A stretch of 64,000 bases of DNA from Planctomyces sp. SH-PL14 (GTDB lineage: Bacteria > Planctomycetota > Planctomycetia > Planctomycetales > Planctomycetaceae), in assembly GCF_001610835.1 (NCBI RefSeq), contig NZ_CP011270.1, positions 3,986,001 to 4,050,000 on the forward strand, written 5' to 3'. The notes beneath the pieces are model-generated. The model saw only the letters and a list, made by a program, of their open reading frames with translations, ran no database searches and had not been told where the DNA came from. Shown here one piece after another: positions 1-64,000 of the stretch (positions are counted from its first letter, which is position 1; every line of letters starts with the position of its first letter). A program made the translations under genes and the position numbers.

Positions 1-42
1 GGCCCGTCTGATCCAGCACACCCGGGCCGCCTGACTCAAAAC

Positions 43-82
43 AGCAAGCGCCCCTAAGACCGGGGTCCCGGGGGCGCTTGCT
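43..82 (-). terminator. Perfect 12-bp inverted repeat, possible terminator
   Basis: Bases 43-54 are exactly complementary to 71-82 around a 16-nt loop. Read on the minus strand the stem is followed by GTTTTG, a weak U-tract; on the plus strand no T-run follows. It could end a minus-strand transcript, but no gene is visible that it would serve. Confidence 0.4.
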
Positions 83-682
83 ACTGCAACAGGAAGCAAG
101 TGCGGGCCAATCCTCGCTCGTGCAGCTGAAATGCAGGGTTGCATTTGGTGCGCCAAACAAGGATTTGAACCTCATCCACCCGGCCGTTCGGACGCAACCT
201 ATTATGAGAAATGGACTTTCTCCACCACGTCATCGTACATGACGATCCGATGGCGAACCCGCTGACGTCTGGCGAGGGTCTCTGTGACGCTGCATTGACG
301 CAGACCGGAACGCTGCAAAACGACGCACCGCCGTCGCACTGAGAAATCCACCGGCTTCGATGCGGGCTTCTCATTCGCTCGGTTTTCGGGGGCGGCGCGA
401 TCGAATCGGTTTCCAGACCCCCTTCGAACCGGATCGAAACGCCGGACTGCGAGACTGCTGTTGCAGGACGAAGCGCGTCAGAGTGCCCGCGTCCTGGTTC
501 CCCGATTCAAAGTGGAACGGGGCACGCAATGAAATCGCAGGGAATCCGAGAATTCCAGGGTTGGCACGCGCCGTGCAACCGCTACAACACGTCCATTCAT
601 TCACCCATTAATACCGTGTCGTTCACCTCGGGGACCTGTTCACATTCGGCCGAGGCTTTCATTCTCCCCAGGACACGGATTG
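83..682. other. Non-coding stretch, no supported gene
   Basis: About 600 bases with only short overlapping reading frames on both strands, none with a recognisable product or ribosome binding site. A T-arm-like string on the minus strand near 140-175 does not extend to a tRNA. The strong plus-strand terminator that follows suggests that something here may be transcribed. Confidence 0.5.
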
Positions 683-714
683 CCCCGCGTTGCCCAAGGC
701 AACGCGGGGTTTTT
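683..714 (+). terminator. Rho-independent terminator
   Basis: A perfect 12-bp stem (683-694 with 698-709), loop CAA, followed by five T residues at 710-714. This is the clearest intrinsic terminator in the window, yet no protein gene lies upstream of it within the window. Confidence 0.85.
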
Positions 715-736
715 CATGCGCGGTGCTGGTTCTGAT

Positions 737-1090
737 CGGGTCCAGGAGGACCCTGGTTGGGAGTGCAGAGGGGCCTGTGTCGTTTTATTGGCCCTTTGCC
801 CGCCGGAGGCTTGGCCCGTCGGGAGATGTCTGCAGGAGTACGTGTCCAGGCGCGGGCGACGTGCCGGATGCCCCTTCACCTGAGACGCGGGGATTGCAAA
901 GCGAGCGGTATCGGGTGAGGGAGTCCTCAACACGGGTCCCACAAAGCGGACGTCCGTTGTGTCCCACGGTTCCTCATGGAAGCGCCTCCGGCGGCAAGGG
1001 TCTGTGTCATTTCTGTGGCCCTTGACCTCGGCTGCCGTCGCACGTTGGGTTTGAGCGAGCAGTGCTGTGCCGGCAAGGACGCTGTTCGAG
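737..1090 (+). repeat. Dispersed structured repeat, copy 1
   Basis: First of 13 copies of an intergenic repeat, in forward orientation (starts near GGGTCCAGG, ends near GTTCGAG). Both terminal hairpins carry the alternative CTGTGT-type loop in place of the short loop seen in most copies. It lies between the orphan terminator and the amidohydrolase pair. Confidence 0.85.
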
Positions 1091-1188
1091 GCGGCGGCGT
1101 TGACCGACGCACGGCGAACAGGCCACAGTGAGCATCGCTCACCTGCCCCAGCGCTCTCCCGTTCCCCAGCCGCGCCCTCTTCCCCGCT

Positions 1189-1977
1189 ATGTCCGTCATC
1201 TGGGATCTCCACTGCCACCTGTCCGGCATCGCCGGGCGGACCGTCGACGAACGGATGGCCAACCTCATCCGATACGCCGACCGGATGGGCGTCGCCCGCC
1301 TCGTCCTCTCGATGGGGACCTCCTTCCTCCAGGAGCCGACCCCGGAACAGTTTCGCCAGCAGAACGACGACGTCGTCCAGGCCCTCTCGCACTGGCATCA
1401 CCGGGCCTTCGGCCTCGCCTACATCAACCCGCACTTCCTCCCCGAATCGCTCGCCGAGATCGACCGACTCGTCGCGAACGGGCCGATGATCGGGATCAAG
1501 CTCTGGGTCGCCCGCCGCTGCTCCGACTCCTCGCTCGACGCTATCGTCACCCGCTGCGCCGAGCTCAAGGCCCTCATCTTCCAGCACACCTGGATCAAAA
1601 CGACCGGCAACCTCGCCGGAGAGTCGACGCCCCTCGACCTCGCCGAACTGGCCCGCCGGCACCCCAGGATCCCCATGATCCTGGGGCACTGCGGCGGAAC
1701 CTGGGAGCTGGGGATCCGGGCCGTCCGCGACCTGCCGAACGTTTCGGTCGAGACCGCCGGGTTCGATCCGACCGCCGGCATGGTCGAGATGGCGGTGAAG
1801 GAACTTGGAGCCGAACGGGTCCTGTACGGGAGCGACGCCCCCGGCCGCAGCTTCGCGTCGCAGATCGCCAAGGTCGCGGGAGCAAACGTGACTGATCCGC
1901 AGAAGGACCTGATCTACAGCCGGAACCTGCAGCGGATGCTCGATCCGATTCTGCGAGGGAAGGGAGGCCGGCCATGA
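1189..1977 (+). CDS. Amidohydrolase family protein (metal-dependent)
   Basis: The 262-residue protein is a TIM-barrel metal-dependent hydrolase of the amidohydrolase-2 type. The HxH metal motif is at residues 8-10 at the end of the first strand, a GHCGG motif is near 166-170, and the GSDAP motif supplying the catalytic Asp is at 214-218. Length fits the smaller members of the family. Its stop overlaps the ATG of the next gene (ATGA), so the two are translationally coupled. The substrate cannot be read from the sequence. The ATG at 1189 has no obvious Shine-Dalgarno sequence, but it places the HxH strand at the N terminus as the family requires. Confidence 0.88.
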   Translation: MSVIWDLHCHLSGIAGRTVDERMANLIRYADRMGVARLVLSMGTSFLQEPTPEQFRQQNDDVVQALSHWHHRAFGLAYINPHFLPESLAEIDRLVANGPMIGIKLWVARRCSDSSLDAIVTRCAELKALIFQHTWIKTTGNLAGESTPLDLAELARRHPRIPMILGHCGGTWELGIRAVRDLPNVSVETAGFDPTAGMVEMAVKELGAERVLYGSDAPGRSFASQIAKVAGANVTDPQKDLIYSRNLQRMLDPILRGKGGRP

Positions 1978-2759
1978 TCGATGTCAACACCGCCCTCGGC
2001 TTCTACCCCTTCCGCCGCCTTCCTGACGACACGCCGGACCGACTCGCCGAGCGGCTGCGGAAGCACGGCGTCACCGAAGCCTGGGCGAGCTCGCACGAGG
2101 GTCTGCTGCACCGCGACTTCGGCAGCCTCAACGCCCGCCTGGCCGAGGAATGCCGACGGCATGGCGATGGGCTCTTCCGGCCAATCGGAGTCGTCCATCC
2201 CGGCCAGCCCGACTGGGAGGAGGAGGTTCGCCGCTGCGCCGAGATCCACGGCATGTCCGGGGTTCGGCTCTTCCCGGCCTACCACCAATACGACTTTTCG
2301 CTGCCGGCGGTCGCGCGGCTCTTCGACCTCGCGGTCGAGCGGAACCTGTTCGTGCAGGTTCTGTGGCGGGTCGAAGACGAGCGGACCGAGCATCCGCTGC
2401 TCCAGCCGAAGAAGCTTGACGCCGCGCCGCTCGTCGAGCTGGTCGCGGCCCGGCCGAAGCTGCGACTGTTGCTCCTCAATGCTCAGCGCGACATCCGGAC
2501 CGAGACTGCGGGACGGCTGATCCAGGCCGGGGACGTCTCGTTCGACATCGCCGGCCTCGAAGGGGCGGGGGGAATCGAGCGGTGGATCGCGCAGCACCCG
2601 CCCGAGCGGCTGCTCTTAGGAACCTATGCCCCGGTGTTCCTCGCCGAGTCCGCCGTCCTCAAGCTGCGGGAATCCGAGATCCCCGGGCCGATTCAGGAGA
2701 AGATCGTTCGCGGGAACGCCGAGCGCCTCCGAAGGGGATCGGCCGAGGCGAAGTCGTAA
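1974..2759 (+). CDS. Amidohydrolase-like protein lacking metal ligands
   Basis: This 261-residue protein resembles its upstream neighbour in length and layout but lacks the hallmark residues. The first strand reads DVNTALGFYP with no HxH, and the final motif is GTYAP where the neighbour has GSDAP, so the catalytic Asp is gone. It is probably a non-catalytic partner of the preceding enzyme, for instance in a heteromeric complex, though a different chemistry is possible. A GGGAGG ribosome binding site sits just before the ATG, which overlaps the preceding stop by four bases, so co-expression is nearly certain. Confidence 0.72.
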   Translation: MIDVNTALGFYPFRRLPDDTPDRLAERLRKHGVTEAWASSHEGLLHRDFGSLNARLAEECRRHGDGLFRPIGVVHPGQPDWEEEVRRCAEIHGMSGVRLFPAYHQYDFSLPAVARLFDLAVERNLFVQVLWRVEDERTEHPLLQPKKLDAAPLVELVAARPKLRLLLLNAQRDIRTETAGRLIQAGDVSFDIAGLEGAGGIERWIAQHPPERLLLGTYAPVFLAESAVLKLRESEIPGPIQEKIVRGNAERLRRGSAEAKS

Positions 2760-2767
2760 GCCGTCGC

Positions 2768-3316
2768 GTGTGTGCCCCAAAAGTCGGTGGAGAATCCGAC
2801 GGGCGGCTTGAGGGGAAGACATCGAGAGGTCGAGGCGACAGAGGGAACGCGTTCGCGAACGTTCGCGGCTCAGCGGGAGCTTCGCCCTCCCGGGGGGTTT
2901 CCTGTTCCTCGGTGGACTGCTCCTCCCTCTTCTCCGTGATCTCTGTGTTTTTTTCTTCCGGAGGAGTTTTGAAACACAGAGGAACGGAGGAGATAGAGAA
3001 GAAGAGGAGGGAGCGGGGGGAGACATCGGGTACGGGAGCCACCGATGCGGCTCAGCAGGAGCTTCGCCCTCCCGGGGGTTTTCCCCGTTCCTCGGCGGAC
3101 TGCTCCTCCCTCATCTCTGTGCCTCTGTGTTTTTTCTTCCGGAAGAGGTTTGAAACACAGAGGAACGGAGGACACAGAGAAGAAGAGGAGAGGGTGGGCG
3201 GAGACATCGGGTATGGGAGCCACCGATGCGGCTCGGCAGGAGCTTCGCTCTCCCTGTCCCCGACGATCAGGTCTTTCTTACCCGAGAGATGCCACCGACT
3301 TTCCAGACACACACAC
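2768..3316. repeat. Composite repeat with inverted terminal sequences
   Basis: Left end (2768-2790) and right end (3292-3316) are imperfect inverted copies of a GT-rich string ending AAAGTCGGTGG. Inside are two full copies and one partial copy of a roughly 181-bp unit starting at about 2865, 3047 and 3228. Each full unit has a GGAGCTTCGCCCTCCC motif and an inverted CTCTGTG...CACAGAG hairpin. No transposase is encoded, so this looks like a non-autonomous element or an expanded intergenic repeat. Confidence 0.75.
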
Positions 3317-3327
3317 CATCGCGCGGC

Positions 3328-4659
3328 TCAGGCCAGCAGGTCGGGAACGACCTCGCCGGTCGGGACGAGACGGTGCGGCCGCTTGAGCGCGTCGTGGATC
3401 TCGGTGTCGTGCGGGATCCCGAGAGCGTGGTACATCGTGCAGATCAGGTCGCCCGGCGTCATGGCGTTTCGGGCCGGGTAGGCTCCGACGGCGTCGCTCG
3501 CCCCGTAGACGAGCCCCTTAGCGAACCCGCCTCCGACCATCATCAGCGAGTAGCACCAGTTCCAGTGATCGCGCCCCGCCTGCGCGTTCACCTTGGGAGA
3601 CCGGCCGAAGTCTCCGAGCACCGCGACGAGGGTCCGGTCGAGACGGCCCCGCTCCGCGAGGTCCTCGATGAGGCTCGCGCAGGCGGAGTCGAACTGCGGC
3701 AGGAGTTCGTCCCGGAGCTTGGCAAAGTTGTTGCCGTGCGTGTCCCAGGTCGCGTTGGCGTCGGGTGCCCAGGAGACCGTCACGAGCCGTGTGCCGGCCT
3801 CGATCAGCCGTCGGCTCAGCAGGACGCTCTGGCCGTAGGTGTTCCGGCCGTACCGCTCGCGCGTCTCGGGCGTTTCGAGATCGAGCCGGAACGCCCGCTG
3901 GGTGTCCGGTGAAGTCAGGAGCGAGAAGGCCCGCTCCTGAAAGGTCGACATCGAGCCGGCCGAGGGATTCCGGAGGGCTTGATCGAGATGCTGCAGCAGC
4001 GAGGCCCGGTCGTTGAGGCGCCGGCCGGCGAGGTCCGCGCCGACCGTCAGCTCCGGGATGTCGAAGTCCGCAGCGTTCGGGTCGCGGAGGACGAAGAGGG
4101 GATCGAACCGCCGCCCCAGGAGGCCGCCGAAGAAGCCGGGCTGCGGCGGTCCGCCGGCACCTTCCTTGGTGATGAACGGGAGATGGACGAACGGCACGAC
4201 CGGGGCTTCGGGGGGCCGCAGGTGGGCCATGACGCTGCCGGGGGCGGGGTTATCACCGGGGCGGGCTCCGCCGCCGATCTCGCCGCGATCGTGTCCCGTC
4301 AGGGCGCAGTAGACCGCTGCCGCGTGGGCGTTGTTGACGCTGTGATGGAGGGAGCGGATCAGCGTTGCCTGGTGCATCTGCCGGGCGAGGCGCGGCAGGA
4401 GTTCGCAGACCTGCAGGCCTGGCACGGAGGACTCGATCGGCTGGAACTCTCCCCGGACGTTCTCGGGGGCTTCCGGCTTCATGTCCCACATGTCGAGGTG
4501 GCTAGGGCCGCCGTTGAGCATGAGGATGATGCAGGCGTCGGCCCGGGGGGCGAGCGACCGCACGGCATCCGCATTCAGCAGGTCCGGCAGGGCGAGGCCG
4601 GCGACTCCGAGGGAGCCGATCTGCAACGCGGATCTTCGGTCGATTGGAAGCCGTGACAT
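3328..4659 (-). CDS. DUF1501 family exported protein
   Basis: The 443-residue product belongs to the DUF1501 family, abundant in planctomycetes and related to the alkaline phosphatase/sulfatase fold. The N terminus has a twin-arginine-like signal (DRRSALQIGSLGVAG). Other features are LNGGPSHLDMWD near residue 47, DTHGNN, GDFGRSP, and a GRDHW motif towards the C terminus. The ATG at 4659 is preferred to one eight codons upstream because it puts the signal at the very N terminus. The gene is divergent from the next membrane-protein gene and ends at the edge of the composite repeat. The substrate is unknown. Confidence 0.85.
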   Translation of the reverse strand: MSRLPIDRRSALQIGSLGVAGLALPDLLNADAVRSLAPRADACIILMLNGGPSHLDMWDMKPEAPENVRGEFQPIESSVPGLQVCELLPRLARQMHQATLIRSLHHSVNNAHAAAVYCALTGHDRGEIGGGARPGDNPAPGSVMAHLRPPEAPVVPFVHLPFITKEGAGGPPQPGFFGGLLGRRFDPLFVLRDPNAADFDIPELTVGADLAGRRLNDRASLLQHLDQALRNPSAGSMSTFQERAFSLLTSPDTQRAFRLDLETPETRERYGRNTYGQSVLLSRRLIEAGTRLVTVSWAPDANATWDTHGNNFAKLRDELLPQFDSACASLIEDLAERGRLDRTLVAVLGDFGRSPKVNAQAGRDHWNWCYSLMMVGGGFAKGLVYGASDAVGAYPARNAMTPGDLICTMYHALGIPHDTEIHDALKRPHRLVPTGEVVPDLLA

Positions 4660-4737
4660 GGACACCCCGCGGAGCGATCGCATCAGCAGTCGCCGATATT
4701 ACCCGGCATGGCCGGACGGCGAAAGGTGATTCCGTTG

Positions 4738-5059
4738 CTCGAACCGCGTCCTTGCCGGCGCGGCGATGCCTGCTCAAACCCATCGTGCCACGGCCACTGG
4801 GGTCAAGGGGGCCACGCCCCCTTGCCGCCGGAGGCACTCCTGTGAGGAACCGTGGGACACAACGGGCGTCCGCTTTGTGGGACAGGCTTTGAGAACTCAC
4901 CGCTCACTCTGGAATCCCCGCGGGTTGGTGAGGGGGCATCCGACACGGTGTCCGCGCTAGGACACTCGCTCCTTCAGAGAGATCGAGACGAGACGGGCCT
5001 CCGGCGGGCAAGAGGGCGTTGCCCCCTTGCATCCCCCACCAGGGTGCCCCTGGACCCGG
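4738..5059 (-). repeat. Dispersed structured repeat, copy 2
   Basis: Reverse-oriented copy lying between two divergent genes, which argues against a simple terminator role. Both terminal hairpins are present with the short-loop form. Confidence 0.85.
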
Positions 5060-5177
5060 ATGGTCTCCTATCCGGTCAGCGCATACTGGACTGGCTTGGG
5101 CTCCGGTCGGCATGATGCTCGGCGATAACCGAGGCTCATTACGGCGAACTCCTTCAGACGGCGCGAGACAACGAACA

Positions 5178-6149
5178 ATGGTGGCACCGACGGCGGACCA
5201 GTTGACGGTTCAGGACCTGACCGCACGGTTCCAGCTCCACCCCGTCGACAAGGAATCGGTCTACGGCGAGATCGCGACGTTTCCTGTCACGATGTCGATC
5301 CTCGGCGGAGACCCGCTGGCGCTCCTCTTCGCCTTCCGGGTCCGCACGGGGGACGACGCCACACTCGCCGTCCCCACCGACCTTCAAGCCGCGCTCGCGG
5401 AGGCCCGCGGCACCCTGACGCTTGAAGACGGCTACGCCTGGCTCTCCCTCCACAACCTGGGAGGCCGCTCCAGCGACGACATCGAAGCCCTGGTCCGCCG
5501 CACCGCCGAGGCACTCGCCGAATCCGCCCTCCATCCCGGCCCGGGCTGCGCCGCCTGCGGGACCGCCGATGGGGTCGAACTGCGGCATCTCGAGGGACGG
5601 ACCCTCCGGATCTGTCCGGCCTGCCTGGAGCACCTCTATGCCGCCAAGAAAGAGGAGGAACGGGCGATGAACCGCCCCAGCCTCCTCGGCGGCGTCGGAC
5701 TTCCCGCCGTCCTGGCGATGGCCTCCGTCGGGTGGATGCTGTTCTGGCTCGGCGTCGATCTCTTTCTGGACTGGAGAGGGCTGCGCGTTCTGATCATCGA
5801 CCAGTACCTCGGAACGCTCATCATCTGCGTCCTGGGGGCGGTCGGATTCGGTCTCGGGACATTCCTCGGAAACGGCCTGCGACAATCGGGGCTGTCTCTC
5901 CGGGCACCGACCTGGGTCGGCGGAGTCGCGGTCTGCCTGCTGGCGCTCGGCGGAGAGATCCTCTACATCGCGGTCATGGTGTTTCGCGCGGCGGGGATCT
6001 TCGACCTCGCGCATGCGGCGCGGCTCCTCATTCCCTTTCTCCAGAGCTACGACTGGTTCTGGATCACCGCCCGGCTGATCGTGATCGGAGCCGCGGCGCT
6101 GGGCTGCATGCAGGCCGCCAGCCCCAAGACGGCGCCGCTGCGGATTTGA
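5178..6149 (+). CDS. Zinc-ribbon-containing membrane protein, function unknown
   Basis: A 323-residue protein. Residues 1-110 form a soluble region resembling a bacterial secretion-chaperone-like fold; this is an impression only. Then come two Cys pairs (CAAC and CPAC) typical of a zinc ribbon near residues 125-150, a charged linker, and four hydrophobic segments that should span the membrane (roughly 170-320). The open frame extends 5' to 5019 through repeat copy 2; the ATG at 5178 is chosen because upstream codons are only repeat sequence. No family was recognised. Confidence 0.65.
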   Translation: MVAPTADQLTVQDLTARFQLHPVDKESVYGEIATFPVTMSILGGDPLALLFAFRVRTGDDATLAVPTDLQAALAEARGTLTLEDGYAWLSLHNLGGRSSDDIEALVRRTAEALAESALHPGPGCAACGTADGVELRHLEGRTLRICPACLEHLYAAKKEEERAMNRPSLLGGVGLPAVLAMASVGWMLFWLGVDLFLDWRGLRVLIIDQYLGTLIICVLGAVGFGLGTFLGNGLRQSGLSLRAPTWVGGVAVCLLALGGEILYIAVMVFRAAGIFDLAHAARLLIPFLQSYDWFWITARLIVIGAAALGCMQAASPKTAPLRI

Positions 6150-6380
6150 CGGCCCCGCCGCGTGATCCGGTGCGGGCCGCGTTTCGTTCTCGAACCGCCG
6201 CCGGCGCTCCCGCAATCGAGGTGATTCGCCTGCTGGAAATCCGGTTTGTGATGTGGCCAGGGATGATATCCCTGGGAGCACGACGACCGACGGCGGCCCG
6301 TAGCCTACCGACCTGACGGAAGGTTAACTTAGACTCGATTTCGAGCGGGCAGCGGGTCGGAAACGGGGAAGGGGACGAGC

Positions 6381-6734
6381 ATGAAAGCCGACAAATCGAC
6401 CCTGGTGGTCCCACTCTCGCTGATCTCGATCGGGACCGGCTGGCTGCTGACGGCGATGGGAATTGCCCCTCAGATCGACTGGGTCTGGACACTCGGTCTG
6501 CTTTCGACCGGACTGCTGACGCTGGCGATCGGCGGCTTCAACAAGGTGACGGTCGTCATCGGGCCGTTCTTCCTGCTGACGAGTTGCCTGTCCGTCCTGC
6601 GTCAGACGGAGCAGCTGGCCTGGAACGTGGAGGTTCCTGTTCTTGTCATCGCCCTGGGGATCCTGCTGTTGGTCGCCCGCAGCCCGCTCGTCCCACTGCC
6701 GTCCTGGCTGACGGCGCCTCCTCCGGAGGAGTGA
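6381..6734 (+). CDS. Small integral membrane protein
   Basis: 117 residues with three to four hydrophobic helices: about 8-28, 33-52, 54-72 and 84-102. A Pro-rich C terminus ends the protein. A GAAGGGGA ribosome binding site precedes the ATG at good spacing. No motif indicates a function. It is convergent with the radical SAM gene, with repeat copy 3 between them. Confidence 0.68.
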   Translation: MKADKSTLVVPLSLISIGTGWLLTAMGIAPQIDWVWTLGLLSTGLLTLAIGGFNKVTVVIGPFFLLTSCLSVLRQTEQLAWNVEVPVLVIALGILLLVARSPLVPLPSWLTAPPPEE

Positions 6735-6766
6735 GCCGGCGGAATCGATGGTTTCTCCCACGGATG

Positions 6767-7085
6767 CAAACCACGTCCTTGCCGGACGGATTCCGTTAGC
6801 TCAAACCCAACGTGCGACGGCCGCTGGGGTCAAGGGGGTCTCACCCCCTTGCCGCCGGAGGCACTTCCATGAGGAACCTCGGTAGGCAACGGGTGGCCGC
6901 TTTGTGGAACCGGCGTCGAGGACTCACCGCTCGCTCTGCAATCCCCGCGGGTTGGTGAGGGGGCATACGGCACGGTGTCCGCGCTTCGACACGGGCTCCT
7001 TCAGACGTCTCTCGACGAGAGGGCCTCCGGCGGGCAAAGGGGCGTTGCCCCTCTGCACTCCCCACCAGGGTGCCCCTGGACCCGG
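6767..7085 (-). repeat. Dispersed structured repeat, copy 3
   Basis: Reverse-oriented full copy between two convergent genes. It stops about six bases before the stop codon of the radical SAM gene. Confidence 0.85.
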
Positions 7086-7091
7086 CTGGGG

Positions 7092-8294
7092 TTACTTTGG
7101 TTCCGACGGCCCTGAGAGAGCCACCAGGGCCGTTTCGCGATCGTTGGCAGCGGCCCCGTCCACCGGTTTGCTCTGCGGCGACTTCGGACCGCCATCATCT
7201 CTTGAACGGCCGCTCGACGGTAGAAAGGCGGTCAACAGGTCCCCTGTGAAGATTGCGCTCGGCATCACCTCGCACTCCGCCCAGCAGCCGGAACAGTTGT
7301 CGACCCACCGCCGCGGCTCACGGATCGCCTCGCCATACCATACCTCATCGAACGACTGTTGCAGCAGGTTCCCAACTCGCTCCGTGTTGAACTGGCACAC
7401 TGGAACCGAACCATCCGGCAGGATCCGGATATGGCTCCGCAGCGCCACGCACGCCGGCTTGGGCTTCGGACGTCGAACCTGCCTCAGTCGTGCCAGCAGG
7501 CCACTGAGATAGTACGACTTCCCGATCCGCAGCATCGGATCCCGAAGCTGCCGCAGGTCCGCGATCTGCTGCTCGACAAACCGGATCGAGTCCCCCACGT
7601 CCAGCTTGGGATGCAGCGGATACCCCGTCTCCTGGATCAGGTCGGTCGCCTTCTTGCCGAACCGCTTGTAGCCGTACATCGCCGAATCGCTGTAGGCCAG
7701 CACCGTGTGGACATCTACACCCCGAGGCTCGAACCGCTCCTTCAAGAGCTGATGGTCCGCCATCGACTGACCGGAGATGACGGTGTGATTGATGCTCACC
7801 GGCACCTTGTACCGCGACCGCAGCTCCAAGAGCCGCCGCACCGACTCTTCGGCCAGGGAGAACGTCACGTCCTCCCCCCGGTTGGCGTCGTGCTCCGCTT
7901 CGGCTCCGTCGAAGGAGACCATGAACCGCAGTCGCCGCGGCCGCGAAAAACTCTTCACGAAGTCGACGATCCGGCCCGGGTACGACCCGTTCGTCGTGAT
8001 ATGAATGATCCCCGGACGTGACGCCGCCAGGACCGCCTCGGCCACCTCGGGGAAATCCACGCGCAGGAACGGCTCGCCGCCTGAAAGCCGCACGACGTCC
8101 AGCCGGCCGATCTTGTCGAAGACCGTCCGGACCTGTTGCGGGGTCAGCTCGCTCCCCGGTTTCATCCGCCAGGAGTCGCACATCTGGCAGCGGGCATTGC
8201 AGCGGAAACAGACGAGGTACGTGCACCACGAGGGCCGCGGCACCGCCCGCCGGCGGTTCTTGAGGATCGAGGAGATCAGGGGAAGGATGCGCAT
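7092..8294 (-). CDS. Radical SAM protein with SPASM-like C terminus
   Basis: A radical S-adenosylmethionine enzyme. The iron-sulfur motif CFRCNARCQMC (CxxxCxxC) lies about 30 residues from the ATG, followed by the RLSGGEP motif. The C-terminal Cys cluster (CVALRSH, CQFN, CSGCWAEC) resembles a SPASM domain that binds further clusters. Family members modify peptides, lipids or sugars; the substrate here is unknown. The gene follows the glycosyltransferase gene with a small gap, so the two probably share an mRNA and a pathway. The ATG at 8294 is used; an upstream TTG at 8339 in the same frame would add 15 residues and lie nearer the preceding gene. Confidence 0.85.
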   Translation of the reverse strand: MRILPLISSILKNRRRAVPRPSWCTYLVCFRCNARCQMCDSWRMKPGSELTPQQVRTVFDKIGRLDVVRLSGGEPFLRVDFPEVAEAVLAASRPGIIHITTNGSYPGRIVDFVKSFSRPRRLRFMVSFDGAEAEHDANRGEDVTFSLAEESVRRLLELRSRYKVPVSINHTVISGQSMADHQLLKERFEPRGVDVHTVLAYSDSAMYGYKRFGKKATDLIQETGYPLHPKLDVGDSIRFVEQQIADLRQLRDPMLRIGKSYYLSGLLARLRQVRRPKPKPACVALRSHIRILPDGSVPVCQFNTERVGNLLQQSFDEVWYGEAIREPRRWVDNCSGCWAECEVMPSAIFTGDLLTAFLPSSGRSRDDGGPKSPQSKPVDGAAANDRETALVALSGPSEPK

Positions 8295-8349
8295 GGCCGC
8301 TTGGGACGAAGGACTCAGGAACGGGGACCGCAGGTGCAATCGGAAGAGG

Positions 8350-9468
8350 TCAGTCGCCGCGAAGGGCGTCGGTTGCCTCCACGCGGCCGGCGGGCGCTTC
8401 GGCCGATGGAACGAGCTCGTGCATGAACTGACGCAGGGCGGAAAGGGACTCCTCCAGCCCGTCGCGGACGTTCTCCGACATCGTCCGGACGAACTCGGGA
8501 CGTCGCTCCAGGAACTCCCGAATCTTCCCGGCGTGGAACCGCCGCAACGAGACCCGCATCCCGATCCCCATCCGCTCCACCGCCGCGGCGTTGAGTCGCT
8601 GCTCGACGCACCGTTCCGGCATCACCAGGCACGGTTTGCCCAGGAAGATCGCCTCCCCGATGAGCTGGTTGCCGGCGGTGCTGATGACCGCCCGGCAGGA
8701 GGCCAGGTCTTCGAGGAACGGCAGGTTGCTGAGCGGGAGGAACGTGAGCGAGCCGTGTCGCCCGCGGCGCGAGGAGCCGTAGATGTGGACCGGCGCACCC
8801 GCGTTTTCGAGCGCCGAGAGGATCGCGGGATTGAGCTGGTCGTCGCCGCGGTTGAAGTACGCGAGGAGGTGTTCTCCGTCGGTCGGCTTCTGTTCGCGGA
8901 CCGCCTGTCGGGGGAGCGTGCTGACGACTTTCACAGTGGGCCAGCGGGGGCGGGCCTCGTAGAAGCTGGAGACGAGAACGCGGTCGGGCCGTCCCATGAG
9001 GAGCCGGTAGCAGCGGGTATCGAACCATCCTTCGAACCGGTCGGACCATTCGATCTCGGGCTGGCAGTAGGCCATGATCCCGATGTGGTCGAAGCTGATC
9101 CGCGGGATGCGGAGGACCTTGGCGACGCTGTGGGTCCAGGTCTCGGCGTCGGAGATGATGACGTCCGGGGCGAAGTCCTCGACGGTCTCGCGGATCATGT
9201 CGAAGACCGGGCCGCGCCAGAAGATGTCGAGGGCAGCGGAGGCGTTTCGGCGGAAGGTCTGCCAGTTCGACCGCTGTCCCCCTTTGCGGCCGTACGCGAA
9301 GCCGAGGGTGGGGATCCGGACGGTGGGGAAGTCGCCGGAGAGGGCGGGGTAGGCATCCCCGCCGGCGAGGACGAGCACTTGATGCTCGCGGGCCAGATGG
9401 GGGAGGACGGCAAACGTGCGGGTGGCATGTCCCCGCCCGTAACCGTGAACACCGTACAGGACGCGCAT
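8350..9468 (-). CDS. MurG-like glycosyltransferase (GT-B fold)
   Basis: The 372-residue protein starts with GVHGYGRGHATR, the Gly-rich N-terminal loop of the MJ1255/VC2487-type glycosyltransferases related to MurG. A STAGNQLIGEAIFLGKP stretch near residue 270 matches the sugar-nucleotide binding region of the C-terminal Rossmann domain. It probably transfers a sugar from a nucleotide donor to a lipid or small-molecule acceptor. It is the promoter-proximal gene of a pair with the radical SAM gene. Confidence 0.8.
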   Translation of the reverse strand: MRVLYGVHGYGRGHATRTFAVLPHLAREHQVLVLAGGDAYPALSGDFPTVRIPTLGFAYGRKGGQRSNWQTFRRNASAALDIFWRGPVFDMIRETVEDFAPDVIISDAETWTHSVAKVLRIPRISFDHIGIMAYCQPEIEWSDRFEGWFDTRCYRLLMGRPDRVLVSSFYEARPRWPTVKVVSTLPRQAVREQKPTDGEHLLAYFNRGDDQLNPAILSALENAGAPVHIYGSSRRGRHGSLTFLPLSNLPFLEDLASCRAVISTAGNQLIGEAIFLGKPCLVMPERCVEQRLNAAAVERMGIGMRVSLRRFHAGKIREFLERRPEFVRTMSENVRDGLEESLSALRQFMHELVPSAEAPAGRVEATDALRGD

Positions 9469-9746
9469 CGCGATGCCTTCCTGGCGTCTTGAGCAGTCTC
9501 CTCAACCGTGCGCTGGCGGCGAGTTTTCTCGCTCGGACAACGGCGGGTTTCCACAAGACGGAACCGGCAGACGAGAGGAAACGACTCCGGATGTTCCCAA
9601 CAGGAGTCGTTGACGGCGGTCCTGGCCACCGTTGCGGGACTATCGTCTGGGAATGTGAGGGGAGGATGAGATTTGCGTGTAGTGCCTCGATTTGGAGGAA
9701 ACGCGACGCGAGTCGTTCACTGGCGCGGCGCTGACCTCGCTGATCA
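9469..9746. other. Intergenic spacer, nothing recognised
   Basis: About 280 bases between the glycosyltransferase start and repeat copy 4. It presumably holds the glycosyltransferase promoter, but no convincing hexamers, hairpins or reading frames were seen. Confidence 0.5.
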
Positions 9747-10089
9747 CCGGGTCCAGGGTCCCCCTGGTGGGGAGTGCAGAGGGGCCTGTGTCGTTTTCTT
9801 GGGCCCTTTGCCCGCCGGAGGTCTGGCCGTCGAGAGATGTCTGAAAGAGTGAGTGTCCAAGCGCGGACGACGTGCTGGATGCCCCCTCATCAACCCACGG
9901 GGATTGCAAAGCAAGCGTTGTCGATTGAGGGAGTCTTCATAGCTGGTTCCACAAAGCGGACATCCGTTGTGTCCCACGGTTCCTCATGGAAGCGCCTCCG
10001 GCGGCAAGGGGTCGCCCCCTTGACCCCAGGCTGCCGTGGCACGTTGGGTTTGAACTATCGGAGCCGTGCCTGCAAGGACGTGGTTCGAG
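9747..10089 (+). repeat. Dispersed structured repeat, copy 4
   Basis: Forward full copy between two divergent genes. The left hairpin carries the alternative CTGTGTCGTTTT-type loop, while the right hairpin has the short loop. Confidence 0.85.
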
Positions 10090-10113
10090 CCATCCCCTTC
10101 ACCAACAACAATC

Positions 10114-10143
10114 TTGACAGGCAAGTGATGACTTGCATATCAT
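10114..10143 (+). promoter_or_regulatory. Promoter with embedded operator for the ArsR-type gene
   Basis: TTGACA at 10114-10119 and TATCAT at 10138-10143 are separated by 18 bases. The spacer holds the perfect inverted repeat GCAAGT-GATG-ACTTGC (10121-10136), placed where a bound repressor would block RNA polymerase. The adjacent gene encodes an ArsR-type regulator, so autoregulation is likely. Predicted transcription start is about 10149-10151, at the ATG. Confidence 0.72.
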
Positions 10144-10148
10144 CCGCC

Positions 10149-10442
10149 ATGGCTGACGTGTTCGAAGCTTTAGCCGCACCAGCCAGACGAGCGATCGTCG
10201 ATGCCCTGCACGAACGGGACGGCCAGACGCTGTTCGAAATCTGTGCCCGCCTGACGATGAGGCACAACCTCACACTGACTCGCCAGGCGATCTCGCAGCA
10301 CCTCGAGGTCCTGGAAGCGGCCGGCCTCGTCAGCACGAAGCGCGAGGGTCGGTACAAGTTCCACTATCTCGATACCACGCCGCTCCAGGACGCCATCGTG
10401 AATCGCTGGCTCACACCGACTCCAAAGGAAGGCGAAAAATGA
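10149..10442 (+). CDS. ArsR-family winged-helix transcriptional regulator
   Basis: The 97-residue protein begins with the family-typical ADVFEALAAPARRAIVDAL. A helix-turn-helix spans about 35-70 (LTRQAISQHLEVLEAAGLV) and a wing follows (REGRYKFHYL). It lacks the metal-binding Cys motif of ArsR/SmtB, so it belongs to the metal-independent group often paired with VOC or SRPBCC proteins. Start choice: the upstream ATG at 10128 lies before the predicted -10 box, so the ATG at 10149 is used, giving a leaderless or nearly leaderless mRNA. Its stop overlaps the next ATG. Confidence 0.88.
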   Translation: MADVFEALAAPARRAIVDALHERDGQTLFEICARLTMRHNLTLTRQAISQHLEVLEAAGLVSTKREGRYKFHYLDTTPLQDAIVNRWLTPTPKEGEK

Positions 10443-10825
10443 AGATCGTCGTGACGAGCGTTCTGGTTGATGACCAGGAGAAGGCGTTTCAGTTCTATAC
10501 ACGGATCCTCGGCTTCACCAAGAAGCACGACGTTCCGATGGGACAGTTTCGCTGGCTGACCGTCGTCTCTCCCGGCGATCTGGACGGCGTCGAGCTGCTG
10601 CTCGAACCGGACCAGCACCCGGCGGCGGGGCCCTTCAAGCGGGCACTGGTCGAGGACGGCATTCCGTTCACGTCGTTCGGCGTCGACGACGCACAGGCCG
10701 AATACGACCGGCTCACCGCCCTGGGAGTCCGCTTCACCCAGCCGCCCACCGCCATGGGTCCCGTGACGACAGCGGTCTTCGACGACACCTGCGGCAACCT
10801 CATCCAGATCGCGCAGAAACACTGA
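10439..10825 (+). CDS. VOC-family (glyoxalase/bleomycin-resistance-like) protein
   Basis: 128 residues with the two beta-alpha-beta-beta-beta modules of the vicinal oxygen chelate fold. The protein begins KIVVTSVLVDDQEKAFQFYT and ends with VFDDTCGNLIQIAQ, both typical of PhnB/glyoxalase-like proteins. The Glu-type ligand in the last strand is replaced by Gln, so metal use is uncertain. It is translationally coupled (ATGA) to the ArsR-type regulator, a common pairing in which the regulator controls a small detoxification or resistance enzyme. Confidence 0.85.
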   Translation: MKIVVTSVLVDDQEKAFQFYTRILGFTKKHDVPMGQFRWLTVVSPGDLDGVELLLEPDQHPAAGPFKRALVEDGIPFTSFGVDDAQAEYDRLTALGVRFTQPPTAMGPVTTAVFDDTCGNLIQIAQKH

Positions 10826-10913
10826 GTGCGATCAACTGTTCGCTCGAAGAGTCCACGGCTTTCCGGTCTCAGTGCCTGCGCCTCTCGGAACTCGACGACC
10901 GGAGATCGTCCCA

Positions 10914-11336
10914 ATGAAAACCGTCTTACGCACCGTGGCGGCGATCGTCGCCGGGACGTTCGTGTTGTTCGCCCTCATCGTCGCGGTCGAACTGTTCAGC
11001 GCGGTGGTCCATCCGCTCCCCGAAGGCTCCGTGGCCACCAAAGAGGAGATCTGCCGGCACGTGTAGCGGTACCCGCCCTGGGTGCTGGCCGTTGTCGTCC
11101 CCGCGTGGGCGGCTGCCGCCTTCGCCGGCACCTGGACAGCGCGAAGGATCGGGAACATGTATTCCGCCGCAGTCGTTGGGTTGCTCCTCCTCGCGGCCGT
11201 CGCCTGCAACGTCTCAATGCTCCCCTATCCGACGTGGTTCAAGGTGGCGAACCTGCTCGTGATCCCCATCGCCGTGCTCGCCGGCAGTCGCCAATCAAAG
11301 CGTCCCGCAGTGACAGCCATCGACGATCGCGTCTGA
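10914..11336 (+). pseudogene. Membrane protein gene interrupted by an in-frame TAG
   Basis: A reading frame from the ATG at 10914 (GGAG ribosome binding site upstream) encodes a signal/transmembrane helix and ends at TAG 11064-11066. The same frame continues without further stops to 11336 with three more hydrophobic segments. The junction ICRHV-stop-RYPPWVLAVVV reads as one continuous protein, so a single sense codon (probably CAG or GAG) has become TAG. Intact length would be 140 codons. It is either a recent pseudogene, a sequencing error or a readthrough gene. Confidence 0.65.
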
Positions 11337-11417
11337 ACGACGGCCAATTCCCGTGAACCGCTGACGGGACCGCAGTACGATGCCGGTTGGATCTCCACAC
11401 TCTCTGATTTCGACATC

Positions 11418-11897
11418 ATGCACCGCGTTGGACTGGGACACGACACGCACCGCCTCGGCCCGGGATTGCCTCTCATCCTGGGGGGAGTCACCGTCCCGCA
11501 TGAGACTGGCTGCATCGCCCACAGCGACGGCGACGTCCTGCTCCACGCGGTCACCGACGCGCTGCTTGGCGCGTGCGCCCTGGGGGACATCGGCGAGTGG
11601 TTCCCCGACACCGATCCGCAGCACAAGGGGGCGGACTCCGGCGAGCTCCTGCTCAAGGTCCTCAATGACGTCCACAGCCGCGGCTGGCGAGTGGTCAATC
11701 TCGACTGCACCGTTTTCGCCCAGCGGCCTAAGCTCTCGCAGTACAAGCGGACGATCGCCCAGAACGTGGCCCGCCTCCTCGGCCTGGCGGCGGACCGGGT
11801 GAGCGTGAAGGCCAAGACCGGCGAGCGGGTCGGTCCCGTCGGCCGCGAAGAGGCGATCGAGGCGAGCGCGATCGTGCTGCTGGAGCGGGCGCACTGA
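11418..11897 (+). CDS. ispF: 2-C-methyl-D-erythritol 2,4-cyclodiphosphate synthase
   Basis: The 159-residue protein matches IspF in length and motifs. Metal ligands D9 and H11 (GHDTH) and H43 (HSDGDVLLHAVTDALLGA) are present. The later conserved segments KAKTGERVG and EEAIEASA are also visible. It converts CDP-methylerythritol 2-phosphate to the cyclic diphosphate in the MEP isoprenoid pathway, in the cytoplasm as a trimer. No other MEP-pathway gene lies in the window, so it appears to be a single-gene unit. Confidence 0.96.
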   Translation: MHRVGLGHDTHRLGPGLPLILGGVTVPHETGCIAHSDGDVLLHAVTDALLGACALGDIGEWFPDTDPQHKGADSGELLLKVLNDVHSRGWRVVNLDCTVFAQRPKLSQYKRTIAQNVARLLGLAADRVSVKAKTGERVGPVGREEAIEASAIVLLERAH

Positions 11898-11968
11898 GAC
11901 GAGGTTCTCAGTCGTCAGCGTAGGCCGCCGGGAGCATGTTCCCCGAGCCGTGACTGACGAAGGAGCGT

Positions 11969-12538
11969 TCAGCCGACGCGGGCCTGCTGCGGTCCGCCGG
12001 TCGAACGGTTCGACATCAGCGTGATCCGCGCGCTGTAGTAGTGGCAGAGCGCGATCGCCGTCGCGTCGGCGACGTCGTTCGGCTCCAGGATCCGGCTCAG
12101 GCCGAGTTCCCGTTGCACCGCCTGCTGGATCTGCGACTTGTCTGCCGTTCCGCTCCCGGTGAGCAGCTTCTTGACCTGCTTCGGCGAATAGTGGACGACG
12201 TCGAGCCCCGCGTCCGCCATCGCGAACAGCAGCGCTCCGCGGGCATGGGCCATCAGCAGCGCGGACTTCGGGTTCTTCGTCAGCGAGAACACCTGCTCGA
12301 TCGCGACCGCCTGCGGCCGGAACTCCTCAAGCACTTCCCGCAGCCCCTGGCCGATCTCAAGCACGCGCTCGGCGAGCGGCTTCGAAACGGTCGAGCGGAT
12401 GACGCCCCCTTCGATCAGCCGCGGGCCGCGGTCGGTCCGCTGGAGGACGCTGTAGCCGGTCCGGTTGAGGCCCGGATCGATCCCGAGATATCGCTCGGAA
12501 ACGGGCCCCGCGAAGGCATTTCCCACGGCAAACGCCAT
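11969..12538 (-). CDS. ruvC: Crossover junction endodeoxyribonuclease RuvC
   Basis: The Holliday-junction resolvase has its first catalytic Asp in GIDPGLNRTGY (D21), Glu in AIEQVF (E81), and the C-terminal acidic pair in NDVADATAIALCHYY. The QVKKLLTGSGTADKSQ segment is also typical. At 189 residues from the ATG at 12538 it is close to the usual length; the open frame extends further upstream to 12913 only through repeat copy 5. ruvB is some 36 kb away and ruvA was not found in the window, so the genes are not in one operon. Confidence 0.95.
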   Translation of the reverse strand: MAFAVGNAFAGPVSERYLGIDPGLNRTGYSVLQRTDRGPRLIEGGVIRSTVSKPLAERVLEIGQGLREVLEEFRPQAVAIEQVFSLTKNPKSALLMAHARGALLFAMADAGLDVVHYSPKQVKKLLTGSGTADKSQIQQAVQRELGLSRILEPNDVADATAIALCHYYSARITLMSNRSTGGPQQARVG

Positions 12539-12728
12539 CTCGCTCCTCACCGTCGACGACACGGAACCGTTCGGTTCTCTATCGGCAGGGGGGGGCGAAG
12601 GACTGTTCTGGAAGTCGTCGGACACGGCGCGTTCCCGGAAGGAGGCGGGCTGCATCATAGCAAAATGGCTGCGATTCTTGTTTTCCGTCGCTTCGGTTCG
12701 ATCGATCACGACCAATTGCGCGGCCAAA

Positions 12729-12968
12729 CCGGGGTCCAGGGGCTCGCCCCTGGTGGGGAGTGCAGGGGGGCCACGCCCCCTTGCCCGCCGGAGGCCTGGC
12801 CGTCGAGAGATGTCTGAAGGAGCGCGTGTCCAAGCGCGGACAACGTGCCGGATGCCCCTCACCAACCCGCGGGGACTACGAAGCGAGCGGTGAGTCCTCA
12901 ACGCCGATCCCACAAAGCTTTCGTCCGTTGCTGACCACGGTTCCTCATCGAAGTCCCTCCGCCGGCGT
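12729..12968 (+). repeat. Dispersed structured repeat, copy 5 (3'-truncated)
   Basis: Forward copy between divergent ruvC and the BlaI-type gene. It ends within the CCTCCGCCGGCG of the right-hand hairpin, so the right terminal hairpin and tail seen in other copies are missing. Confidence 0.8.
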
Positions 12969-12999
12969 GTGTTGGCTTCTACCGTTGCCTTCTTTGTTG

Positions 13000-13014
13000 T
13001 GTGAAAATTTCACA
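13000..13014. promoter_or_regulatory. Palindromic operator 1 for BlaI-type repressor
   Basis: Perfect 15-base palindrome TGTGAAA-A-TTTCACA, 79 bases before the GTG start of the BlaI-type repressor gene. Its symmetry and position suit a dimeric winged-helix repressor. Confidence 0.65.
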
Positions 13015-13042
13015 GGTTTGGGATTGCAGCCTCGCGTGAAAC

Positions 13043-13057
13043 TGTGACACTGTCACA
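13043..13057. promoter_or_regulatory. Palindromic operator 2 for BlaI-type repressor
   Basis: Perfect 15-base palindrome TGTGACA-C-TGTCACA with the same TGTGA half-site as operator 1, centred 43 bases downstream of it. Two such sites before a BlaI-type gene suggest an autoregulated operon. Confidence 0.65.
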
Positions 13058-13092
13058 CATGATGCTTTTGTGTTGGAGGTCGTGAGGGACCC

Positions 13093-13587
13093 GTGGCCAT
13101 CGAACCCGACAAGACCGCACTCAGCGAAACCGAGCTGGAGGTTCTGCGGATCCTCTGGCAGGACGCTCCGCTCAAACCGGCCGAGATTCAGGAGCGGTTC
13201 TCCTCGGAGATCGACAACGGGACGCTCCGGTCCGTTCTCGTGGGCCTCGTGGAGAAGGGGATCCTGGGCCGCAGCAAGGTGGGGAAGGCATTCCACTACG
13301 CCCCTCGCGTCCGTCGCGAGCGGCTGCTGGCCCGCATGACGCGGAAACTGGCCGAGATCTTTACCGGCGGGTCGGCCGGGGCCCTGGTCGTTGAGCTGAT
13401 CCGCGATCAGCCGCTCGACGACGACACGCTCGCCGTCCTGCGGCAGATCGTGGCGGACGATCCCAAGCGGCGCGAGACCGAGATCCAGCCTGGAGCGGCT
13501 CGACCGCCCTCGACATCGGCCGAGCCAAACGACCAGTCAGAGGACAACGGGCCGACCTTGCGGCGTCGGCGGGCCAGGCGTTCTTGA
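13093..13587 (+). CDS. BlaI/MecI/CopY-family transcriptional repressor
   Basis: The 164-residue protein has the family winged-helix N terminus (LSETELEVLRILWQDAPLK, then TLRSVLVGLVEKGILGRSKVGKAFHY). The dimerisation region follows at about 78-120. The Asn-Phe cleavage site of classical BlaI is not evident. A low-complexity, Arg-rich tail from about residue 125 is extra. The start is GTG at 13093. Twin palindromes lie upstream and the M56-peptidase gene follows after 20 bases, the usual BlaI-BlaR1 arrangement. The inducing signal is unlikely to be a beta-lactam, because the partner lacks a penicillin-binding sensor domain. Confidence 0.9.
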   Translation: MAIEPDKTALSETELEVLRILWQDAPLKPAEIQERFSSEIDNGTLRSVLVGLVEKGILGRSKVGKAFHYAPRVRRERLLARMTRKLAEIFTGGSAGALVVELIRDQPLDDDTLAVLRQIVADDPKRRETEIQPGAARPPSTSAEPNDQSEDNGPTLRRRRARRS

Positions 13588-13607
13588 ACATCTGAGGAGT
13601 CGGCGGA

Positions 13608-16600
13608 ATGTCGCTCGAACTGTCGTCGCTCGTCGTCGAACTGTTGGGCCGCGGGACGGTCCTGCTGCTGGCCGGATGGCTGGCGACGCTGCTCCTGCGC
13701 GGGCGTCCCGACTGGAGCCGCGGGGTCATCCGCATCGCGGCGGCGGCGGTACTCGCTTTGCCTGTTGGCCTCCTGCTGCTGGGGCGGTGGCCTGTCGAAT
13801 GGCTCCCCGCGGCGGCGGCAGAATGGCGGGCGGAAGTCCCAATGCCGGCGGAACCTCACCGACCGACTGCGGCCATCGCTCCCCAGGCGCCTACACGGCC
13901 CGATGTCGTCGTTGCCCCAGAACCGGTGACGACGGGACCGCTGCGGTCCGAAGCTCGTCCCACAACCGGCCCCATCGCGGCGGTCCCGTTCCCGACAACG
14001 CCGCAGACGGCACCAACTAAGGCGAGTCGGCCTCCAGCCGGCGCCGCTTCCAGCCCGACGACGGGCCGCAGACAGAACTCGGCAGCTTCGCCGATGGGTC
14101 TCCTCGTGGTGATCTGGGGCGTGGGAGCCGGCTTTCTCCTGCTCCGCATCGTGTCGCGTTTTCGCCAGGCGCGGCGACTGGTTGGTACGGCGTCGCTTGC
14201 CGACGACGCCTGGCAATCCGCCGGCGCACGAGTCTCGAAGCGGCTTCGGCTGCGCCGCGCCGTCCCGATCCTCCGCAGTGCCGAAGTTCGAGGACCGAGC
14301 TGTGCGGGAATCCTGCGTCCGGTCGTCCTGGTTCCTGAGGACTGGCGGGATGCCGGTGTGGATCAGGCGCGGGAGATCGTTCTCGCTCATGAGCTGACCC
14401 ACGTCCTGTCTCGCGATGTTCTGTGGAACGTGATCCTGGAAGCAACCGCCGCGATCTGGTGGTTCCACCCTCTCGCGTGGAGTCTCGTCCGTCGGCACCG
14501 GTTGGCGTGCGAGCTGGTCTGCGATCAGGCCGCCTCGCAGATTCTCGACTCCCGGCCGGGCTACCGGTCGGCGCTCGCGGCGTGGGCGCTCCAGTGGCGG
14601 CAACCCCTGCGAGCCGGAGCCGCCTTGCCGATGGCGGCGCCGTCCGAGCTGCGGGCTCGACTGGAGTGGCTGGAGCGGGGGCGCCCGTTCGCGCGATCGG
14701 CCTGGCCGGTCCGCGGAGCCCTGTGGGGACTGAGTCTGGCGGCGGCGTTCGCGGTCCTTCAGATTCAGCCGATCCGCCGTTCGGCTCAGGCCGCCCCACC
14801 CGGAGAAGCGCCGCCGACGCAGGCGCCGTCCTCTCCCGCCGAGAAGCCGATCGGCATCGCGGCAGAGCCGGCCGCGCAGGGGCCGAAGGAGAAACGTAAG
14901 ACGATCCACGTCACTGATGAGGACGGAAAGCCGATCGCCGGAGCGGAGGTCCGGGTCCAGACGGAGGTGACCCGCGGCGACACCACCTATGCGAAGCCGA
15001 TGGCCTTCACGACGGACGAGCGGGGCGACGCCGTTGTCGATCCGCAACCGGAAATCGAGAAGGTCTTCATTTCGGTGAAGGCCGACGGCTTTTCGGAGTT
15101 CACCGCTCAGTCGTCGGTCCTCGAATCGCAGACGGTTCAGTTGACGCGGGGACGGACGATCCGCGTCCTGGCGCGGGACGCGGCGGGCGAGCCTCTCCCG
15201 CGGGCGGTGCCGCTCCTCGCCGATTCCCGCATCCTCGGACGGGAGTTCAAGAAGCTCCCCGGCGGCGTGTTCGTCTCCCCTGCTATCGCTCCCGATCGAA
15301 CGCTGCTCCGCACCGCGGCCGTCGGACCGGATGGGAAGCTGCTCTTCAGCGATCTCGTCGATGTCGACCCCAAAGGAAAGTTCGCCGACGGCGTCGTCGA
15401 GATGACGCTCCGGCCTGGAGTGCGGCTCCGGGGGGAGGTCGACAAGGCGGTCCCTCGGCCGGTCAAGGGGGGTGTCGTCACGCTCTACATACGCGAGGAT
15501 CGCGATCACAAGATCGCCGCGTCCCGCCGGAACAACTGGGTCTGGGAGGAGTCGGCCTGGATCGCGCCGGACGGCACGTTCGAGTTCCCCTCGCTTCCTG
15601 GAGGGGGGCACGCGCAGCTTCACGTTCTCGTCGACGACTTCCTCTCGCGGGACATGACGACCGAGGAGCTCAAGGCCTACTTCGCGAAGCACGACGCCGG
15701 CGACATCAAAGCCATCGAACAGCGATCCGATCGCAATATCGGCTCGGTGCTCGTCCCCCTTTCCGGTCCCGAGGTGACGGCGACCATCCCCTGCGCTCCA
15801 GCGGCATCGTGCCGGGTTCGCGTTCTGGACCCGCTGGGGCGGCCGGTCGAAGGGGCGCGCGTCGCCTTCAATCCGAACGGTCAGTTCCTCGGCGGAGAGT
15901 TGTTCATCCCCGGAAGCGAGATGTCTTCGGCCAATCTGATTCGCGCCCTGGAGAACCAGGAGGATCCGGAGAAGAAGGCCGCCGCGGACTTCCAACGTTA
16001 TCGGGAGACCGCCCGCCGGATCCGGGAGTTCGCCGAGTCGGCGTTCCTGCAGGTCGCGACGGACGCCGAAGGGGTGGCGATGACCCGCGGGTTGCCGGCG
16101 GGGCGGGAGTCTTTTGACGTCCGGGCGGCCGGCTATCAGATGCCGCTCAATCCGCTCAGCACGCCGGACTTCACATGGCGGGGTGCCAGCGTGGATCTCG
16201 TCTCCGGCCGGACGGAGCAGGTGACCGCCTCGCTGGAGGTCGATGTTCCCACATCCGAGCGGCCGGTCCTCGTGGTGATGGAGAATGCCGGACCTTTCAC
16301 GGGCTCGCTTCGCGCGACCGTGACGGAACTCCACACCGAAAAGGAAGGGTGGCACCTGTGGAGCGTGTCGCGGTTCGGCCCACTCTCCCAGCCCTCGCTC
16401 GACTCGGCGGGGCGCGCGGTGCTGAAGTTTCCCGAATCGATCGGCGGCTCACCGGTCGATCAGGTCCGAGTCGCCCTGGAAGGGCACAACGACAAAGTCC
16501 CTCGGCAGTTCGTTCGAGGGAACGTCGACCTGCGTGCGAAGGGTGATGGCAAGCTGGTGGTCCTGGTCCCGGCCGAGGGCTTCGAGTATCCGACTCTTCG

Positions 16601-17780
16601 ACCGACCGTGAAGACGGTTGACGAGCTTCTCCATGGCCTGACGAGCCCTCACATTCTCAACCAGCTCATCGAGTCGCCCAGCCTGCCGCTCCTGAAGATC
16701 CTTCTGGACCGCGCCGGCGAGACCGATCCGGAGCCGATCTCGCTCCTGGATCCGAGCCGCTTCGGCGGTGAGAAAGGAAGTCCGGCGAAGTCGATCGATC
16801 TGGCGAGCGGGCGGCTGACCGTGGTGCTGGCGGGGGTCCGGCCCAAGGGAGCGAGCTGGACCACAAAACCCGAACTGCAGCAGGCACCTGAGGCCGCCTA
16901 CGTCTTCAATCACGAGGGAAAACTCCTCGCGCGGCTGGGGGGCGAGTTCAGTCCTTCGGGCTCCAGCGAAAATGTCGACGTGCTGAACCTGGGGCCGCGG
17001 GAGGACTGGTTCGTCCGGGTGACGCGGTTTGAGAAGAGTCCGCCGTTCGAGTACCGGAGCGAGTTCTATCGGCTGACCGATCGGGTCCTTCCTTCGCTTC
17101 GTTACAGCCACTACGCCAACTCCAACTCCTGGTCGGCCGGTCCCGAGGAGCGCTTTCGGCATGGCCGGCTGGGGTTCGCCTTCAACGGCCGCGATCTGGC
17201 GTTTGACGTCTTGGGCAAGACCGTCGACCGCGTACCGACCCTGCGGCAGATCACCTGGGATGCGAACGCCGACCGGTTCCGCGGTGCGCCGTTCCAGGCG
17301 GTTGAGGGCCGTGAGCTGTACCGGGTCGACGAGAAGTGGTCCAAGGACTTTGAGCCGCTGACGCTTCGGCCGGAAGCGGGGCTCGCGATCGGCGGTCCGC
17401 AGAGTTACGACTCCTGGGCCGACTGGGAAGCGGTCGTTCCCGAATCGAAGCCGCTGGGTCTATTGCTGAGCATTCCGAGCGGTGATCCGGCGTTTGCTAC
17501 TTCTGTTGTGGCGGCGCTGACGCCGGGGTGGCACTCGATCCACCTGCAGGTGAAACATTTTCCCAAGGAGTCGAAGGTCCGGATTGCGCTGCGGATCGAC
17601 AAGCAGCCGGAGCAGGTTTTTGAGCGGTCGGGCCAGTTGGCGGAGGAGGTCGATTCGCATCCGGTGATCCACGTGATCGAACCGGCGAAGTCGGTGATGT
17701 TGTTCAGTCAGTCGTTGGACGTGAAGTCGGTGAAGTCCAGGATCGAGCTCTCGATCACGCCGCCGGCCGAGGCCAAGTAG
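13608..17780 (+). CDS. M56/BlaR1-like membrane metalloprotease with a giant ectodomain
   Basis: A 1390-residue protein. Hydrophobic helices lie at about 2-26, 36-60, 163-185 and 366-386. The zinc motif HELTH is at 261-265, followed by CELVCDQ as the likely third-ligand region, as in BlaR1/MecR1. After the last helix about 1000 residues face outward: a carboxypeptidase-regulatory-like module near 430-510 (VTDEDGKPIAGAEVRVQTE) and further beta-rich repeats. Classical BlaR1 is about 600 residues and ends in a penicillin-binding domain, absent here. It presumably senses an envelope signal and inactivates the upstream repressor by proteolysis. Residues 60-160 are Pro-rich linker. Confidence 0.85.
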   Translation: MSLELSSLVVELLGRGTVLLLAGWLATLLLRGRPDWSRGVIRIAAAAVLALPVGLLLLGRWPVEWLPAAAAEWRAEVPMPAEPHRPTAAIAPQAPTRPDVVVAPEPVTTGPLRSEARPTTGPIAAVPFPTTPQTAPTKASRPPAGAASSPTTGRRQNSAASPMGLLVVIWGVGAGFLLLRIVSRFRQARRLVGTASLADDAWQSAGARVSKRLRLRRAVPILRSAEVRGPSCAGILRPVVLVPEDWRDAGVDQAREIVLAHELTHVLSRDVLWNVILEATAAIWWFHPLAWSLVRRHRLACELVCDQAASQILDSRPGYRSALAAWALQWRQPLRAGAALPMAAPSELRARLEWLERGRPFARSAWPVRGALWGLSLAAAFAVLQIQPIRRSAQAAPPGEAPPTQAPSSPAEKPIGIAAEPAAQGPKEKRKTIHVTDEDGKPIAGAEVRVQTEVTRGDTTYAKPMAFTTDERGDAVVDPQPEIEKVFISVKADGFSEFTAQSSVLESQTVQLTRGRTIRVLARDAAGEPLPRAVPLLADSRILGREFKKLPGGVFVSPAIAPDRTLLRTAAVGPDGKLLFSDLVDVDPKGKFADGVVEMTLRPGVRLRGEVDKAVPRPVKGGVVTLYIREDRDHKIAASRRNNWVWEESAWIAPDGTFEFPSLPGGGHAQLHVLVDDFLSRDMTTEELKAYFAKHDAGDIKAIEQRSDRNIGSVLVPLSGPEVTATIPCAPAASCRVRVLDPLGRPVEGARVAFNPNGQFLGGELFIPGSEMSSANLIRALENQEDPEKKAAADFQRYRETARRIREFAESAFLQVATDAEGVAMTRGLPAGRESFDVRAAGYQMPLNPLSTPDFTWRGASVDLVSGRTEQVTASLEVDVPTSERPVLVVMENAGPFTGSLRATVTELHTEKEGWHLWSVSRFGPLSQPSLDSAGRAVLKFPESIGGSPVDQVRVALEGHNDKVPRQFVRGNVDLRAKGDGKLVVLVPAEGFEYPTLRPTVKTVDELLHGLTSPHILNQLIESPSLPLLKILLDRAGETDPEPISLLDPSRFGGEKGSPAKSIDLASGRLTVVLAGVRPKGASWTTKPELQQAPEAAYVFNHEGKLLARLGGEFSPSGSSENVDVLNLGPREDWFVRVTRFEKSPPFEYRSEFYRLTDRVLPSLRYSHYANSNSWSAGPEERFRHGRLGFAFNGRDLAFDVLGKTVDRVPTLRQITWDANADRFRGAPFQAVEGRELYRVDEKWSKDFEPLTLRPEAGLAIGGPQSYDSWADWEAVVPESKPLGLLLSIPSGDPAFATSVVAALTPGWHSIHLQVKHFPKESKVRIALRIDKQPEQVFERSGQLAEEVDSHPVIHVIEPAKSVMLFSQSLDVKSVKSRIELSITPPAEAK

Positions 17781-17783
17781 TCT

Positions 17784-18129
17784 GCTCAAACACCGTCCTT
17801 GCTGGCACAGCTCTGCTCGCTCAAACCCAACGTGCCACGGCAGCCTGGGGTCAAGGGGGTCTGTGTTGTTTTCTTGGCCCCCTTGCCGCCGGAGGCACTT
17901 CCATGAGGAACCGTGGTACACAACGGACGTCCGTTTTGTGGTACCAGCTATGAGGACTCCTTCAATCCTCACCGCGAGCTTTGCAATCCCCGCGGGTTGG
18001 TGAGGGGGCATACGGCACGTTGTCCGCGCTTGGACACCCACTCCTTCAGACATCTCTCGACGGTCAGCCTCCGGCGGGCAAAGAGGCGTTGCCCCTCTGC
18101 ACTCCCCACCAGGGTGCCCCTGGACCCGG
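17784..18129 (-). repeat. Dispersed structured repeat, copy 6
   Basis: Reverse copy between two convergent genes. Here the alternative CTGTGTTGTTTT-type loop sits in the right-hand hairpin of the element (about 17858-17882) rather than the left. Confidence 0.85.
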
Positions 18130-18149
18130 TCGATGAGGGGGCGGGGTCG

Positions 18150-19139
18150 CTAGACGGTCACCACGACCTTACCGATCTGCTGGTTCGACTCCAGATAACG
18201 ATGAGACTCGACAATCTGATCCAGCGGGAATGTCTTCGCCACCAGCGGCTTCAGCGCCCCGGACTCCAATCCCTTCACCACGAACTCCTTCGCCGGCTTC
18301 AACTTCTCCGGATGCGTCGTGAACTCGAACAGCAGATAACCGCGAATCGTCAGCGTCTTCCCCAGGACATCCATCAGCGGCAGCGGCGTCGGCTCGGTGC
18401 TGAGCGCGCCGTACTGGAACAGAATCCCCCCCGCCGCCATCGCGGCCGTCAACTTCGCCACCGTCGGACCACCGACCGGATCAAAGACGACCCGCGCCCC
18501 CTTCTGATCGGTGAGCTTCATCACTTCCGCAACAAGGTCCTGCTCCTCCGTCGCAATGACATGCTTCGCGCCGTGCTTCAGCAGCTCCTCCCGCTTGCCA
18601 CTCGTCCGCGTCAGCGCCACCGGCGTCGCCCCGATCAGGTTCGCGATCTGGATCGCCGCGATCCCCACGCTGCTCGACGCCGCCGGGATCAGGAGCGTGT
18701 CCCCCTTCGCCAGCTTCGCGATATCGATCACCGCCCCGTAGACGGTCAGGTACTGCATCCAGATCGACGTCCCCTCCTCCCACGAGAGAGACGCGGGGTA
18801 CCTGGCAACAGCAGCGGCCGGGACCGTCGCGACCTCTCCGTAGACCCCGTTCTTCCCGATCGAGAAGGCCGGGATCGTGCTCACCTTGTCGCCGACGGCG
18901 AACTCCGTCACGCCATCGCCGACCGCCTCGACCGTCCCGGAGCACTCATAGCCGATCCGCGACGGAAACGACGGCTGTTCGAGATACATTCCCGAACGGA
19001 ACATCGCCTCGGCCCGGTTGAGCCCGATCGCCTTCACGGCGATCCGGACTTCGCCGGGGCCCGGCGGCGCGACGGCGACCTCCTCCAGCTTGAGGACTTC
19101 AGGGCCGCCGGTCTGGTGAAAGCGAACGATGCGAGGCAT
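18150..19139 (-). CDS. Zinc-independent alcohol dehydrogenase / quinone oxidoreductase-like
   Basis: 329 residues of the medium-chain dehydrogenase/reductase superfamily, quinone-reductase branch. The N-terminal GroES-like domain begins RFHQTGGPEVLKLEEV. The catalytic and structural zinc Cys sets are absent. The NADPH-binding Rossmann region contains AASSSVGIAAIQIANLIGA. It should reduce quinones or activated alkenes with NADPH, in the cytoplasm. It starts eight bases after the YahK-like gene with an AAGGTGG ribosome binding site, so the two form an operon. Confidence 0.9.
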   Translation of the reverse strand: MPRIVRFHQTGGPEVLKLEEVAVAPPGPGEVRIAVKAIGLNRAEAMFRSGMYLEQPSFPSRIGYECSGTVEAVGDGVTEFAVGDKVSTIPAFSIGKNGVYGEVATVPAAAVARYPASLSWEEGTSIWMQYLTVYGAVIDIAKLAKGDTLLIPAASSSVGIAAIQIANLIGATPVALTRTSGKREELLKHGAKHVIATEEQDLVAEVMKLTDQKGARVVFDPVGGPTVAKLTAAMAAGGILFQYGALSTEPTPLPLMDVLGKTLTIRGYLLFEFTTHPEKLKPAKEFVVKGLESGALKPLVAKTFPLDQIVESHRYLESNQQIGKVVVTV

Positions 19140-19147
19140 GAGCCACC

Positions 19148-20161
19148 TTACTTGTTGACGTCCAGAACGATCCGGTACCGCGCCTTGCCCGCCGACAGGT
19201 GCGCGATGGCGTCGTTCACCTTGCTGAGCGGGAAGTGCTCGACCTGAGGCGCTACCTTCTTGCGAGCCGCGAACTCGAGCATCGTGGCGAGCCGGTTCGG
19301 GCTGCCGGTCGGGGAACCGGAGACGTTCTTCTGCCCCATGATGAGGGCGAAGGCCGGAATGCCGACCGGCTCCAGCACGGCGCCGACGATGTGCAGCCGT
19401 CCCCGCGGCTTGAGCGTGTTCAGGAGCGCCGGCCAGTCGAGCGGGACGTTGACCGTCGAGATGAGCAGGTCGAACCGGCTCGCCGCCGCCGCGATCGCCT
19501 TCGGGTCGCGGGTCGAGAGGACATGGTCCGCTCCAAAGCTCTTCGCCTCGTCGAACTTCGACTCGCTCGACGTGAAGGCGGTCACCTCACAGCCCCAGGC
19601 GTGGGCGAACTTGACCCCCATGTGCCCCAAGCCGCCGATCCCGATGACGCCGACGTGATCCGACGGCTGGATGCCGTAGCCCGCGATCGGCGTGAAGACC
19701 GTGACGCCGCCGCACAGGAGCGGACCGGTCGAGGTCATGTCGATCCCCTCGGGGAGCGGAATCGTCCAGGCCCAGTGAGCCCGCATCCGCTCGGCGAATC
19801 CGCCGTTGTGGCCGACGATCGTCGGGACCGCCGAGCCGCAGAGGTGGTGATCGCCCCCCATGCACTGCCGGCAGTGCATGCAGCTTTCCGCGGTCCAGCC
19901 GATCCCGACCGCCTGTCCGATCTTCCGTCCCTTGGCCCGCTCGCCGAGAGCGACGATCCGGCCGACCGCTTCGTGGCCGGGAACGAAGGGGAACTTCGTG
20001 ACCGCCCACTCGTCCTCGATCACCGACTTGTCCGAGTGGCAGAGGCCGCAGTACTCGACGGCGATCTCGACCTCATCGGGCCCCAGCGGCCCCGGATCAA
20101 TCTCCTGTTCGACGAGCTTCTGCTTGGCGGCGGTGGAAACCCAGGCGCGATACTTCGCCAC
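19148..20161 (-). CDS. Zinc-dependent NAD(P) alcohol dehydrogenase, YahK-like
   Basis: 337 residues of the cinnamyl-alcohol-dehydrogenase/YahK group. Catalytic zinc ligands appear in CGLCHSD and GHEAVG; the structural zinc site is CMHCRQCMGGDHHLC. The Rossmann motif is GIGGLGHMGVKFA. It probably reduces aldehydes to alcohols with NADPH. The start is GTG at 20161 with AAAGGA before it. It is the first gene of a pair with the quinone oxidoreductase-like gene; both would handle reactive carbonyl or alkene compounds. Confidence 0.92.
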   Translation of the reverse strand: MAKYRAWVSTAAKQKLVEQEIDPGPLGPDEVEIAVEYCGLCHSDKSVIEDEWAVTKFPFVPGHEAVGRIVALGERAKGRKIGQAVGIGWTAESCMHCRQCMGGDHHLCGSAVPTIVGHNGGFAERMRAHWAWTIPLPEGIDMTSTGPLLCGGVTVFTPIAGYGIQPSDHVGVIGIGGLGHMGVKFAHAWGCEVTAFTSSESKFDEAKSFGADHVLSTRDPKAIAAAASRFDLLISTVNVPLDWPALLNTLKPRGRLHIVGAVLEPVGIPAFALIMGQKNVSGSPTGSPNRLATMLEFAARKKVAPQVEHFPLSKVNDAIAHLSAGKARYRIVLDVNK

Positions 20162-20324
20162 GATTGATCCTTTCGACGGTGAATCTCTGCTCGATCAACC
20201 GACGTCCGGCTGACCGAGACGATGCTGAGTCATTCTCGCCGACCGCGGCGCGATGGAAAGCCTCGGCCGCGAAACTTCAGTGAAGGCGACCTGCATTCGG
20301 TTGCGGGTTGGCCGGTCGACTGCC

Positions 20325-22415
20325 TCACTGTCCCAGCTCGTCGGCCAGCGCCTTCGCGCCGTAGAGATCCCGGAGCGTTTCGCGGATCGCGCTGGAATGG
20401 ACGCTGACGGCGCGGGCCTGGGTGTCGCTGTAGACGTAGTCGGAGACGAGCGACTGGATGTTGCCGTCGAAGATGATCCCGACGACCTCGGCCTGGCGGT
20501 TCACGACCGGGCTTCCGGAGTTGCCGCCGATAATGTCCGCCGTGTTGACGAAGTTGAACGGCGTCGAGGCCTTGAGCTTGTCGCGGCCTTCGAGCCAGCG
20601 CTTCGGGAGCTGGAACTGTCCTTCGCTGCCGTGAGCCTCGGCGTGGGCGTAGGTCCCGCCGAGCTGGGTCCACGGCGGGATCTGGTTTCCGGCCTCTTCG
20701 TAACCCTTCACCGGTCCGAAGGCGAGACGAAGGGTGAAGGTCGCGTCGGGATAGGTCCCGCTGCCGAGGACCGCGAACCGGGCGGCGGCGACCTTGGCGT
20801 AGGCTTGCCGCTGCGGCTCCTCGACCTCTTCTTCATACCGCTTCCGCAGCTCGCGGCCCCGCGGATCGACGAGCTTGGCGAGCCCGATGAGCGGGTCGTC
20901 CGACGACTCGATCCCCTTCTGGCCCGCCTTGGCGACCTTGCGGCGTTCTTCGACGTCGATGAGCCGCGATCCGCGGATCAGGGCGGCGGCCCGCTCGCGC
21001 GGGGACTGGCCGGCGAGGACCTTGGCGACGAGCGGATGGTCCGGACCGAGGTGCTCCACCAGCATCGCCAGCGAGTCGGCAAGCTTGGCGATCTCCAGGT
21101 CCGGATAGAGCGGCGCCTCGGAGTAGAGTCCCTGTTCGAGCGATTCGCGGGCGGCGGTCGTGTAGCTGTCGAGCCGCTCGGCATTCGGCTTGGTGTCTTC
21201 TTCCGCCATCCGGACGAGGGTCCGGGCGATCCCGAAGAGCGACGTGTTGAACGCCGCACCGAACTCGAACAGGCTCAGCTCGCGGCGGAACTCCTTGAGG
21301 TGCTCGAGCGAACCGGCGACTTCGTCCCACGCGGTCCCGTACTTCTTCTGGAGGTCGGGCTTCGCCGCGACCGCCTTCCGCAGGCTCTCTTCCTCCGCCC
21401 GCTTCTGGCGCATGACGACCGGGTCCTGCAGGCCGGCGAGTCCGCCGAGTTCGGACTTGCGGCTGTTCTGGATGCCGAACAGGTCGTCCTTGGCCTGGCG
21501 GGCGTTCTCCAGGCTCCGCTCGCTGAAGTTCGTCAGCATGACTTCCCGCCGCCGCAGGACGTCCATCGTCTGCGGGAGCGACAGGTCGCGAAGGTATTCG
21601 AGGTGGGCCATCGTGTTGAGGCGGCTGGTGCTGCCGGGATGGCCGGAGACGAACGTCAGCTCATCGTCCGCCGCGCCCGCTTCGCTCCACTTGAGGAAGT
21701 GTTCCATCTTCGCCGGCTTGCCGTCCTCGTAGACCCGGAAGAAGCAGACGTCGAGGCAGTACCGCGGATACTCGAAGTTGTCCGGGTCGCCGCCGAAGAA
21801 CGCGATCCCCTGCTCGGGGGCGAAGACCAGCCGGACGTCGGTGTACTTCTTGAACTGGTACAGGTGGTATTCGCCCCCCTGGTAGAGAGTGACGATATCG
21901 CTGCGGAGGCCGGTCTTCTGGTGCTGTTCTTCTTCGATCGTGTTGATCACCGCCCGCCGCGCCGCAAAGGCCTCCGCGGCGGACGAGCCCGGCTTGACCG
22001 CCGCGTTGACCTTGGCCGTGACGTCCTCGATGTGGACGAGGACGTTCAGTTCCAGGTCGACGCACTTGAGCTCATCCGCTTCCGATTTGGCGTGGAACCC
22101 TTCTTCGAGGAGGTCCCGTTCGGCGGAGCTGAGTTTCTGGAGGGCGTCGGCTCCGACGTGATGGTTCGTCATCACGAGTCCGCGGGAGGAGACGAACGAG
22201 CCTGATCCGCCGCTGTTGAACCGGACGCTGGAGAGCCGCAGGTGTTCCAGCCACTGGTCGGTCGGTTCGAAGCCGTACTTTGTCTTCAGCAGTTCCTTGG
22301 GGACGCGGTTGAAGAGCCACATCCCTTCATCGCCGCGGACTGCGTCCGCCGAGAGGCCGAGGGCCAGAGCTGCGAGACACATCCTTGAGGCAGAGCGCCG
22401 AAACCATCGCATCAT
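20325..22415 (-). CDS. S46-family serine dipeptidyl-peptidase (DPP7/DPP11-like)
   Basis: A 696-residue exported peptidase. An N-terminal signal peptide ends around ADAVRGDEG, and the mature start EGMWLFNRVP is typical of S46. The catalytic His is in TNHHVGADALQ and the catalytic Ser in IIGGNSGSPVVN near the C terminus. Most S46 enzymes have HHC at the His motif; here it is HHV. The family removes dipeptides from N termini in the periplasm. Start: the open frame reaches 22622 through repeat copy 7, but AGGAG nine bases before the ATG at 22415, together with the signal peptide, fixes the start. Confidence 0.92.
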   Translation of the reverse strand: MMRWFRRSASRMCLAALALGLSADAVRGDEGMWLFNRVPKELLKTKYGFEPTDQWLEHLRLSSVRFNSGGSGSFVSSRGLVMTNHHVGADALQKLSSAERDLLEEGFHAKSEADELKCVDLELNVLVHIEDVTAKVNAAVKPGSSAAEAFAARRAVINTIEEEQHQKTGLRSDIVTLYQGGEYHLYQFKKYTDVRLVFAPEQGIAFFGGDPDNFEYPRYCLDVCFFRVYEDGKPAKMEHFLKWSEAGAADDELTFVSGHPGSTSRLNTMAHLEYLRDLSLPQTMDVLRRREVMLTNFSERSLENARQAKDDLFGIQNSRKSELGGLAGLQDPVVMRQKRAEEESLRKAVAAKPDLQKKYGTAWDEVAGSLEHLKEFRRELSLFEFGAAFNTSLFGIARTLVRMAEEDTKPNAERLDSYTTAARESLEQGLYSEAPLYPDLEIAKLADSLAMLVEHLGPDHPLVAKVLAGQSPRERAAALIRGSRLIDVEERRKVAKAGQKGIESSDDPLIGLAKLVDPRGRELRKRYEEEVEEPQRQAYAKVAAARFAVLGSGTYPDATFTLRLAFGPVKGYEEAGNQIPPWTQLGGTYAHAEAHGSEGQFQLPKRWLEGRDKLKASTPFNFVNTADIIGGNSGSPVVNRQAEVVGIIFDGNIQSLVSDYVYSDTQARAVSVHSSAIRETLRDLYGAKALADELGQ

Positions 22416-22517
22416 CGACCGGATCTCCTGAACGGTGAAGACCGCAGGGTAGCCACCCGAAGCCAAGTCAGCACCCGAGCGCGTCCGAACCGACGGACAA
22501 TCGATTGCGGAAGCGGA

Positions 22518-22850
22518 CCGGGGTCCAGGGGCTGGCCCCTGGTGGGGAGTGCAGAGGGGCAACGCCCCTTTGCCCGCCGGAGGCTTGGCCGTCGAGAGAT
22601 GTCTGAAGGAGTAAGTGTCCAAACGCGGACAACGTGTCGTATGCCCCCCTCACCAACCCGCGGGGATTGCAATGCGAGCGTTGTGGTGGGAGGGAGTCCT
22701 CAACGCCGGCACCACAAAGCGGTCGTCCGTTGTTTACACCGGTTCCTCATGGAAGCGCCTCCGGCGGCAAGGGGTGCCCCCTTGACCCCGGCTGCCGTCG
22801 CACATTGGGCTTGAGCTGACGACGCTGCGTCGGCACGGACGCGATTCGAA
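22518..22850 (+). repeat. Dispersed structured repeat, copy 7
   Basis: Forward full copy between two tandem minus-strand genes. The left tip hairpin reads CCAGGGGC-TG-GCCCCTGG, longer than in most copies but still perfectly paired. Confidence 0.85.
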
Positions 22851-22874
22851 ACAGCGGAATCAGCCTTCCAAGCT

Positions 22875-23243
22875 TCACTGACCGTCATTCGGCGATTGCA
22901 CTTCCTCGGAGTCGGCTGACGACTCTCGATGCCACTCGTCCGCTTCGGGCTGCATACACCGGTCCTGCCAATCCTTGAGGGAAGTGTAGAAACGCGTGTT
23001 TGGCCAAACACCGCTGTTCTCAGGACGCCCGGTCCACGTGAGATGGACGACCGCGTAGGGTTCCGCGGTCCCTTCCAGCCGAAACAGCACGTCGTCGTTG
23101 TCGCCCCGTCTGGCAATGGCAAGCGGCCGGCAGCCATTGAGGGGATGTGCGGGGCTGATCTCTCTGAGCAGCTCCTGCTCCAGATTGCTGGGTGCGCGGG
23201 TGACCGCTTCCCAGGGCGCCAGAAACTCAACCTGATCCGACAA
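22875..23243 (-). CDS. Conserved-looking hypothetical protein
   Basis: 122 residues, no signal or membrane segment. It has a compact pattern of aromatic and His residues (HPLNG, DDVLFRLEG, YAVVHLTWTG, WQDRCMQPEADEW) of the sort seen in small widespread uncharacterised proteins. A polar, low-complexity tail follows from about residue 100. It sits 36 bases downstream of the large kinase gene in the same direction, so it may be co-transcribed with it. No function can be assigned. Confidence 0.65.
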   Translation of the reverse strand: MSDQVEFLAPWEAVTRAPSNLEQELLREISPAHPLNGCRPLAIARRGDNDDVLFRLEGTAEPYAVVHLTWTGRPENSGVWPNTRFYTSLKDWQDRCMQPEADEWHRESSADSEEVQSPNDGQ

Positions 23244-23279
23244 TCTGGACCTCCGCTGTCCCTGTGGAACGAGTCGCCT

Positions 23280-26200
23280 CTACGGATCGAGGCTGTCGAA
23301 AATTCGCACCGATTCATCCCGGCTGGCGGTTCCCAGACGGCGGCCGTCGCGGCTGAACGTCACGCCGAAGACCGTCGACTCATGCTTGAACCGCAGGAGC
23401 TGCTGGCCGGTCGCCATATCCCAGACGCGGGCCGAACCATCCGCGCCGCCAGTCGCGAGCCGGGTTCCGTCGGGAGAGAACTCGACCTGATAAGCCGTGT
23501 TCGTCGCACCCCGGAGCTCGAACTTGAGCGTCCGCTCCGGCATCGCCCAGACCTGCACGACGCCGACCGACGACGTCGCCATCAGGTCCCCGGCGAGACT
23601 GATCGCCACGTCGTTCGTCCCGGTCACCGGATGGACCCACTGCTGCGAATCGGAATCGAAGCTCCAGCACCGGACCGTCCCATCTTCGCCGGCGCTCAGG
23701 ACCGACCGGTCGCGGGGGTGCCAGGCGACATCCATCACCCGCCGCGTGTGCCCTTTCCAGGTGCGGACGCACCGGCCGGTCGCCGTTTCCCAGACCCGGA
23801 CCGTCTGGTCGTGGCCGGCGCTCGCCAGGTGCTTTCCGTCCGGACTGAGGGCGAGTCCCCAGATCGGGGCGGTGTGGCCCTTCCAGATCGCCGGCGGCGA
23901 ATCGGGCTGCTGGAGGCTCCAGGCGCGGATCGTGGTGTCGTCCGAGCTGGAATAGAGCGTCGTTCCGTCGTGGGAGAAGACGACCCCTTCGGTCTGCTCG
24001 GTGTGCCCCTTGAAGGTCCGGAGCAGCGCGCCGGTCCGGACGTTCCAGGTCCGCACCGTCTTGTCGCGGCTCGCGGTCGCGACCGTCTCGCCATCCGGAC
24101 TGAAGGCGACCCGGAAGACCCATCCGTCGTGCCCCCGCAGCCGATGACAGAGCGGGTCGGCGGAGATGTTCCATTCCAGGATGTCCCCCCGGCTGGAGCC
24201 GGTGACGAGGCGCTGGCCGTCGAGATTCATGGCCGCGAAGTGAACCGGTCCCGCGTGACCCCGCAGCACCCGCGACTGGTCCGAGAGTCCCGGCGTCCAG
24301 AACCGGACCGTGGCGTCATCCGACGCGGAGAGGATCTTCTCGACGTTCGCCGTCATGGCGACGTCTTCCACCCGCCGCTCGTGTCCGAGGAACTGCCGGA
24401 CCTTCTTCCCGGTCCGCAGGTCCCACTGGACGATCGACAGCAGCGAGCCGGCGGCCCCCACGAGCCAGTCGCCGCCCGGATCGCGGCGGATGACCCCCAT
24501 GCCGTCGAACAGTCCCTCCAGGTCCGCCTCCGGCTTGCCGGTCTCGGCGTTCCAGCTCTGGACACGGTCTCCGAACGACAGGGTCGTCATCACCCGTTTG
24601 TCGTCGTGCGAGAACTCGACCCCGCTTTGGGCGTTGGCCTTGGGGACCTGCCACCGGGCGACCCGCTGGAACGTGTCGACGTTCAGGACGGCGACCTGCC
24701 CGTTGGCAAACACGGCGGCGATCCGGGAGTCGTCGCGCGTCAGGGCCAGGGGACCGACCGCTGCGTTGGCGACCGGACCGTCGCTCTTGCGAATCGTCTT
24801 CCCGGCGGCATCCAGGAGCGCGATCCGGCCATCCTGGTAGCCGACGAAGAGCCGGCCTTCCTCTTTCCCGCCCCCCCACCGGACGACCGTGCTCCGGAGC
24901 GGCGTCTCCTGCTCCCACACGGTCTCGCGGCGTTCGAGGTCGAAGACGCGGATCGTCGACCGGCCGCTCGTCGCCAGCCGCCGGCCGTCGGACGTCACCG
25001 ACAGCGAGAGGAGCCCCTGATGAGTCGGGAGCTGGGCGTAGTCAAAGCCCGCCCGCCGCAGGCGATCGAGGTAGTGCCATTCGAAGCCGCGGAGGTCTTC
25101 GCTGCCGCCGGCCGGACGCAGGCCGTCGAGGATCCGCGTCATCTCCTTGTGGTTCGCCTCCTCCCACATCTGCATGGCGACGTTGATCTGCGATCCGTAG
25201 AGGAACCGCCGAGCCCGCGCCTCCTGATACTCGGCTCGGGTGCGCTGCCGGTCCGCCTCCTCCCGTGCGGCAACGGCGGCAGTCCGTTCCACCTCCGCCT
25301 TGCGCCGCAGCTGCTCGGCTTCGCCCCGCAGCCCGTCGGCCTTGGCCTTCTCCTCCTCGGCCAGGACCCGCTGCCGCTGGGCTTCGGTCCGCTGTGTCTC
25401 GGCGACTTCCCGCTGGTGCTCCGTCTCAGAGAGCGATTTCGACAAATCGCTCTGGTACGACAGGCTGACACCGACGACTGCCAGCGCCACCAGGGCCAAG
25501 ACGGAGACCACCGCCAGTCCTGCCTCGGTCGGCCGCCGTCGCATCCAGCGGGCGGTCCGTTCCAGCCGTCCCAGCGGCCGGGCCAGGATCGGCTCCCCGT
25601 TCAGGAACCGCTGCAGCTCGTCCGCCATCTCGGCGCCGCTCGCGTACCGGTCCTTCGGCGATTTCGAGAGAGTCTTGAGGCAGATCGTTTCCAGGTCCCG
25701 CGGGAGCTGCGGGCTCCACTGCCGCGGCGCGACCGGGTCGGTATGGACCACCTGTTGCAGCGTCTCGATGACGCTGGCCGCCTGGAACGGCGGACGGCCC
25801 GCCAGGAGGCAGTAGAGCGTCGCCCCGAGGGAGTAGACGTCGGAGAGGACGCCGACCTCTTCGGTCTTTCCCGAGGCCTGCTCCGGCGGCATGTAGCTCG
25901 GCGTCCCGAGGACCTGCCCGGTGGCCGTGAGTCCGCTGTCCTTGGCGGTCCGCTTGGCGAGACCGAAGTCGGTCACGCGGGGCTCGCCGTCCTTGTCGAT
26001 CAGGACATTGGCCGGCTTGATGTCGCGATGGACGATCCCCTTCGAGTGGGCGTAGTGGACCGCGCGGGCGATCTTCTCCATCAGGGTCGCCGCCTTGCGG
26101 GGGCCGAGCGGGCCGTCGGCGACGATCTGCTTGAGGCTGTTCCCTTCGACGTAGGCCATCGAGAGATAGGGCCGGCCGCGGTCCTCTCCGACGGCGTGGA

Positions 26201-26642
26201 CGGCGACGATGTGGGGATGGTCGAGCTGGCCCGCCGCCTCCGCTTCCGCCTGGAAGCGGCCCCGCTCCTCGGGGGACATGCCGTGCGTCCCGAGCATCAT
26301 CTTGAGGGCGACGGTCCGGTTCACGCCGAGCTGGCGGGCCCGGTAGACGACCCCCATTCCGCCGCGGGCGATTTCGCCCAGGATCTCGAAGTCGCCGATC
26401 CGCTCGACGACCTTGGGGGCGATGATGGTCTTCAGGTGGGAGTCGTCGACCGGGGTGGTCGCCGGGGGGCGTGGCGTATCGGGGCGGGTGGCGGAGCCGC
26501 CGCGCGAGGGGCCGGTTCCCGACGCGGGGGGTTTGGCGGCGGGCTTCTTCGGTTCGGCCCGCGGTTCGGCGACGGTCTCGCTGGTGTCGATGCGCGGTGG
26601 CGTCGGGTCAGAGTCGGTGGGATCGGTCGACGGGCGGGTCAC
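23280..26642 (-). CDS. Ser/Thr protein kinase with C-terminal WD40 propeller(s)
   Basis: A 1120-residue PknB-type kinase. After a Pro/Thr-rich N-terminal tail, the kinase domain covers about 80-350: the Gly loop is in GEIARGGMGVVYRA, the catalytic loop is HRDIKPANVL, and the activation segment starts with DFGLAK. One transmembrane helix is near 370-395. A heptad-rich coiled coil follows (about 400-480), then WD40 repeats to the end, with recurrent GHTxxVxxVAFSPDG and TVRxW patterns. It is a membrane kinase with an external or internal propeller scaffold, an architecture frequent in planctomycetes. Start is GTG. Confidence 0.92.
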   Translation of the reverse strand: MTRPSTDPTDSDPTPPRIDTSETVAEPRAEPKKPAAKPPASGTGPSRGGSATRPDTPRPPATTPVDDSHLKTIIAPKVVERIGDFEILGEIARGGMGVVYRARQLGVNRTVALKMMLGTHGMSPEERGRFQAEAEAAGQLDHPHIVAVHAVGEDRGRPYLSMAYVEGNSLKQIVADGPLGPRKAATLMEKIARAVHYAHSKGIVHRDIKPANVLIDKDGEPRVTDFGLAKRTAKDSGLTATGQVLGTPSYMPPEQASGKTEEVGVLSDVYSLGATLYCLLAGRPPFQAASVIETLQQVVHTDPVAPRQWSPQLPRDLETICLKTLSKSPKDRYASGAEMADELQRFLNGEPILARPLGRLERTARWMRRRPTEAGLAVVSVLALVALAVVGVSLSYQSDLSKSLSETEHQREVAETQRTEAQRQRVLAEEEKAKADGLRGEAEQLRRKAEVERTAAVAAREEADRQRTRAEYQEARARRFLYGSQINVAMQMWEEANHKEMTRILDGLRPAGGSEDLRGFEWHYLDRLRRAGFDYAQLPTHQGLLSLSVTSDGRRLATSGRSTIRVFDLERRETVWEQETPLRSTVVRWGGGKEEGRLFVGYQDGRIALLDAAGKTIRKSDGPVANAAVGPLALTRDDSRIAAVFANGQVAVLNVDTFQRVARWQVPKANAQSGVEFSHDDKRVMTTLSFGDRVQSWNAETGKPEADLEGLFDGMGVIRRDPGGDWLVGAAGSLLSIVQWDLRTGKKVRQFLGHERRVEDVAMTANVEKILSASDDATVRFWTPGLSDQSRVLRGHAGPVHFAAMNLDGQRLVTGSSRGDILEWNISADPLCHRLRGHDGWVFRVAFSPDGETVATASRDKTVRTWNVRTGALLRTFKGHTEQTEGVVFSHDGTTLYSSSDDTTIRAWSLQQPDSPPAIWKGHTAPIWGLALSPDGKHLASAGHDQTVRVWETATGRCVRTWKGHTRRVMDVAWHPRDRSVLSAGEDGTVRCWSFDSDSQQWVHPVTGTNDVAISLAGDLMATSSVGVVQVWAMPERTLKFELRGATNTAYQVEFSPDGTRLATGGADGSARVWDMATGQQLLRFKHESTVFGVTFSRDGRRLGTASRDESVRIFDSLDP

Positions 26643-26766
26643 GATCTCAAGTCCTCGGCTCGTTCCGTGGAAGTCCCGGCAGGGCAGCGTGGGAACGAGA
26701 GTCCGGGAAGTTTAAACGTTTGGAACGCCAGCGTCCCGGTGGGCCGGGGTGGGAGGGGAGAGCGAG

Positions 26767-27255
26767 TGCGTGTGTCCCGAAAGTCGGTGGAAAGTTCCAA
26801 CGGGAGGATCGAGGGGAAGACATCGGAAGGGCCGTACCTCGACGCACTGCTCCTCGTCTCCTCTGTGATCTCTGTGCCTCTGTGTTTTCTTCTTCCGGAA
26901 GAGGTTTGAAACACAGAGACACGGAGGGCACAGAGACGAAGAGGGAGGCGGGCCGACACGGGCCTTCGGTGCGGAGTGTCGACGACTCATCGGTGGCGGG
27001 AGACAACGCTGCGGCTCGGCAGGAGCCTCGCCCTCCCGGGGGGCCGTACCCCGACGCACTGCTCCTCGTCTCCTCTGTGATCTCTGTGCCTCTGTGTTTT
27101 CTTCTTCCGGAGGAGGTTTGAAACACAGCGAGACGGAGGGCACGGAGACGAAGAGGGAGGCGGGCCGACACGGGCCTTTGGTGCGCAGTGTCCGGGATTC
27201 ATCGGTGGCGGGAGACAACGCCGCGGCTCGGCGGGAGCCTCGCCCTCCCGGGGCG
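26767..27255. repeat. Second locus of the composite CTCTGTG repeat
   Basis: Starts with a copy of the GT-rich end (AAAGTCGGTGG, to 26789) also found at 2768-2790, then two roughly 200-bp units starting near 26832 and 27035. Each unit has a CTCTGTG...CACAG inverted repeat around CTTCTTCCGGA, plus the GGAGCCTCGCCCTCCCG motif. No opposite inverted end was found, so this locus seems to lack one terminus. Confidence 0.7.
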
Positions 27256-27544
27256 TTCTGGCGGGGCGATGGGGCTCTCCGGACAAGGCTTTATGGCCTG
27301 CCGCGAGGGGCCGAATCTGCCGGCTACAGCGGGTCTCGAAGATGACCCGGGCCCCCGCAAAATCCGCCGGACCCGCGTAAAAAATACAATCGTTCGGCAA
27401 TTCCTGCCCAACATATTGACCCTTTTTGCCGGTCGCCGATACAAACCCCGCACCTTCAACCGCAGCGGTCAACTCCCTTCCCACCTCGACCGCCCGCAGT
27501 TCCCTTCTCAAATCCCCTCCTCTCGTCAAAGCAGGAATGAATCC
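27256..27544 (+). promoter_or_regulatory. Leader and probable promoter of the secreted repeat protein
   Basis: AT-richer than its surroundings. TTGACC at 27416-27421 and GATACA at 27438-27443 are 16 bases apart, giving a plausible promoter with a leader of about 95 bases. No structured leader element was recognised. Confidence 0.45.
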
Positions 27545-28681
27545 ATGCTGAGACTCCGATCTCGCCTTCTGGCCGGTGCAGCCACCCTCGGTGCTGCGTG
27601 CGGCGCTGTCCCCGCCTTTGGTCAGTGGTTCGGCGGTTCAAGCTGCGGTTGTGCTCAACCCGTCGCCATGGCCCCCGCTCCCGTCGTCACCAGCGCGTGC
27701 TGTGCTCCGCCGCAGCCGATCGCCTGCATGACACCCGTCCAGCAGACGGTCTACCGGGAGATGCCGGTCACCGAATACCGCACCGTCCAGAAGACGGAAA
27801 AGGTCCCGGTGGTCAAGGTGGCCTACGAAGACCGCCCCGTCACCGCCTACCGGCAGGTGATGGAGACCAAGACCGCTTCCGTTCCCTCCTACGACTACCA
27901 GACGGTGGCCGAGAACCGGGTCCAGACGGTCAACCAGAGCTACTGGCGGACCAACTGGCAGCCGATCGCCAAGTGCGAGCCGTGCCAGTACGACCCCCGC
28001 CCCGGATTCATGGGCAGCATGAACCGCCTGGGGGTCCAGATGCGGAACGCCATGACCCCCAGCTACATCCCCCGCCGGGAGTTCGTCCCGAACGTTGTGG
28101 CCTACAACGTCCCGACCCAGCGGACGGTCGCCATCCCGACGACCCGCCAGGTGGCCTACAACGTCGCCCGGATGGAGCCGTACCAGTCGACGGAGCGGGT
28201 CGCCGTTCAGCGGGTCGAATACGAAGACCGCACCGTGACCGCCCTCGAGCCGTTCACGACGACGCGGACCGTCGCCGTCGGCACGCAGACGCAGTACGCC
28301 TGGTCCGGCGTGGGTGTCGGTGGGACGATGACCGCCTTCGGGTACCTGCCGACGACGACCGCTCTTGCTCCGCTTGCCACGGGGCAGACCGCCGCGGCGC
28401 CGCAGCCGACGCCCGCCGGCAGCAACCCCGTCAAGCTGCAGTCCTATGAGCGGCCGGTCGATGACCGCGGCCTCCAGACGGTCCCCGTCCGGCCCCTGAA
28501 CGGTCGCCTCCCCGAACAGCAGCCCGGCAAGGAACCCGCCGTCGCCGGCAACGGCTGGCGGAGCTACCGCGGCCGCGATGGCCAGGTGGATCCCGCTGCC
28601 GCCCCGGCGAATCCGATCGTCCGCCGTGCGGCTCCTCCGGCTCCGGTTCAGGGACCGATCCTGAGCGTCGCCGCCAACTGA
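27545..28681 (+). CDS. Secreted Cys-containing protein with VTxYRxV-type repeats
   Basis: 378 residues with a signal peptide (LRSRLLAGAATLGAACGAVPAFG). A Cys-rich segment follows (CGCAQ, ACCAPPQ, CEPC). Residues about 60-250 consist of short repeats of the type VTEYRTV, VTAYRQV, RQVAYNV and RTVAVGT. The C-terminal third is Pro/Ala/Gln-rich and disordered. This resembles the Tyr-Thr-Val-rich surface proteins of planctomycetes, so a cell-wall or outer-surface structural role is likely. The start at 27545 is fixed by the signal peptide. A strong intrinsic terminator follows, and its own promoter precedes it. Confidence 0.75.
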   Translation: MLRLRSRLLAGAATLGAACGAVPAFGQWFGGSSCGCAQPVAMAPAPVVTSACCAPPQPIACMTPVQQTVYREMPVTEYRTVQKTEKVPVVKVAYEDRPVTAYRQVMETKTASVPSYDYQTVAENRVQTVNQSYWRTNWQPIAKCEPCQYDPRPGFMGSMNRLGVQMRNAMTPSYIPRREFVPNVVAYNVPTQRTVAIPTTRQVAYNVARMEPYQSTERVAVQRVEYEDRTVTALEPFTTTRTVAVGTQTQYAWSGVGVGGTMTAFGYLPTTTALAPLATGQTAAAPQPTPAGSNPVKLQSYERPVDDRGLQTVPVRPLNGRLPEQQPGKEPAVAGNGWRSYRGRDGQVDPAAAPANPIVRRAAPPAPVQGPILSVAAN

Positions 28682-28780
28682 GCGTCTTCGCGAACGAATC
28701 CAGGGACCGGCTGTGCCGGCAGGTTCTCGACCTTCCGTCTTCCGCCTCAGGTCTTCCGACTCTCCTCTGCCTCCTCTCCG

Positions 28781-28816
28781 CGCCGGCGGTCATCGCAAGA
28801 TGACCGCCGGCGTTTT
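28781..28816 (+). terminator. Rho-independent terminator with GCAA tetraloop
   Basis: A perfect 14-bp stem (28781-28794 with 28799-28812), a GNRA-type GCAA loop and TTTT directly after. It ends the transcript of the secreted repeat protein about 100 bases after its stop codon. Confidence 0.9.
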
Positions 28817-28916
28817 GCGTTGAACAAACCCGATCCACCCACCAGCATGACCCGCGGGCCGGAGGCACCACCGCGTCCGGCTCTTTCCCTTTCAGATCGT
28901 CCTGACGAGTCGGCTC

Positions 28917-30290
28917 ATGCGTGGTTGTCGGTGCTTGTTCTTTTCGCTCCTGGTCATTGCAGGAATTACATCGGAAGGACGCGCCGCGGAGGTCGGTCCG
29001 GACGATCAGCACGTGATCGTGATCTGCGTCGACGGACTTCCGGCTTACCTCCTCAATGACCCGAGTGCCCCGCTGGCGACCGTCCGCCAGCTCGCAAAGG
29101 CCGGCACCACGGCGGAGGGGATGACCGTCTCGAACCCGTCGGTGACGTGGCCCAACCACACCTCGATGGTGACCGGCGCCACGCCGCGGAAGCACGGCGT
29201 CCTGTTCAACGGAGTCCTGGAGCGGGGGAGCGTCGGCCTGCCGGTCCGGGTCGATCCGAAGCGAGACAAGAAGGACCTGGTCCGCATCCCGACGATCTAC
29301 GACGTGATGCACGCGAAGGGGCTCTCGACGGCGGGGATCAACTGGCCCTGCACGCGGAACTCGGGGACGCTCGATATCGACTTCCCCGATTCGCCCGACA
29401 CGTTCGACCACAGCACCCAGAGCTTCCTGGCCAGCATGAAGGAGGCGGGGCGGCTCTCCGATGAGACGCGGGCCGGGTTCGGCAAGCTCAGCCCGACCGC
29501 CCGCGACCACGTCTGGATGGAAGCGGCCTGCCACGCCATCACGGCCTACAAGCCTCGCTTTCTGCTCCTGCACCTCCTGAACTGCGACGCCCTGCACCAT
29601 CGCTACGGGCCGAAGACCCCCGGCGGCTACGCGGCGGTCGGTTACGCCGACACCTGCATCCGCGAAGTCCTGCGTGCGGTCGAGACCGCCGGGCTGACGC
29701 AGAAGACGACAATCTTCATCGTGGCCGATCACGGCTTCATCGCGATCCCCAAGACGCTGCAGCCGAACGTCGTTCTGAAACAGGCGGGGCTGCTCACCGC
29801 CGCCAAGGGGAAGGTCGAGACCGCCCGCGTCCAGGTCGTTCCCGAAGGGGGGATCGGGATGGTCTACCTCACCGTCCCGGAGACCGCCGCGGAAGACCGG
29901 CGGAAGGTCATCGAGCTGTTCACCGGGAAGGAAGGGATCGAGACGGTCCTGGAGCCGAAGAGCTTTGCGGAGTACGGGCTGCCGCAGCCGGACGACTATC
30001 GCCAGATGGCGGACCTGATCCTGGTGGCCAAGGACGGATACGGCATTGGCGGGGATGCCGATGGGGAGGAGTTCGTGACCGAGAGCAAGTCGACGCTCGG
30101 GACACACGGGTTCCTTTCGACCGAGCCGAAGATGAACGCGATCTTCGTCGCCGCCGGAGCCAACGTTCGGCAGGGGGAAACGGTCGGCATCGTGCGGAAC
30201 ATCGACCTCGCTCCGACGATCGCGCGGCTGTTCCGGATCGAACTTCCGGCCGCCGAAGGGCGCGTGCTGGACGAGGTGCTGCTTAAGTAG
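28917..30290 (+). CDS. Type I phosphodiesterase / nucleotide pyrophosphatase-like, exported
   Basis: 457 residues with an N-terminal signal peptide ending near EGRAAE. It has the alkaline-phosphatase-superfamily metal sites: ICVDGLP near residue 37, the nucleophile Thr in WPNHTSMVTG, a downstream DALHHRYGP site, and VADHGF. These are the marks of the ENPP/Phosphodiest family, which hydrolyse phosphodiester or pyrophosphate bonds. It is expected in the periplasm. It is followed 52 bases later by a metallophosphatase gene; the two may act in the same phosphate-ester scavenging route. Confidence 0.9.
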   Translation: MRGCRCLFFSLLVIAGITSEGRAAEVGPDDQHVIVICVDGLPAYLLNDPSAPLATVRQLAKAGTTAEGMTVSNPSVTWPNHTSMVTGATPRKHGVLFNGVLERGSVGLPVRVDPKRDKKDLVRIPTIYDVMHAKGLSTAGINWPCTRNSGTLDIDFPDSPDTFDHSTQSFLASMKEAGRLSDETRAGFGKLSPTARDHVWMEAACHAITAYKPRFLLLHLLNCDALHHRYGPKTPGGYAAVGYADTCIREVLRAVETAGLTQKTTIFIVADHGFIAIPKTLQPNVVLKQAGLLTAAKGKVETARVQVVPEGGIGMVYLTVPETAAEDRRKVIELFTGKEGIETVLEPKSFAEYGLPQPDDYRQMADLILVAKDGYGIGGDADGEEFVTESKSTLGTHGFLSTEPKMNAIFVAAGANVRQGETVGIVRNIDLAPTIARLFRIELPAAEGRVLDEVLLK

Positions 30291-30342
30291 TCAGTCGTCC
30301 GTTTTCCGTTGTCAGCCAAGCATCCTGTCAGGAGAGCTTCCG

Positions 30343-31260
30343 ATGCCCGTTCACCTGTCTCCGATCCGCCGCCGTGAGTTTCTCCAGCAGAGCGCGGCGG
30401 CCCTGGCGGGCTTTGCCGTCCTGCGCTCCGCCTCGGCGGCTGAAGGGGCGAATCCCAACCTCCTCGCGCTCCTCTCCGATACGCACATTCCGGAGAACGC
30501 GGACGTGCTGGCCCGCGAGGTCAACATGACCGCCAACCTGCGGAAGGTCGTACGGGACCTCGTGGCCCTGAAGGAGAAGCCGGCCGGCGTCCTCGTCAAC
30601 GGGGACTGCGCGTACCTGAAGGGGAAGCCGGACGACTACGCCAACTTCGCGGGATGCGTGGCTCCGCTGGTCGAGGCGGGCCTGCCGCTGCACCTGACGA
30701 TGGGGAACCACGACAACCGCGAAGCCCTCTACGAGAAGCTCGCGGCCCAGAAGCCGGCCGCGCCGCTGGTGCAGGCCAAGCACGTCAGCGTCCTCGAATG
30801 TCCGCACGCCAACTGGTTTCTCCTCGACTCGCTGTTCGTCACCGACGTCGTGACCGGCCAGCTGGGGGATGAACAGCGGGGGTGGCTGGCGAAGGCGCTC
30901 GACGAGCGGAAGGACAAGCCGGCGATCGTGATGGCGCATCACACGCCGCAGTTCGAGCCGCCGCCGGAAGGGACGAAGTGGGGCGGGATCGAAGACACCG
31001 CGGCGCTGTTCGAACTGCTGATGCCGCGGCGGCACGTCAAGGCGTTCGTCTACGGCCACTCGCACAACTGGAGCGTGACGATGCGGGACGACCTGCACCT
31101 CGTGAACCTGCCGCCGGTCGCCTACGTCTTTGCGGCGGGGAAGCCGAACGGGTGGGTGTCGGCCGCGATGCGGCCGGACGGCCTCGACCTGCAGCTGCAC
31201 ACGCTCGACCCGGCCCACCGTCAGGCCGGCGAGAAATTCTCGCTCACCTGGCGGGCGTAA
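30343..31260 (+). CDS. Tat-exported calcineurin-like metallophosphoesterase
   Basis: 305 residues. A twin-arginine signal (RRREFLQQSAAALAG) is followed by an Ala-rich h-region. Metallophosphoesterase motifs appear in order: SDTHIP, NGDCAY, GNHDNRE, AHHTP and GHSHNW. These bind a dinuclear metal centre. An AGGAG ribosome binding site precedes the ATG. It follows the phosphodiesterase gene closely and is probably co-transcribed with it. Substrate unknown. Confidence 0.92.
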   Translation: MPVHLSPIRRREFLQQSAAALAGFAVLRSASAAEGANPNLLALLSDTHIPENADVLAREVNMTANLRKVVRDLVALKEKPAGVLVNGDCAYLKGKPDDYANFAGCVAPLVEAGLPLHLTMGNHDNREALYEKLAAQKPAAPLVQAKHVSVLECPHANWFLLDSLFVTDVVTGQLGDEQRGWLAKALDERKDKPAIVMAHHTPQFEPPPEGTKWGGIEDTAALFELLMPRRHVKAFVYGHSHNWSVTMRDDLHLVNLPPVAYVFAAGKPNGWVSAAMRPDGLDLQLHTLDPAHRQAGEKFSLTWRA

Positions 31261-31270
31261 GTCCCGCGAC

Positions 31271-31338
31271 GTGCCTCCGGCGGGCAAGGGGGCTGACCCC
31301 CTTGCATCCCCCACCAGGGCATCCGCCCTGGACCCGGT
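31271..31338 (-). repeat. Dispersed structured repeat, copy 8 (fragment)
   Basis: Only the left-terminal part of the element is left (about 68 bases): the tip hairpin and the first long hairpin, in reverse orientation, between two convergent genes. It shows that the terminal hairpin unit can exist alone. Confidence 0.75.
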
Positions 31339-31509
31339 GGGCCAGCCGCGTTGGGTTGCGCTAGGAAAGTCCGTCGGCCATGGACGCTGCTTGAGCAGTC
31401 GGAAGACTCAATTCCCGTCTTCGCCCGGACCGCGTCTCAGCCGGCACGACTCCCGCCACCTCAATCCCATCGTTCCACGGCCACCCCGGTCCAGCGGGAC
31501 GCTGGCTGG

Positions 31510-32304
31510 CTAGATGGTCATGGCGCTGAAGCCGCCGTCGACGACGATGTTTTCGCCCGTCACGAAGCTGCCGGCGTTTTCCGCAGCGAGCAGGAGCACC
31601 GCGCCCGCCAGTTCCTTGCCGTCGCCGAAGCGGTTCATCGGCGTGTGCCGCATGATGTTCTCGACGCGGTCCGGCGTCAGGACCTTGCGGTTCTGCTCGG
31701 CCGGGAAGAAGCCGGGCGAGAGGGCGTTGACCCGGATCCCCTTGGCGGCCCATTCGCGGGCCAGGTTCTGCGTCAGGTTGAGGACTGCCGCCTTCGAGGC
31801 GGAGTAGGTGAAGACCCGCGAGAGAGGCTTGATCGCGCTCAGCGAGGCGACGTTGATGATCGAGCCCTTCGTCCCCTTCTCCAGCATGTACTTGGCGAAC
31901 ACCTGGCAGGCGACCCGCACGCCGCGGAGGTTGACGTTGAAGATCCGGTCCCACTCTTCGTCCGTGATGTCGAGGAACGGCGTCGGCGAATTGACCCCCG
32001 CCCCGTTGATCAGGACGTCGCAGGCCCGGTTCGCCTTCTGAAGATGGGCGACCAGGCTCTCGAGGTCTGCCTTCGCCGTGGCGTCGCAGGCGAAGAACTC
32101 GGCCGTCCCGCCGACCGCCTCGACCCGCTGGACCGCGGCCGCCCCCTGCTCCGCCTTCCGTCCGACGACGACGACGTGCGCCCCCGCGGCCCCGAGAGCG
32201 ACGCACATCTCGCCGCCGAGGACCCCGGTCCCGCCGATGACGACGGCGGTCTTGCCGCTCAGGCCGAACAGGGAAAGCAGGTAGTCAGAAGCACTCTTCG
32301 ACAT
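31510..32304 (-). CDS. SDR-family oxidoreductase
   Basis: 264 residues of the classical short-chain dehydrogenase/reductase family. The cofactor motif is GGTGVLGG (about 24-31), the active-site Ser-Tyr-Lys set includes SLSAIKPLSRVFTYSASKAA, and NGAGVNSP precedes it. The C terminus reads GENIVVDGGFSAMTI. It resembles the fructuronate/mannonate-type reductases of uronate metabolism, but this is only a likeness. The start at 32304 has AAGG upstream; the open frame continues upstream as a shadow. It is divergent from the chorismate mutase gene. Confidence 0.9.
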   Translation of the reverse strand: MSKSASDYLLSLFGLSGKTAVVIGGTGVLGGEMCVALGAAGAHVVVVGRKAEQGAAAVQRVEAVGGTAEFFACDATAKADLESLVAHLQKANRACDVLINGAGVNSPTPFLDITDEEWDRIFNVNLRGVRVACQVFAKYMLEKGTKGSIINVASLSAIKPLSRVFTYSASKAAVLNLTQNLAREWAAKGIRVNALSPGFFPAEQNRKVLTPDRVENIMRHTPMNRFGDGKELAGAVLLLAAENAGSFVTGENIVVDGGFSAMTI

Positions 32305-32553
32305 CGCAAACGCCTTGGAAACGGCCGGGGATTCGCTCGGAAATGACTCGGAAACTGCCGGCGTTCTCGCACATCCGCGCGGGGTTGTCGAGCGACGGGG
32401 AGGACTTCGGCCGCCCGTTCTCCGCGGTCCCGCGGGGCAGCCGGTAGTGTCACCCCGGATGCTGCGATACACTCCCCGCGCCGGGACAGCGCTGAGGCCC
32501 CACGCCTCTGCCGGATGGTTCCGGATGATTTCAGGCGGGGAGCCGAGAGAGAC

Positions 32554-32925
32554 ATGCCGGTTCGGGGTATTCGCGGAGCGACGAGCGTCGAGCAGAACAC
32601 GGCCGCCGAGATTCTCGGCGCGACGAAGGAGCTGTTGGGAGAGATCCTGCGGGCCAACGACCTGACCGACTACTCCGAGATCGTATCGGCGGTCTTTACG
32701 ACGACGCCGGACCTGACCGCCTGTTTCCCGGCGGAAGCGGCCCGCGAGCTGGGGATGAAGCAGGTCCCGCTGCTGTGTGCATCGGAGATCGCCGTTCCGA
32801 CCGGAATGCCGATGTGTATCCGGATCCTGCTGCACCTGAATACGGAGAAGAAGCAGGCGGAGGTGGTTCACGTGTACCTCCGCAATGCCCGCAAGCTGCG
32901 GCCGGATGTCTGCAGCGCGCAGTAA
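32554..32925 (+). CDS. aroH: Chorismate mutase, AroH type
   Basis: 123 residues matching the trimeric AroH-class chorismate mutase, which turns chorismate into prephenate for Phe and Tyr synthesis. Visible features are the N-terminal [14 protein letters not shown], the central [18 protein letters not shown], and the C-terminal [15 protein letters not shown], which together supply the active-site Arg and Glu residues. The ATG at 32554 gives the normal length; upstream in-frame ATG codons add non-conserved residues. No other aromatic-pathway gene is nearby. Confidence 0.93.
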
Positions 32926-33031
32926 ACCGAGGCAGGAACGGCAATTGGCCCGTCTGGATCTGCGACGGTCCATTCGGCGCCGCGTCAGGGGAAGTGCTCG
33001 CTCGACAGTGGTCGGGCTTGGCGCCCCCTAG

Positions 33032-33346
33032 CCGGGTCCAGGGGCACCCTGGTGGGGGATGCAAGGGGGTCACACCCCCTTGCCCGCCGGAGGCCTGGCC
33101 GTCGAGAGATGTTTGGAGGAGTGCGTGTCCAAACGCGGACACCGTGTCGGATGCCCCCTCACCAACCCGCGGGGATTCCAGAGCGAGCGTCGAGTCCTCA
33201 ACGCTGTTCCCACGAAGGGGACATCCGTTGTGTACCACGGTTCCTCATGGAAGCGCCTCCGGCGGCAAGGGGGCGTGGCCCCCTTGACCCCAGGCTGCCA
33301 GGGCACGTTGGGTTTGAGCGAGCAACGTCGTGCCGGCAAGAGCATC
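33032..33346 (+). repeat. Dispersed structured repeat, copy 9
   Basis: Forward full copy between two co-directional genes. Left hairpin GGGGGTC-AC-ACCCCC and right hairpin GGGGGC-GTG-GCCCCC show the paired changes seen between copies. Confidence 0.85.
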
Positions 33347-33574
33347 GTCCCGGCCAGCGAGACAAGGCATTTCGACGCTTTTGCCTTCACGGACCACCAT
33401 TCGGCGAAGGGACTCAGCGTACGGCGGCACTGTGAATTCTGATGAGTTCGTCAGGAAATGCCGCGCCGGATGCGGCGTGAGCCCGTCTAGAATGGGGAAT
33501 GGCCCTCCGGGCCGAGGCTCCCCGATCGGAGCCGGCTCGAGCGGCCAGTCCCCTGCCTTGAGGGAGGCGGCCTG
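33347..33574. other. Intergenic spacer before the hemerythrin-like gene
   Basis: About 230 bases. A TAGAAT string at 33488-33493 could be a -10 box for the gene that follows, but no good -35 partner is present. Nothing else recognised. Confidence 0.35.
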
Positions 33575-34006
33575 ATGTCTCTCGAAACGTCGTTCGACTT
33601 TGCCCGGGTCTTTGATGAGCACGAGGACCTGATTCAGCGGATCAAGGCCGAGCGCCTGTTCTGGCTGCAGCTCCGGGAGTGGGGCGTCCCCGACTTCGGC
33701 CAGATGGGATTGCGGCTCCACGATCTTCGCGACCGCCTCGCGGATCACCTTCACCACGAGGAACGGCTCGAGGACGAAGTCGAGCAGCACGGAGCGGGCG
33801 CGGCCTTCTCCCTGGTCGCGGGACGACAGCGACAGGAACACCAGGCCCTCCTGGCGCGGCTCGACGGGATCATCGGCCGGCTGGAAGGCTGCGGTTCCGG
33901 ATTCGACTGCTGGGGCGAAGCGGGCGAGGCCTTCGAGACCTTCGCCGGAGACCTGCAGGAACACGAGGAAGACGAGCTGAGGGAGCTCCGGAAATTCCGG
34001 ATCTGA
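33575..34006 (+). CDS. Hemerythrin-like HHE-domain protein
   Basis: 143 residues, all helical. It has the spaced His/Glu pattern of HHE cation-binding proteins: DEH near residue 16, ADHLHHEER near 60, QEHQALLARLD near 88, and QEHEEDEL near 130. Such proteins hold a non-haem di-iron centre and act in oxygen or nitric-oxide sensing or iron handling. A GGGAGG ribosome binding site lies seven bases before the ATG. A small hypothetical gene follows on the opposite strand. Confidence 0.78.
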   Translation: MSLETSFDFARVFDEHEDLIQRIKAERLFWLQLREWGVPDFGQMGLRLHDLRDRLADHLHHEERLEDEVEQHGAGAAFSLVAGRQRQEHQALLARLDGIIGRLEGCGSGFDCWGEAGEAFETFAGDLQEHEEDELRELRKFRI

Positions 34007-34127
34007 GCCTGCCGTCCCGCCCCACCGCTCTTCTCCCTGCGGGGCCGGACCGTTCAGATCACTCGGGCGTCCGGAGGGGTGAATTCTCCCGGTCAAAGCC
34101 TCCCGGGCCGTCCGAACTGGCCGTCCG

Positions 34128-34430
34128 CTACGACTGATCGCCCGGGCCGGCTGGGCCTCGCTCCGACTGATTTTCGACTCTCCAGCCGGCCGCGGCCATC
34201 CGCGACTGGAAGTCGAACTGGCGCTCCATCACCTTCCAGTCGGCAAATGTGATGACCAAAAGCTGCCGGGCGTCGTCCCACAGGGCCGAATGGACGATCG
34301 CCGGCGTTCCGTCCGCAATCAGGATCTGAGATCCGGCCGCTGGAACGAACGGAATCTCGCTCCGCCGCTTCAGGTGGACGAACCAGGAATTCCTGTCGCC
34401 CCACGTCATCAGCTCCAGTTCCGTCTTCAC
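34128..34430 (-). CDS. Small hypothetical protein
   Basis: 100 residues, no signal or membrane segment; beta-rich in the first 70 residues, then a polar tail. It begins with a GTG codon at 34430 preceded by a near-ideal GGAAGGAG ribosome binding site, which supports it as a real gene. The family was not recognised. It is divergent from speA. Confidence 0.65.
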   Translation of the reverse strand: MKTELELMTWGDRNSWFVHLKRRSEIPFVPAAGSQILIADGTPAIVHSALWDDARQLLVITFADWKVMERQFDFQSRMAAAGWRVENQSERGPAGPGDQS

Positions 34431-34552
34431 AGAATCTCCTTCCGGACGGTCCGGCGGTTTCTTAATGACCTCTCTCTAGTCCCGCAGACAGGAATCGGTA
34501 TAGTTTTTCCCCTTGTTTCTCCCCGCGTGGTCTCCGACCGGAGCGCCTTTAG

Positions 34553-36472
34553 ATGATTGAACCCGCCGAGTCCTGGTCCGTTACGGATTCCAGCGAGCTG
34601 TATGACGTTCCGCGGTGGGGGAAAGGCTACTTCTCAGTCGGCAAAAACGGGCACCTCCTGGCCCATCCGGACCGGAATTCGGCCCGCGCGATCGACCTCA
34701 AGGAACTGGTCGACCGCCTCCAGATGCGCGGGCTCTACCTCCCGATCCTCGTCCGCTTCAACGGAATCCTCAAGGACCGGCTGCAGGAGATGCACGACAT
34801 CTTCGCCACCGCCATGAAGGAGCACGACTACAAGGGGGGCTACAGCTGCGTCTACCCGATCAAGGTCAACCAGCAGCGGGAAGTCGTCGAGAAGATCGTC
34901 GAGTACGGCCACAAGCTGAACTTCGGCCTCGAGGCCGGCAGCAAGCCGGAGCTCCTGGCGGTCATCGCCATGACGGCGCCGCATACGCCGATCATCTGCA
35001 ACGGCTTCAAGGATGACGAGTTCATCGAGATGGCGATGCTGGCGACCAAGATCGGCCGCAACGTCATCCCGGTCGTCGAGAAGGCGACCGAGCTCGACCT
35101 GATCCTCAAGTACTGTGAGAAGGTCGGCGTCCGGCCGCAGATCGGGATGCGGGTCAAGCTGGCGACCCGCGGCTCCGGCCGCTGGCAGTCGTCGGGGGGC
35201 TACCGCTCGAAGTTCGGCCTGACGGTCAGCGAAATCCTGAAGTGCTTCCAGAAGCTCGAGGCGGCCGGGATGACCGACTGCTTCCAGCTCCTGCATTTCC
35301 ACCAGGGAAGCCAGATCACCAACATCCGGCAGGTGAAGCACGCCGTCAACGAGGCGGTCCGGATTTACTGCGACCTCTACAAGCGCGGTGCCGGCCTCAA
35401 GTACCTCGACATCGGGGGCGGTCTGGGGGTCGATTACGACGGCTCGCAGACGAACTTCGAATCGAGCATGAACTACTCGGTCCACGAGTACGCTCGCGAC
35501 GTGATCCACCACGTCTCGACCGTCTGCGACGAAGCCCAGGTCCCGCATCCGACGATCGTGTCGGAGAGCGGCCGGGCGGTCGTGGCGTACCACGCGGCCC
35601 TGATCTTCGGGACGATGGGAACCGCCGAGCAGGGGGCCGTGGCCGAGATTCCGAAGGAGATGCCCGAGGAGTCCGAGCAGCCGCTGCACGACCTGTTCAA
35701 CACCTACAACGCGGTCAACATCCGCAACGCCCTGGAGTCGTACCACGACGCCCAGCAGGCGCTCGACATGGTCAACAACCTGTTCAGCACCGGCTATCTG
35801 CCGCTGACGCAGCGCGTGGTGGCGGAGAACCTGTTCTTCGCGATCTGCCACAAGATCCGCAAGCTGTCGCAGGAGATGGACTACGTTCCGGACGAGCTGG
35901 CGAACCTCGACCGGATGCTCTCCGACACGTACTTCTGCAATTTCTCGCTGTTCCAGTCGATGCCCGACAGCTGGGCGATCAAGCAGCTCTTCCCGGTGAT
36001 GCCGATCCATCGTCTGGAGCAGCAGCCGACGCGGCATGCCGTGATCAGCGACATCACGTGCGACTCGGACGGCAAGATTGACTGCTTCATCGATCAGCGG
36101 GACGTCAAGAAGACGCTGATGCTCCATCCCTTCAAGGAGGAGCAGCCGTACTACTTGGGGGCATTCCTGATCGGGGCGTACCAGGAGATCCTGGGGGACC
36201 TGCACAACCTGTTTGGTGATACGAACGCCGTCCACGTCGACCTCAACGAGTCGGGCGAGGTCGAGCTGCATGCGATCATCAAGGGGGACACGGTCAACGA
36301 GGTTCTTGACTACGTCCAGTTCAAGGGGCGGGACCTGATCGACCGGCTGCAGATGGCGGTTGAGCTGGCGGTTCGCGAGGGTCGGATCGATCACGTGCAG
36401 GCGGGGCGGTTCGTGAAGTTCTATGAGGACGGTCTCAACGGTTACACGTACCTGGAAGAGCCGGGCGAGTAG
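34553..36472 (+). CDS. speA: Biosynthetic arginine decarboxylase
   Basis: 639 residues, the full length for the SpeA-type, PLP-dependent arginine decarboxylase of fold III that makes agmatine for polyamine synthesis. Recognisable elements are YFSVGKNGHL near the N terminus, the PLP-lysine segment YSCVYPIKVNQQREV, FHQGSQITNI, the glycine-rich phosphate loop DIGGGLGVDYDG, and SESGRAVVAYHA. The C-terminal half has the usual helical insert and AIIKGDTVNEVL. A TATAGT box lies upstream near 34499-34504, but its -35 partner is poor. It appears monocistronic. Confidence 0.96.
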   Translation: MIEPAESWSVTDSSELYDVPRWGKGYFSVGKNGHLLAHPDRNSARAIDLKELVDRLQMRGLYLPILVRFNGILKDRLQEMHDIFATAMKEHDYKGGYSCVYPIKVNQQREVVEKIVEYGHKLNFGLEAGSKPELLAVIAMTAPHTPIICNGFKDDEFIEMAMLATKIGRNVIPVVEKATELDLILKYCEKVGVRPQIGMRVKLATRGSGRWQSSGGYRSKFGLTVSEILKCFQKLEAAGMTDCFQLLHFHQGSQITNIRQVKHAVNEAVRIYCDLYKRGAGLKYLDIGGGLGVDYDGSQTNFESSMNYSVHEYARDVIHHVSTVCDEAQVPHPTIVSESGRAVVAYHAALIFGTMGTAEQGAVAEIPKEMPEESEQPLHDLFNTYNAVNIRNALESYHDAQQALDMVNNLFSTGYLPLTQRVVAENLFFAICHKIRKLSQEMDYVPDELANLDRMLSDTYFCNFSLFQSMPDSWAIKQLFPVMPIHRLEQQPTRHAVISDITCDSDGKIDCFIDQRDVKKTLMLHPFKEEQPYYLGAFLIGAYQEILGDLHNLFGDTNAVHVDLNESGEVELHAIIKGDTVNEVLDYVQFKGRDLIDRLQMAVELAVREGRIDHVQAGRFVKFYEDGLNGYTYLEEPGE

Positions 36473-36500
36473 GCCGTTCGATCGCAGTGGGTGGACGTGT

Positions 36501-36832
36501 CTCGAACCACGTCCTTGCCGGCGCGGCTCTGTTTGCTCAAACCCAACGTGCGACGGCCGCTGGGGTCAAGGGGGTCTCACCCCCTTGCCGCCGGAGGCAC
36601 TTCCATGAGGAACCGTGGGAAATAACGGGCGTCCGCTTTGTGGGACCGGCTATGAGGACTCCCTCACCCCACACAGCTGGCTTTGCAATCCCCGCGGGTT
36701 GGTGATGGGGCATCCGGCACGTCGTCCGCGCCTGGACACTCACTCCTTCAGACATCCCTCAACGGCCAGGCCTCCGGCGGGCAAAGGGGCGTTGCCCCTC
36801 TGCACTCCCCACCAGGGTACCCCTGGACCCGG
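36501..36832 (-). repeat. Dispersed structured repeat, copy 10
   Basis: Reverse full copy between two co-directional genes, beginning 29 bases after the speA stop. Confidence 0.85.
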
Positions 36833-36941
36833 TTGGCTTGCGCTATGCAGCATCCGCACGCCGGCGCACTACCCGCTTGACCAACCGGCGTCTGCCTCCC
36901 GACAGTGATGACGGTTTGCCCGTGGCTCGCCGGAGACCGTC

Positions 36942-38927
36942 ATGAACGGAACGTCGATTGTGCGTCTCGTTGCGCTGGTCGTGTGGCTGGGGCTCGCTGC
37001 ACGGGCGGCCTCTGCTCAGGCTCTCGTGGAGGCCGATTTCTCTAAGGGAGACTTCGCCACCCTCGGCTGGAAAGCCGAAGGGGCCTGGGACGTCTTCGAG
37101 TACCCGGCGCCCGCCGGCAAGAACCCCGGCCGGGTCGCCCGGTTCGCCGCCAACCAGCCGGACGGGACGCTGACCCGCTCGTTCGCCAAGGCCAACGACC
37201 CCGCCCGGCTGACGCTCTCGCTCGACTACGGCTGGGGCTGGGGGGACGCAGGACAGCAGGCGGACGCCGTGGCGTTCCAGCTTCTCGACGGACAGCGCAA
37301 CGGCTACCTGTTCGAAATCCACCGCTGCAAAACAACCTGGGCCGTCCAGTGGGGACGCGTGGCCGACGGCAAACCGTCCGGAAACAACGTCTGGGCCCCG
37401 ATCGAGATCGATGCCACGCGAGCGGCGGTCCGGGACGGCGGGGGACTGGGGACCGTCACCGTGACCCGCGAAGCCGGCGGAGCCTGGACGATGTCGAGTC
37501 CGGGCTGGAACGGCGGACGAGGGGGAGGCATCACGTTCACGGATGCGACGACGAACTCGTTCGAGCAGATCGTCCTCCTCGGGACGCGGAACTTCGACGA
37601 GCAGGTGTTCAACCGGATCGCCCTCACCGTCGCCGCGGCCGAGCCGGTGCAAGCTCGCCCGGCGTCCGAGTTCCTCGGGAGTGTCGGGATCGTCACCACG
37701 TTTCCCGACCGGGGACAGCCGCTCGAGAAGACGATCGAGATGGTCCGCTACTGCGGGTTCCGCTGGGTCCGGGGCGGGATCGAAGGGGTGACCGAGGACG
37801 GCCCGACGACGATCCAGACGTACCTCGACCTTCACCGCGAGACGGGCGCCCGGTTCAGCTGGGGACTCGTGAGCGGCGGGACGGACGTCGACCGGCTTCT
37901 CCGGACGGGGCGAGTCCTGGCGGACGCCGGCGCGCTCCTGGCCTTCGAGGGGAACAACGAGCCGAACAACTGGGGGGTGACTTACGAAGGGGAGAAAGGA
38001 GGCGGCGGGGCTCCTTCATGGATCGCCGTCGCCAAGCTCCAGCGCGACCTCTATCGGCGGGTCAAAGGCGATCCGGCGCTGGCGAAGTACCCGGTCTGGT
38101 CGATCAGCGAGAGCGGCGGCCAGACGGACAATGTCGGCCTCCAGTTCCTGGAGATTCCGGCGGGAGCCGGAACGCTCATGCCCGAGGGGACGAAGTACGC
38201 GGACTCCGTCAACGTCCACAACTACACCTACCACCCCGGCTCGCCTGGCGTGGAGGACAACAAGACCTGGAACGCCGCCGATCCGACTTCGGCCTGCAAG
38301 GTCGACGGCCTCTTCGGCAATCACGGTCGGACCTGGGCGAAGCAGTTCGCCGGGTACTCCGAAGCGGAACTGCGAACGCTTCCCCGCGTGACCACCGAGA
38401 CCGGAACGACGATCGGAGGCGACATCACCGAGGAGATCCAGGGGCTCAACCTGCTCAGCACCTACCTGGCCCAGTTCGCGCGGGGCTGGAGCCACACCGC
38501 GGTCTATCTCCTCCGGGACCGGACCGACGAGGCGGGGAACCAGAGCTTCGGCTTCTATCGCGCGGACTACACGCCGCGGAAGGGAGCGGTCTACCTGCAC
38601 AACCTGACGACGATCCTGGCGGACGACGGCCCCCCGGCCGCGCCCGCGCGGCTCCAGTACACGCTCCGGCCGCGGCCCGCGACCGTTCACGACCTCCTGC
38701 TCCAGAAGCGCGACGGGACGTTCTTCCTTGTCGTCTGGAACGAGCGACTCCGCGGCTCGGACGAGATCACGCTCCGTCTGGAGAAGCGGGTCGCCGGGAT
38801 GACGATCTTCGATCCGACGGTGGGGACCAATCCCGTTTCGTCGCCGGGCGAGACCGATACGCTGACGCTCTCGCTGAGCGATCATCCGCTGGTCATCGCG
38901 ATCCCCGGCCGGTTCGCGGCGGAGTGA
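36942..38927 (+). CDS. Secreted glycoside-hydrolase-like protein (clan GH-A type)
   Basis: 661 residues. A signal peptide ends near residue 25 (AASAQA). Residues about 30-230 form a jelly-roll, carbohydrate-binding-like domain. A TIM-barrel region follows at about 245-560: a conserved-looking GNNEPNN with a Glu in the acid/base position and TTETGTT with a Glu in the nucleophile position, spaced as in GH-A enzymes. A C-terminal beta-sandwich completes it. It probably cleaves a polysaccharide outside the cell. CGGAG precedes the ATG. The exact GH family was not identified. Confidence 0.72.
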   Translation: MNGTSIVRLVALVVWLGLAARAASAQALVEADFSKGDFATLGWKAEGAWDVFEYPAPAGKNPGRVARFAANQPDGTLTRSFAKANDPARLTLSLDYGWGWGDAGQQADAVAFQLLDGQRNGYLFEIHRCKTTWAVQWGRVADGKPSGNNVWAPIEIDATRAAVRDGGGLGTVTVTREAGGAWTMSSPGWNGGRGGGITFTDATTNSFEQIVLLGTRNFDEQVFNRIALTVAAAEPVQARPASEFLGSVGIVTTFPDRGQPLEKTIEMVRYCGFRWVRGGIEGVTEDGPTTIQTYLDLHRETGARFSWGLVSGGTDVDRLLRTGRVLADAGALLAFEGNNEPNNWGVTYEGEKGGGGAPSWIAVAKLQRDLYRRVKGDPALAKYPVWSISESGGQTDNVGLQFLEIPAGAGTLMPEGTKYADSVNVHNYTYHPGSPGVEDNKTWNAADPTSACKVDGLFGNHGRTWAKQFAGYSEAELRTLPRVTTETGTTIGGDITEEIQGLNLLSTYLAQFARGWSHTAVYLLRDRTDEAGNQSFGFYRADYTPRKGAVYLHNLTTILADDGPPAAPARLQYTLRPRPATVHDLLLQKRDGTFFLVVWNERLRGSDEITLRLEKRVAGMTIFDPTVGTNPVSSPGETDTLTLSLSDHPLVIAIPGRFAAE

Positions 38928-38954
38928 CCGACCAGGCGGCGGGCGATGCGTCGA

Positions 38955-39374
38955 TCACATCGTCGACTGGGCCAGGGAGGCCAGGACCTCGCCGAGGTTC
39001 GAATACTGCCAGCCTTCGCCCAGCTTGCCGTTGCGGACGTGGATCCACGTGATACCGCGGAGCGCCACCGCCTGCCGCGCGGGGCGGATGCCGAGCTCGG
39101 GGCCGCAGAGCGTTCCGGAGGCCGACCAGCGGACCACCGCCTGGGTCCCCTCCGCGACGGCGTCCTCGACCGTCACGAACAGATCGGGGATCGCCGCGAG
39201 AAACGGCGTGTACATCCGCTGACGGAACCCCTCGGGACCGACGACCGGCCCCCCTTCGGCGTGACAGACGCTGGACTCGTCCAGCAGTTCGTCAATGGTC
39301 TCCTTCCGCCGCTGGTTCCAGACCTCTTCGAACCACCGGACCGCCGTCGCCACGACTTCGTTCGATCGATCCAT
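38955..39374 (-). CDS. SnoaL-like / ester cyclase family protein
   Basis: 139 residues with the alpha+beta-barrel NTF2-like fold: WFEEVWNQRRKETIDELL at the N terminus, a central VVGPEGFRQRMYTPFLAAIPD, and a closing ITWIHVRNGKLGEGWQ. Family members include polyketide cyclases and small-molecule isomerases. The ATG at 39374 is chosen because the extra upstream residues are unconserved-looking. Function is unknown. The large kinase gene lies 5' on the same strand. Confidence 0.78.
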   Translation of the reverse strand: MDRSNEVVATAVRWFEEVWNQRRKETIDELLDESSVCHAEGGPVVGPEGFRQRMYTPFLAAIPDLFVTVEDAVAEGTQAVVRWSASGTLCGPELGIRPARQAVALRGITWIHVRNGKLGEGWQYSNLGEVLASLAQSTM

Positions 39375-39615
39375 ACTGTCGCCTCGAATCGAAACCGCGT
39401 CGATCGCCGCCGGCAAACGCCGACCGCACGCCGTCTCCCCCGATATGCCGCTGCGCCCGCAGAGATGGAGGGGATGATAGCCGATTCCGCGAAGAATTGC
39501 GTCGGTCCCGGCCTCCTCGGCCGGCGTCCTCACTCCGATCCCATTCGGAGTATCACGCCTTACCGGGGATCGAAGACGCGGAGAACGCAGCAGAAGACAG
39601 AGCTTGCCAGGAGCC

Positions 39616-41982
39616 TCAGGGGGGCGCGTCCGCCGTGTGCAGGACCACCCGGAAGCCGAAGTCCTCGCCGGAGGTGATCGTATTCCCGGCGAGGACCACG
39701 GGATCGACCCGGTCGAAGTCCTCGGTCGGGACGATCGTCACGGTCTCGCCGTCGCGGATGGCCCAGCGGAAGCGCTGATCGCTCGTGGGGCGTTCACCGA
39801 CGCCGCGGACCAGGATCCGGTAGAGGCCGGTGACCTCCGACTGCGCGGCGACGCGCTGGAGGTCCGTCAGGATCGTGTTGGCGAGCAGCGTGCCCGTCAG
39901 TTCAGTAATCGGCAGTCCCGCGGCACTGCGCGGATAGCGGCATCCGAAGGGGGAGCTCTCCGTCAGACGCCCGCCGTCCGGCACGTAGACCTCGTTGTCG
40001 TCGGGCCCCATGCCGTAAAGAACCGTGTAGTTGAGGTCCCGCACCGGAACCGGCTTCTTCCGGAACGCCTCGAATGTTCCGGACGGAATCTCGCGGGAGG
40101 TCACGTTGGCGACCCGTTCGAGAGCCTCCAGGAGCTCATAGTAGCCGGACGAGATGTCCCACTCGGTCGTCGTCGGCAACGTCGCGCCCTTTCCGCCGAT
40201 CCATTGCGCGAAGCCGTGGGCGTCGAGCGGAACGATGTCGGTCACCGGGTCGTCGTCGTTGAGTTCGCTGCTCCGATCCTTGGACCCTGCGGGCTTCCAC
40301 GGCCGCTGCGGTTGGTCCTGGGCGTAGGCGTAGAACATCCGGTTCGTCACGAGCCCTTCCATGACGTAGAAGGTCCGGACTCGACGCTGTCCGACGGTCC
40401 GCTCGGGGACGAGACGGAACCGGACTGTCTTTCCGGCAACCTCGCGGCTCAGGACGGTCGGGAAGAACTCCTTGTCGATCCGGCAGAGCTGCGGCGGCTT
40501 GGCGAGGGAGAACCCGAGCGACTTGAGCGATTCGGGAAGCCATGCAACCGGCGGCCTGAGGTCGAGGCGGGTCACGATCTCGATCGGGTCGACTCCGGAG
40601 GCGGTCCGGCCGCGGAACGTGATGGCCGCTTCCGGCGGAAGCGTCACGTTCGGGTCGGGGACGCTGATGGTGTAGGTCTGCGCCTCCGCGTTGCCGACGC
40701 CCTGCTCGGACTCGATCTTGACCCCCTGCGGCACTTCGGGAGCTTCAAAGAGCGGCGCGGCGTCCGGAGGGAGGTTGTCGAAGCGGAAGGTGACGCGGGC
40801 GATGTCGCCGGGCAGGAGCGACAGCGGGGCCTTGGCGAGGTCGACAACGTCGTCGCCGATCTTCGCGGTCAGTTCCGCCACCGGTATCGGCGGCGGAGGT
40901 CCTTGAGGGACAACCGACGGAGGCCAGAAGGCGATCGCCAGGATCACCGCGCAGGCCGCCGCCGTGACGAGCCAGGTCCAGTGGTCGAAGATCCCGGGGT
41001 CGGACGGCTCGGGGGGGAGTCCCGGTCGACTGATGGCGTCTTCCTCCTCGTCGTCGTCGAGGAAAGGAATCGCGGTCGCCGAGACCGTGGCGGGGCAGGC
41101 GGCCCGGAACTGTTCGACAAGGTCGATGACCGACTGCGGGCGCTTGGCCGGGTCCTTCTCGAGGCACTGCAGGACGAGCGCCTGGAGCTCCGCCGAGTAG
41201 GGCCGATGGGGAGCGATGGCGGAGAACGGGGGAGGAGGCTCGGTCGCGATGGCGTGGAGGCAGGTCGCGAGCGCGAGGTGCGAGTTGTCTTTCTGCGGGA
41301 ACGGGACCCGGCCCGTCATCATCTGGTAGAGGATCGTGCCGAAGCCGTAGATGTCGGACTGCGGCGTGGTCTGGGGGGAGGAGGTGAGCAGCTCCGGGGC
41401 CATGTACTCGACGGTCCCGGCGCCGTCGCGGGTCCGGTTCCGCTGGGTTCCTGTGGCGTCGAGCTTGGCCGCGATCCCGAAGTCGAGGAGGACGAACTTT
41501 CCGGCGGCGAGGGAGGTGCCGCTTTTGGAGGTGGACCGTTTGAGGATGATGTTCCGCGGCTTGAGGTCGCGGTGGATGAGCCGTTCGCCGTGGGCGTGGG
41601 CGAGGGCGGCTCCGACCTGGCGGACGAGTTTGCGGAGCTGTTCGAGGGAGAGCTGGTTTCCCTGGGACTTGAAGAGGACCTCGAGGTTTTCCCCTTCGAG
41701 GAACTCCATGACGAGGTAGGCGAGGCCGTTGTCGTCGCCGAAGTCGGTGACGTGGACGATGTTGTCGTGCCGGACCTCGGCGGCGAGGCGGGCCTCGCGC
41801 ATGAACTCGCGGTTGGAGAGGCCGACTTTGACGGCGACGGGCTGGTTGAGTCGTTTGTCGAGTCCGCGGTAGACGGCGCCGAAGCCGCCGCGGTCGATGA
41901 ACTGGTCGAGGCGATAGCGTCCCCCGAGTTCCCGTCCGACGAGACCGAGAAGGTCGTCTGCTTTGATCTCGCCGATGGACAT
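39616..41982 (-). CDS. Ser/Thr protein kinase with C-terminal FGE/SUMF1-like domain
   Basis: 788 residues. The kinase domain spans about 20-310: FIDRGGFGAVYRG (Gly loop), HRDLKPRN (catalytic loop), LLDFGIAAK and a substrate region GTVEYMAPELL. One transmembrane helix lies near 355-375 (WLVTAAACAVILAIAFWPP). A beta-rich segment follows, then about residues 530-788 resemble a formylglycine-generating-enzyme-like fold (TNRMFYAYAQDQP, LDAHGFAQWIGG, GEDFGFRVVL at the end). The Cys pair of true FGE enzymes is not seen, so it is likely a binding module. Kinase-FGE fusions are known in planctomycetes and other large-genome bacteria. Confidence 0.9.
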   Translation of the reverse strand: MSIGEIKADDLLGLVGRELGGRYRLDQFIDRGGFGAVYRGLDKRLNQPVAVKVGLSNREFMREARLAAEVRHDNIVHVTDFGDDNGLAYLVMEFLEGENLEVLFKSQGNQLSLEQLRKLVRQVGAALAHAHGERLIHRDLKPRNIILKRSTSKSGTSLAAGKFVLLDFGIAAKLDATGTQRNRTRDGAGTVEYMAPELLTSSPQTTPQSDIYGFGTILYQMMTGRVPFPQKDNSHLALATCLHAIATEPPPPFSAIAPHRPYSAELQALVLQCLEKDPAKRPQSVIDLVEQFRAACPATVSATAIPFLDDDEEEDAISRPGLPPEPSDPGIFDHWTWLVTAAACAVILAIAFWPPSVVPQGPPPPIPVAELTAKIGDDVVDLAKAPLSLLPGDIARVTFRFDNLPPDAAPLFEAPEVPQGVKIESEQGVGNAEAQTYTISVPDPNVTLPPEAAITFRGRTASGVDPIEIVTRLDLRPPVAWLPESLKSLGFSLAKPPQLCRIDKEFFPTVLSREVAGKTVRFRLVPERTVGQRRVRTFYVMEGLVTNRMFYAYAQDQPQRPWKPAGSKDRSSELNDDDPVTDIVPLDAHGFAQWIGGKGATLPTTTEWDISSGYYELLEALERVANVTSREIPSGTFEAFRKKPVPVRDLNYTVLYGMGPDDNEVYVPDGGRLTESSPFGCRYPRSAAGLPITELTGTLLANTILTDLQRVAAQSEVTGLYRILVRGVGERPTSDQRFRWAIRDGETVTIVPTEDFDRVDPVVLAGNTITSGEDFGFRVVLHTADAPP

Positions 41983-42150
41983 GGGTGTGGCGGCCTGTTC
42001 GCCTGGGAAGCAGGTCGGACGGGTGGAAATGGGGCTCCTAAGACGTTGATCTTGGCGCAGCTGGTCATCATACGGCCAGTCTCTGTTCTCTGCCTACTCC
42101 GCGGTGCGGTTGCGTCTGAGTGGAATCTGGCGTTGTTCGATATGACTCGA

Positions 42151-42482
42151 CCGGGTCCAGGGGCACCCTGGTGGGGGATGCAAGGGGGCAACGCCCTCTT
42201 GCCCGCCGGAGGCCTGGCCGTCGGAAGATGTCTGAAGGAGGGCGTATCCAAACGTGGACAACGTGTCGTATGGCCCCTCACCACCCCGCGGGGATTGCAA
42301 AGCCAGCGGTGTAATGTGAGGGAGTCCTCAACGCTGGTGCCACAAAGTGGACGTCCGTTGCTTACCACGGTTCCTCATAGAAGTGCCTCCGGCGGCAAGG
42401 GGGCGTAGCCCCCTTGACCCCAGGCTGCCGTCGCACGTTGGGTTTGAGCTATCGCGTCGTGCCGGCGAGGACAGGGTTCGAG
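42151..42482 (+). repeat. Dispersed structured repeat, copy 11
   Basis: Forward full copy between divergent kinase and lactonase genes; ends at GTTCGAG like copies 1 and 4. Confidence 0.85.
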
Positions 42483-42591
42483 TCCGCCGGACCGCCACTC
42501 CCTTGACGGACCGGAAGGCATGCCGAATGCTGTCAAACTCGCGTCCTGCCTGATCGACCTCCAGCCACATCCCCACAACCAGGTTGCCCTC

Positions 42592-43749
42592 ATGCTTCGA
42601 CCCCGCCGAGTCCTTGCCCTCCTCGCCTCGGCGATCCTGTCCGCCCTCGGCCCGGCCGCCTTCGCGGGAGAGACCATGCGCGTCTACATCGGCACCTACA
42701 CCCAACGCGACAGCAAAGGGATCTACCTCCTCGAACTCGACCTCGAAACAGGGGCTCTGAGCGACAAGGGACTCGTCGGCGAAGCCCGCAACCCGTCGTT
42801 CCTGGCCATCCATCCCGACCGCAAACACCTCTACTCCGTCAACGAAGTCAGCGATATCGGCGAGAAGAAGGTCGGCGGCGTCACCGCCTTCGAAATCGAC
42901 GCCGACAGCGGAAAGCTCAAGGAACTGAACGGCCAACCCTCCGGCGGAGCAGGGCCGTGCTACGTCGCCATCGACCGGTCGGGCAAGAACGTCCTCGTCG
43001 CCAACTACGGCGGCGGCAGCGTCGCCTCACTGCCGATCGACGCCGACGGCAAACTCAAGCCGGCAAAGAGCGTCATCCAGCACGAGGGCTCGAGCGTCGA
43101 CAAGAGCCGCCAGAAGGGCCCCCACGCCCACTCGATCAACGTCTCGCCCGACAACGAGTTCGCCATCGCGGCGGACCTGGGCCTCGACAAGCTCCTCGTC
43201 TACCGGCTCGATGCCGACCGCGGCACGCTGACCCCCAACGAGCCCCCCTCGACCTCGACCGTCGCCGGCGGCGGGCCGCGGCACTTTGCCTTCCATCCCA
43301 ACGGAAAGTTCGCCTACACGAACCTCGAGATGTCGCTCGAAGTGACGGCACTCCTCTACCACCCGCAGGCCGGCGTCCTGGCAGGAATCCAGACCCTTTC
43401 GACGGTTCCGGAAGGGACCGACCGGCAGGGGAACTCGACCGCCGAGGTCCAGGTCCATCCCTCCGGGAAGTTCGTCTACGTCTCGAACCGCGGCCACAAC
43501 ACGATCGCGATGTTCAAGGTCGATCCGAAGTCCGGCATGCTGACCGCGATCGGCCACCAGTCGACCGAGGGACGGATTCCGCGGAACTTCGGAATCGACC
43601 CGAGCGGAAAGTTCCTGCTGGCGGCGAACCAGGACTCGGACGACGTCGTGTCGTTCCGGATCGACGCCGAGAAGGGGACCCTGACGCCGGTCGGAAGCAA
43701 GGTGAAGGTCAGCGCTCCGGTCTGCGTGAAGTTCTTCCCGAAGGACTGA
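42592..43749 (+). CDS. Lactonase family (7-bladed beta-propeller), exported
   Basis: 385 residues. A signal peptide covers about 1-27 and the mature chain begins with MRVYIGTYTQRDSKGIYL, the typical first blade of the 6-phosphogluconolactonase/Pgl-type propeller. Repeated HPSGKFVYVSNRG and HPNGKFAYTNLE blade motifs follow. An exported form would act on lactones outside the cytoplasm rather than in the pentose phosphate route. The ATG at 42592 is fixed by the signal peptide; an upstream ATG at 42520 gives extra non-signal residues. Confidence 0.87.
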   Translation: MLRPRRVLALLASAILSALGPAAFAGETMRVYIGTYTQRDSKGIYLLELDLETGALSDKGLVGEARNPSFLAIHPDRKHLYSVNEVSDIGEKKVGGVTAFEIDADSGKLKELNGQPSGGAGPCYVAIDRSGKNVLVANYGGGSVASLPIDADGKLKPAKSVIQHEGSSVDKSRQKGPHAHSINVSPDNEFAIAADLGLDKLLVYRLDADRGTLTPNEPPSTSTVAGGGPRHFAFHPNGKFAYTNLEMSLEVTALLYHPQAGVLAGIQTLSTVPEGTDRQGNSTAEVQVHPSGKFVYVSNRGHNTIAMFKVDPKSGMLTAIGHQSTEGRIPRNFGIDPSGKFLLAANQDSDDVVSFRIDAEKGTLTPVGSKVKVSAPVCVKFFPKD

Positions 43750-43804
43750 CGGGATCGGTCCGCCTTTGTGTTTTCTTGATCTCTATTGGTGAACGGCCAC
43801 TGCC

Positions 43805-44539
43805 ATGCGTGGAGCAGGACTTCGGCTCAGCCTTGATATTCGCCGGCACTGGAAATGTGCCGCCTGCGGCGCGGAGCGCCGGCTCCCCGCGACCGTGACG
43901 ACGGTCCGGTGCCAGTGCGCCGGGCAGCCGCAGATGAAGCTCGTCGAATCGCAGCGCCGGGGGCGGACCGTCGCCGAACCTCCCAATCCGGTCCTGGAGA
44001 TCGACCTGACCGACGAACCGGTCTCGATCCCCGAAAACCTGCCGATCCCGGAACCCAACCCGCGGTTCGGCCGCGGGCACGGACGCGGTCATCACCAGCA
44101 GGCTCCGCCGTCCCAGGGGCCGCCCCCGGGACCGGACGCCGCCGCTCCGGAAACCGTGGAACGGCCGGCGAAGGGACGTCCTCCCCGCAATGGCGGCAAC
44201 GGCGGCGGGGGTGGGGGCGGGGGCGGTGAGAGAGGCGAAGGACGCCCCGGTGGAAACGAGCCGGGGGGTGGCGGACGAGGTCCCCGCGGTCCCGGCCGCG
44301 ATCGATCCCGGCAGGAACGTCGTCGCCCCGAAGAGGGCAAACCGGGGACTGAAGATCGCCCGCCGGCATCGCCCGCCGAGGGTGAGGGTCCGGTCGCCGG
44401 CGATCGAGTACCGGAAGCGGCGCCGCCCACAGCATCTGTGGCCCCGGCGACTCCTCCGACGCCGTCGGCGCCTCCCGTCGCTCCTCCGCCTTCGAGGGAA
44501 GACGACTTCGGAGCAGGGCTCGATTCGGCGGATTCCTGA
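43805..44539 (+). CDS. Zinc-ribbon protein with long Gly/Arg/Pro-rich disordered tail
   Basis: 244 residues. The first 40 carry a possible zinc ribbon (CAACG and CQCAG). From about residue 75 the chain is low-complexity: Pro/Gly/Arg-rich with RGG-like and poly-Gly runs, then Pro/Ala-rich and a short acidic end. Intrinsic disorder is clear. A nucleic-acid-binding or condensate-like role could be imagined, but no family was recognised. It lies in the same direction as the oxidoreductase gene that follows. Confidence 0.6.
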   Translation: MRGAGLRLSLDIRRHWKCAACGAERRLPATVTTVRCQCAGQPQMKLVESQRRGRTVAEPPNPVLEIDLTDEPVSIPENLPIPEPNPRFGRGHGRGHHQQAPPSQGPPPGPDAAAPETVERPAKGRPPRNGGNGGGGGGGGGERGEGRPGGNEPGGGGRGPRGPGRDRSRQERRRPEEGKPGTEDRPPASPAEGEGPVAGDRVPEAAPPTASVAPATPPTPSAPPVAPPPSREDDFGAGLDSADS

Positions 44540-44633
44540 GCGGAGCGCCCGCGTGGCTCGATTGGCGTGGCCCGGGTACGGCATCTGCGAAGTGGCTGCC
44601 TGACCTTGGACCCCGTCCGTCAGGAGCCGACCG

Positions 44634-45794
44634 ATGCCTGCGCCGCCCATTTCCTCCCGCCGTGATTTCCTGGGGGCCGCTGGCGCGTGGGGGGCCAGCA
44701 TGATGGCGGGTCTCGCATCCGCCGATTCGGTCCCCCTGGCCCCGCCGGACAAACAGCCGGTCGACGTCGCCATCCCGGAGAAACCGGAGAAGACCGTCGG
44801 CTGGGCGATCGTCGGACTGGGGAAACTGGCCCTGGAAGAGATCCTTCCCGCATTCGGACGGAGCCGGCTGTCGCGCGTCACCGCCCTCGTCAGCGGGCAT
44901 CCGGACAAGGCGAAGAAGGTGGCCGACGTCTACGGAGTCCCTGAGTCAGGGATCTACAACTACGAGACCTACGACCGGCTGGCCGACAACCCCGACGTCG
45001 ACGCGATCTACATCGTCCTCCCGAACAGCATGCATGCGGAGTACACGATCCGCGGCTTCCAGGCGAAGAAGCACGTCCTGTGCGAGAAGCCGATGGCGGC
45101 CAATGTCGCCGAGTGCGAGGCGATGATCGCCGCCGGGCGGGAGGCGGAGCGCAAACTCATGATCGCCTATCGGCTCCGGTACGAGCCGTTCAATAAGAAG
45201 GTGATCGAGCTGTGCCGCAGTGAAGAGCTGGGGCCGATCCAGTCGTTCTCCGCCAGCAACTGCCAGGTGGTCGAGGCGCCCAACATTCGCCTCAGTGGGG
45301 AACTCGCCGGAGGGCCGCTGGGGGATATCGGCGTCTACTGCCTCAACGCCGCCCGCTATTGCCTGGATGCGGAACCGATCGAGGTCTCGGCCTTCGCGCA
45401 CCAGCCCGAAACCGATCCGCGGTTCCGCGAGGTTCCGGCGGCGGTGTCGTTTGCGATGAAGTTTCCAGGCGGCGTGCTGGCGACCTGCGATTGCAGCTTC
45501 AACGCGAGCGAAAGCCGTCGCTACCGGGTCCAGTGCCAGAAGGGCTTCATCGACCTCGAGAATGCTTTCAGCTACGAGGGACAGATCCTGACCGTCGCCT
45601 CAGATAAGCGCCGTGCCCAGCTCCAGATCGCGCCGGTCGATCACTTCGCAGCCGAAATGGACCACTTCTCCGAATGCATCCTGGGCGGAAACGAGCCGCG
45701 GACGCCTGGCGAAGAGGGGCTCAAGGACATGAAGGTCATGGCCGCGATCGAGACGGCAGCCAAGTCAGGACGGGTGGAACGCGTCTGCTCGTAG
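44634..45794 (+). CDS. Tat-exported Gfo/Idh/MocA family oxidoreductase
   Basis: 386 residues. A twin-arginine signal (SSRRDFLGAAGAWGASMM) leads. The NAD(P)-binding motif follows as AIVGLGKLALEEILPAF, where the third Gly of the usual pattern is replaced. CEKPMAANVAECEAM contains the conserved Lys-Pro of the family. The C-terminal domain has the HFSECILGG-type conserved stretch. It likely oxidises or reduces a sugar outside the cytoplasm with a bound cofactor, as glucose-fructose oxidoreductase does. Such proteins are numerous in planctomycetes. Confidence 0.92.
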   Translation: MPAPPISSRRDFLGAAGAWGASMMAGLASADSVPLAPPDKQPVDVAIPEKPEKTVGWAIVGLGKLALEEILPAFGRSRLSRVTALVSGHPDKAKKVADVYGVPESGIYNYETYDRLADNPDVDAIYIVLPNSMHAEYTIRGFQAKKHVLCEKPMAANVAECEAMIAAGREAERKLMIAYRLRYEPFNKKVIELCRSEELGPIQSFSASNCQVVEAPNIRLSGELAGGPLGDIGVYCLNAARYCLDAEPIEVSAFAHQPETDPRFREVPAAVSFAMKFPGGVLATCDCSFNASESRRYRVQCQKGFIDLENAFSYEGQILTVASDKRRAQLQIAPVDHFAAEMDHFSECILGGNEPRTPGEEGLKDMKVMAAIETAAKSGRVERVCS

Positions 45795-45873
45795 AGCGGC
45801 TCGAAAAGGTCGGTGAACATTCCGCTGCGATGGCGGTTCGGTCGGGACGATTCGTTCCCCTGAGACTGCCGGC

Positions 45874-46061
45874 ATGTCGAACCGCCGTCTGCTTATAGTG
45901 CTGACAGGCGTTGAACTGCTGCTGATCGGCCCGGCGTTCTGGTGTGCTGGGTGCCGGGGGGCTTCTTCGTCGGGCCGGTCCTGATCCCGGTACTGCTCCC
46001 GAGCGTGTTTGTCGCTTCGCTGATCGTGGGAGTGCTGTGCGGCCTGCGACCGGATCGATAG
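45874..46061 (+). pseudogene. Possible frameshifted small membrane protein
   Basis: From the ATG at 45874 the frame encodes a hydrophobic start (LLIVLTGVELLLIGPAF). In another frame directly afterwards the sequence continues LVCWVPGGFFVGPVLIPVLL and then a second hydrophobic helix before a TAG at 46059-46061. The switch near 45940 matches loss of a single base, which suggests a decayed two-helix membrane gene of about 60 residues. Neither part alone makes a convincing gene. Confidence 0.35.
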
Positions 46062-46075
46062 CACGGCCAGCGGGC

Positions 46076-47566
46076 TCAATTCGCCGACGGAGCCATGAGC
46101 GGGACGAATCGAATCGCGCGGCGGTCCCGAACCACCTTGGCCGACAGTTCCCGGGCGACGGCGTCGATCAAGGCCTCGACCGTCGTGTTCTGCATCGACA
46201 GGGCGAGCATCTTCCCGTCCAGCGCGTTCTCCGCATCCAGGGCCGACCAGTCGAGCGGGACCGCGGCAATCTCCTGCAGCTCGTAGAGCACATCTTCCGC
46301 CGGCACGGGCGTCGGGACCCGGTACTCCCGGAGCCGCTGCGCCAGGGCCCGCTCGAAGTCGATCATCGGGACTTCCGGGGCGAGCTGCGGCAGGATCGGA
46401 GGATCGGCCGGGAGTCCGGCATTCGGCATCCCGGGAGCCGGAGCCGAAGGCGTTCCGGGACCGACCGCCGCCATCGCGGGAGGGGAGGTTGAGGAAGGGA
46501 CAACGGGCGCCGGCGCATCGAGCGGGTCACCGGGGCTCATCGGGTCGAGCGTCTGGCCGTCCGCCATCGCGGCGTAGCGGCGGAAGACCACGGGGGCCGT
46601 CGCCGACGACAGAAACTTCACGCTGCCGTCGGCCAGCAGGACGTGCATCCCCTCCGGCTCGCCGGTCCCGAAACCGTCGGGTCCGCGGACGTACGGCTCG
46701 GCCGTCAGGGGGCGGATCGAGTGCTGGCCGTCCGCCCAGGAGTGCAGGTGGTCTTCGCGGCCGAGGACCAGGAACGTGTTCGACAGTCCATCACGCACGT
46801 CCTCTTCGGTCGTCCGCCGGTCCCAGCCGAAGATCCCCGCCCGCGGATGCGTCTTGGGAAGCGCGGCTCCGTCGGCGCCGACGCCGGCGACACCAACGAA
46901 GTGTCCGGCCGGATATCCGTCCGGTCCGGCGGCGGCGAGGCCGGAAATCTGGAAGGGAGGAAGCCGCCGGCGGACGAAGCGGTCGTTCTCCGGCGCGTTC
47001 CAGGGCAGCGTGAGTGAAGGCGGGGGGGTGCCATCGGCGACCGACTGCCGGGCAATCCGGGCCAGCCAGCTCAGCCGGTTCTCCTGCGTCACGTCTTCGA
47101 GCCCTTCCGTCGCCAGCGGAAACGCCCCTTCGCCATCGAAGGCGTCGGTCAGCCATTCCCCCAGCAGCCGCATCCGCTTGGCCGGCTCGGGTTCGTTGGG
47201 ATCGGGAGCGGGGGCGGGGGCGGCCGCGACGCCATCCTGGGGAGCCGCGGGATCGGAGGCCGGGGGGCGGGGGACCTCCGCCTGAGTCCCCGCGGGCTGT
47301 TCACGGAGGACGAAGACCAGGAGGCCGAGGCACATCAGGATCGTGGCGCCGACCACGATCCGGATCGGCCAGCGGCCGGAGCTGACCGCCCGCGGTCGGG
47401 GAGCCGGCTTGGCCGCCAGCGCCAGGATCCCTCCGTCGTCCGCTTCCTTCAGGAGGAGCGGCTGGCCGCACTCCGGGCAGGCCATCTCGCGTCCCACGTT
47501 CTTCCGGTCGCGGGCCCGCAGGCGGGCCTGGCAGTGGGGACAATCGAACTGAAAGGCCGACGGCAT
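46076..47566 (-). CDS. Zinc-ribbon, single-pass membrane protein with DUF1559-like domain
   Basis: 496 residues. An N-terminal zinc ribbon (CPHC and CPEC, near residues 9-32) is followed by one transmembrane helix (about 69-90) and a Pro-rich linker. Residues about 130-340 resemble the DUF1559 domain, including HVLLADGSVKFLSS, the H-x-DG pattern that marks that family. A C-terminal region of about 60 residues looks like a secretin/SBBP-type small domain. Planctomycete DUF1559 proteins normally begin with a type IV pilin-like signal; here a zinc ribbon replaces it. Confidence 0.7.
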   Translation of the reverse strand: MPSAFQFDCPHCQARLRARDRKNVGREMACPECGQPLLLKEADDGGILALAAKPAPRPRAVSSGRWPIRIVVGATILMCLGLLVFVLREQPAGTQAEVPRPPASDPAAPQDGVAAAPAPAPDPNEPEPAKRMRLLGEWLTDAFDGEGAFPLATEGLEDVTQENRLSWLARIARQSVADGTPPPSLTLPWNAPENDRFVRRRLPPFQISGLAAAGPDGYPAGHFVGVAGVGADGAALPKTHPRAGIFGWDRRTTEEDVRDGLSNTFLVLGREDHLHSWADGQHSIRPLTAEPYVRGPDGFGTGEPEGMHVLLADGSVKFLSSATAPVVFRRYAAMADGQTLDPMSPGDPLDAPAPVVPSSTSPPAMAAVGPGTPSAPAPGMPNAGLPADPPILPQLAPEVPMIDFERALAQRLREYRVPTPVPAEDVLYELQEIAAVPLDWSALDAENALDGKMLALSMQNTTVEALIDAVARELSAKVVRDRRAIRFVPLMAPSAN

Positions 47567-47644
47567 ACGCAAACAGGGGGACGGCGGGGCGCGAAACTCG
47601 GAAGCCGCACCGTGGAGTGACAGGACGGCGGGGGCCGAAGCCCG

Positions 47645-48751
47645 CTAACCCATTGTCGGGGAAGAGGTCGGTAGAGGGGAAGCCGACCTGAGGCCGAGGT
47701 GCCGATATCCGTCCGGCGTCACGATCCGGCCGCGGGGAGTCCGCTGGATCAGGCCGGCCCGCAGCAGGAACGGCTCGACGTCATCTTCGAGCGTGTCGGG
47801 CGGGATGCTGATGCTGTGGGCGATGGCGTTGAGCCCCGCCGGGCCGCCGTTGAAGACCCGGATCACCGTCTCCAGGTAGCGGCGGTCCTGCCGCTCGAGT
47901 CCCAGGGCGTCGATCTCCAGCATCTCGAGCGCGTCGGCGGCGATCTCGGTCGTGATCGTCCCCTCGGCGTGGCGGAGCGTCGCGAAGTCCCGGGTCCGGA
48001 GGAGGATGTTGTTCGCCTTCCGCGGGGTCCCCTGGCTGCGGCGGGCGACCTCCTGGGCCGCCTCCGCGGTGATGGAGCTCCGCAGCTTCTTGGCGTTCTT
48101 CTGGACGATCTCGACGAGGTCCGGGTTCTCGTAGTAGTCGAGATGCTCCCGGTACACGAACCGGTCTCGCATGGGGGCGGTCAGCATCCCGGCCCGGGTC
48201 GTCGCCCCGATGACCGTGAACGGCTTGAGCTGCATGTTGATCGTGCGGGCGTTCAGTCCTTCGCCGAGCGCGATGTCGACGCGGAAGTCTTCCATCGCCG
48301 GATACAGAAACTCCTCGACTGCAGCAGGCAGGCGGTGGATCTCATCGATGAAGAGGACCGACCGTTCCGAGGCGTTCGTCAGGTAGGGGAGCAGGTCCTT
48401 GGGGGCGGCGAGCGCCGGGCCGGCCGCGATCTGGCACTCGACGCCGAGTTCGCGGGGGATGACGGTTGCCAGCGTGGTCTTGCCGATTCCCGGCGGGCCG
48501 TCGAGCAGCAGGTGGCCGAGGGTGTCGCCCCGTTTGAGCGTCGCCTCGAGCATGATCCGGACGCGGTCGACGACTTTCTTCTGGCCGACCACCTGGTCGA
48601 GCCGCTGGGGACGGAGCGCTTCGTCGAACCGGTCGTCGTTGGGATCGAAGGGGGCCGCGGCGGGGAGCGAAGCCAGGTCCAGGGAGGGCCGCTCGGCTCT
48701 CTCCTCCTCGCGCTGCTCGTCATCTCCCCGAAAAACCTTCTCGCGCGGCAT
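47645..48751 (-). CDS. ruvB: Holliday junction DNA helicase RuvB
   Basis: 368 residues, AAA+ motor of the RuvAB branch-migration complex. Walker A is in [13 protein letters not shown], Walker B in LFIDEIHRL, sensor 1 in IGATTRAG, and RuvB-specific stretches include [44 protein letters not shown] and the C-terminal [10 protein letters not shown]. The N-terminal 30 residues are extra charged sequence. An ACGGAG box eight bases before the ATG at 48751 favours this start over the GTG at 48760. ruvC lies at 11969-12538. Confidence 0.96.
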
Positions 48752-48953
48752 CGCCGTCACTCCGTTCCGGTCCCTGGATCGCGGGCAAAGCGGGCGATCG
48801 CGCGACTCCTTTATTCACTCCCAGTTCCGCTAAGATACCGGTCCCTTTTCCGGTCGTCGAGCGCGGGTGTCGGTCCGCGGCCGGTCGGGAGCATTCGAGA
48901 GCCTGGCTTCAGAACGGGAGCGGCCTCTCGCGGCCTGATCGGCGGAGTCGTTT

Positions 48954-49982
48954 GTGCGGAAGGTTCTGGTCACCGGCGCGGCAGGATTCATCGGCTTCCA
49001 CGTCGCTCGGGCGTTCCTGCGGCGCGGCGAAGAGGTGATCGGGCTCGACAACCTCAATCCGTACTACTCCGTCGACCTCAAGCGGGACCGGGTCCGTCTC
49101 CTGGAGGACCAGCAGCGCTCGGCGGGGCAGGGCCGTTTCGAGTTCGTCCCGCTCGACCTGGCCGATCAGCCGGGGATGACCCGCCTGTTTGACGAGCGGC
49201 GCTTCGACTGCGTGGTGAACCTCGCCGCGCAGGCCGGGGTGCGGTATTCGCTCGAGAATCCGCAGGCCTACACGTCCAGCAACGTCACCGGGTTTACGAA
49301 CATCCTGGAGGGGTGTCGACGGACCGAGGTCGGCCATCTGGTGTATGCCTCGTCGAGCTCCGTTTATGGCGCGAACACGCGGATGCCGTTCTCAGTCGGA
49401 GACACGGTCGACCATCCGCTGAGCCTCTATGCGGCGACCAAGAAGGCCAACGAGCTGATGGCTCACGCCTACAGCCACCTGTTTCGGCTGCCGACGACGG
49501 GGCTGCGGTTCTTTACGGTCTATGGGCCGTGGGGCCGTCCGGACATGGCGATGTGGCTCTTCACCAGGGCGATCCTGGCGGGAGAGCCGATCCAGGTCTT
49601 CAACGGGGGCCAGATGCGGCGGGACTTTACCTACGTGGACGACATCGTTGAGGCGATTGTCCGAGTGACGGATCGGATCCCGCAGCCTGATCCGGAGTGG
49701 TCTGGCGCCGATCCCGATCCGGCGACGAGTTCCGCGCCGTACCGGCTTTACAACATCGGGAACAATCGTCCTGTCGAGCTGGGGTACGTGATCGAGACGC
49801 TGGAAGCGTGTCTGGGTCGGAAGGCGATTCGGAACCTGTTGCCGATGCAGGCGGGGGATGTTCCGGAGACGTGTGCGGATGTGGATGATCTGATGCGGGA
49901 TGTCGGGTTTCGTCCGGACACGCCGATTGAGGTGGGCATCGCGCGGTTTGTGGAGTGGTATCGCGAGTACCACAAAGTCTGA
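48954..49982 (+). CDS. NAD-dependent nucleotide-sugar epimerase (UDP-glucuronate 4-epimerase-like)
   Basis: 342 residues of the extended SDR family. The NAD motif [11 protein letters not shown] is near residue 8 and the catalytic SSSSVYG and YAATKKANE (Tyr-Lys) pair around 130-155. [16 protein letters not shown] after the first strand and [17 protein letters not shown] are typical of UDP-glucuronate/UDP-galacturonate 4-epimerases. It would supply sugars for surface polysaccharide. The start is GTG, with a GGAG-type box upstream. It is divergent from ruvB. Confidence 0.92.
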
Positions 49983-50003
49983 GTCTCGGATCGCACCCCA
50001 TCA

Positions 50004-50330
50004 CCGGGTCCAGGGGCACCCTGGTGGGGAGTGCAGAGGGGCCTGTGTTGTTTTTCCGGCCCTTTGCCCGCCGGAGGCCTGGCCGTCGAGGGATGTCTGA
50101 AGGAAAGCGTGTCCAAGCGCGGACAATGTGTCGGATGCCCCCTCACCTAAGACGCGGGGAGCGCGAAGCGAGCGGGGAGTCCTCAACGCCGGTCCCACTA
50201 AGCGGACGTCCGTTACTTACAGCGGTTCCTCATGGAAGCGCCTCCGGCGGCAAGGGGGTGAGACCCCCTTGACCCCAGGCTGCCGTCGCACGTTGGGTTT
50301 GAGGTGTCATGGCCGTGCCGGCAAGAACGT
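50004..50330 (+). repeat. Dispersed structured repeat, copy 12
   Basis: Forward full copy between convergent genes. Its left hairpin has the alternative CTGTGTTGTTTT-type loop; its right hairpin has GGGGG-TGAGA-CCCCC. Confidence 0.85.
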
Positions 50331-50345
50331 CCCTTTGCGGCGACA

Positions 50346-53300
50346 TCAGGGAGTCGGCGGGGAGTTCGATACCGACGGGGGCCCCGCCTCGGCGTCCGCC
50401 GCATTCGTCGAAACATTGAGCGCCACAATCCGCAGGTCGTCGAGAAACACATCCCCAAGACCGCGGAGCTCGAACCGCAACGCAAACTCACCCGACGCAG
50501 GTGCCACACTCACCAGCTCGAACGTCTCCCACTGACCGGACGACGTCGGGCTCCGGAACCGCAACGACCGCGACGGCCCGTCGATCGTGTTGTAAATCAC
50601 CAGCCCCTCGCTCGTCGGATCGAGCGACTGCGGCACTCGGATCCGCCCGCTGACATGAAGAATCTGCCCCTCCCGGACAGGAAGGATCGGACTCTGGACC
50701 TGGACCAGCGGGCCCTGGATCGGCAGGAACGATGTCCGTTCCCCCGCCTTTCCCGTCGCGGCTCCCGTGGCGGCCGCCAGCCGTAGACAGGAACGTCCCT
50801 CCGGCCCACCCGCCCGCATCTCGACGGCGGTCCGGACAGTCTCGTTGGCATCGGCCTCGTTCAGCGTCCAGCCGTCGCTCGCCATCTGCTGCAGCGACGT
50901 GAAACGGCCGCTCCGCAGGAGGTTCACACTCTGGCCGGCACCGGCTCCTAACTTCTCCAGCATCTTCCAGTGCTGCGGCAACGTCTGGAACGCGACCGTG
51001 TAAGGGTAGGAGACCGGCGTCGCGAAGCGGCGGACCGCGTTCTCCCAGTGCCGCCGCTGAACGACCCGCGTCAGCGCCATGGCGAACCGGGCATTCTCCT
51101 CGACACTCTTGAAACTCCCCCGCTCGAAATCGGCGCGGGCGGCGGCGACGTATCGGTCAGCCTTGGCCAGGATGTCGGCGGCATCCATGACCGCGGGAGC
51201 TTCGAACTCGATCTGCCGGTGGACGTCATGGACCCGGCGGATCTTGTGCTCCGCCAGCTCGACCCAGCTCCGGGCCGCCCTCTCGCGAACCTGGCTGATC
51301 TGCCGGGCGACCGCGTCCCGGACCGCCTGCTCGTGCGTGATCAGCACGTAGGCGAACTGCTCCACCTGCTTGAGCGTGATCTCCGTCCCGCCGGGAACTT
51401 GCTTGAGCGATTTGACCGTCTCCATCCCCGTGGCAGTGACGGTCCAGGCCTGCAGGACGTCCCGCTTGACGAACAGGTGAAGGTCGTCGACCACCATCCC
51501 CCCCGGCTGGTACTGCGCACGGTTCTCCAGCCAGTTGATGATGACCAGCATCCCGAACTCGCTGTCGAGGACCGTCGCCCGGAGCTCGTTCTCCAGCCGC
51601 GCGGCCCGCTCGCTGGGGGCCTTGCGGTTGGCGTTGTCCCAGCGGGTGCTGACCACCGAGGAGAGGCTCGTCCCGCCTCCCTGGGCCAGGTCCTGGCCGA
51701 ACTGGACGGGAGACGTGCTGACCACCTTGCCGGTCGCCAGCCACGGCTCCAGCAGTCGGACCTGGAGGTTCATCAGGTTGACGGCGTGACGCGTCTCCTC
51801 GCTGAGGGGGTTGCGGTTCCAGTATCCGATCCCTTTGTAGCCCGCCGACAGGGCGGCGTTGGCCAGGAGGAACACCTGCTCGGGCTCGATGCGGGGGCCG
51901 TCCGTCGGATCGTGGAGCAGGCCGTCCGCCGGTTCGAGGGGGACAAGAGTGAACATGCCGCGGCCGGGGAGTCCCATCCGCTGCTTGCGGTCGAGGTGCT
52001 CGACGTATTCGAGCGGCGCGGTCGTGGTCCCGAGGATGAAGCGGCTCGAACCGAGCAGCGACAGGTGCCGGTGAAAGTCCCGCTCCCGGCCCGCCACGTC
52101 CGCCAGGATCGGGCGGGGATGTTTGTGGTCCGCGTCCCGCAACTGCTCGATCCATGTCTCCACGTCGAGATAGGCCGACGCGGGGATATTGACGTCGAGC
52201 ATCCAGAAGTCGATCGGGGCCGACGCTCCGGTGAACGGCGGCAGCGCTTCGCCCCGCTCACTGTTGACCGGGCGGGGGGGAGTGGCGGTGACGCCGATTC
52301 CCCGAGCGGCAAACTCCTTCAGCAGGGCCTCGTCGTCCCAGTTCTGGACCCAGGCGGTGTTCGCTCCGGTCGCCAGGAACTCGTCGATCGATTCGTGGTG
52401 ATAGGGGAGGATCAGCGGGATGAACGGGCGGCCGTTCTTGGTGATCCGGTTGTCCCCCATCGCGATCCGGGAGAACTTGGCTTCCGGCTCGGCCGGAATC
52501 TCCTTCTGCGACGTCGTCGGGGGGACCGCGATCGGGCCGACGATCAGGTCGTCGACGAGCAGGTCCGTCCGTCCGGCGCCGAGCCGCGCCTTGAGGACGA
52601 CCGCCTCGACGTAGACGTCCCGTGTGTCGAGGTCGGCCTGGTTCCGCAGTTGCGGAAGAAGGAGGTGCCGCAGCCGCTGCATGAGCTGCTGGAAGGAGCG
52701 ATCGTCAGGACGGCACTCCAGGCGTTTCCAGAGCTCCGTCGTCTCTTCGTACCGGCTGGCCGGTCCACCCGCCATGTCCGCCGTCAGCGGCGCTCCTGTC
52801 CGGGGATCGATCTGATGCGGGAACCTCAGCCGGACGTGGAGCGACAGGTTGGGCTGCGAGCAGCGGGCCCACAGGCTCACCTTCGTTTCGTCGAGCCGCA
52901 GGGTCGGGTCAACCTCGGTCAGGAACTCGATCTCGGTGCCGGGAGCGGGGGACTCGATGCGGACGAACTCGGGGCTTTTCCCTTCGCGGGCGTACTCCGG
53001 GCCGGGAAGGCTCTGACGGACGTCCGTCGGTTGCGGCCCGCCGGGGCTAATGCTGATGCGGCCGACCGGATCCGGTCCGTCGTAAGACTGTCGATAGTCG
53101 CCGGAAAGGGCCGGACGGGGGGCCAGCATGGCCAACAGCGCGCAGACCGCTAGCGCCGCCTGCCAGAATGCCTGCGGCGTGAGCCTGAGACGTCGGAAAA
53201 TTCCGCCTCTCACGCGGTCCTGGTCCTCCCTGATACCGATCTCGGGCGGCGCATCCTGAGCCACCCGGGCGGGGCCAGTCTCAACAATCGAAACAATCGT

Positions 53301-53387
53301 CGCAATCCCACCTTGCGATGGAGGATTTGTCAGATTCCCTGCCTGCCGGTCCTTGCTCGTGCGAGGATCGTTCTGCGCCGGGGGCAC
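50346..53387 (-). CDS. Large exported protein, barrel-like centre and C-terminal CBM-like domain
   Basis: 1013 residues. A hydrophobic helix at about 72-92 (FWQAALAVCALLAML) anchors or exports it. Residues about 100-300 are beta-rich. Around 310-600 lies an alpha/beta region with glycosidase-like features (NGRPFIPLILPYHHESIDEF, NTAWVQNWDD), but no catalytic Glu pair is certain. A helical section follows, and the last 170 residues read as a carbohydrate-binding jelly roll (FELRGLGDVFLDDLRI). The family was not recognised; an envelope polysaccharide role is only a guess. The GTG start at 53387 leaves a long cytoplasmic-looking N terminus; a later start is possible. Confidence 0.7.
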   Translation of the reverse strand: MPPAQNDPRTSKDRQAGNLTNPPSQGGIATIVSIVETGPARVAQDAPPEIGIREDQDRVRGGIFRRLRLTPQAFWQAALAVCALLAMLAPRPALSGDYRQSYDGPDPVGRISISPGGPQPTDVRQSLPGPEYAREGKSPEFVRIESPAPGTEIEFLTEVDPTLRLDETKVSLWARCSQPNLSLHVRLRFPHQIDPRTGAPLTADMAGGPASRYEETTELWKRLECRPDDRSFQQLMQRLRHLLLPQLRNQADLDTRDVYVEAVVLKARLGAGRTDLLVDDLIVGPIAVPPTTSQKEIPAEPEAKFSRIAMGDNRITKNGRPFIPLILPYHHESIDEFLATGANTAWVQNWDDEALLKEFAARGIGVTATPPRPVNSERGEALPPFTGASAPIDFWMLDVNIPASAYLDVETWIEQLRDADHKHPRPILADVAGRERDFHRHLSLLGSSRFILGTTTAPLEYVEHLDRKQRMGLPGRGMFTLVPLEPADGLLHDPTDGPRIEPEQVFLLANAALSAGYKGIGYWNRNPLSEETRHAVNLMNLQVRLLEPWLATGKVVSTSPVQFGQDLAQGGGTSLSSVVSTRWDNANRKAPSERAARLENELRATVLDSEFGMLVIINWLENRAQYQPGGMVVDDLHLFVKRDVLQAWTVTATGMETVKSLKQVPGGTEITLKQVEQFAYVLITHEQAVRDAVARQISQVRERAARSWVELAEHKIRRVHDVHRQIEFEAPAVMDAADILAKADRYVAAARADFERGSFKSVEENARFAMALTRVVQRRHWENAVRRFATPVSYPYTVAFQTLPQHWKMLEKLGAGAGQSVNLLRSGRFTSLQQMASDGWTLNEADANETVRTAVEMRAGGPEGRSCLRLAAATGAATGKAGERTSFLPIQGPLVQVQSPILPVREGQILHVSGRIRVPQSLDPTSEGLVIYNTIDGPSRSLRFRSPTSSGQWETFELVSVAPASGEFALRFELRGLGDVFLDDLRIVALNVSTNAADAEAGPPSVSNSPPTP

Positions 53388-53617
53388 CGACGATCTGCCG
53401 CCTCTAAGTGTTTTCTTAACAGAATGTTGCGCTGGGGCGGGGCCTTCAGCCCGCCGGCGGGCTCAGAGGGCGTCGATCGCTCCGACGCCGCGAGCTTGAG
53501 GAAATCACCGGATTTTCCGCGCGCTCCGACATGTTGCATTTGGTCAACATCGTGGGAACACTTGAGAATTGTTTCCGTTGGTCCCTTTCCTTTCCGTCGT
53601 TGCCAGCGGGTCGGACC

Positions 53618-53920
53618 ATGAATCCTCGCCCACGTTTTCCGGACCTTCTCGACGATGATGTTCCCCGGGAACTCATCGAGTTGGGGAAGCGCATTGCGAC
53701 GCTGCCGGAGGAGTTGTACGCCGGGTTCAACGAGCCGTTCGTTCAGACCGTTGAGGCGACGCGGCGGCGGAAGCGGGTGCTGAGTCTGGTGCAGGAGACG
53801 TTGTCGCAGTTGCGGCTGGACGTGAAGTACCTGCTGTTCGACCTGGAAGTGACCCGCCGTGAGCGGGACGAGCTCCGTCGTCAGGTGGATGAAATGCAGG
53901 CGGGCGACGCCGGGTTCTGA
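53618..53920 (+). CDS. Small coiled-coil hypothetical protein
   Basis: 100 residues. The first 30 are polar (RPRFPDLLDDDVPRELIELG) and the remainder is helical with a heptad pattern (RKRVLSLVQETLSQLRLDV, then LEVTRRERDELRRQVDEM), suggesting a coiled-coil dimer. There is no signal or membrane segment. The ATG at 53618 is preferred over upstream starts that would add uncharacteristic sequence. It is divergent from the very large gene, and no family was recognised. Confidence 0.6.
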   Translation: MNPRPRFPDLLDDDVPRELIELGKRIATLPEELYAGFNEPFVQTVEATRRRKRVLSLVQETLSQLRLDVKYLLFDLEVTRRERDELRRQVDEMQAGDAGF

Positions 53921-53931
53921 GAGAGAGTCGG

Positions 53932-54200
53932 CACGTCGTTGCCGGCACAGCGCTGTCAGCTCAAACCCAACGTGCGACGGCAGCTGGGGTCAAGGGGGTC
54001 ACCCCTTGCCGCCGGAGGCGCTTCCATGAGGAACCGTGGGACACAACGGACGTCCCCTTTGTACTCCACGCGGGTTGGTGTGGGGGCATCCGGCACGTTG
54101 TCCGCGCTTGGACAAGTGATCCTTCAGACATCTCTCGACGGCCAGGCCTCCGGCGGGCAGGGGGTGGCCCCTGCACGCCACCAGGGCCAGCCCTGGACCC
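53932..54200 (-). repeat. Dispersed structured repeat, copy 13 (internal deletion)
   Basis: Reverse copy between convergent genes. About 50 bases of the central region found in other copies are missing, while the terminal hairpins are kept. Confidence 0.8.
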
Positions 54201-54289
54201 GGCTCTGACGGCGCGTGGGTTGTGCTCTGAGCGTGTCGCCGTGGCACCGTATCAAGACGGCACCCCGCAACCTCATTGCCTGACGCTGA

Positions 54290-56152
54290 CTACTCGACCG
54301 TCACACTCTTGGCGAGGTTCCGCGGACGGTCCACATTGCAGCCCCGCAGCAGAGCAATGTGGTACGCCAGCAGCTGCAGCGGAATCGCCGTAACGATCGG
54401 CTGAAGATAATCCTCGACCGGCGGGACGAAGATCACGTCGTCGACGAGCTCCGCGATCCGGTCGTCCCCTTCGCAGGCGATCGCAATCACCGGACCCCTG
54501 CGGGCCTTCACTTCTTCGATGTTGCTGATGACCTTGGGGTAGATGTTCGAGTGCGGGACGACAAACACGCTCGGCGTGTTCTCGTCGATCAGGGCAATCG
54601 GCCCATGCTTCATCTCCGCCGCGGGATACCCTTCAGCGTGGATGTAGCTGATTTCCTTGAGCTTCAGGGCCCCTTCGAGAGCGACCGGGAAGTTGTAGAG
54701 CCGGCCCAGGTAAAGGAAATTCTCCATGTGGGCGTACCGCTCGGCGATGTCCTTCACGGCATCGTGGCAGCGGAGCGTCTCGGCGACCTTTTCGGGCATC
54801 TCCCGCAACCGGGAGATCATCCGCTGGCCCGCCTGATACGAAAGGTTCCGCATCCGGCCGAAGAACAGCGCCAGGAGCGAGAGAGTCGCGACCTGCGAGG
54901 TAAAGGCCTTCGTCGAGGCGACGCCGATCTCGGGACCGGCGTGCAGATAGACCCCGCCGGCCGCCTCGCGGGCGATCGTCGAGCCGACCACGTTGCAGAT
55001 CGCCAGCGTCGGAAGTCCCTTCCGCTTGCACTCCCGCATCGCGGCGAGCGTGTCGGCGGTCTCACCGCTCTGCGTGATGGCAAAGACCATCGTCCGGTCG
55101 GAGAGCGGCGGATTCCGGTAACGGAGCTCGCTGGCGTACTCGACTTCGACGGGAACGCGGGCGAACTCTTCGATCAGGTACTCGCCGACGAGCCCGGCGT
55201 GCCAGCTCGTCCCGCAGGCGGTGAGGACGATCCGGTCGATCCGGCGGAGTTCCTGGGCCGAGAGGTTGAGACCGCCGAACTTGGCGGTCGCCTCGTCGTC
55301 GTCGAGACGGCCGCGGAGGGCGTTCTCAAGGGTCTGCGGCTGCTCGTAGATCTCCTTGAGCATGTAGTGGGCGTAACCGTTCAGGTCCGTGTCCGCCGCC
55401 ACCTGATTGAGCGTCTGAACCGAAGGGGCCACCGCACCCGTGTCGCGATGGACGATCTCGATGTTGTCCGCCGTGACGACCGCCAGCTCGTTGTCCGACA
55501 GGTAAACGACTTCATCCGTGTAGCCGACGAGCGGGCTGGCGTCGCTGGCGATGAAGTTCTCACCCTTCCCGACGCCGAGCACGAGCGGGGAGCCGTTGCG
55601 GGCGACGACGATCATGTCCGGATGGTCGCGGAACAGGATCGCCAGTCCGTAGGTCCCCTTGAGCTTCTTGAGCGTCAGCTCGACCGCCTTCACGCAGGTC
55701 TTGGTGTCGGCTGCGTCGTCCCCCAGCTTGATCTGTTCGCTGAGGTGATGGGCCACCAGATGCGCGACCGCTTCGGTGTCGGTGGCGGTCCGGAAGACGT
55801 AGCCGAGCGACTGGAGCTGGGCCCGCAGGAGGGTGTAGTTCTCGATGACCCCGTTGTGGACAAGGACGACTTCACCGTCGCCGCCGATGTGGGGGTGGGA
55901 GTTCGTATCGCACGGCTCCCCGTGGGTCGCCCAGCGGGTGTGGCCGATCCCGGTGGTTCCCTGGACAGGCTGCTGCTTCACGAGCGCGGCGAGCTGGTCG
56001 ACCTTCCCGACCTTTTTCCGGATGCTGATCCCGTTCTTCTCCCGAACGGCGATTCCGGCGCTGTCATAGCCGCGGTATTCCAGTCGATAGAGGCCTTCGA
56101 CCAGATAGCGTTTGACGTCTTTACGTCCGACGTAACCAACGATACCGCACAT
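54290..56152 (-). CDS. glmS: Glutamine-fructose-6-phosphate aminotransferase (isomerizing)
   Basis: 620 residues, full length for GlmS. The catalytic Cys2 of the glutaminase domain leads CGIVGYVGRKDV. The segments LEYRGYDSAGI and GHTRWATHGEP follow. Two SIS isomerase domains contain CGTSWHAGLVGEY, ITQSGETADTL and STKAFTSQVATLSLL. The C-terminal tail is RNLAKSVTVE. It makes glucosamine 6-phosphate, the first step to UDP-GlcNAc. It is divergent from the reverse transcriptase gene, and the cloverleaf described below lies in its upstream region. Confidence 0.97.
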   Translation of the reverse strand: MCGIVGYVGRKDVKRYLVEGLYRLEYRGYDSAGIAVREKNGISIRKKVGKVDQLAALVKQQPVQGTTGIGHTRWATHGEPCDTNSHPHIGGDGEVVLVHNGVIENYTLLRAQLQSLGYVFRTATDTEAVAHLVAHHLSEQIKLGDDAADTKTCVKAVELTLKKLKGTYGLAILFRDHPDMIVVARNGSPLVLGVGKGENFIASDASPLVGYTDEVVYLSDNELAVVTADNIEIVHRDTGAVAPSVQTLNQVAADTDLNGYAHYMLKEIYEQPQTLENALRGRLDDDEATAKFGGLNLSAQELRRIDRIVLTACGTSWHAGLVGEYLIEEFARVPVEVEYASELRYRNPPLSDRTMVFAITQSGETADTLAAMRECKRKGLPTLAICNVVGSTIAREAAGGVYLHAGPEIGVASTKAFTSQVATLSLLALFFGRMRNLSYQAGQRMISRLREMPEKVAETLRCHDAVKDIAERYAHMENFLYLGRLYNFPVALEGALKLKEISYIHAEGYPAAEMKHGPIALIDENTPSVFVVPHSNIYPKVISNIEEVKARRGPVIAIACEGDDRIAELVDDVIFVPPVEDYLQPIVTAIPLQLLAYHIALLRGCNVDRPRNLAKSVTVE

Positions 56153-56281
56153 GGTTCAGTCCAATCGTCCCGGAGTCCACCGCACAGGCCGCACCCCTGG
56201 CGCAGAGACGCCCGGCAGGCTCGGTGGGGATATCACGTTTCCGAGAGTTGGGTCAACGTGAGATCTCCGGAGGAATTCTAG

Positions 56282-56360
56282 GTTGCCCGCTGATGCCGGA
56301 TGGCATCACGCGGGGGGATGCGAGATTACCGCATCGGTCGCCGGAAGCCGACCGGGCAAC
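56282..56360. other. Cloverleaf-forming inverted-repeat element
   Basis: Seventy-nine bases able to form four helices. Outer stem 282-289 with 353-360 (8 bp). Arm 1: TGATGCC (291-297) with GGCATCA (302-308). Arm 2: GATGCG (317-322) with CGCATC (330-335), 7-base loop. Arm 3: GGTCG (336-340) with CGACC (349-353). (Add 56000 to short positions.) It resembles a tRNA shape, but no arm matches D-, anticodon- or T-arm rules. It could be a leader element of glmS, part of the retron-like locus, or a mobile-element end; the strand is not decided. Confidence 0.6.
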
Positions 56361-56516
56361 GTGGGAAATCTGGGCTGGCAGCAGTCTTTTCACATCTCCT
56401 GTCCTCGGAGCGTGAATCGGTTCAATGACGTTCGCGTGTCGCGGGGGCGTTTTGCCGCGTTCCGCATCAGACACGGCCGATCGTTGCCACGCCTCAACCC
56501 GATCCGTACGTTGGCC

Positions 56517-56686
56517 ACGGGAGAGCGATGCTTCGGTTCTCGCCGTTCGGTCGATTCGATCGGAAGGCCGCTCCTGGGCACCCCAGGAGCGAAGGTGGTG
56601 CTGGCAGAACGTCGCGTGAGCGATTGTCCGCGGCTGCGGACCGTAGCTCACGCCGGACAAGACTGGCGAAGCATCGCCTCTCCCGT
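56517..56686 (+). ncRNA. Candidate retron-type msr-msd RNA
   Basis: GGGAGAGCGATGCTTCGG at 56519-56536 pairs with 56667-56684, extended outward by two more pairs, giving a 19-bp helix with one bulge. The enclosed 131 bases hold a hairpin at 56546-56565, the perfect 9-bp hairpin 56570-56590 (loop CAC), and a 14-bp interrupted hairpin at 56614-56653. A long basal stem enclosing hairpins, 75 bases before a retron-like RT gene, is the arrangement of retron msr-msd RNAs, where the basal stem is the a1/a2 repeat. No branching G could be assigned. Confidence 0.55.
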
Positions 56687-56706
56687 TTGTTTCTCGCGAG
56701 ATGCCT

Positions 56707-56730
56707 GTCCTCCCCGTGCCGGGGAGGGAC
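56707..56730 (+). other. Hairpin between candidate ncRNA and RT gene
   Basis: TCCCCG-TGC-CGGGGA, flanked by GTCC and GGGAC, forms a 10-bp stem with one bulge, 31 bases before the RT start. No T-run follows, so it is not a normal terminator; it might shape the RT mRNA leader. Confidence 0.5.
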
Positions 56731-56760
56731 GAGTGAGGCGCTTCGCCGCGACGGAACCGG

Positions 56761-58155
56761 ATGTCCGCCCGGATGCGATGTGCGATGAGGGCCACGACGT
56801 TGGACGAACCCGAGTTCCGCGAGCGAGTCGTCCTCGACGCCCTGGCCCGCACACTTCTGCCGCTGGCGGATGACGTCTCGGTGGCCGTCCGGGCGGCGCG
56901 GCAGCTTCTGGGCTGGAAGCCGGAGCGATGGTTCCGGACCCTGGTCGCGAACGTCCTGGCCTGGCCGGAGATGCGGGCCGGTCAGATGACGGCCGGTGAA
57001 CTGGCCGCGAGGCTGAGCGGCATCCCTTCCCTGATGGAAGCCCTCGACGAGGGAAAGGGGGTCGTCCTCGATCTTTCGGCGATCCCGCGTCCCCGGATGC
57101 GCCGCAGCCCGGTCGCCGGCATGGGCCCCATCGTCCGGCTGGAGACGGTGGGGGACTGCCTGGACTGGCTCGGTCTGGGCCTCAATGAACTCGACTGGCT
57201 GACCGATCCGAAGGGGTGGCTTCCCGCCGCCGGCCAGTCCCGGCTGGCCCACTATCACTGCCAGTGGATCCCCAAGCCGGCCGGCGGCGTCCGGCTGATC
57301 GAGGCTCCCAAGCGGCGACTCAAGGCGATTCAGCGAAAGATTCATGAGGAGATCCTGCGTCACGTCCCTCCGCACGAGGCGGCCCATGCTTACCGCCCCG
57401 GCCGGTCGATGGTCACGGCCCTGACCCCGCACACCGGGCAGGAGACGGTCTGGCACCTCGACCTGACGAGCTTCTTCTGGTCGATCGGCTCGGGACGCGT
57501 GCGGCGGTTCTTCCGGCGGATCGGATACCCGGAAGGAGTCGCCGGAGTCCTGACCGGACTCTGCACCAGCCGCGTCGCCCCCGGACTGCTGGAACCGGCT
57601 CCCCTGTCGGAGCGGGAGAAGCAGCAGCTCCTGGCGCGGCATCTTCCGCAAGGGGCTCCGACCTCGCCGGCCCTCTCGAACCTGTGCGCCTTCCGGCTCG
57701 ACTGCCGGCTCTCCGCCCTTTCGGCCCGCTACGACGTCCGCTACACGCGATACGCCGATGATCTCGTCTTCTCCTGCGGACCGAAGCTGCGAAGACGCCT
57801 CCCGGGCTTCCGCAACACGGTCCTGGCGATCCTGATCGACGAGGGCTTTCAGATCCGCCGCCGCAAGACCCGCGTCCTGCGCCGCGGCCAACGGCAGCAG
57901 GTGGGGGGACTGATCCTCAACGAGACGCTCAACGTCCCGCGGTCCGAGTACGACACGCTCCGGGCCATCCTGCACGATTGCGGGCGGAACGGCCCGGTCG
58001 TCGCGAACCGTGACCAACACCCGAGTTTTCGCGAGCACCTCCAGGGACGGGTCGCCTGGATCGCCCATGTCTCTCCCGGACGGGGCCGCAAGCTGAAGGA
58101 GATGTTCGAGCGGATCGACTGGTCCGGGTCCGAAGAGCCAACCGGCGCCGGGTGA
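56761..58155 (+). CDS. Retron-like reverse transcriptase with N-terminal extension
   Basis: 464 residues. Residues 1-155 are a helical region of unknown role. From about 160 the RT fold begins: fingers GGVRLIEAPKRRLKAIQRKI, then AAHAYRPGRSMVTALTPH, then HLDLTSFFWSI with the first catalytic Asp, QGAPTSPALSNLCAF, and the catalytic box RYADDL with YADD at 331-334. The thumb has QQVGGLILNETLNVPRSEYDT. Retron RTs carry NAxxH and VTG signatures; here they read TALTPH and VGG, so it is a diverged member or a sister group. No maturase, endonuclease or DGR context is present. The start is ATG 56761, with alternatives at 56773 and 56785. Confidence 0.88.
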   Translation: MSARMRCAMRATTLDEPEFRERVVLDALARTLLPLADDVSVAVRAARQLLGWKPERWFRTLVANVLAWPEMRAGQMTAGELAARLSGIPSLMEALDEGKGVVLDLSAIPRPRMRRSPVAGMGPIVRLETVGDCLDWLGLGLNELDWLTDPKGWLPAAGQSRLAHYHCQWIPKPAGGVRLIEAPKRRLKAIQRKIHEEILRHVPPHEAAHAYRPGRSMVTALTPHTGQETVWHLDLTSFFWSIGSGRVRRFFRRIGYPEGVAGVLTGLCTSRVAPGLLEPAPLSEREKQQLLARHLPQGAPTSPALSNLCAFRLDCRLSALSARYDVRYTRYADDLVFSCGPKLRRRLPGFRNTVLAILIDEGFQIRRRKTRVLRRGQRQQVGGLILNETLNVPRSEYDTLRAILHDCGRNGPVVANRDQHPSFREHLQGRVAWIAHVSPGRGRKLKEMFERIDWSGSEEPTGAG

Positions 58156-58266
58156 CTTCCTTTACAGATGAAGCCGCGGTTCGGCGCCGCCAAGGGAAAA
58201 GAGATCGCCGCCGAGGCTTCCACCGCTACACTCACGCGAGGACTCTTCCTGCGCTCGGAGGCTGTC

Positions 58267-59571
58267 GTGGCGGAAGACGTGTTGGAACGGCAGGGCTGGA
58301 ACACCGCAGCGATCCTGTGGGCCCTGCTCGTCTGGGGAACCCCGGCCGCGCGAAGCGGATACGACGCGATCCCGGACCGCGTGCAGGTCCTGCCGGTGGC
58401 GTTCGTGCCGAAGGACCAGTCGCCCCCCGATCCGGCCGAGACCAAGCTCTTCGGGGAACATCTCCAGATCGCCCGTGCGCGATATCGGGAAATGCTTCAC
58501 GGTGACACGTTCGACTTCGCGCCCGAGCGGCGCCTCAAGGTCGTTCGCGGCCGGCACGATCTCGACCACTACCGTCGCGCCCGGGAACGGGGAGCCCCCG
58601 ATATGGTCGCGGAGCTGCTCGACGAGCTGGAGCTGACGCGGTTCTCGAACCCGTATGTCTTCTGCATCCTGGTCATGAACGCGGAGGACAGCTTTCCCGA
58701 AGGGGGAGGCCGGCCAATCAACGGGGGAGCGAACCTGGGGGGCGGGATGCTCTACATCGCCTCCTTCGAACTGAAGCGCAACGAGCACTTCCAGAGCACG
58801 CTGCAGCATGAGCTCGGGCACAGCTTCGGACTGCCGCATGTCGACGTCTATGGCTACCCGATCCAGGGGACCGACTCGATCATGTCCTACAACCCGGCGC
58901 ATCACAGCCAGGGGCTGCAACCGAGCCCGACGCCGGGAACCCTCATCGCGGAGGACCGTCGCGCCCTGGCGCTGAACGACCGCGTCTTCGCCAAGACGAC
59001 CTTCCGCCCCCTCCGCGACATCCCCGTCGGCGGCGCGATCTCGCCGCGGATCGTACCGCTCGGCCCGATGACGCTGCCGGGGCATCCCGACTTCTATCCG
59101 GTCGTCACGACCGACGCCGGCGAAGAGCTGGGGAGCCGGGCGGTGAACGTCATTCAGGGAGAGATCAAGCCGAGCGCCGGCCCCGGCATCACCTACGACC
59201 CCGGCAACATGTGGCACTCCCGGCCGCTCCCCGGCGGAAAGGCGGTGCTGGAGATCGAGTTCCCGTTCGCCGTTTCCGCCGACGAGCTGGTGATCCACTC
59301 CCAGCACAGCGGGATCGACCATGAGGTCTCGGCGATGAAGCTGGAGCGTCTCGATGGGTCGGGCTCCGCCGCGGCGCTCGCGGACCAGCGGGTCGGCTCG
59401 ATCGAGGAGGCGGTCTCCTTCGAACCGACCGAAAGCCGCCGGTGGCGCCTCACGCTCCGGACCGGCAAGACCCCGTTCCTCGTCCTGCGGGGCCTCGACT
59501 TCCGCCGCAAAGGGAAACCGGTCGTTCCCCGGCTGATCCCCTCTCTCGTGGACGCGGAGTCGCGAAAGTGA
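58267..59571 (+). CDS. Secreted zinc metalloprotease, HExxHxxGxxH type
   Basis: 434 residues. A hydrophobic signal segment near the start (AAILWALLVWGTPAARS) is followed by a catalytic domain with HELGHSFGLPHVD, the metzincin zinc motif, and a Met-turn SIMSYN. The C-terminal 150 residues look like a beta-sandwich. A GGAGG box (58257-58261) five bases before the GTG at 58267 decides the start; an in-frame ATG at 58168 has no ribosome binding site and would bury the signal. It lies 111 bases after the RT gene, same direction. Its predicted export makes it an unlikely intracellular effector. Confidence 0.8.
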   Translation: MAEDVLERQGWNTAAILWALLVWGTPAARSGYDAIPDRVQVLPVAFVPKDQSPPDPAETKLFGEHLQIARARYREMLHGDTFDFAPERRLKVVRGRHDLDHYRRARERGAPDMVAELLDELELTRFSNPYVFCILVMNAEDSFPEGGGRPINGGANLGGGMLYIASFELKRNEHFQSTLQHELGHSFGLPHVDVYGYPIQGTDSIMSYNPAHHSQGLQPSPTPGTLIAEDRRALALNDRVFAKTTFRPLRDIPVGGAISPRIVPLGPMTLPGHPDFYPVVTTDAGEELGSRAVNVIQGEIKPSAGPGITYDPGNMWHSRPLPGGKAVLEIEFPFAVSADELVIHSQHSGIDHEVSAMKLERLDGSGSAAALADQRVGSIEEAVSFEPTESRRWRLTLRTGKTPFLVLRGLDFRRKGKPVVPRLIPSLVDAESRK

Positions 59572-59725
59572 CGCGACGGGGCTCGCTCGGCCAATCAGGT
59601 GCGGAGCGGCACCGCGGCCGGCGGGAAGTCCATCGCGAACGTTCGGATTTGCAAACCGGCCGCGGTTCGGGAACAGTGGTCGTGCGGCAGTGCCCTTCCT
59701 TGGCTCGGGATGGCGAGGCGTGGCG

Positions 59726-60958
59726 ATGATTGTCATTTATCGCAGATGGGGTCTGGCGTTTGCCCTCGCGGGAGCCTTGGTCGGCTTCCTGCTGCTGCTG
59801 GCGACTTACAGTTTCAGCATCCCGCTGCTGGCGATCGCGGCGCTGTGGATCGCCTACGGACGGGCCGGCGTCGACCCGGAGACGGGGGAACCGATCCCTT
59901 CAAACAGCGTGTTCTTCATCCCGCTCTGGGTCTGGGGCAGTGTCCTCCTTGTTCCCGCGGTTCCGATCGCCGCCTTCGAGGTGACGGTCGGGCGACCGCT
60001 GGCGATGGTCGCGGCGGCGGAGCGACGGCGCGAGCTGGCCGAACTCTCTCCGGCGGAGCTCCCCGCCCCGACTCCCGCTCCCGAGGAACGCCCCACCACC
60101 ACCATCGACCAGGACGGGCCTCCCCCGGGTCTCGGAAGCGTGGCCGGAACCACGCCCCCGCCGGATCGCCCTCCTCCGCGGCCTGTTCCGATGGGCAGGA
60201 CGATGACGCTCGAGGAGGCGCAGAGGGAGCTCGCCAAGCAGCACGAGGCGGCTCGGAAGGCCTTCCAGGACGCGCATCCCGAGCCGCCCCCTCCCGGACA
60301 GGCGGTGACGGAGACCCGGATGCTGAAGCCGGGACAGAAGCTGCTGGGGAAGAACGGTTACCACTGGGCCTGCGCGCGGGTGCTCGCGGTCGCCGATCCT
60401 GGCACGCTCGTGATCCACTGGGTCGATCAGGCGACTGCCTTTGACGAACGGCTGAAGCTCGATCAGGTCCGGATCAACGGAGAGAAGGACCTCGACGGCC
60501 CCTTTGGTCTCAAAGAGAAGGACGAGCGGGACCTGGTTCACGTCCGGAAGCCCGATCGCGGAGCGGCGACCGAGCCGGGGATGCGGTTCCTGTGCGACAA
60601 CGACGGGCTGTGGCTGCCGGTGGAGGTTGTCCGCAAGGTCGCTCCCGAGAGCATCCAGGTCCGCTGGATGAGCTTCGACCGCCGCTTCGACGAGACGGTC
60701 CCCGCCAGCCGGCTGCGGCTGCCGATCGCGGAGCCGCCGTTCGGAATCCACCGGGCCCCGCCCCCCGGTGAGCCGGTCACGTTGCTGACCGACCTGCAGA
60801 AAGACGGCCCGATCCTGCACCGCTTCGGATTCGAGTGGATGGAGGTCCGGGTGGCCGAAGCGGTCGGAATCGACCATGTGCAGTTCTTCGATCCGCGGTA
60901 TCCGGACCAGCTCCGGAAAGTGAAACGGTCCGAACTCCGCGTGCAGACGCGCGAGTGA
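59726..60958 (+). CDS. Membrane protein with three SH3/Tudor-like repeats
   Basis: 410 residues. Hydrophobic helices lie at about 8-40 and 62-88. A long Pro-rich linker follows to about 175. The remaining part has three related modules of about 75 residues: RVLAVADPGTLVIHW with RLKLDQVRI, VVRKVAPESIQVRWMSF with ASRLRL, and VRVAEAVGIDHVQFF with RSELRV. The pattern suggests SH3- or Tudor-like barrels that bind peptides or polymers. The ATG at 59726 is preferred to the one 12 codons upstream. It is in tandem with the protease gene. Confidence 0.62.
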   Translation: MIVIYRRWGLAFALAGALVGFLLLLATYSFSIPLLAIAALWIAYGRAGVDPETGEPIPSNSVFFIPLWVWGSVLLVPAVPIAAFEVTVGRPLAMVAAAERRRELAELSPAELPAPTPAPEERPTTTIDQDGPPPGLGSVAGTTPPPDRPPPRPVPMGRTMTLEEAQRELAKQHEAARKAFQDAHPEPPPPGQAVTETRMLKPGQKLLGKNGYHWACARVLAVADPGTLVIHWVDQATAFDERLKLDQVRINGEKDLDGPFGLKEKDERDLVHVRKPDRGAATEPGMRFLCDNDGLWLPVEVVRKVAPESIQVRWMSFDRRFDETVPASRLRLPIAEPPFGIHRAPPPGEPVTLLTDLQKDGPILHRFGFEWMEVRVAEAVGIDHVQFFDPRYPDQLRKVKRSELRVQTRE

Positions 60959-60983
60959 GCCGCCGGGGAGGGGAGCTCACCCG

Positions 60984-61709
60984 TCAGTCGGCCGTTGGCC
61001 CGCTGCGGTGAGCCGCCAGGTAGCGATCGAGTTCCCCGGAGAGTCCGTCGCTGGAGATCCAGAAGGGGAGGGCCGGGTTCTGGCGGATGCGGATCACCGT
61101 GCGCCCGGTCGCCACCCGTCCCAGTTCGAGGACCGTCTCAGCGTCGGAAGGCTCCTCGAGGCCGATCCGGATCGTGGCGATCGACTCGGCACTCGCGTGG
61201 GCCGTGAGGCCGGCGAAGTTGTCCCGCTCGGCTCGATTGATCGCCTGGAGCAGCACCTGGCCGTGCGGATCGGCGTGAGAGTCGGGAATGCGGTAGAAGG
61301 CACTGGTCCAGGAGGGAAAGGTCTGCGCGGCGACGAGGCGAAGGAGCTCCGCCGAGGAGAGCTTCGGCAACTCGCGGCTTTCTCCGGCCAGAGCCGATTC
61401 ATAGTCTGCCGCGGTAAAGGCGCGGAAATCGTGCGCTGCGAACCGGCCATTGGGCCATATGGGATCCGCCGCGTCGATCCAGAGAATGATCTCATCGAGA
61501 CGTCGCACGGCGATATCCCGCGCGCCGCAGTGACGGCAGTAGTCGCACTGAGACAGTGTGAGGCGGTTAGAGGCCGCGTCGAACGGTTCGGCGTCTTCCG
61601 AAACGAGTTCGCCGTCGATCCAGAGCTTCCAGAGATGTCCCTGGAACCGGATGTCCTCGAAATAGACATCACGGGCTTCGAACTGAAGCGAACTGGTCGG
61701 CTCCGACAC
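60984..61709 (-). CDS. Hypothetical protein downstream of valS
   Basis: 241 residues, soluble, mixed alpha/beta. A CDYCRHCG segment near residue 65 could hold a metal. The middle (HDFRAFTAADYESALAGESREL) and a C-terminal stretch (RVATGRTVIRIRQNPALPFWISSDG) have no family recognised. The GTG at 61709 lies 22 bases after the valS stop, so it is probably co-transcribed; an in-frame ATG at 61808 would lie inside valS. Confidence 0.6.
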   Translation of the reverse strand: MSEPTSSLQFEARDVYFEDIRFQGHLWKLWIDGELVSEDAEPFDAASNRLTLSQCDYCRHCGARDIAVRRLDEIILWIDAADPIWPNGRFAAHDFRAFTAADYESALAGESRELPKLSSAELLRLVAAQTFPSWTSAFYRIPDSHADPHGQVLLQAINRAERDNFAGLTAHASAESIATIRIGLEEPSDAETVLELGRVATGRTVIRIRQNPALPFWISSDGLSGELDRYLAAHRSGPTAD

Positions 61710-61731
61710 GGCGCGGGTTCTCGGCTGAGGA

Positions 61732-64000
61732 CTACGAGAGGTCGCGGATGATCTCCTCGGCGCTGGCGAGCTGCTTCTGGAGGCCGGCGAGGGTCTCCTT
61801 GATGCCATCGACGATGTGGGCCGGGGCCTTGCTGACGAAGCTCTCGTTGTTCAGCTTCGCTTCGCTGCCGGCGATCAGCTTGCGGAGTTTTTCGGCCTCT
61901 TTCTGCTGCCGCTCCAGCTCCGACTTGCGGTCGATGATCCCTTCCAGCGGGACGAAGCCGTCGGCGTCGCCGAGGGAGAAACTGGCCGAGGCGGGGGGCC
62001 GGACGACATCCGCTCCGGCGGCGGCGAGAACCGACTTCGCCAGGTTGTCGAACTGGCTGGCGACGTTCTGCATGTCGCCGGCGACGTCGTTCGACGCGCG
62101 GATCATGAGCTGGAGCTGCGTCGACGGCGGGATGTTGTAGACCGCCCGGACGTTCCGGACGGCGATGATCGTCTCCTGCAGCCGGGAGAAGCGGCGCTCG
62201 AGCGCCTCATCCCGCCAGGTGGCCGGGAAGGGGGGCCACTGGGCGACGATCGCGGCCTCTTCGCCGGCCCGCGGCGCGAGGCCGGCTCCGTCGGCGGTCG
62301 GGAGGCTGCGGGTCGGGGCGATCTCGTTCAGCCGGTGCCAGAGCTCTTCACAGAGGAACGGCGTGAAGGGCTGGAGCAGCCGGACGAGCGAATCGAGGAC
62401 CGTCAGCAGGACCCGCTGCGCGACGGCGCGAGTCTCGTTCTGCGTTTCCCCCTCGGCCTTCCGCAGCCGGGGCTTGATCATCTCCAGGTACCAGTCGCAG
62501 AACTCGTTCCACGTGAACTCGCGGATGGCGCGGGTCGCGGCGTCGAGCTGGTAGCGGGAGAGGTACTCGTCCATCTCCTTGGCGACCGACGCGAGGCGGC
62601 TCAGGATCCAGCGGTCTTCGAGCTGGAACTGCTCCGGCGCGACCAGGGCCGGGGTGTAGCCCTCCAGGTTCATGATCGCGAAGCGGGCGGCGTTCCAGAG
62701 CTTGTTGCAGAAGTTCCGGCCGTACTCGAACCGCTCGATCGTGATCCGGGCGACCGGGACCCCTTCGTCCGGCGTGTACCACGGCTGGGCGTACTGGGCT
62801 TCCTTCTTGCACTTGGGGCATTTGACCTTCGGCTTGCCCGGCTTGAACTTGAGGTGTTCCTGAAGCTGCGGGATCGCGGCCTGGCAGTGGGGGCACTCGT
62901 AGGAGACCGGCAGGCGGACGTCCTGCGTCTCGCCGGCGAACGAGGCGATCGTGAACCGGGTCCCGTCGCAGCCGTAGCGGTCGATCAATTCGAGCGGGTC
63001 GACCCCGTTCCCCTTGGACTTCGACATCCCCTGCCCGAAGCCGTCGAGGATCTTGGGGTGGACGCAGACGTGCTTGAAGGGGATGTCCCCCATGTTGTAG
63101 AGGCCCGTCAGGACCATCCTGGCGACCCACAGCGTGATGATGTCGCGGGAGGTGACGAGGACGCTGCCGGGGTAGAAGGTTTTCAGAACTTCGTTCTGGG
63201 CTGAAGCCTGAAGGCTGAAGGCGGAAGGTAGAGACGGAGCGGCGTAATCGGGATAGAGGCGCGAGAGGGCGAAGGCGATCCCTTCGGCCGAGGCTTCGGT
63301 CGGGACGTAGTCCTGCTGCAGCCGCGCGGTGATGACGTCGTCCGCGGCCGAGACACCGGTGGCGGCAGCGATGACGAGCCGGCCTTCCTCATGCCCGAGC
63401 GGGACGACCTGGAGCTCATGAGCGAGGGCGGCCGGAACGAGCGCGGCGGCGGTGAGGTCGATCGGCTGATGGATGAGATCGACGAAGCTGGCGAACGGCT
63501 TCTTCGTGGGATCGAAGTTGGCGGCGACCTTCGGCTGCCCCGTGGCGGCCGGGTTCGCGGCGGTGAGTCCCTCGATGGTCTGCTTCGCGACTTCCTTGGG
63601 ATCGAGCGGCGGGTCGTGCTGCAGGTCCGGCCAGCCGAGCGTGGCGTGCGGCCAGAGGGCGGACGAGAACCAGGTATCGAGAACGTCCGGGTCCTGAATA
63701 AACTGGCTCTCCTCCAACTCCTTCTCGTAGTCCAATTCGCCGTCCGCGACGCAAACAATGAGCTTGGAAAAACTGGACTCGCGAACAAGATAGGCTCGGA
63801 CGCGACTGTCGAACTCAGCAGGCAAGCCCAGCCAACCGGAACCCTCCGGCATTGAGATCTCGATGTGCTTGGCGGAAAGCGTCGGCAGATGACTGAGGAC
63901 TGCGTTCTCCGCATCGTTCCTATCAGTGAAGCCGGTGCCCTCCCCGAAATCATAGGCAATGGTCCAGATCGGAATCCGGTGTCCCCACCAGAGCTGCCGG
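61732..64000 (-). CDS. valS: Valyl-tRNA synthetase, 5' part outside window, with inserted GspE-N-like domain
   Basis: Partial class I aminoacyl-tRNA synthetase charging tRNA-Val. Minus-strand codons read RQLWWGHRIPIW at the window edge, later DVLDTWFSSALWP and the signature GMSKSKGNGVDP. Uncommon for ValRS, about 146 residues are inserted between GWP and LKTFYPGSVLV (DNA 63187-63624). Within them, 63250-63486 resemble an MshEN/GspE N-terminal domain (VDLIHQPIDLTAAALVP, HELQVVPLGHEEGRLVIAA). A second insertion with Cys pairs (CPHC, CPKC) follows KMSKS. The anticodon-binding domain and C-terminal coiled coil are normal. The start codon lies beyond the window. Confidence 0.93.
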   Translation of the reverse strand, partial: RQLWWGHRIPIWTIAYDFGEGTGFTDRNDAENAVLSHLPTLSAKHIEISMPEGSGWLGLPAEFDSRVRAYLVRESSFSKLIVCVADGELDYEKELEESQFIQDPDVLDTWFSSALWPHATLGWPDLQHDPPLDPKEVAKQTIEGLTAANPAATGQPKVAANFDPTKKPFASFVDLIHQPIDLTAAALVPAALAHELQVVPLGHEEGRLVIAAATGVSAADDVITARLQQDYVPTEASAEGIAFALSRLYPDYAAPSLPSAFSLQASAQNEVLKTFYPGSVLVTSRDIITLWVARMVLTGLYNMGDIPFKHVCVHPKILDGFGQGMSKSKGNGVDPLELIDRYGCDGTRFTIASFAGETQDVRLPVSYECPHCQAAIPQLQEHLKFKPGKPKVKCPKCKKEAQYAQPWYTPDEGVPVARITIERFEYGRNFCNKLWNAARFAIMNLEGYTPALVAPEQFQLEDRWILSRLASVAKEMDEYLSRYQLDAATRAIREFTWNEFCDWYLEMIKPRLRKAEGETQNETRAVAQRVLLTVLDSLVRLLQPFTPFLCEELWHRLNEIAPTRSLPTADGAGLAPRAGEEAAIVAQWPPFPATWRDEALERRFSRLQETIIAVRNVRAVYNIPPSTQLQLMIRASNDVAGDMQNVASQFDNLAKSVLAAAGADVVRPPASASFSLGDADGFVPLEGIIDRKSELERQQKEAEKLRKLIAGSEAKLNNESFVSKAPAHIVDGIKETLAGLQKQLASAEEIIRDLS
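63201..63228. repeat. Tandem heptamers inside valS
   Basis: Four near-identical 7-mers, CTGAAGC, CTGAAGG, CTGAAGG and CGGAAGG, encoding LPSAFSLQA-like residues at the downstream edge of the valS insertion. Heptamers of this type look like intergenic repeat sequence rather than synthetase coding sequence. Confidence 0.7.

Follow-up and report, generated by a model that had tools for sequence, protein, structure and literature searches.

The arsR-VOC locus

The window, the whole 64,000-nucleotide stretch of Planctomyces sp. SH-PL14 DNA that was analysed, contains a small ArsR-type regulator gene (arsR) whose promoter elements, inverted repeat and start codon are packed within 38 bases, followed by a gene for a protein of the VOC/glyoxalase fold and by a third gene interrupted by an in-frame stop codon (Table 1).

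Table 1. Coordinates of the arsR-VOC features, counted from the first letter of the window
Feature	Position	Strand	Evidence or remark
-35 hexamer, TTGACA	10114..10119	+	direct reading and promoter scan; TTGACA in 43/79, TTGATA in 18/79
Operator, 7-4-7 near-palindrome GGCAAGT-GATG-ACTTGCA	10120..10137	+	79/81 sequences; single exact genome match
Perfect 6-4-6 core, GCAAGT-GATG-ACTTGC	10121..10136	.	direct reading
-10 hexamer, TATCAT	10138..10143	+	direct reading and promoter scan; TANNNT in 75/79
Gap from -10 to start codon, CCGCC, 5 nt	10144..10148	+	5-9 nt in 78/79
arsR start codon, ATG	10149..10151	+	direct reading
ArsR/SmtB-type regulator (HTH_20/HTH_5), 97 aa	10149..10442	+	Pfam; NCBIfam NF033788 above cut-off
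Recognition helix T44-R45-Q46-A47-I48-S49-Q50-H51-L52	10278..10304	+	residues 44, 45, 46 and 50 covary with the half-site in the family
VOC/glyoxalase-fold gene, 128 aa	10439..10825	+	overlaps the arsR stop (ATGA), after AAGGAAGG; Pfam Glyoxalase 75 bits
Third gene, small membrane-type protein by its letters	10914..11336	+	in-frame TAG at 11064-11066

The regulator: Membership of the ArsR/SmtB superfamily follows from the Pfam models HTH_20 (42 bits; cut-off 27) and HTH_5 (27.9 bits; cut-off 22), and the NCBIfam subfamily model NF033788, named metalloregulator, scores 58.3 bits against a cut-off of 55. ArsR/SmtB metal sensors are defined by paired metal-ligand cysteines, for instance a CxC motif in the DNA-binding helix. 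The window protein has a single cysteine, C32, which makes a classical paired-cysteine metal site unlikely, and arsenic sensing through paired cysteines was rejected on the same ground.

The downstream genes: The Glyoxalase match of the second gene far exceeds the Pfam cut-off of 20.6 bits and places its product in the VOC superfamily; the glyoxalase I (lactoylglutathione lyase) model TIGR00068 reaches just 22.8 of 120 bits. The nearest relative of solved structure, 4g6x (E 1.7e-49), bears no more specific name than glyoxalase/bleomycin resistance protein/dioxygenase. Among the best 80 of at least 406 relatives of the regulator, a VOC gene comes next after arsR in 76, and the projected 4-nt overlap of the two genes is common to 47. 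The third gene is a probable member of the operon. Both of its pieces match adjoining stretches of the same five loci (L009, L010, L011, L119 and L110, of which L110 and L119 are one gene and L009 may be the same gene again), and either it was recently broken or positions 11064-11066 carry a sequencing error. From this gene content we infer a small detoxification or ligand-handling operon, for which the substrate itself or a similar compound would serve as inducer.

A dispersed repeat: The 38-nt core of a dispersed repeat occurs eight times in the window, on both strands and with at most three mismatches (at 9808, 12781, 22570, 33080, 36747, 42199, 50064 and 54123; none in shuffles). Longer copies span 6769-7070, 9804-10085 and 12748-12966, and one copy ends ~30 bases upstream of the arsR promoter.

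Conservation of the promoter-operator cassette

The first-pass annotation had described TTGACA-N18-TATCAT enclosing a perfect 6-4-6 inverted repeat, and this arrangement is borne out by the letters. The operator, 18 nt long, fills the spacer between -35 and -10 exactly, and the one mismatch of its 7-4-7 unit (G/A) falls on the outermost pair. A promoter scan of positions 8500-12500 returned a single site, the promoter at 10114-10143, against a mean of 0.3 in shuffles, and across the 8.44-Mb genome the pattern GGCAAGTNNNNACTTGCM is matched exactly just once. The gap between -10 and ATG is at the short end of the family range, and the first T of the -10 lies 11 nt 5' of the ATG. Formal alternative starts in the arsR frame are ATG at 10128, GTG at 10125 and GTG at 10158, the last of which, codon 4, is the next in-frame start codon after 10149.

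Conservation was assessed in 81 sequences, the window and the best 80 of at least 406 relatives, which were picked on protein similarity alone and, by record title, are mostly actinobacteria, with five planctomycetes, a single Trueperaceae and a single Occallatibacter. The operator, with at most three mismatches in 14, is present in 79 of the 81: 34 sequences have no mismatch, 24 have one, 17 have two and four have three, and GCAAG and CTTGC are invariant except for one letter. Within these 79, TTGACA or TTGATA abuts the operator in 61 and a TANNNT -10 is found in 75. The start codon lies 5-9 nt past the -10 in 78 of the 79 (gaps of 5, 6, 7, 8 and 9 nt in 3, 38, 31, 5 and 1 sequences), and the first T of the -10 sits 12-13 nt before the start in 69. 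In 78 operator-anchored sequences, information per site rises from 0.14 bits upstream to 1.55 in the -35 and 1.32 in the -10; the half-sites reach 1.76 and 1.77 and the loop 0.36. The anchoring itself favours the half-sites but leaves the values for -35, -10 and flank unaffected. Conservation is confined to the cassette. The layout is thus confirmed as real and beyond chance, mainly because the operator is kept in 79 of the 81 sequences.

One of the two sequences that miss the operator is cut by a contig end (L056). In the other (L043) the operator lies ~517 bp upstream, before a 3-dmu-9_3-mt gene, with arsR second; L016 was counted as having an operator, although its copies stand in tandem, at 37 and 74 nt. 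In Phytoactinopolyspora halophila (L137) the operator is followed first by a 3-dmu-9_3-mt gene and then by arsR, an order indicating that genes under the same operator can swap places. One record titled Sporosarcina (L081) led to a phylum sample in which some genomes are also those of the actinobacterial sample, so its title may be wrong or its assembly mixed.

Co-occurrence of operator and regulator

Of 392 genomes from the window's phylum, those seven with the best matches to the regulator (E 2.3e-28 or lower) each carry the operator ahead of it, with 5-196 nt from -10 to start; the next match (G016, E 6.1e-22) is without the exact pattern and has a variant of it (L125). In a sample of 246 actinobacterial genomes, the full composite pattern occurs seven times, each directly before this regulator, and its reversed control gives no match. 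The regulator itself, at E 1.7e-27 or lower, is present in 12 of the 246, with the exact composite in seven of the 12 and variants in the remaining five.

The bare operator pattern was rejected as a marker for the phylum: it occurs at 18 places in 16 of the 392 genomes, against ~32 matches of the reversed control, so that only its position beside the regulator is informative. The places in G078, G025, G052, G268, G015 and G071 have neither this regulator nor TTGACA, and the genes downstream of the G103 place and of a second G035 site gave no Pfam match for the fragments tried. In one Dactylosporangium genome two additional operators stand ahead of other genes, one for a second VOC protein (L138) and one for an AHSA1 protein (L144). 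For the window's genome, a wider regulon was rejected on finding one exact operator only; with up to two mismatches, on both strands, the operator has 29 matches there against 104 for the reversed control. Co-occurrence, together with the single genomic site, favours a local autoregulator here.

Proposed switch and the leaderless start

The operator overlaps the promoter of its own regulator, as would be expected of an autoregulated ArsR gene, and we consider it quite likely that the locus is a leaderless, self-repressing arsR-VOC operon in which an ArsR dimer on the spacer operator blocks its own promoter. An ArsR-type dimer would bind the 18-bp palindrome between -35 and -10 with a recognition helix in each half-site, thereby excluding RNA polymerase from the regulator's own promoter. 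A small ligand or a modification may then release the dimer, after which the transcript would begin on, or next to, the A of the start codon; translation of the regulator would be leaderless, and that of the overlapping VOC gene coupled to it. The compact autoregulated switch proposed in the first-pass annotation is supported by the conservation described above, autoregulation and leaderless translation being its predicted components. Comparative evidence likewise supports its placing of promoter, operator and start codon at or beside a putative transcription start.

Leaderless genes are common in actinobacteria. Since the relatives are mainly actinobacteria, the statistic on start-codon spacing is chiefly an actinobacterial one. 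With 5-9 nt between -10 and start codon, a Shine-Dalgarno site cannot fit, and together with the 11-bp distance in the window this makes the arsR start at 10149 a probable leaderless start. In bacterial leaderless genes a -10-like signal lies ~12 bp before the start codon (Zheng et al., PMC3160421). The leaderless genes of Actinobacteria and Deinococcus-Thermus described in the accessible text of that paper have a -10-to-start spacing similar to the one seen here; the word Planctomycetes does not occur in its main text.

The switch could also repress itself and yet be transcribed from an upstream start, the short gap between -10 and ATG being incidental. The second gene has a AAGGAAGG site, as this reading would allow, and diverged relatives keep the same operator with 15-196 nt from -10 to start: 32 nt in L121, 15 in L122, 19 in L124, 196 in L123 and 24 in L159, with the matched domain beginning after 36 nt in L190, L191, L193 and L195. 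For a paralogue in the window's own genome (L002), the candidate start codons are GTG at 8 nt and ATG at 17 nt. Gaps of 15 nt or more behind the same operator mean that the switch does not need a leaderless start, which would be a common and not an obligatory part of the design. The non-leaderless transcript is nevertheless improbable for the window, given the concentration of the gap at 6 and 7 nt in the 79 sequences, the absence of room for a Shine-Dalgarno site and the match to the spacing reported for leaderless genes in the available text of PMC3160421. It is far less probable still that another regulator binds the palindrome and that the ArsR protein acts elsewhere: operator and regulator co-occur, the operator letters are predicted by helix residues across paralogues, and in Mycobacterium tuberculosis, Rv2034 binds its own promoter at a site of the predicted kind (PMC3338718, accessible part). 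The self-repressing, probably leaderless arsR-VOC operon is accordingly retained as the preferred reading.

Covariation of recognition helix and operator

Regulators at 44-56% identity have other 7-4-7 palindromes in the same promoter slot. An earlier promoter-weighted scan mis-framed several of these sites and was replaced by an 18-nt slot scan that uses palindromicity and promoter match, leaves the half-site letters unused, has a score cut-off of 20 and was rechecked without the promoter. Of 233 distinct regulators, 177 have a slot scoring 20 or more and the other 56 have none; among 699 shuffled upstreams, 7 reach this score. The promoter-blind check yielded 86 loci with exactly one perfect 7-4-7 palindrome, of which 61 have a TTGACA-like hexamer nearby (54 exactly at -6, abutting) and 30 a TATAAT-like hexamer (20 exactly at +18, abutting).

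Autoregulation fixes the position of each regulator's site, so that comparison can show which DNA letters an ArsR helix selects. In the half-site, residue 44 appears to read letter 5, residue 45 letter 2, residue 46 letters 3-4 and residue 50 letter 6. We regard it as somewhat probable that the branch shares the arrangement TTGACA-[7-4-7 operator]-TANNNT, in which the operator would be an exchangeable insert and the helix, written r1-r2-r3-r4-x-x-r7-H, would code for letters p2-p6. The rules are as follows: for p2, R at r2 gives G, Q gives A and L gives T; for p3-p4, Q at r3 gives CA, F or Y gives TG, I or P gives TA and T gives TC; for p5, S, T or C at r1 gives A, and A, K or R gives G; for p6, Q or N at r7 gives G, and K or R gives C. 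A first version, in which helix position 4 (A/S) set letters 2-4, was contradicted by L104 and L077 (SRQS with GCAAG), and letter 5 was in consequence assigned to helix position 1.

The agreement is nearly complete in counts drawn from the 177 sites, which omit sites with disagreeing halves, other letters or residues outside the classes, include many close relatives as separate rows and use residue classes set partly after seeing the data. At r7 and letter 6 (n=170), K/R goes with C in 57 and Q/N with G in 112; the sole exception is probably L134, for which the scan took a site other than GGCAACCAAATGGTTGCA. For r3, Q has C at letter 3 in 118/118 and F/Y/I/P/T has T in 51/51 (n=169), and at letter 4 (n=165) F/Y has G in 26/26 and Q/I/P has A in 139/139. 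A/K/R at r1 has G at letter 5 in 11/11 and S/T/C has A in 157/157 (n=168), and R at r2 has G at letter 2 in 167/167, with other residues having other letters in 10/10 (n=177).

Tests of the code

The rules were fixed before L234-L310 were obtained. They cover 46 of the held-out regulators, 21 scoring 20 or more and 25 poorly scored, a set that omits L283, a second entry for the already seen gene L130. Both halves have all the predicted letters in 18 of the 21 well-scored regulators (148 of 152 letters); three of the 21 have T at r3 and only one or two letters predicted. Of the 25 poorly scored regulators, 14 have all of theirs (119 of 162 letters). Many of these held-out helices resemble those behind the rules. 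When helices were redealt among the 21, 5.1 on average and at most 10 fitted in full, and shuffled upstreams fitted the rules by chance in 41 of 920.

Several regulators go against the code. MQHL helices (L226, L271, L272 and L273) have TGTGATA-type sites and DR[CT]T helices (L192, L196, L197, L204, L268, L270 and L232) have TGTTATA-like sites; L261, with R at r7, has G at letter 6. L186, L188, L245 and L256 fit in part, and D or P at r1 (as in L295 and L304) falls outside the classes. In the DRCT regulators L192, L196, L197 and L204, TATA and TGTCAA flank the TGTTATA-type palindromes, and this slot does not resemble TTGACA-N18-TATAAT.

Agreement between helix and operator could instead reflect shared subfamily ancestry and no residue-by-base reading at all, which we hold to be possible and clearly the less likely of the two. 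On a tree built without the helix columns, letters 2-5 rest on 2-4 changes for each pair, the classes were grouped partly after the fact, and even residue 50 and letter 6 have just three independent pairs on well supported branches, too few for a sign test; all of this suits common descent. Over the whole tree, however, r7 changes 10 times, letter 6 changes 11 times and their joint label 11 times, and none of 3000 simulations of independent change at a matching rate reached the observed agreement of 169 in 170 (highest 0.906). L126 keeps the insertion of the window's clade and yet has K together with GCAACC, and the held-out fits likewise argue against ancestry as the whole explanation. A reading code thus remains our favoured, though guarded, interpretation, and it is directly testable by single-residue and single-base swaps. 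If true, it would make the operators of many uncharacterised ArsR proteins readable from a few residues and ArsR sites findable in genomes without experiments.

Comparison with known systems

The self-repressing ArsR switch is a type already known. What the window adds is an operator-as-spacer cassette, an unusually clean natural switch that planctomycetes, actinobacteria and a few further groups have retained, in most cases with the start codon joined directly to it. Among the open-licence literature matches listed, neither such a cassette nor a helix-operator code for ArsR was found, and a prior description is possible. The A-G letters of NolR, from Sinorhizobium, fit the code if its helix letters are what we presume them to be.

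Recognition codes or factor-site correlations have been published for the LacI, GntR, MerR and IclR families, as far as the accessible text of those reports goes. The accessible parts of PMC8509827, with its sites in figures only, PMC4838322 and PMC9416677 provided no usable operator. The SdpR-type autorepressors (NF033789) resemble the window regulator, which matches their profile over residues 4-84 (E 4.3e-13) and, at 49 bits against a cut-off of 100, is not a member by that model. For NolR, the available text of PMC12445080 gives the consensus (A/T)TTAG-N9-A(T/A), which is compatible with two half-sites spaced as in the window; the stricter motif (A/T)TTAG-N8-GA(T/A)G is not symmetric, unlike the window operator, and NolR has many target genes, unlike the window switch.

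The closest parallel described is Rv2034, an ArsR-type regulator with a 4-nt-spaced palindrome immediately before its own start codon (this and what follows from the accessible part of PMC3338718). Footprints and gel shifts place CCGTAAGT-N4-ACTTACGG there; gel shifts were stronger with both half-sites or 4-nt spacing, and a single half-site or 8-nt spacing was still bound. Rv2034 represses itself in a reporter, and the metals tested gave no relief. It also acts on other genes, some positively, with hundreds of sites reported, and is in this respect unlike a one-target switch; repression at the window's promoter is predicted from the operator's position and by analogy with Rv2034. Downstream of it lies Rv2035, with a polyketide_cyc2 domain, where the window has a VOC gene.

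The Rv2034 half-site, GTAAGT, shares letters with the GCAAGT of the window and has T at letter 3. Its footprint, GTAAGT-N4-ACTTAC, was read after the rules were set and appears to fit the code: the rules, in which P at r3 was taken from one locus (L004), predict GTAAG for the helix SRPAVSQHL, a helix seen in two mycobacterial loci found by pattern (L311 and L312) and not in Rv2034 itself. In both loci it stands behind CGTAAGT-N4-ACTTACG, which sits 4 nt upstream of the start codon and outside any TTGACA slot; the pattern CGTAAGN6CTTACG is present in two of seven genomes, six of Mycobacterium/Mycolicibacterium and G397, of the same kind.

Follow-up and report, generated by a model that had tools for sequence, protein, structure and literature searches.

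A probable planctomycete retron with a conserved msr-msd RNA and no conserved effector gene

Architecture of the locus

The window, the whole 64,000-nt stretch of Planctomyces sp. SH-PL14 DNA analysed here, carries on its forward strand a structured RNA element (56517–56686) followed by a reverse transcriptase (RT) gene (56761–58155). The extent of the RNA is defined by its fold, by the match of a covariance model from which the window was held out, and by covariation in relatives. Its two ends, a1 (56517–56535) and a2 (56667–56686), form a basal stem of 19 pairs with one bulged C that encloses three hairpins. An earlier reading of the DNA made from the letters alone (the sequence-only reading) had described this stem exactly, together with a perfect 9-bp hairpin at 56570–56590 and a 14-bp interrupted hairpin at 56614–56653. 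Both are present; the first reaches 10 bp in the fold by adding C56569–G56591, and the second consists of 8 + 6 bp. A further hairpin at 56542–56568, enclosed by the outer stem and preceding the 9-bp hairpin, was absent from that reading.

In retron terms, the hairpin at 56542–56568 is msr hairpin 1, which is found in the minimum free energy (MFE) fold and recurs at the same place, with variable sequence, in relatives. The next, msr hairpin 2 (56569–56591), is the signature hairpin of the group: it reads GGGCACCCC in the window and GGGGNNACCCC in relatives, where it is near-invariant, and forms helix 1 of the covariance model. The msd hairpin (56614–56653) contributes helices 2 and 3, and alignments reveal a conserved motif adjoining a2 (56655–56666; GGACAAGACTGG in the window, CACGAGACTCGG in relatives). 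In the general retron scheme, reverse transcription is primed from a G at the inner end of a1 (PMC6868368). A G directly follows a1 in the window (G56536) and in aligned relatives (for example CACAA|G in the sister clade), while the surrounding AGC is not strict; by this position rule and the relatives, G56536 is the predicted priming (branch) residue.

The 170-nt RNA has an MFE of −101.3 kcal/mol, compared with −71.6 ± 4.3 kcal/mol for dinucleotide-preserving shuffles (z = −6.9), and none of 200 such shuffles folds as well. Folding the region was one of the checks that the sequence-only reading had proposed, and its outcome favours that reading. When stems alone were scanned, the window stem was not separable from those in mononucleotide shuffles of this GC-rich region, and it took comparison with relatives to rule out chance. 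It is the energy of the whole fold and the comparative evidence, not stem length, that single out the window stem.

The RNA precedes the RT gene, as had been claimed, and shares its strand; the claimed gap of 75 bases becomes 74 nt if translation begins at ATG 56761 and 98 nt if it begins at ATG 56785. Within this gap is a GC-rich palindrome (56709–56728; CCTCCCCG-TGC-CGGGGAGG), which could be a processing or attenuation hairpin. A search for a sigma-70 consensus promoter recognised none, a result that we count against the retron reading; planctomycete promoters may differ.

The reverse transcriptase

The RT gene (56761–58155, forward strand) encodes 464 aa from its first ATG. Most aligned relatives begin near residue 9, so that ATG 56785 is at least as likely a start as ATG 56761. 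The open reading frame contains an RVT_1 domain, and the nearest solved structures in the PDB, judged by sequence, are retron RTs. Among PADLOC profiles, RT_other (2e-140) and RT_outgroup (1e-131) clearly outrank the numbered types (RT_XIII, 5e-91), and these two are by far the best PADLOC matches for all 17 window-like RTs. Group II intron and DRT models score far below the retron profiles. Judged by these matches, the RT is a member of the retron clade.

The catalytic YADD of motif 5 is intact. Region X reads ALTPH in place of NAxxH and region Y reads VGG in place of VTG, and both departures are counted against the retron reading. Window-like relatives vary at the same positions, and the sister clade is mostly canonical. 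Two of 16 validated retron RTs depart at each of NAxxH and VTG (PMC6868368), so these motifs are typical of retron RTs but not strictly defining. Most window-like RTs, as their alignment reveals, share a weakly conserved, probably helical N-terminal extension of ~113–120 aa (56785–57123), in place of which the sister clade has a short and different N-terminus. The extension has no consistent match in Pfam or the PDB, and a single-sequence structure prediction of the RT gave a mean pLDDT of 36.6, too low to use.

An RT tree separates a window-like group (clade A) from a sister group (clade B) and places the window within a set of 19 clade A rows with 96% SH-aLRT support. One locus, L069, had been a candidate member of the window-like clade and was rejected, since the tree places it with clade B.

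Conservation and covariation of the RNA

Upstream of clade A and clade B RTs lies an RNA of ~150–197 nt built on one plan in both clades: the basal stem, a variable hairpin 1, the GGGGNNACCCC hairpin, a single strand, the msd hairpin, a short motif (for example CACGAGACT or CACAGGAT) and a2. When aligned by sequence alone, this RNA has compensatory changes at 16 of 25 pairs in clade A without the window and at 23 of 37 pairs in clade B.

We built a covariance model, R1, of the RNA core (without a1 and a2) from 16 relatives, excluding the window. The window RNA scores 62.4 bits (E = 1.3e-11) against R1, whose best match elsewhere in the window, leaving aside the same hairpin on the opposite strand, reaches 14 bits. 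Over 170 whole genomes of the family, R1 yields 108 matches, 96 of which are followed on the same strand by an RT match 51–799 nt downstream. It also matches directly upstream of RTs of Burkholderia, Dietzia and Tsukamurella, three genera from two other phyla. In 47 matches aligned to the model, 16 of the 20 model pairs in the inner hairpins show compensatory changes (12 of 13 in the msd hairpin), standard pairs make up 98.5% of pair cells, and 240 cells are double changes, compared with 63 in shuffles and 27–41 in slid controls. This model-fitted alignment favours its own structure and includes the sequences used to build the model; hence the importance of the sequence-only alignments and the hold-out test. 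Rfam holds no matching family for this RNA, even in a permissive search with the window, nor does it reveal any group II intron RNA.

The basal arms vary from genome to genome, and we compared their pairing in a swap test, in which a fixed 30-nt segment covering a2 was paired in turn with the 110 nt that precede the core in its own locus and in every other locus. At 27 of 36 loci the own partner outscores every swap; the means are −36.8 kcal/mol for own and −24.3 kcal/mol for swapped pairings, and equally good swaps come partly from close relatives. For the window, the own a1/a2 pairing (−36.9 kcal/mol) exceeds all 35 swaps, the best of which reaches −29.6 kcal/mol. The one clear failure is locus L119, whose RT is broken. 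Covariation of the stem arms in related genomes had been set beforehand as a test of the sequence-only reading and is borne out here; by this comparison, the basal stem is kept by covariation.

These data bear on whether the fold is a chance product of a GC-rich spacer, or the RNA of another RT class such as a group II intron or DGR. The region is indeed GC-rich and long stems alone are not rare in shuffles, but the hold-out match, the linkage to RTs and the covariation speak against chance, and the profile scores together with the absence of group II intron RNA from the Rfam matches speak against another class. By the comparative data this explanation is already contradicted, and we give it virtually no credence.

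Distribution and gene neighbourhood

Of 170 genomes from the same family, 135 carry RT homologues at E ≤ 1e-40, a count that takes in other retron RTs besides clades A and B. Homologues are also found in other families and classes of the phylum. A query of the genome contigs with the single RT protein returned only one distant relative. Sister clade B is nearly family-wide. Related RTs are carried on plasmids in Burkholderia (46–47% identity), Tsukamurella (43%) and Dietzia (41%). The genome of the window holds one retron of each clade, the present locus (A) and a clade B retron at G000:C1:1587604. This second retron (locus L053, G000:C1:1581600–1594600) has the canonical NAxxH and VTG motifs and is preceded by an RNA core of its own (L053:5461–5568).

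The locus might be a decayed retron, in which RNA and RT are still recognisable and RT-DNA is no longer made. The altered region X and VTG would fit such decay, as would the deviation of the window hairpin 2 from the GGGGNNACCCC signature and the long end branch of the window RT in the tree (1.09, against a median of 0.51). A relative in decay does exist (L137/L119, G160:C36), in which the RNA core still matches the model, the basal arms are unpaired and the RT match is in pieces. In the window, however, the RT frame is open with YADD intact and the a1/a2 pairing is complete, and the same motif positions vary in window-like relatives, so that the altered motifs are a trait of the clade. We consider decay of this locus unlikely.

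In three species of a related genus (g4), the retron of clade B appears split: the RNA (L134:3672–3775 and L135:3806–3910 on the forward strand, L136:3684–3789 on the reverse strand) lies between sulfotransferase and transporter-like genes with no RT nearby, and around the clade B RT loci of the same genomes (L141, L142 and L143) the RNA model finds no match even with filters off. This arrangement is relevant to another explanation, that the RNA is a structured leader that regulates RT expression only and provides no template for reverse transcription. Its position immediately ahead of the RT, in matching orientation, would suit a leader, and the RT-DNA is so far a prediction. A cis-acting leader leaves the separation of RNA and RT gene in this genus unexplained, and the layout beside a retron-clade RT is that of a retron RNA, with a closing stem, msr and msd hairpins and a G after a1. 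A leader alone is, in our judgement, very improbable.

No neighbouring gene recurs in more than 4 of the 24 window-like loci, and none has a fixed place; a search of the RT for effector domains recognised none. The gene downstream of the RT (58168–59571) was rejected as an effector: its homologues are confined to 4 other genomes of 81, where they lie on contigs without a listed homologous RT. In clade B, a gene of 240–270 aa often follows the RT, and a 267-aa membrane-protein-like gene stands behind many. This candidate was likewise rejected as the clade B effector: such genes are nearly universal in the family and frequently lie elsewhere, often far from the RT, and so serve as a synteny marker of a conserved clade B location. 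We take this conserved location as evidence that clade B is largely vertically inherited. Lacking a conserved effector gene, the group does not fit the numbered, effector-bearing retron types.

Proposed mechanism and relation to known retrons

The structure of the RNA, its covariation, its link with the RT gene and the RT class are established, and we regard it as very probable that the locus is a retron, comprising an RT and an msr-msd RNA closed by an a1/a2 stem, with G56536 as the likely priming base and no conserved effector. An msr-msd RNA with a1/a2 as its outer stem is what the sequence-only reading had proposed, partly from the position before the RT gene. The retron-clade RT, the RNA conserved upstream of homologous RTs in many genomes and the covariation support the structural and comparative half of that interpretation; its biochemical half, the transcript and the RT-DNA, we infer.

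For transcription, priming, the extent of the RT-DNA and function, the features of the locus suggest the following course. A single transcript would carry the msr-msd RNA and, 74–98 nt further on, the RT gene, and pairing of a1 with a2 would form the basal stem of the RNA. The RT would bind the msr hairpins and prime from the 2′-OH of G56536, just after a1. DNA synthesis would begin opposite the base preceding a2, cross the msd hairpin and continue in the direction of hairpin 2. The product would be a branched RNA-DNA with at most ~75 nt of DNA, its predicted template lying between msr hairpin 2 and a2 (~56592–56666, ends uncertain) according to the general retron scheme (PMC6868368). Because the clade has no conserved effector gene, the retron would consist of RT and RNA only, as in the myxobacteria, and any role in defence or otherwise must use the RT N-terminal extension or a partner encoded elsewhere. 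More speculatively, the retrons may form an ancient domesticated lineage, present almost family-wide and in clade B often at a conserved locus, whose RT-DNA has a cellular role without a toxic effector, distinct from classical anti-phage defence; we raise this idea tentatively and think it somewhat doubtful.

In how it may work, the locus is most like the myxobacterial retrons, a likeness drawn from their description only (PMC6868368). Mx162/Mxa1, Mx65/Mxa2, Sa163/Sau1 and Ne144/Nex2 have an extended RT N-terminus, as does the window RT, and Mx65 likewise has the region X asparagine substituted (PMC6868368). Myxobacterial retrons are also vertically inherited and very common in their host group, as appears to be the case here (PMC6868368). 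They differ in host phylum and in RNA length, the Mx162 transcript measuring 241 nt and the window RNA 170 nt. The PADLOC classes RT_other and RT_outgroup share the RT profiles with our locus, yet these profiles have no assigned type and no RNA in Rfam. Ec86 (Eco1, type II-A), among the closest solved RT structures by sequence, has the same msr-msd-a1/a2 layout, whereas the window clade has no recurring effector gene, an extended RT N-terminus and altered NAxxH and VTG motifs.

We found no description of planctomycete retrons in the literature searched. What deserves attention is the RNA family, the fact that it spans three phyla, and the near family-wide presence without an effector. Retrons that databases list only as 'other' now have an RNA family, found in three or more phyla, and a covariance model that detects it in whole genomes. 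The planctomycete family retains an effector-less retron group across most of its genera, and the host role of such retrons becomes testable by deletion outside myxobacteria. The RT/RNA pairs are also candidates for RT-DNA production.

Other features of the window

Similar intergenic stretches (GGCCAGGCCTCCGGCGGGCAAGGGG-like) occur at 49950–50250 and 53940–54250 and upstream of the RNA in L053, and look like a dispersed repeat of this genome. On the reverse strand, 61732–63999 holds an aminoacyl-tRNA synthetase-like open reading frame, valyl-type by eye, within which a segment (PFASFVDLIHQPIDLTAAALVPAALAHELQVVPLGHEEGRLVIAAA) resembles an inserted foreign domain, possibly of the sort found at the N terminus of type II secretion ATPases.
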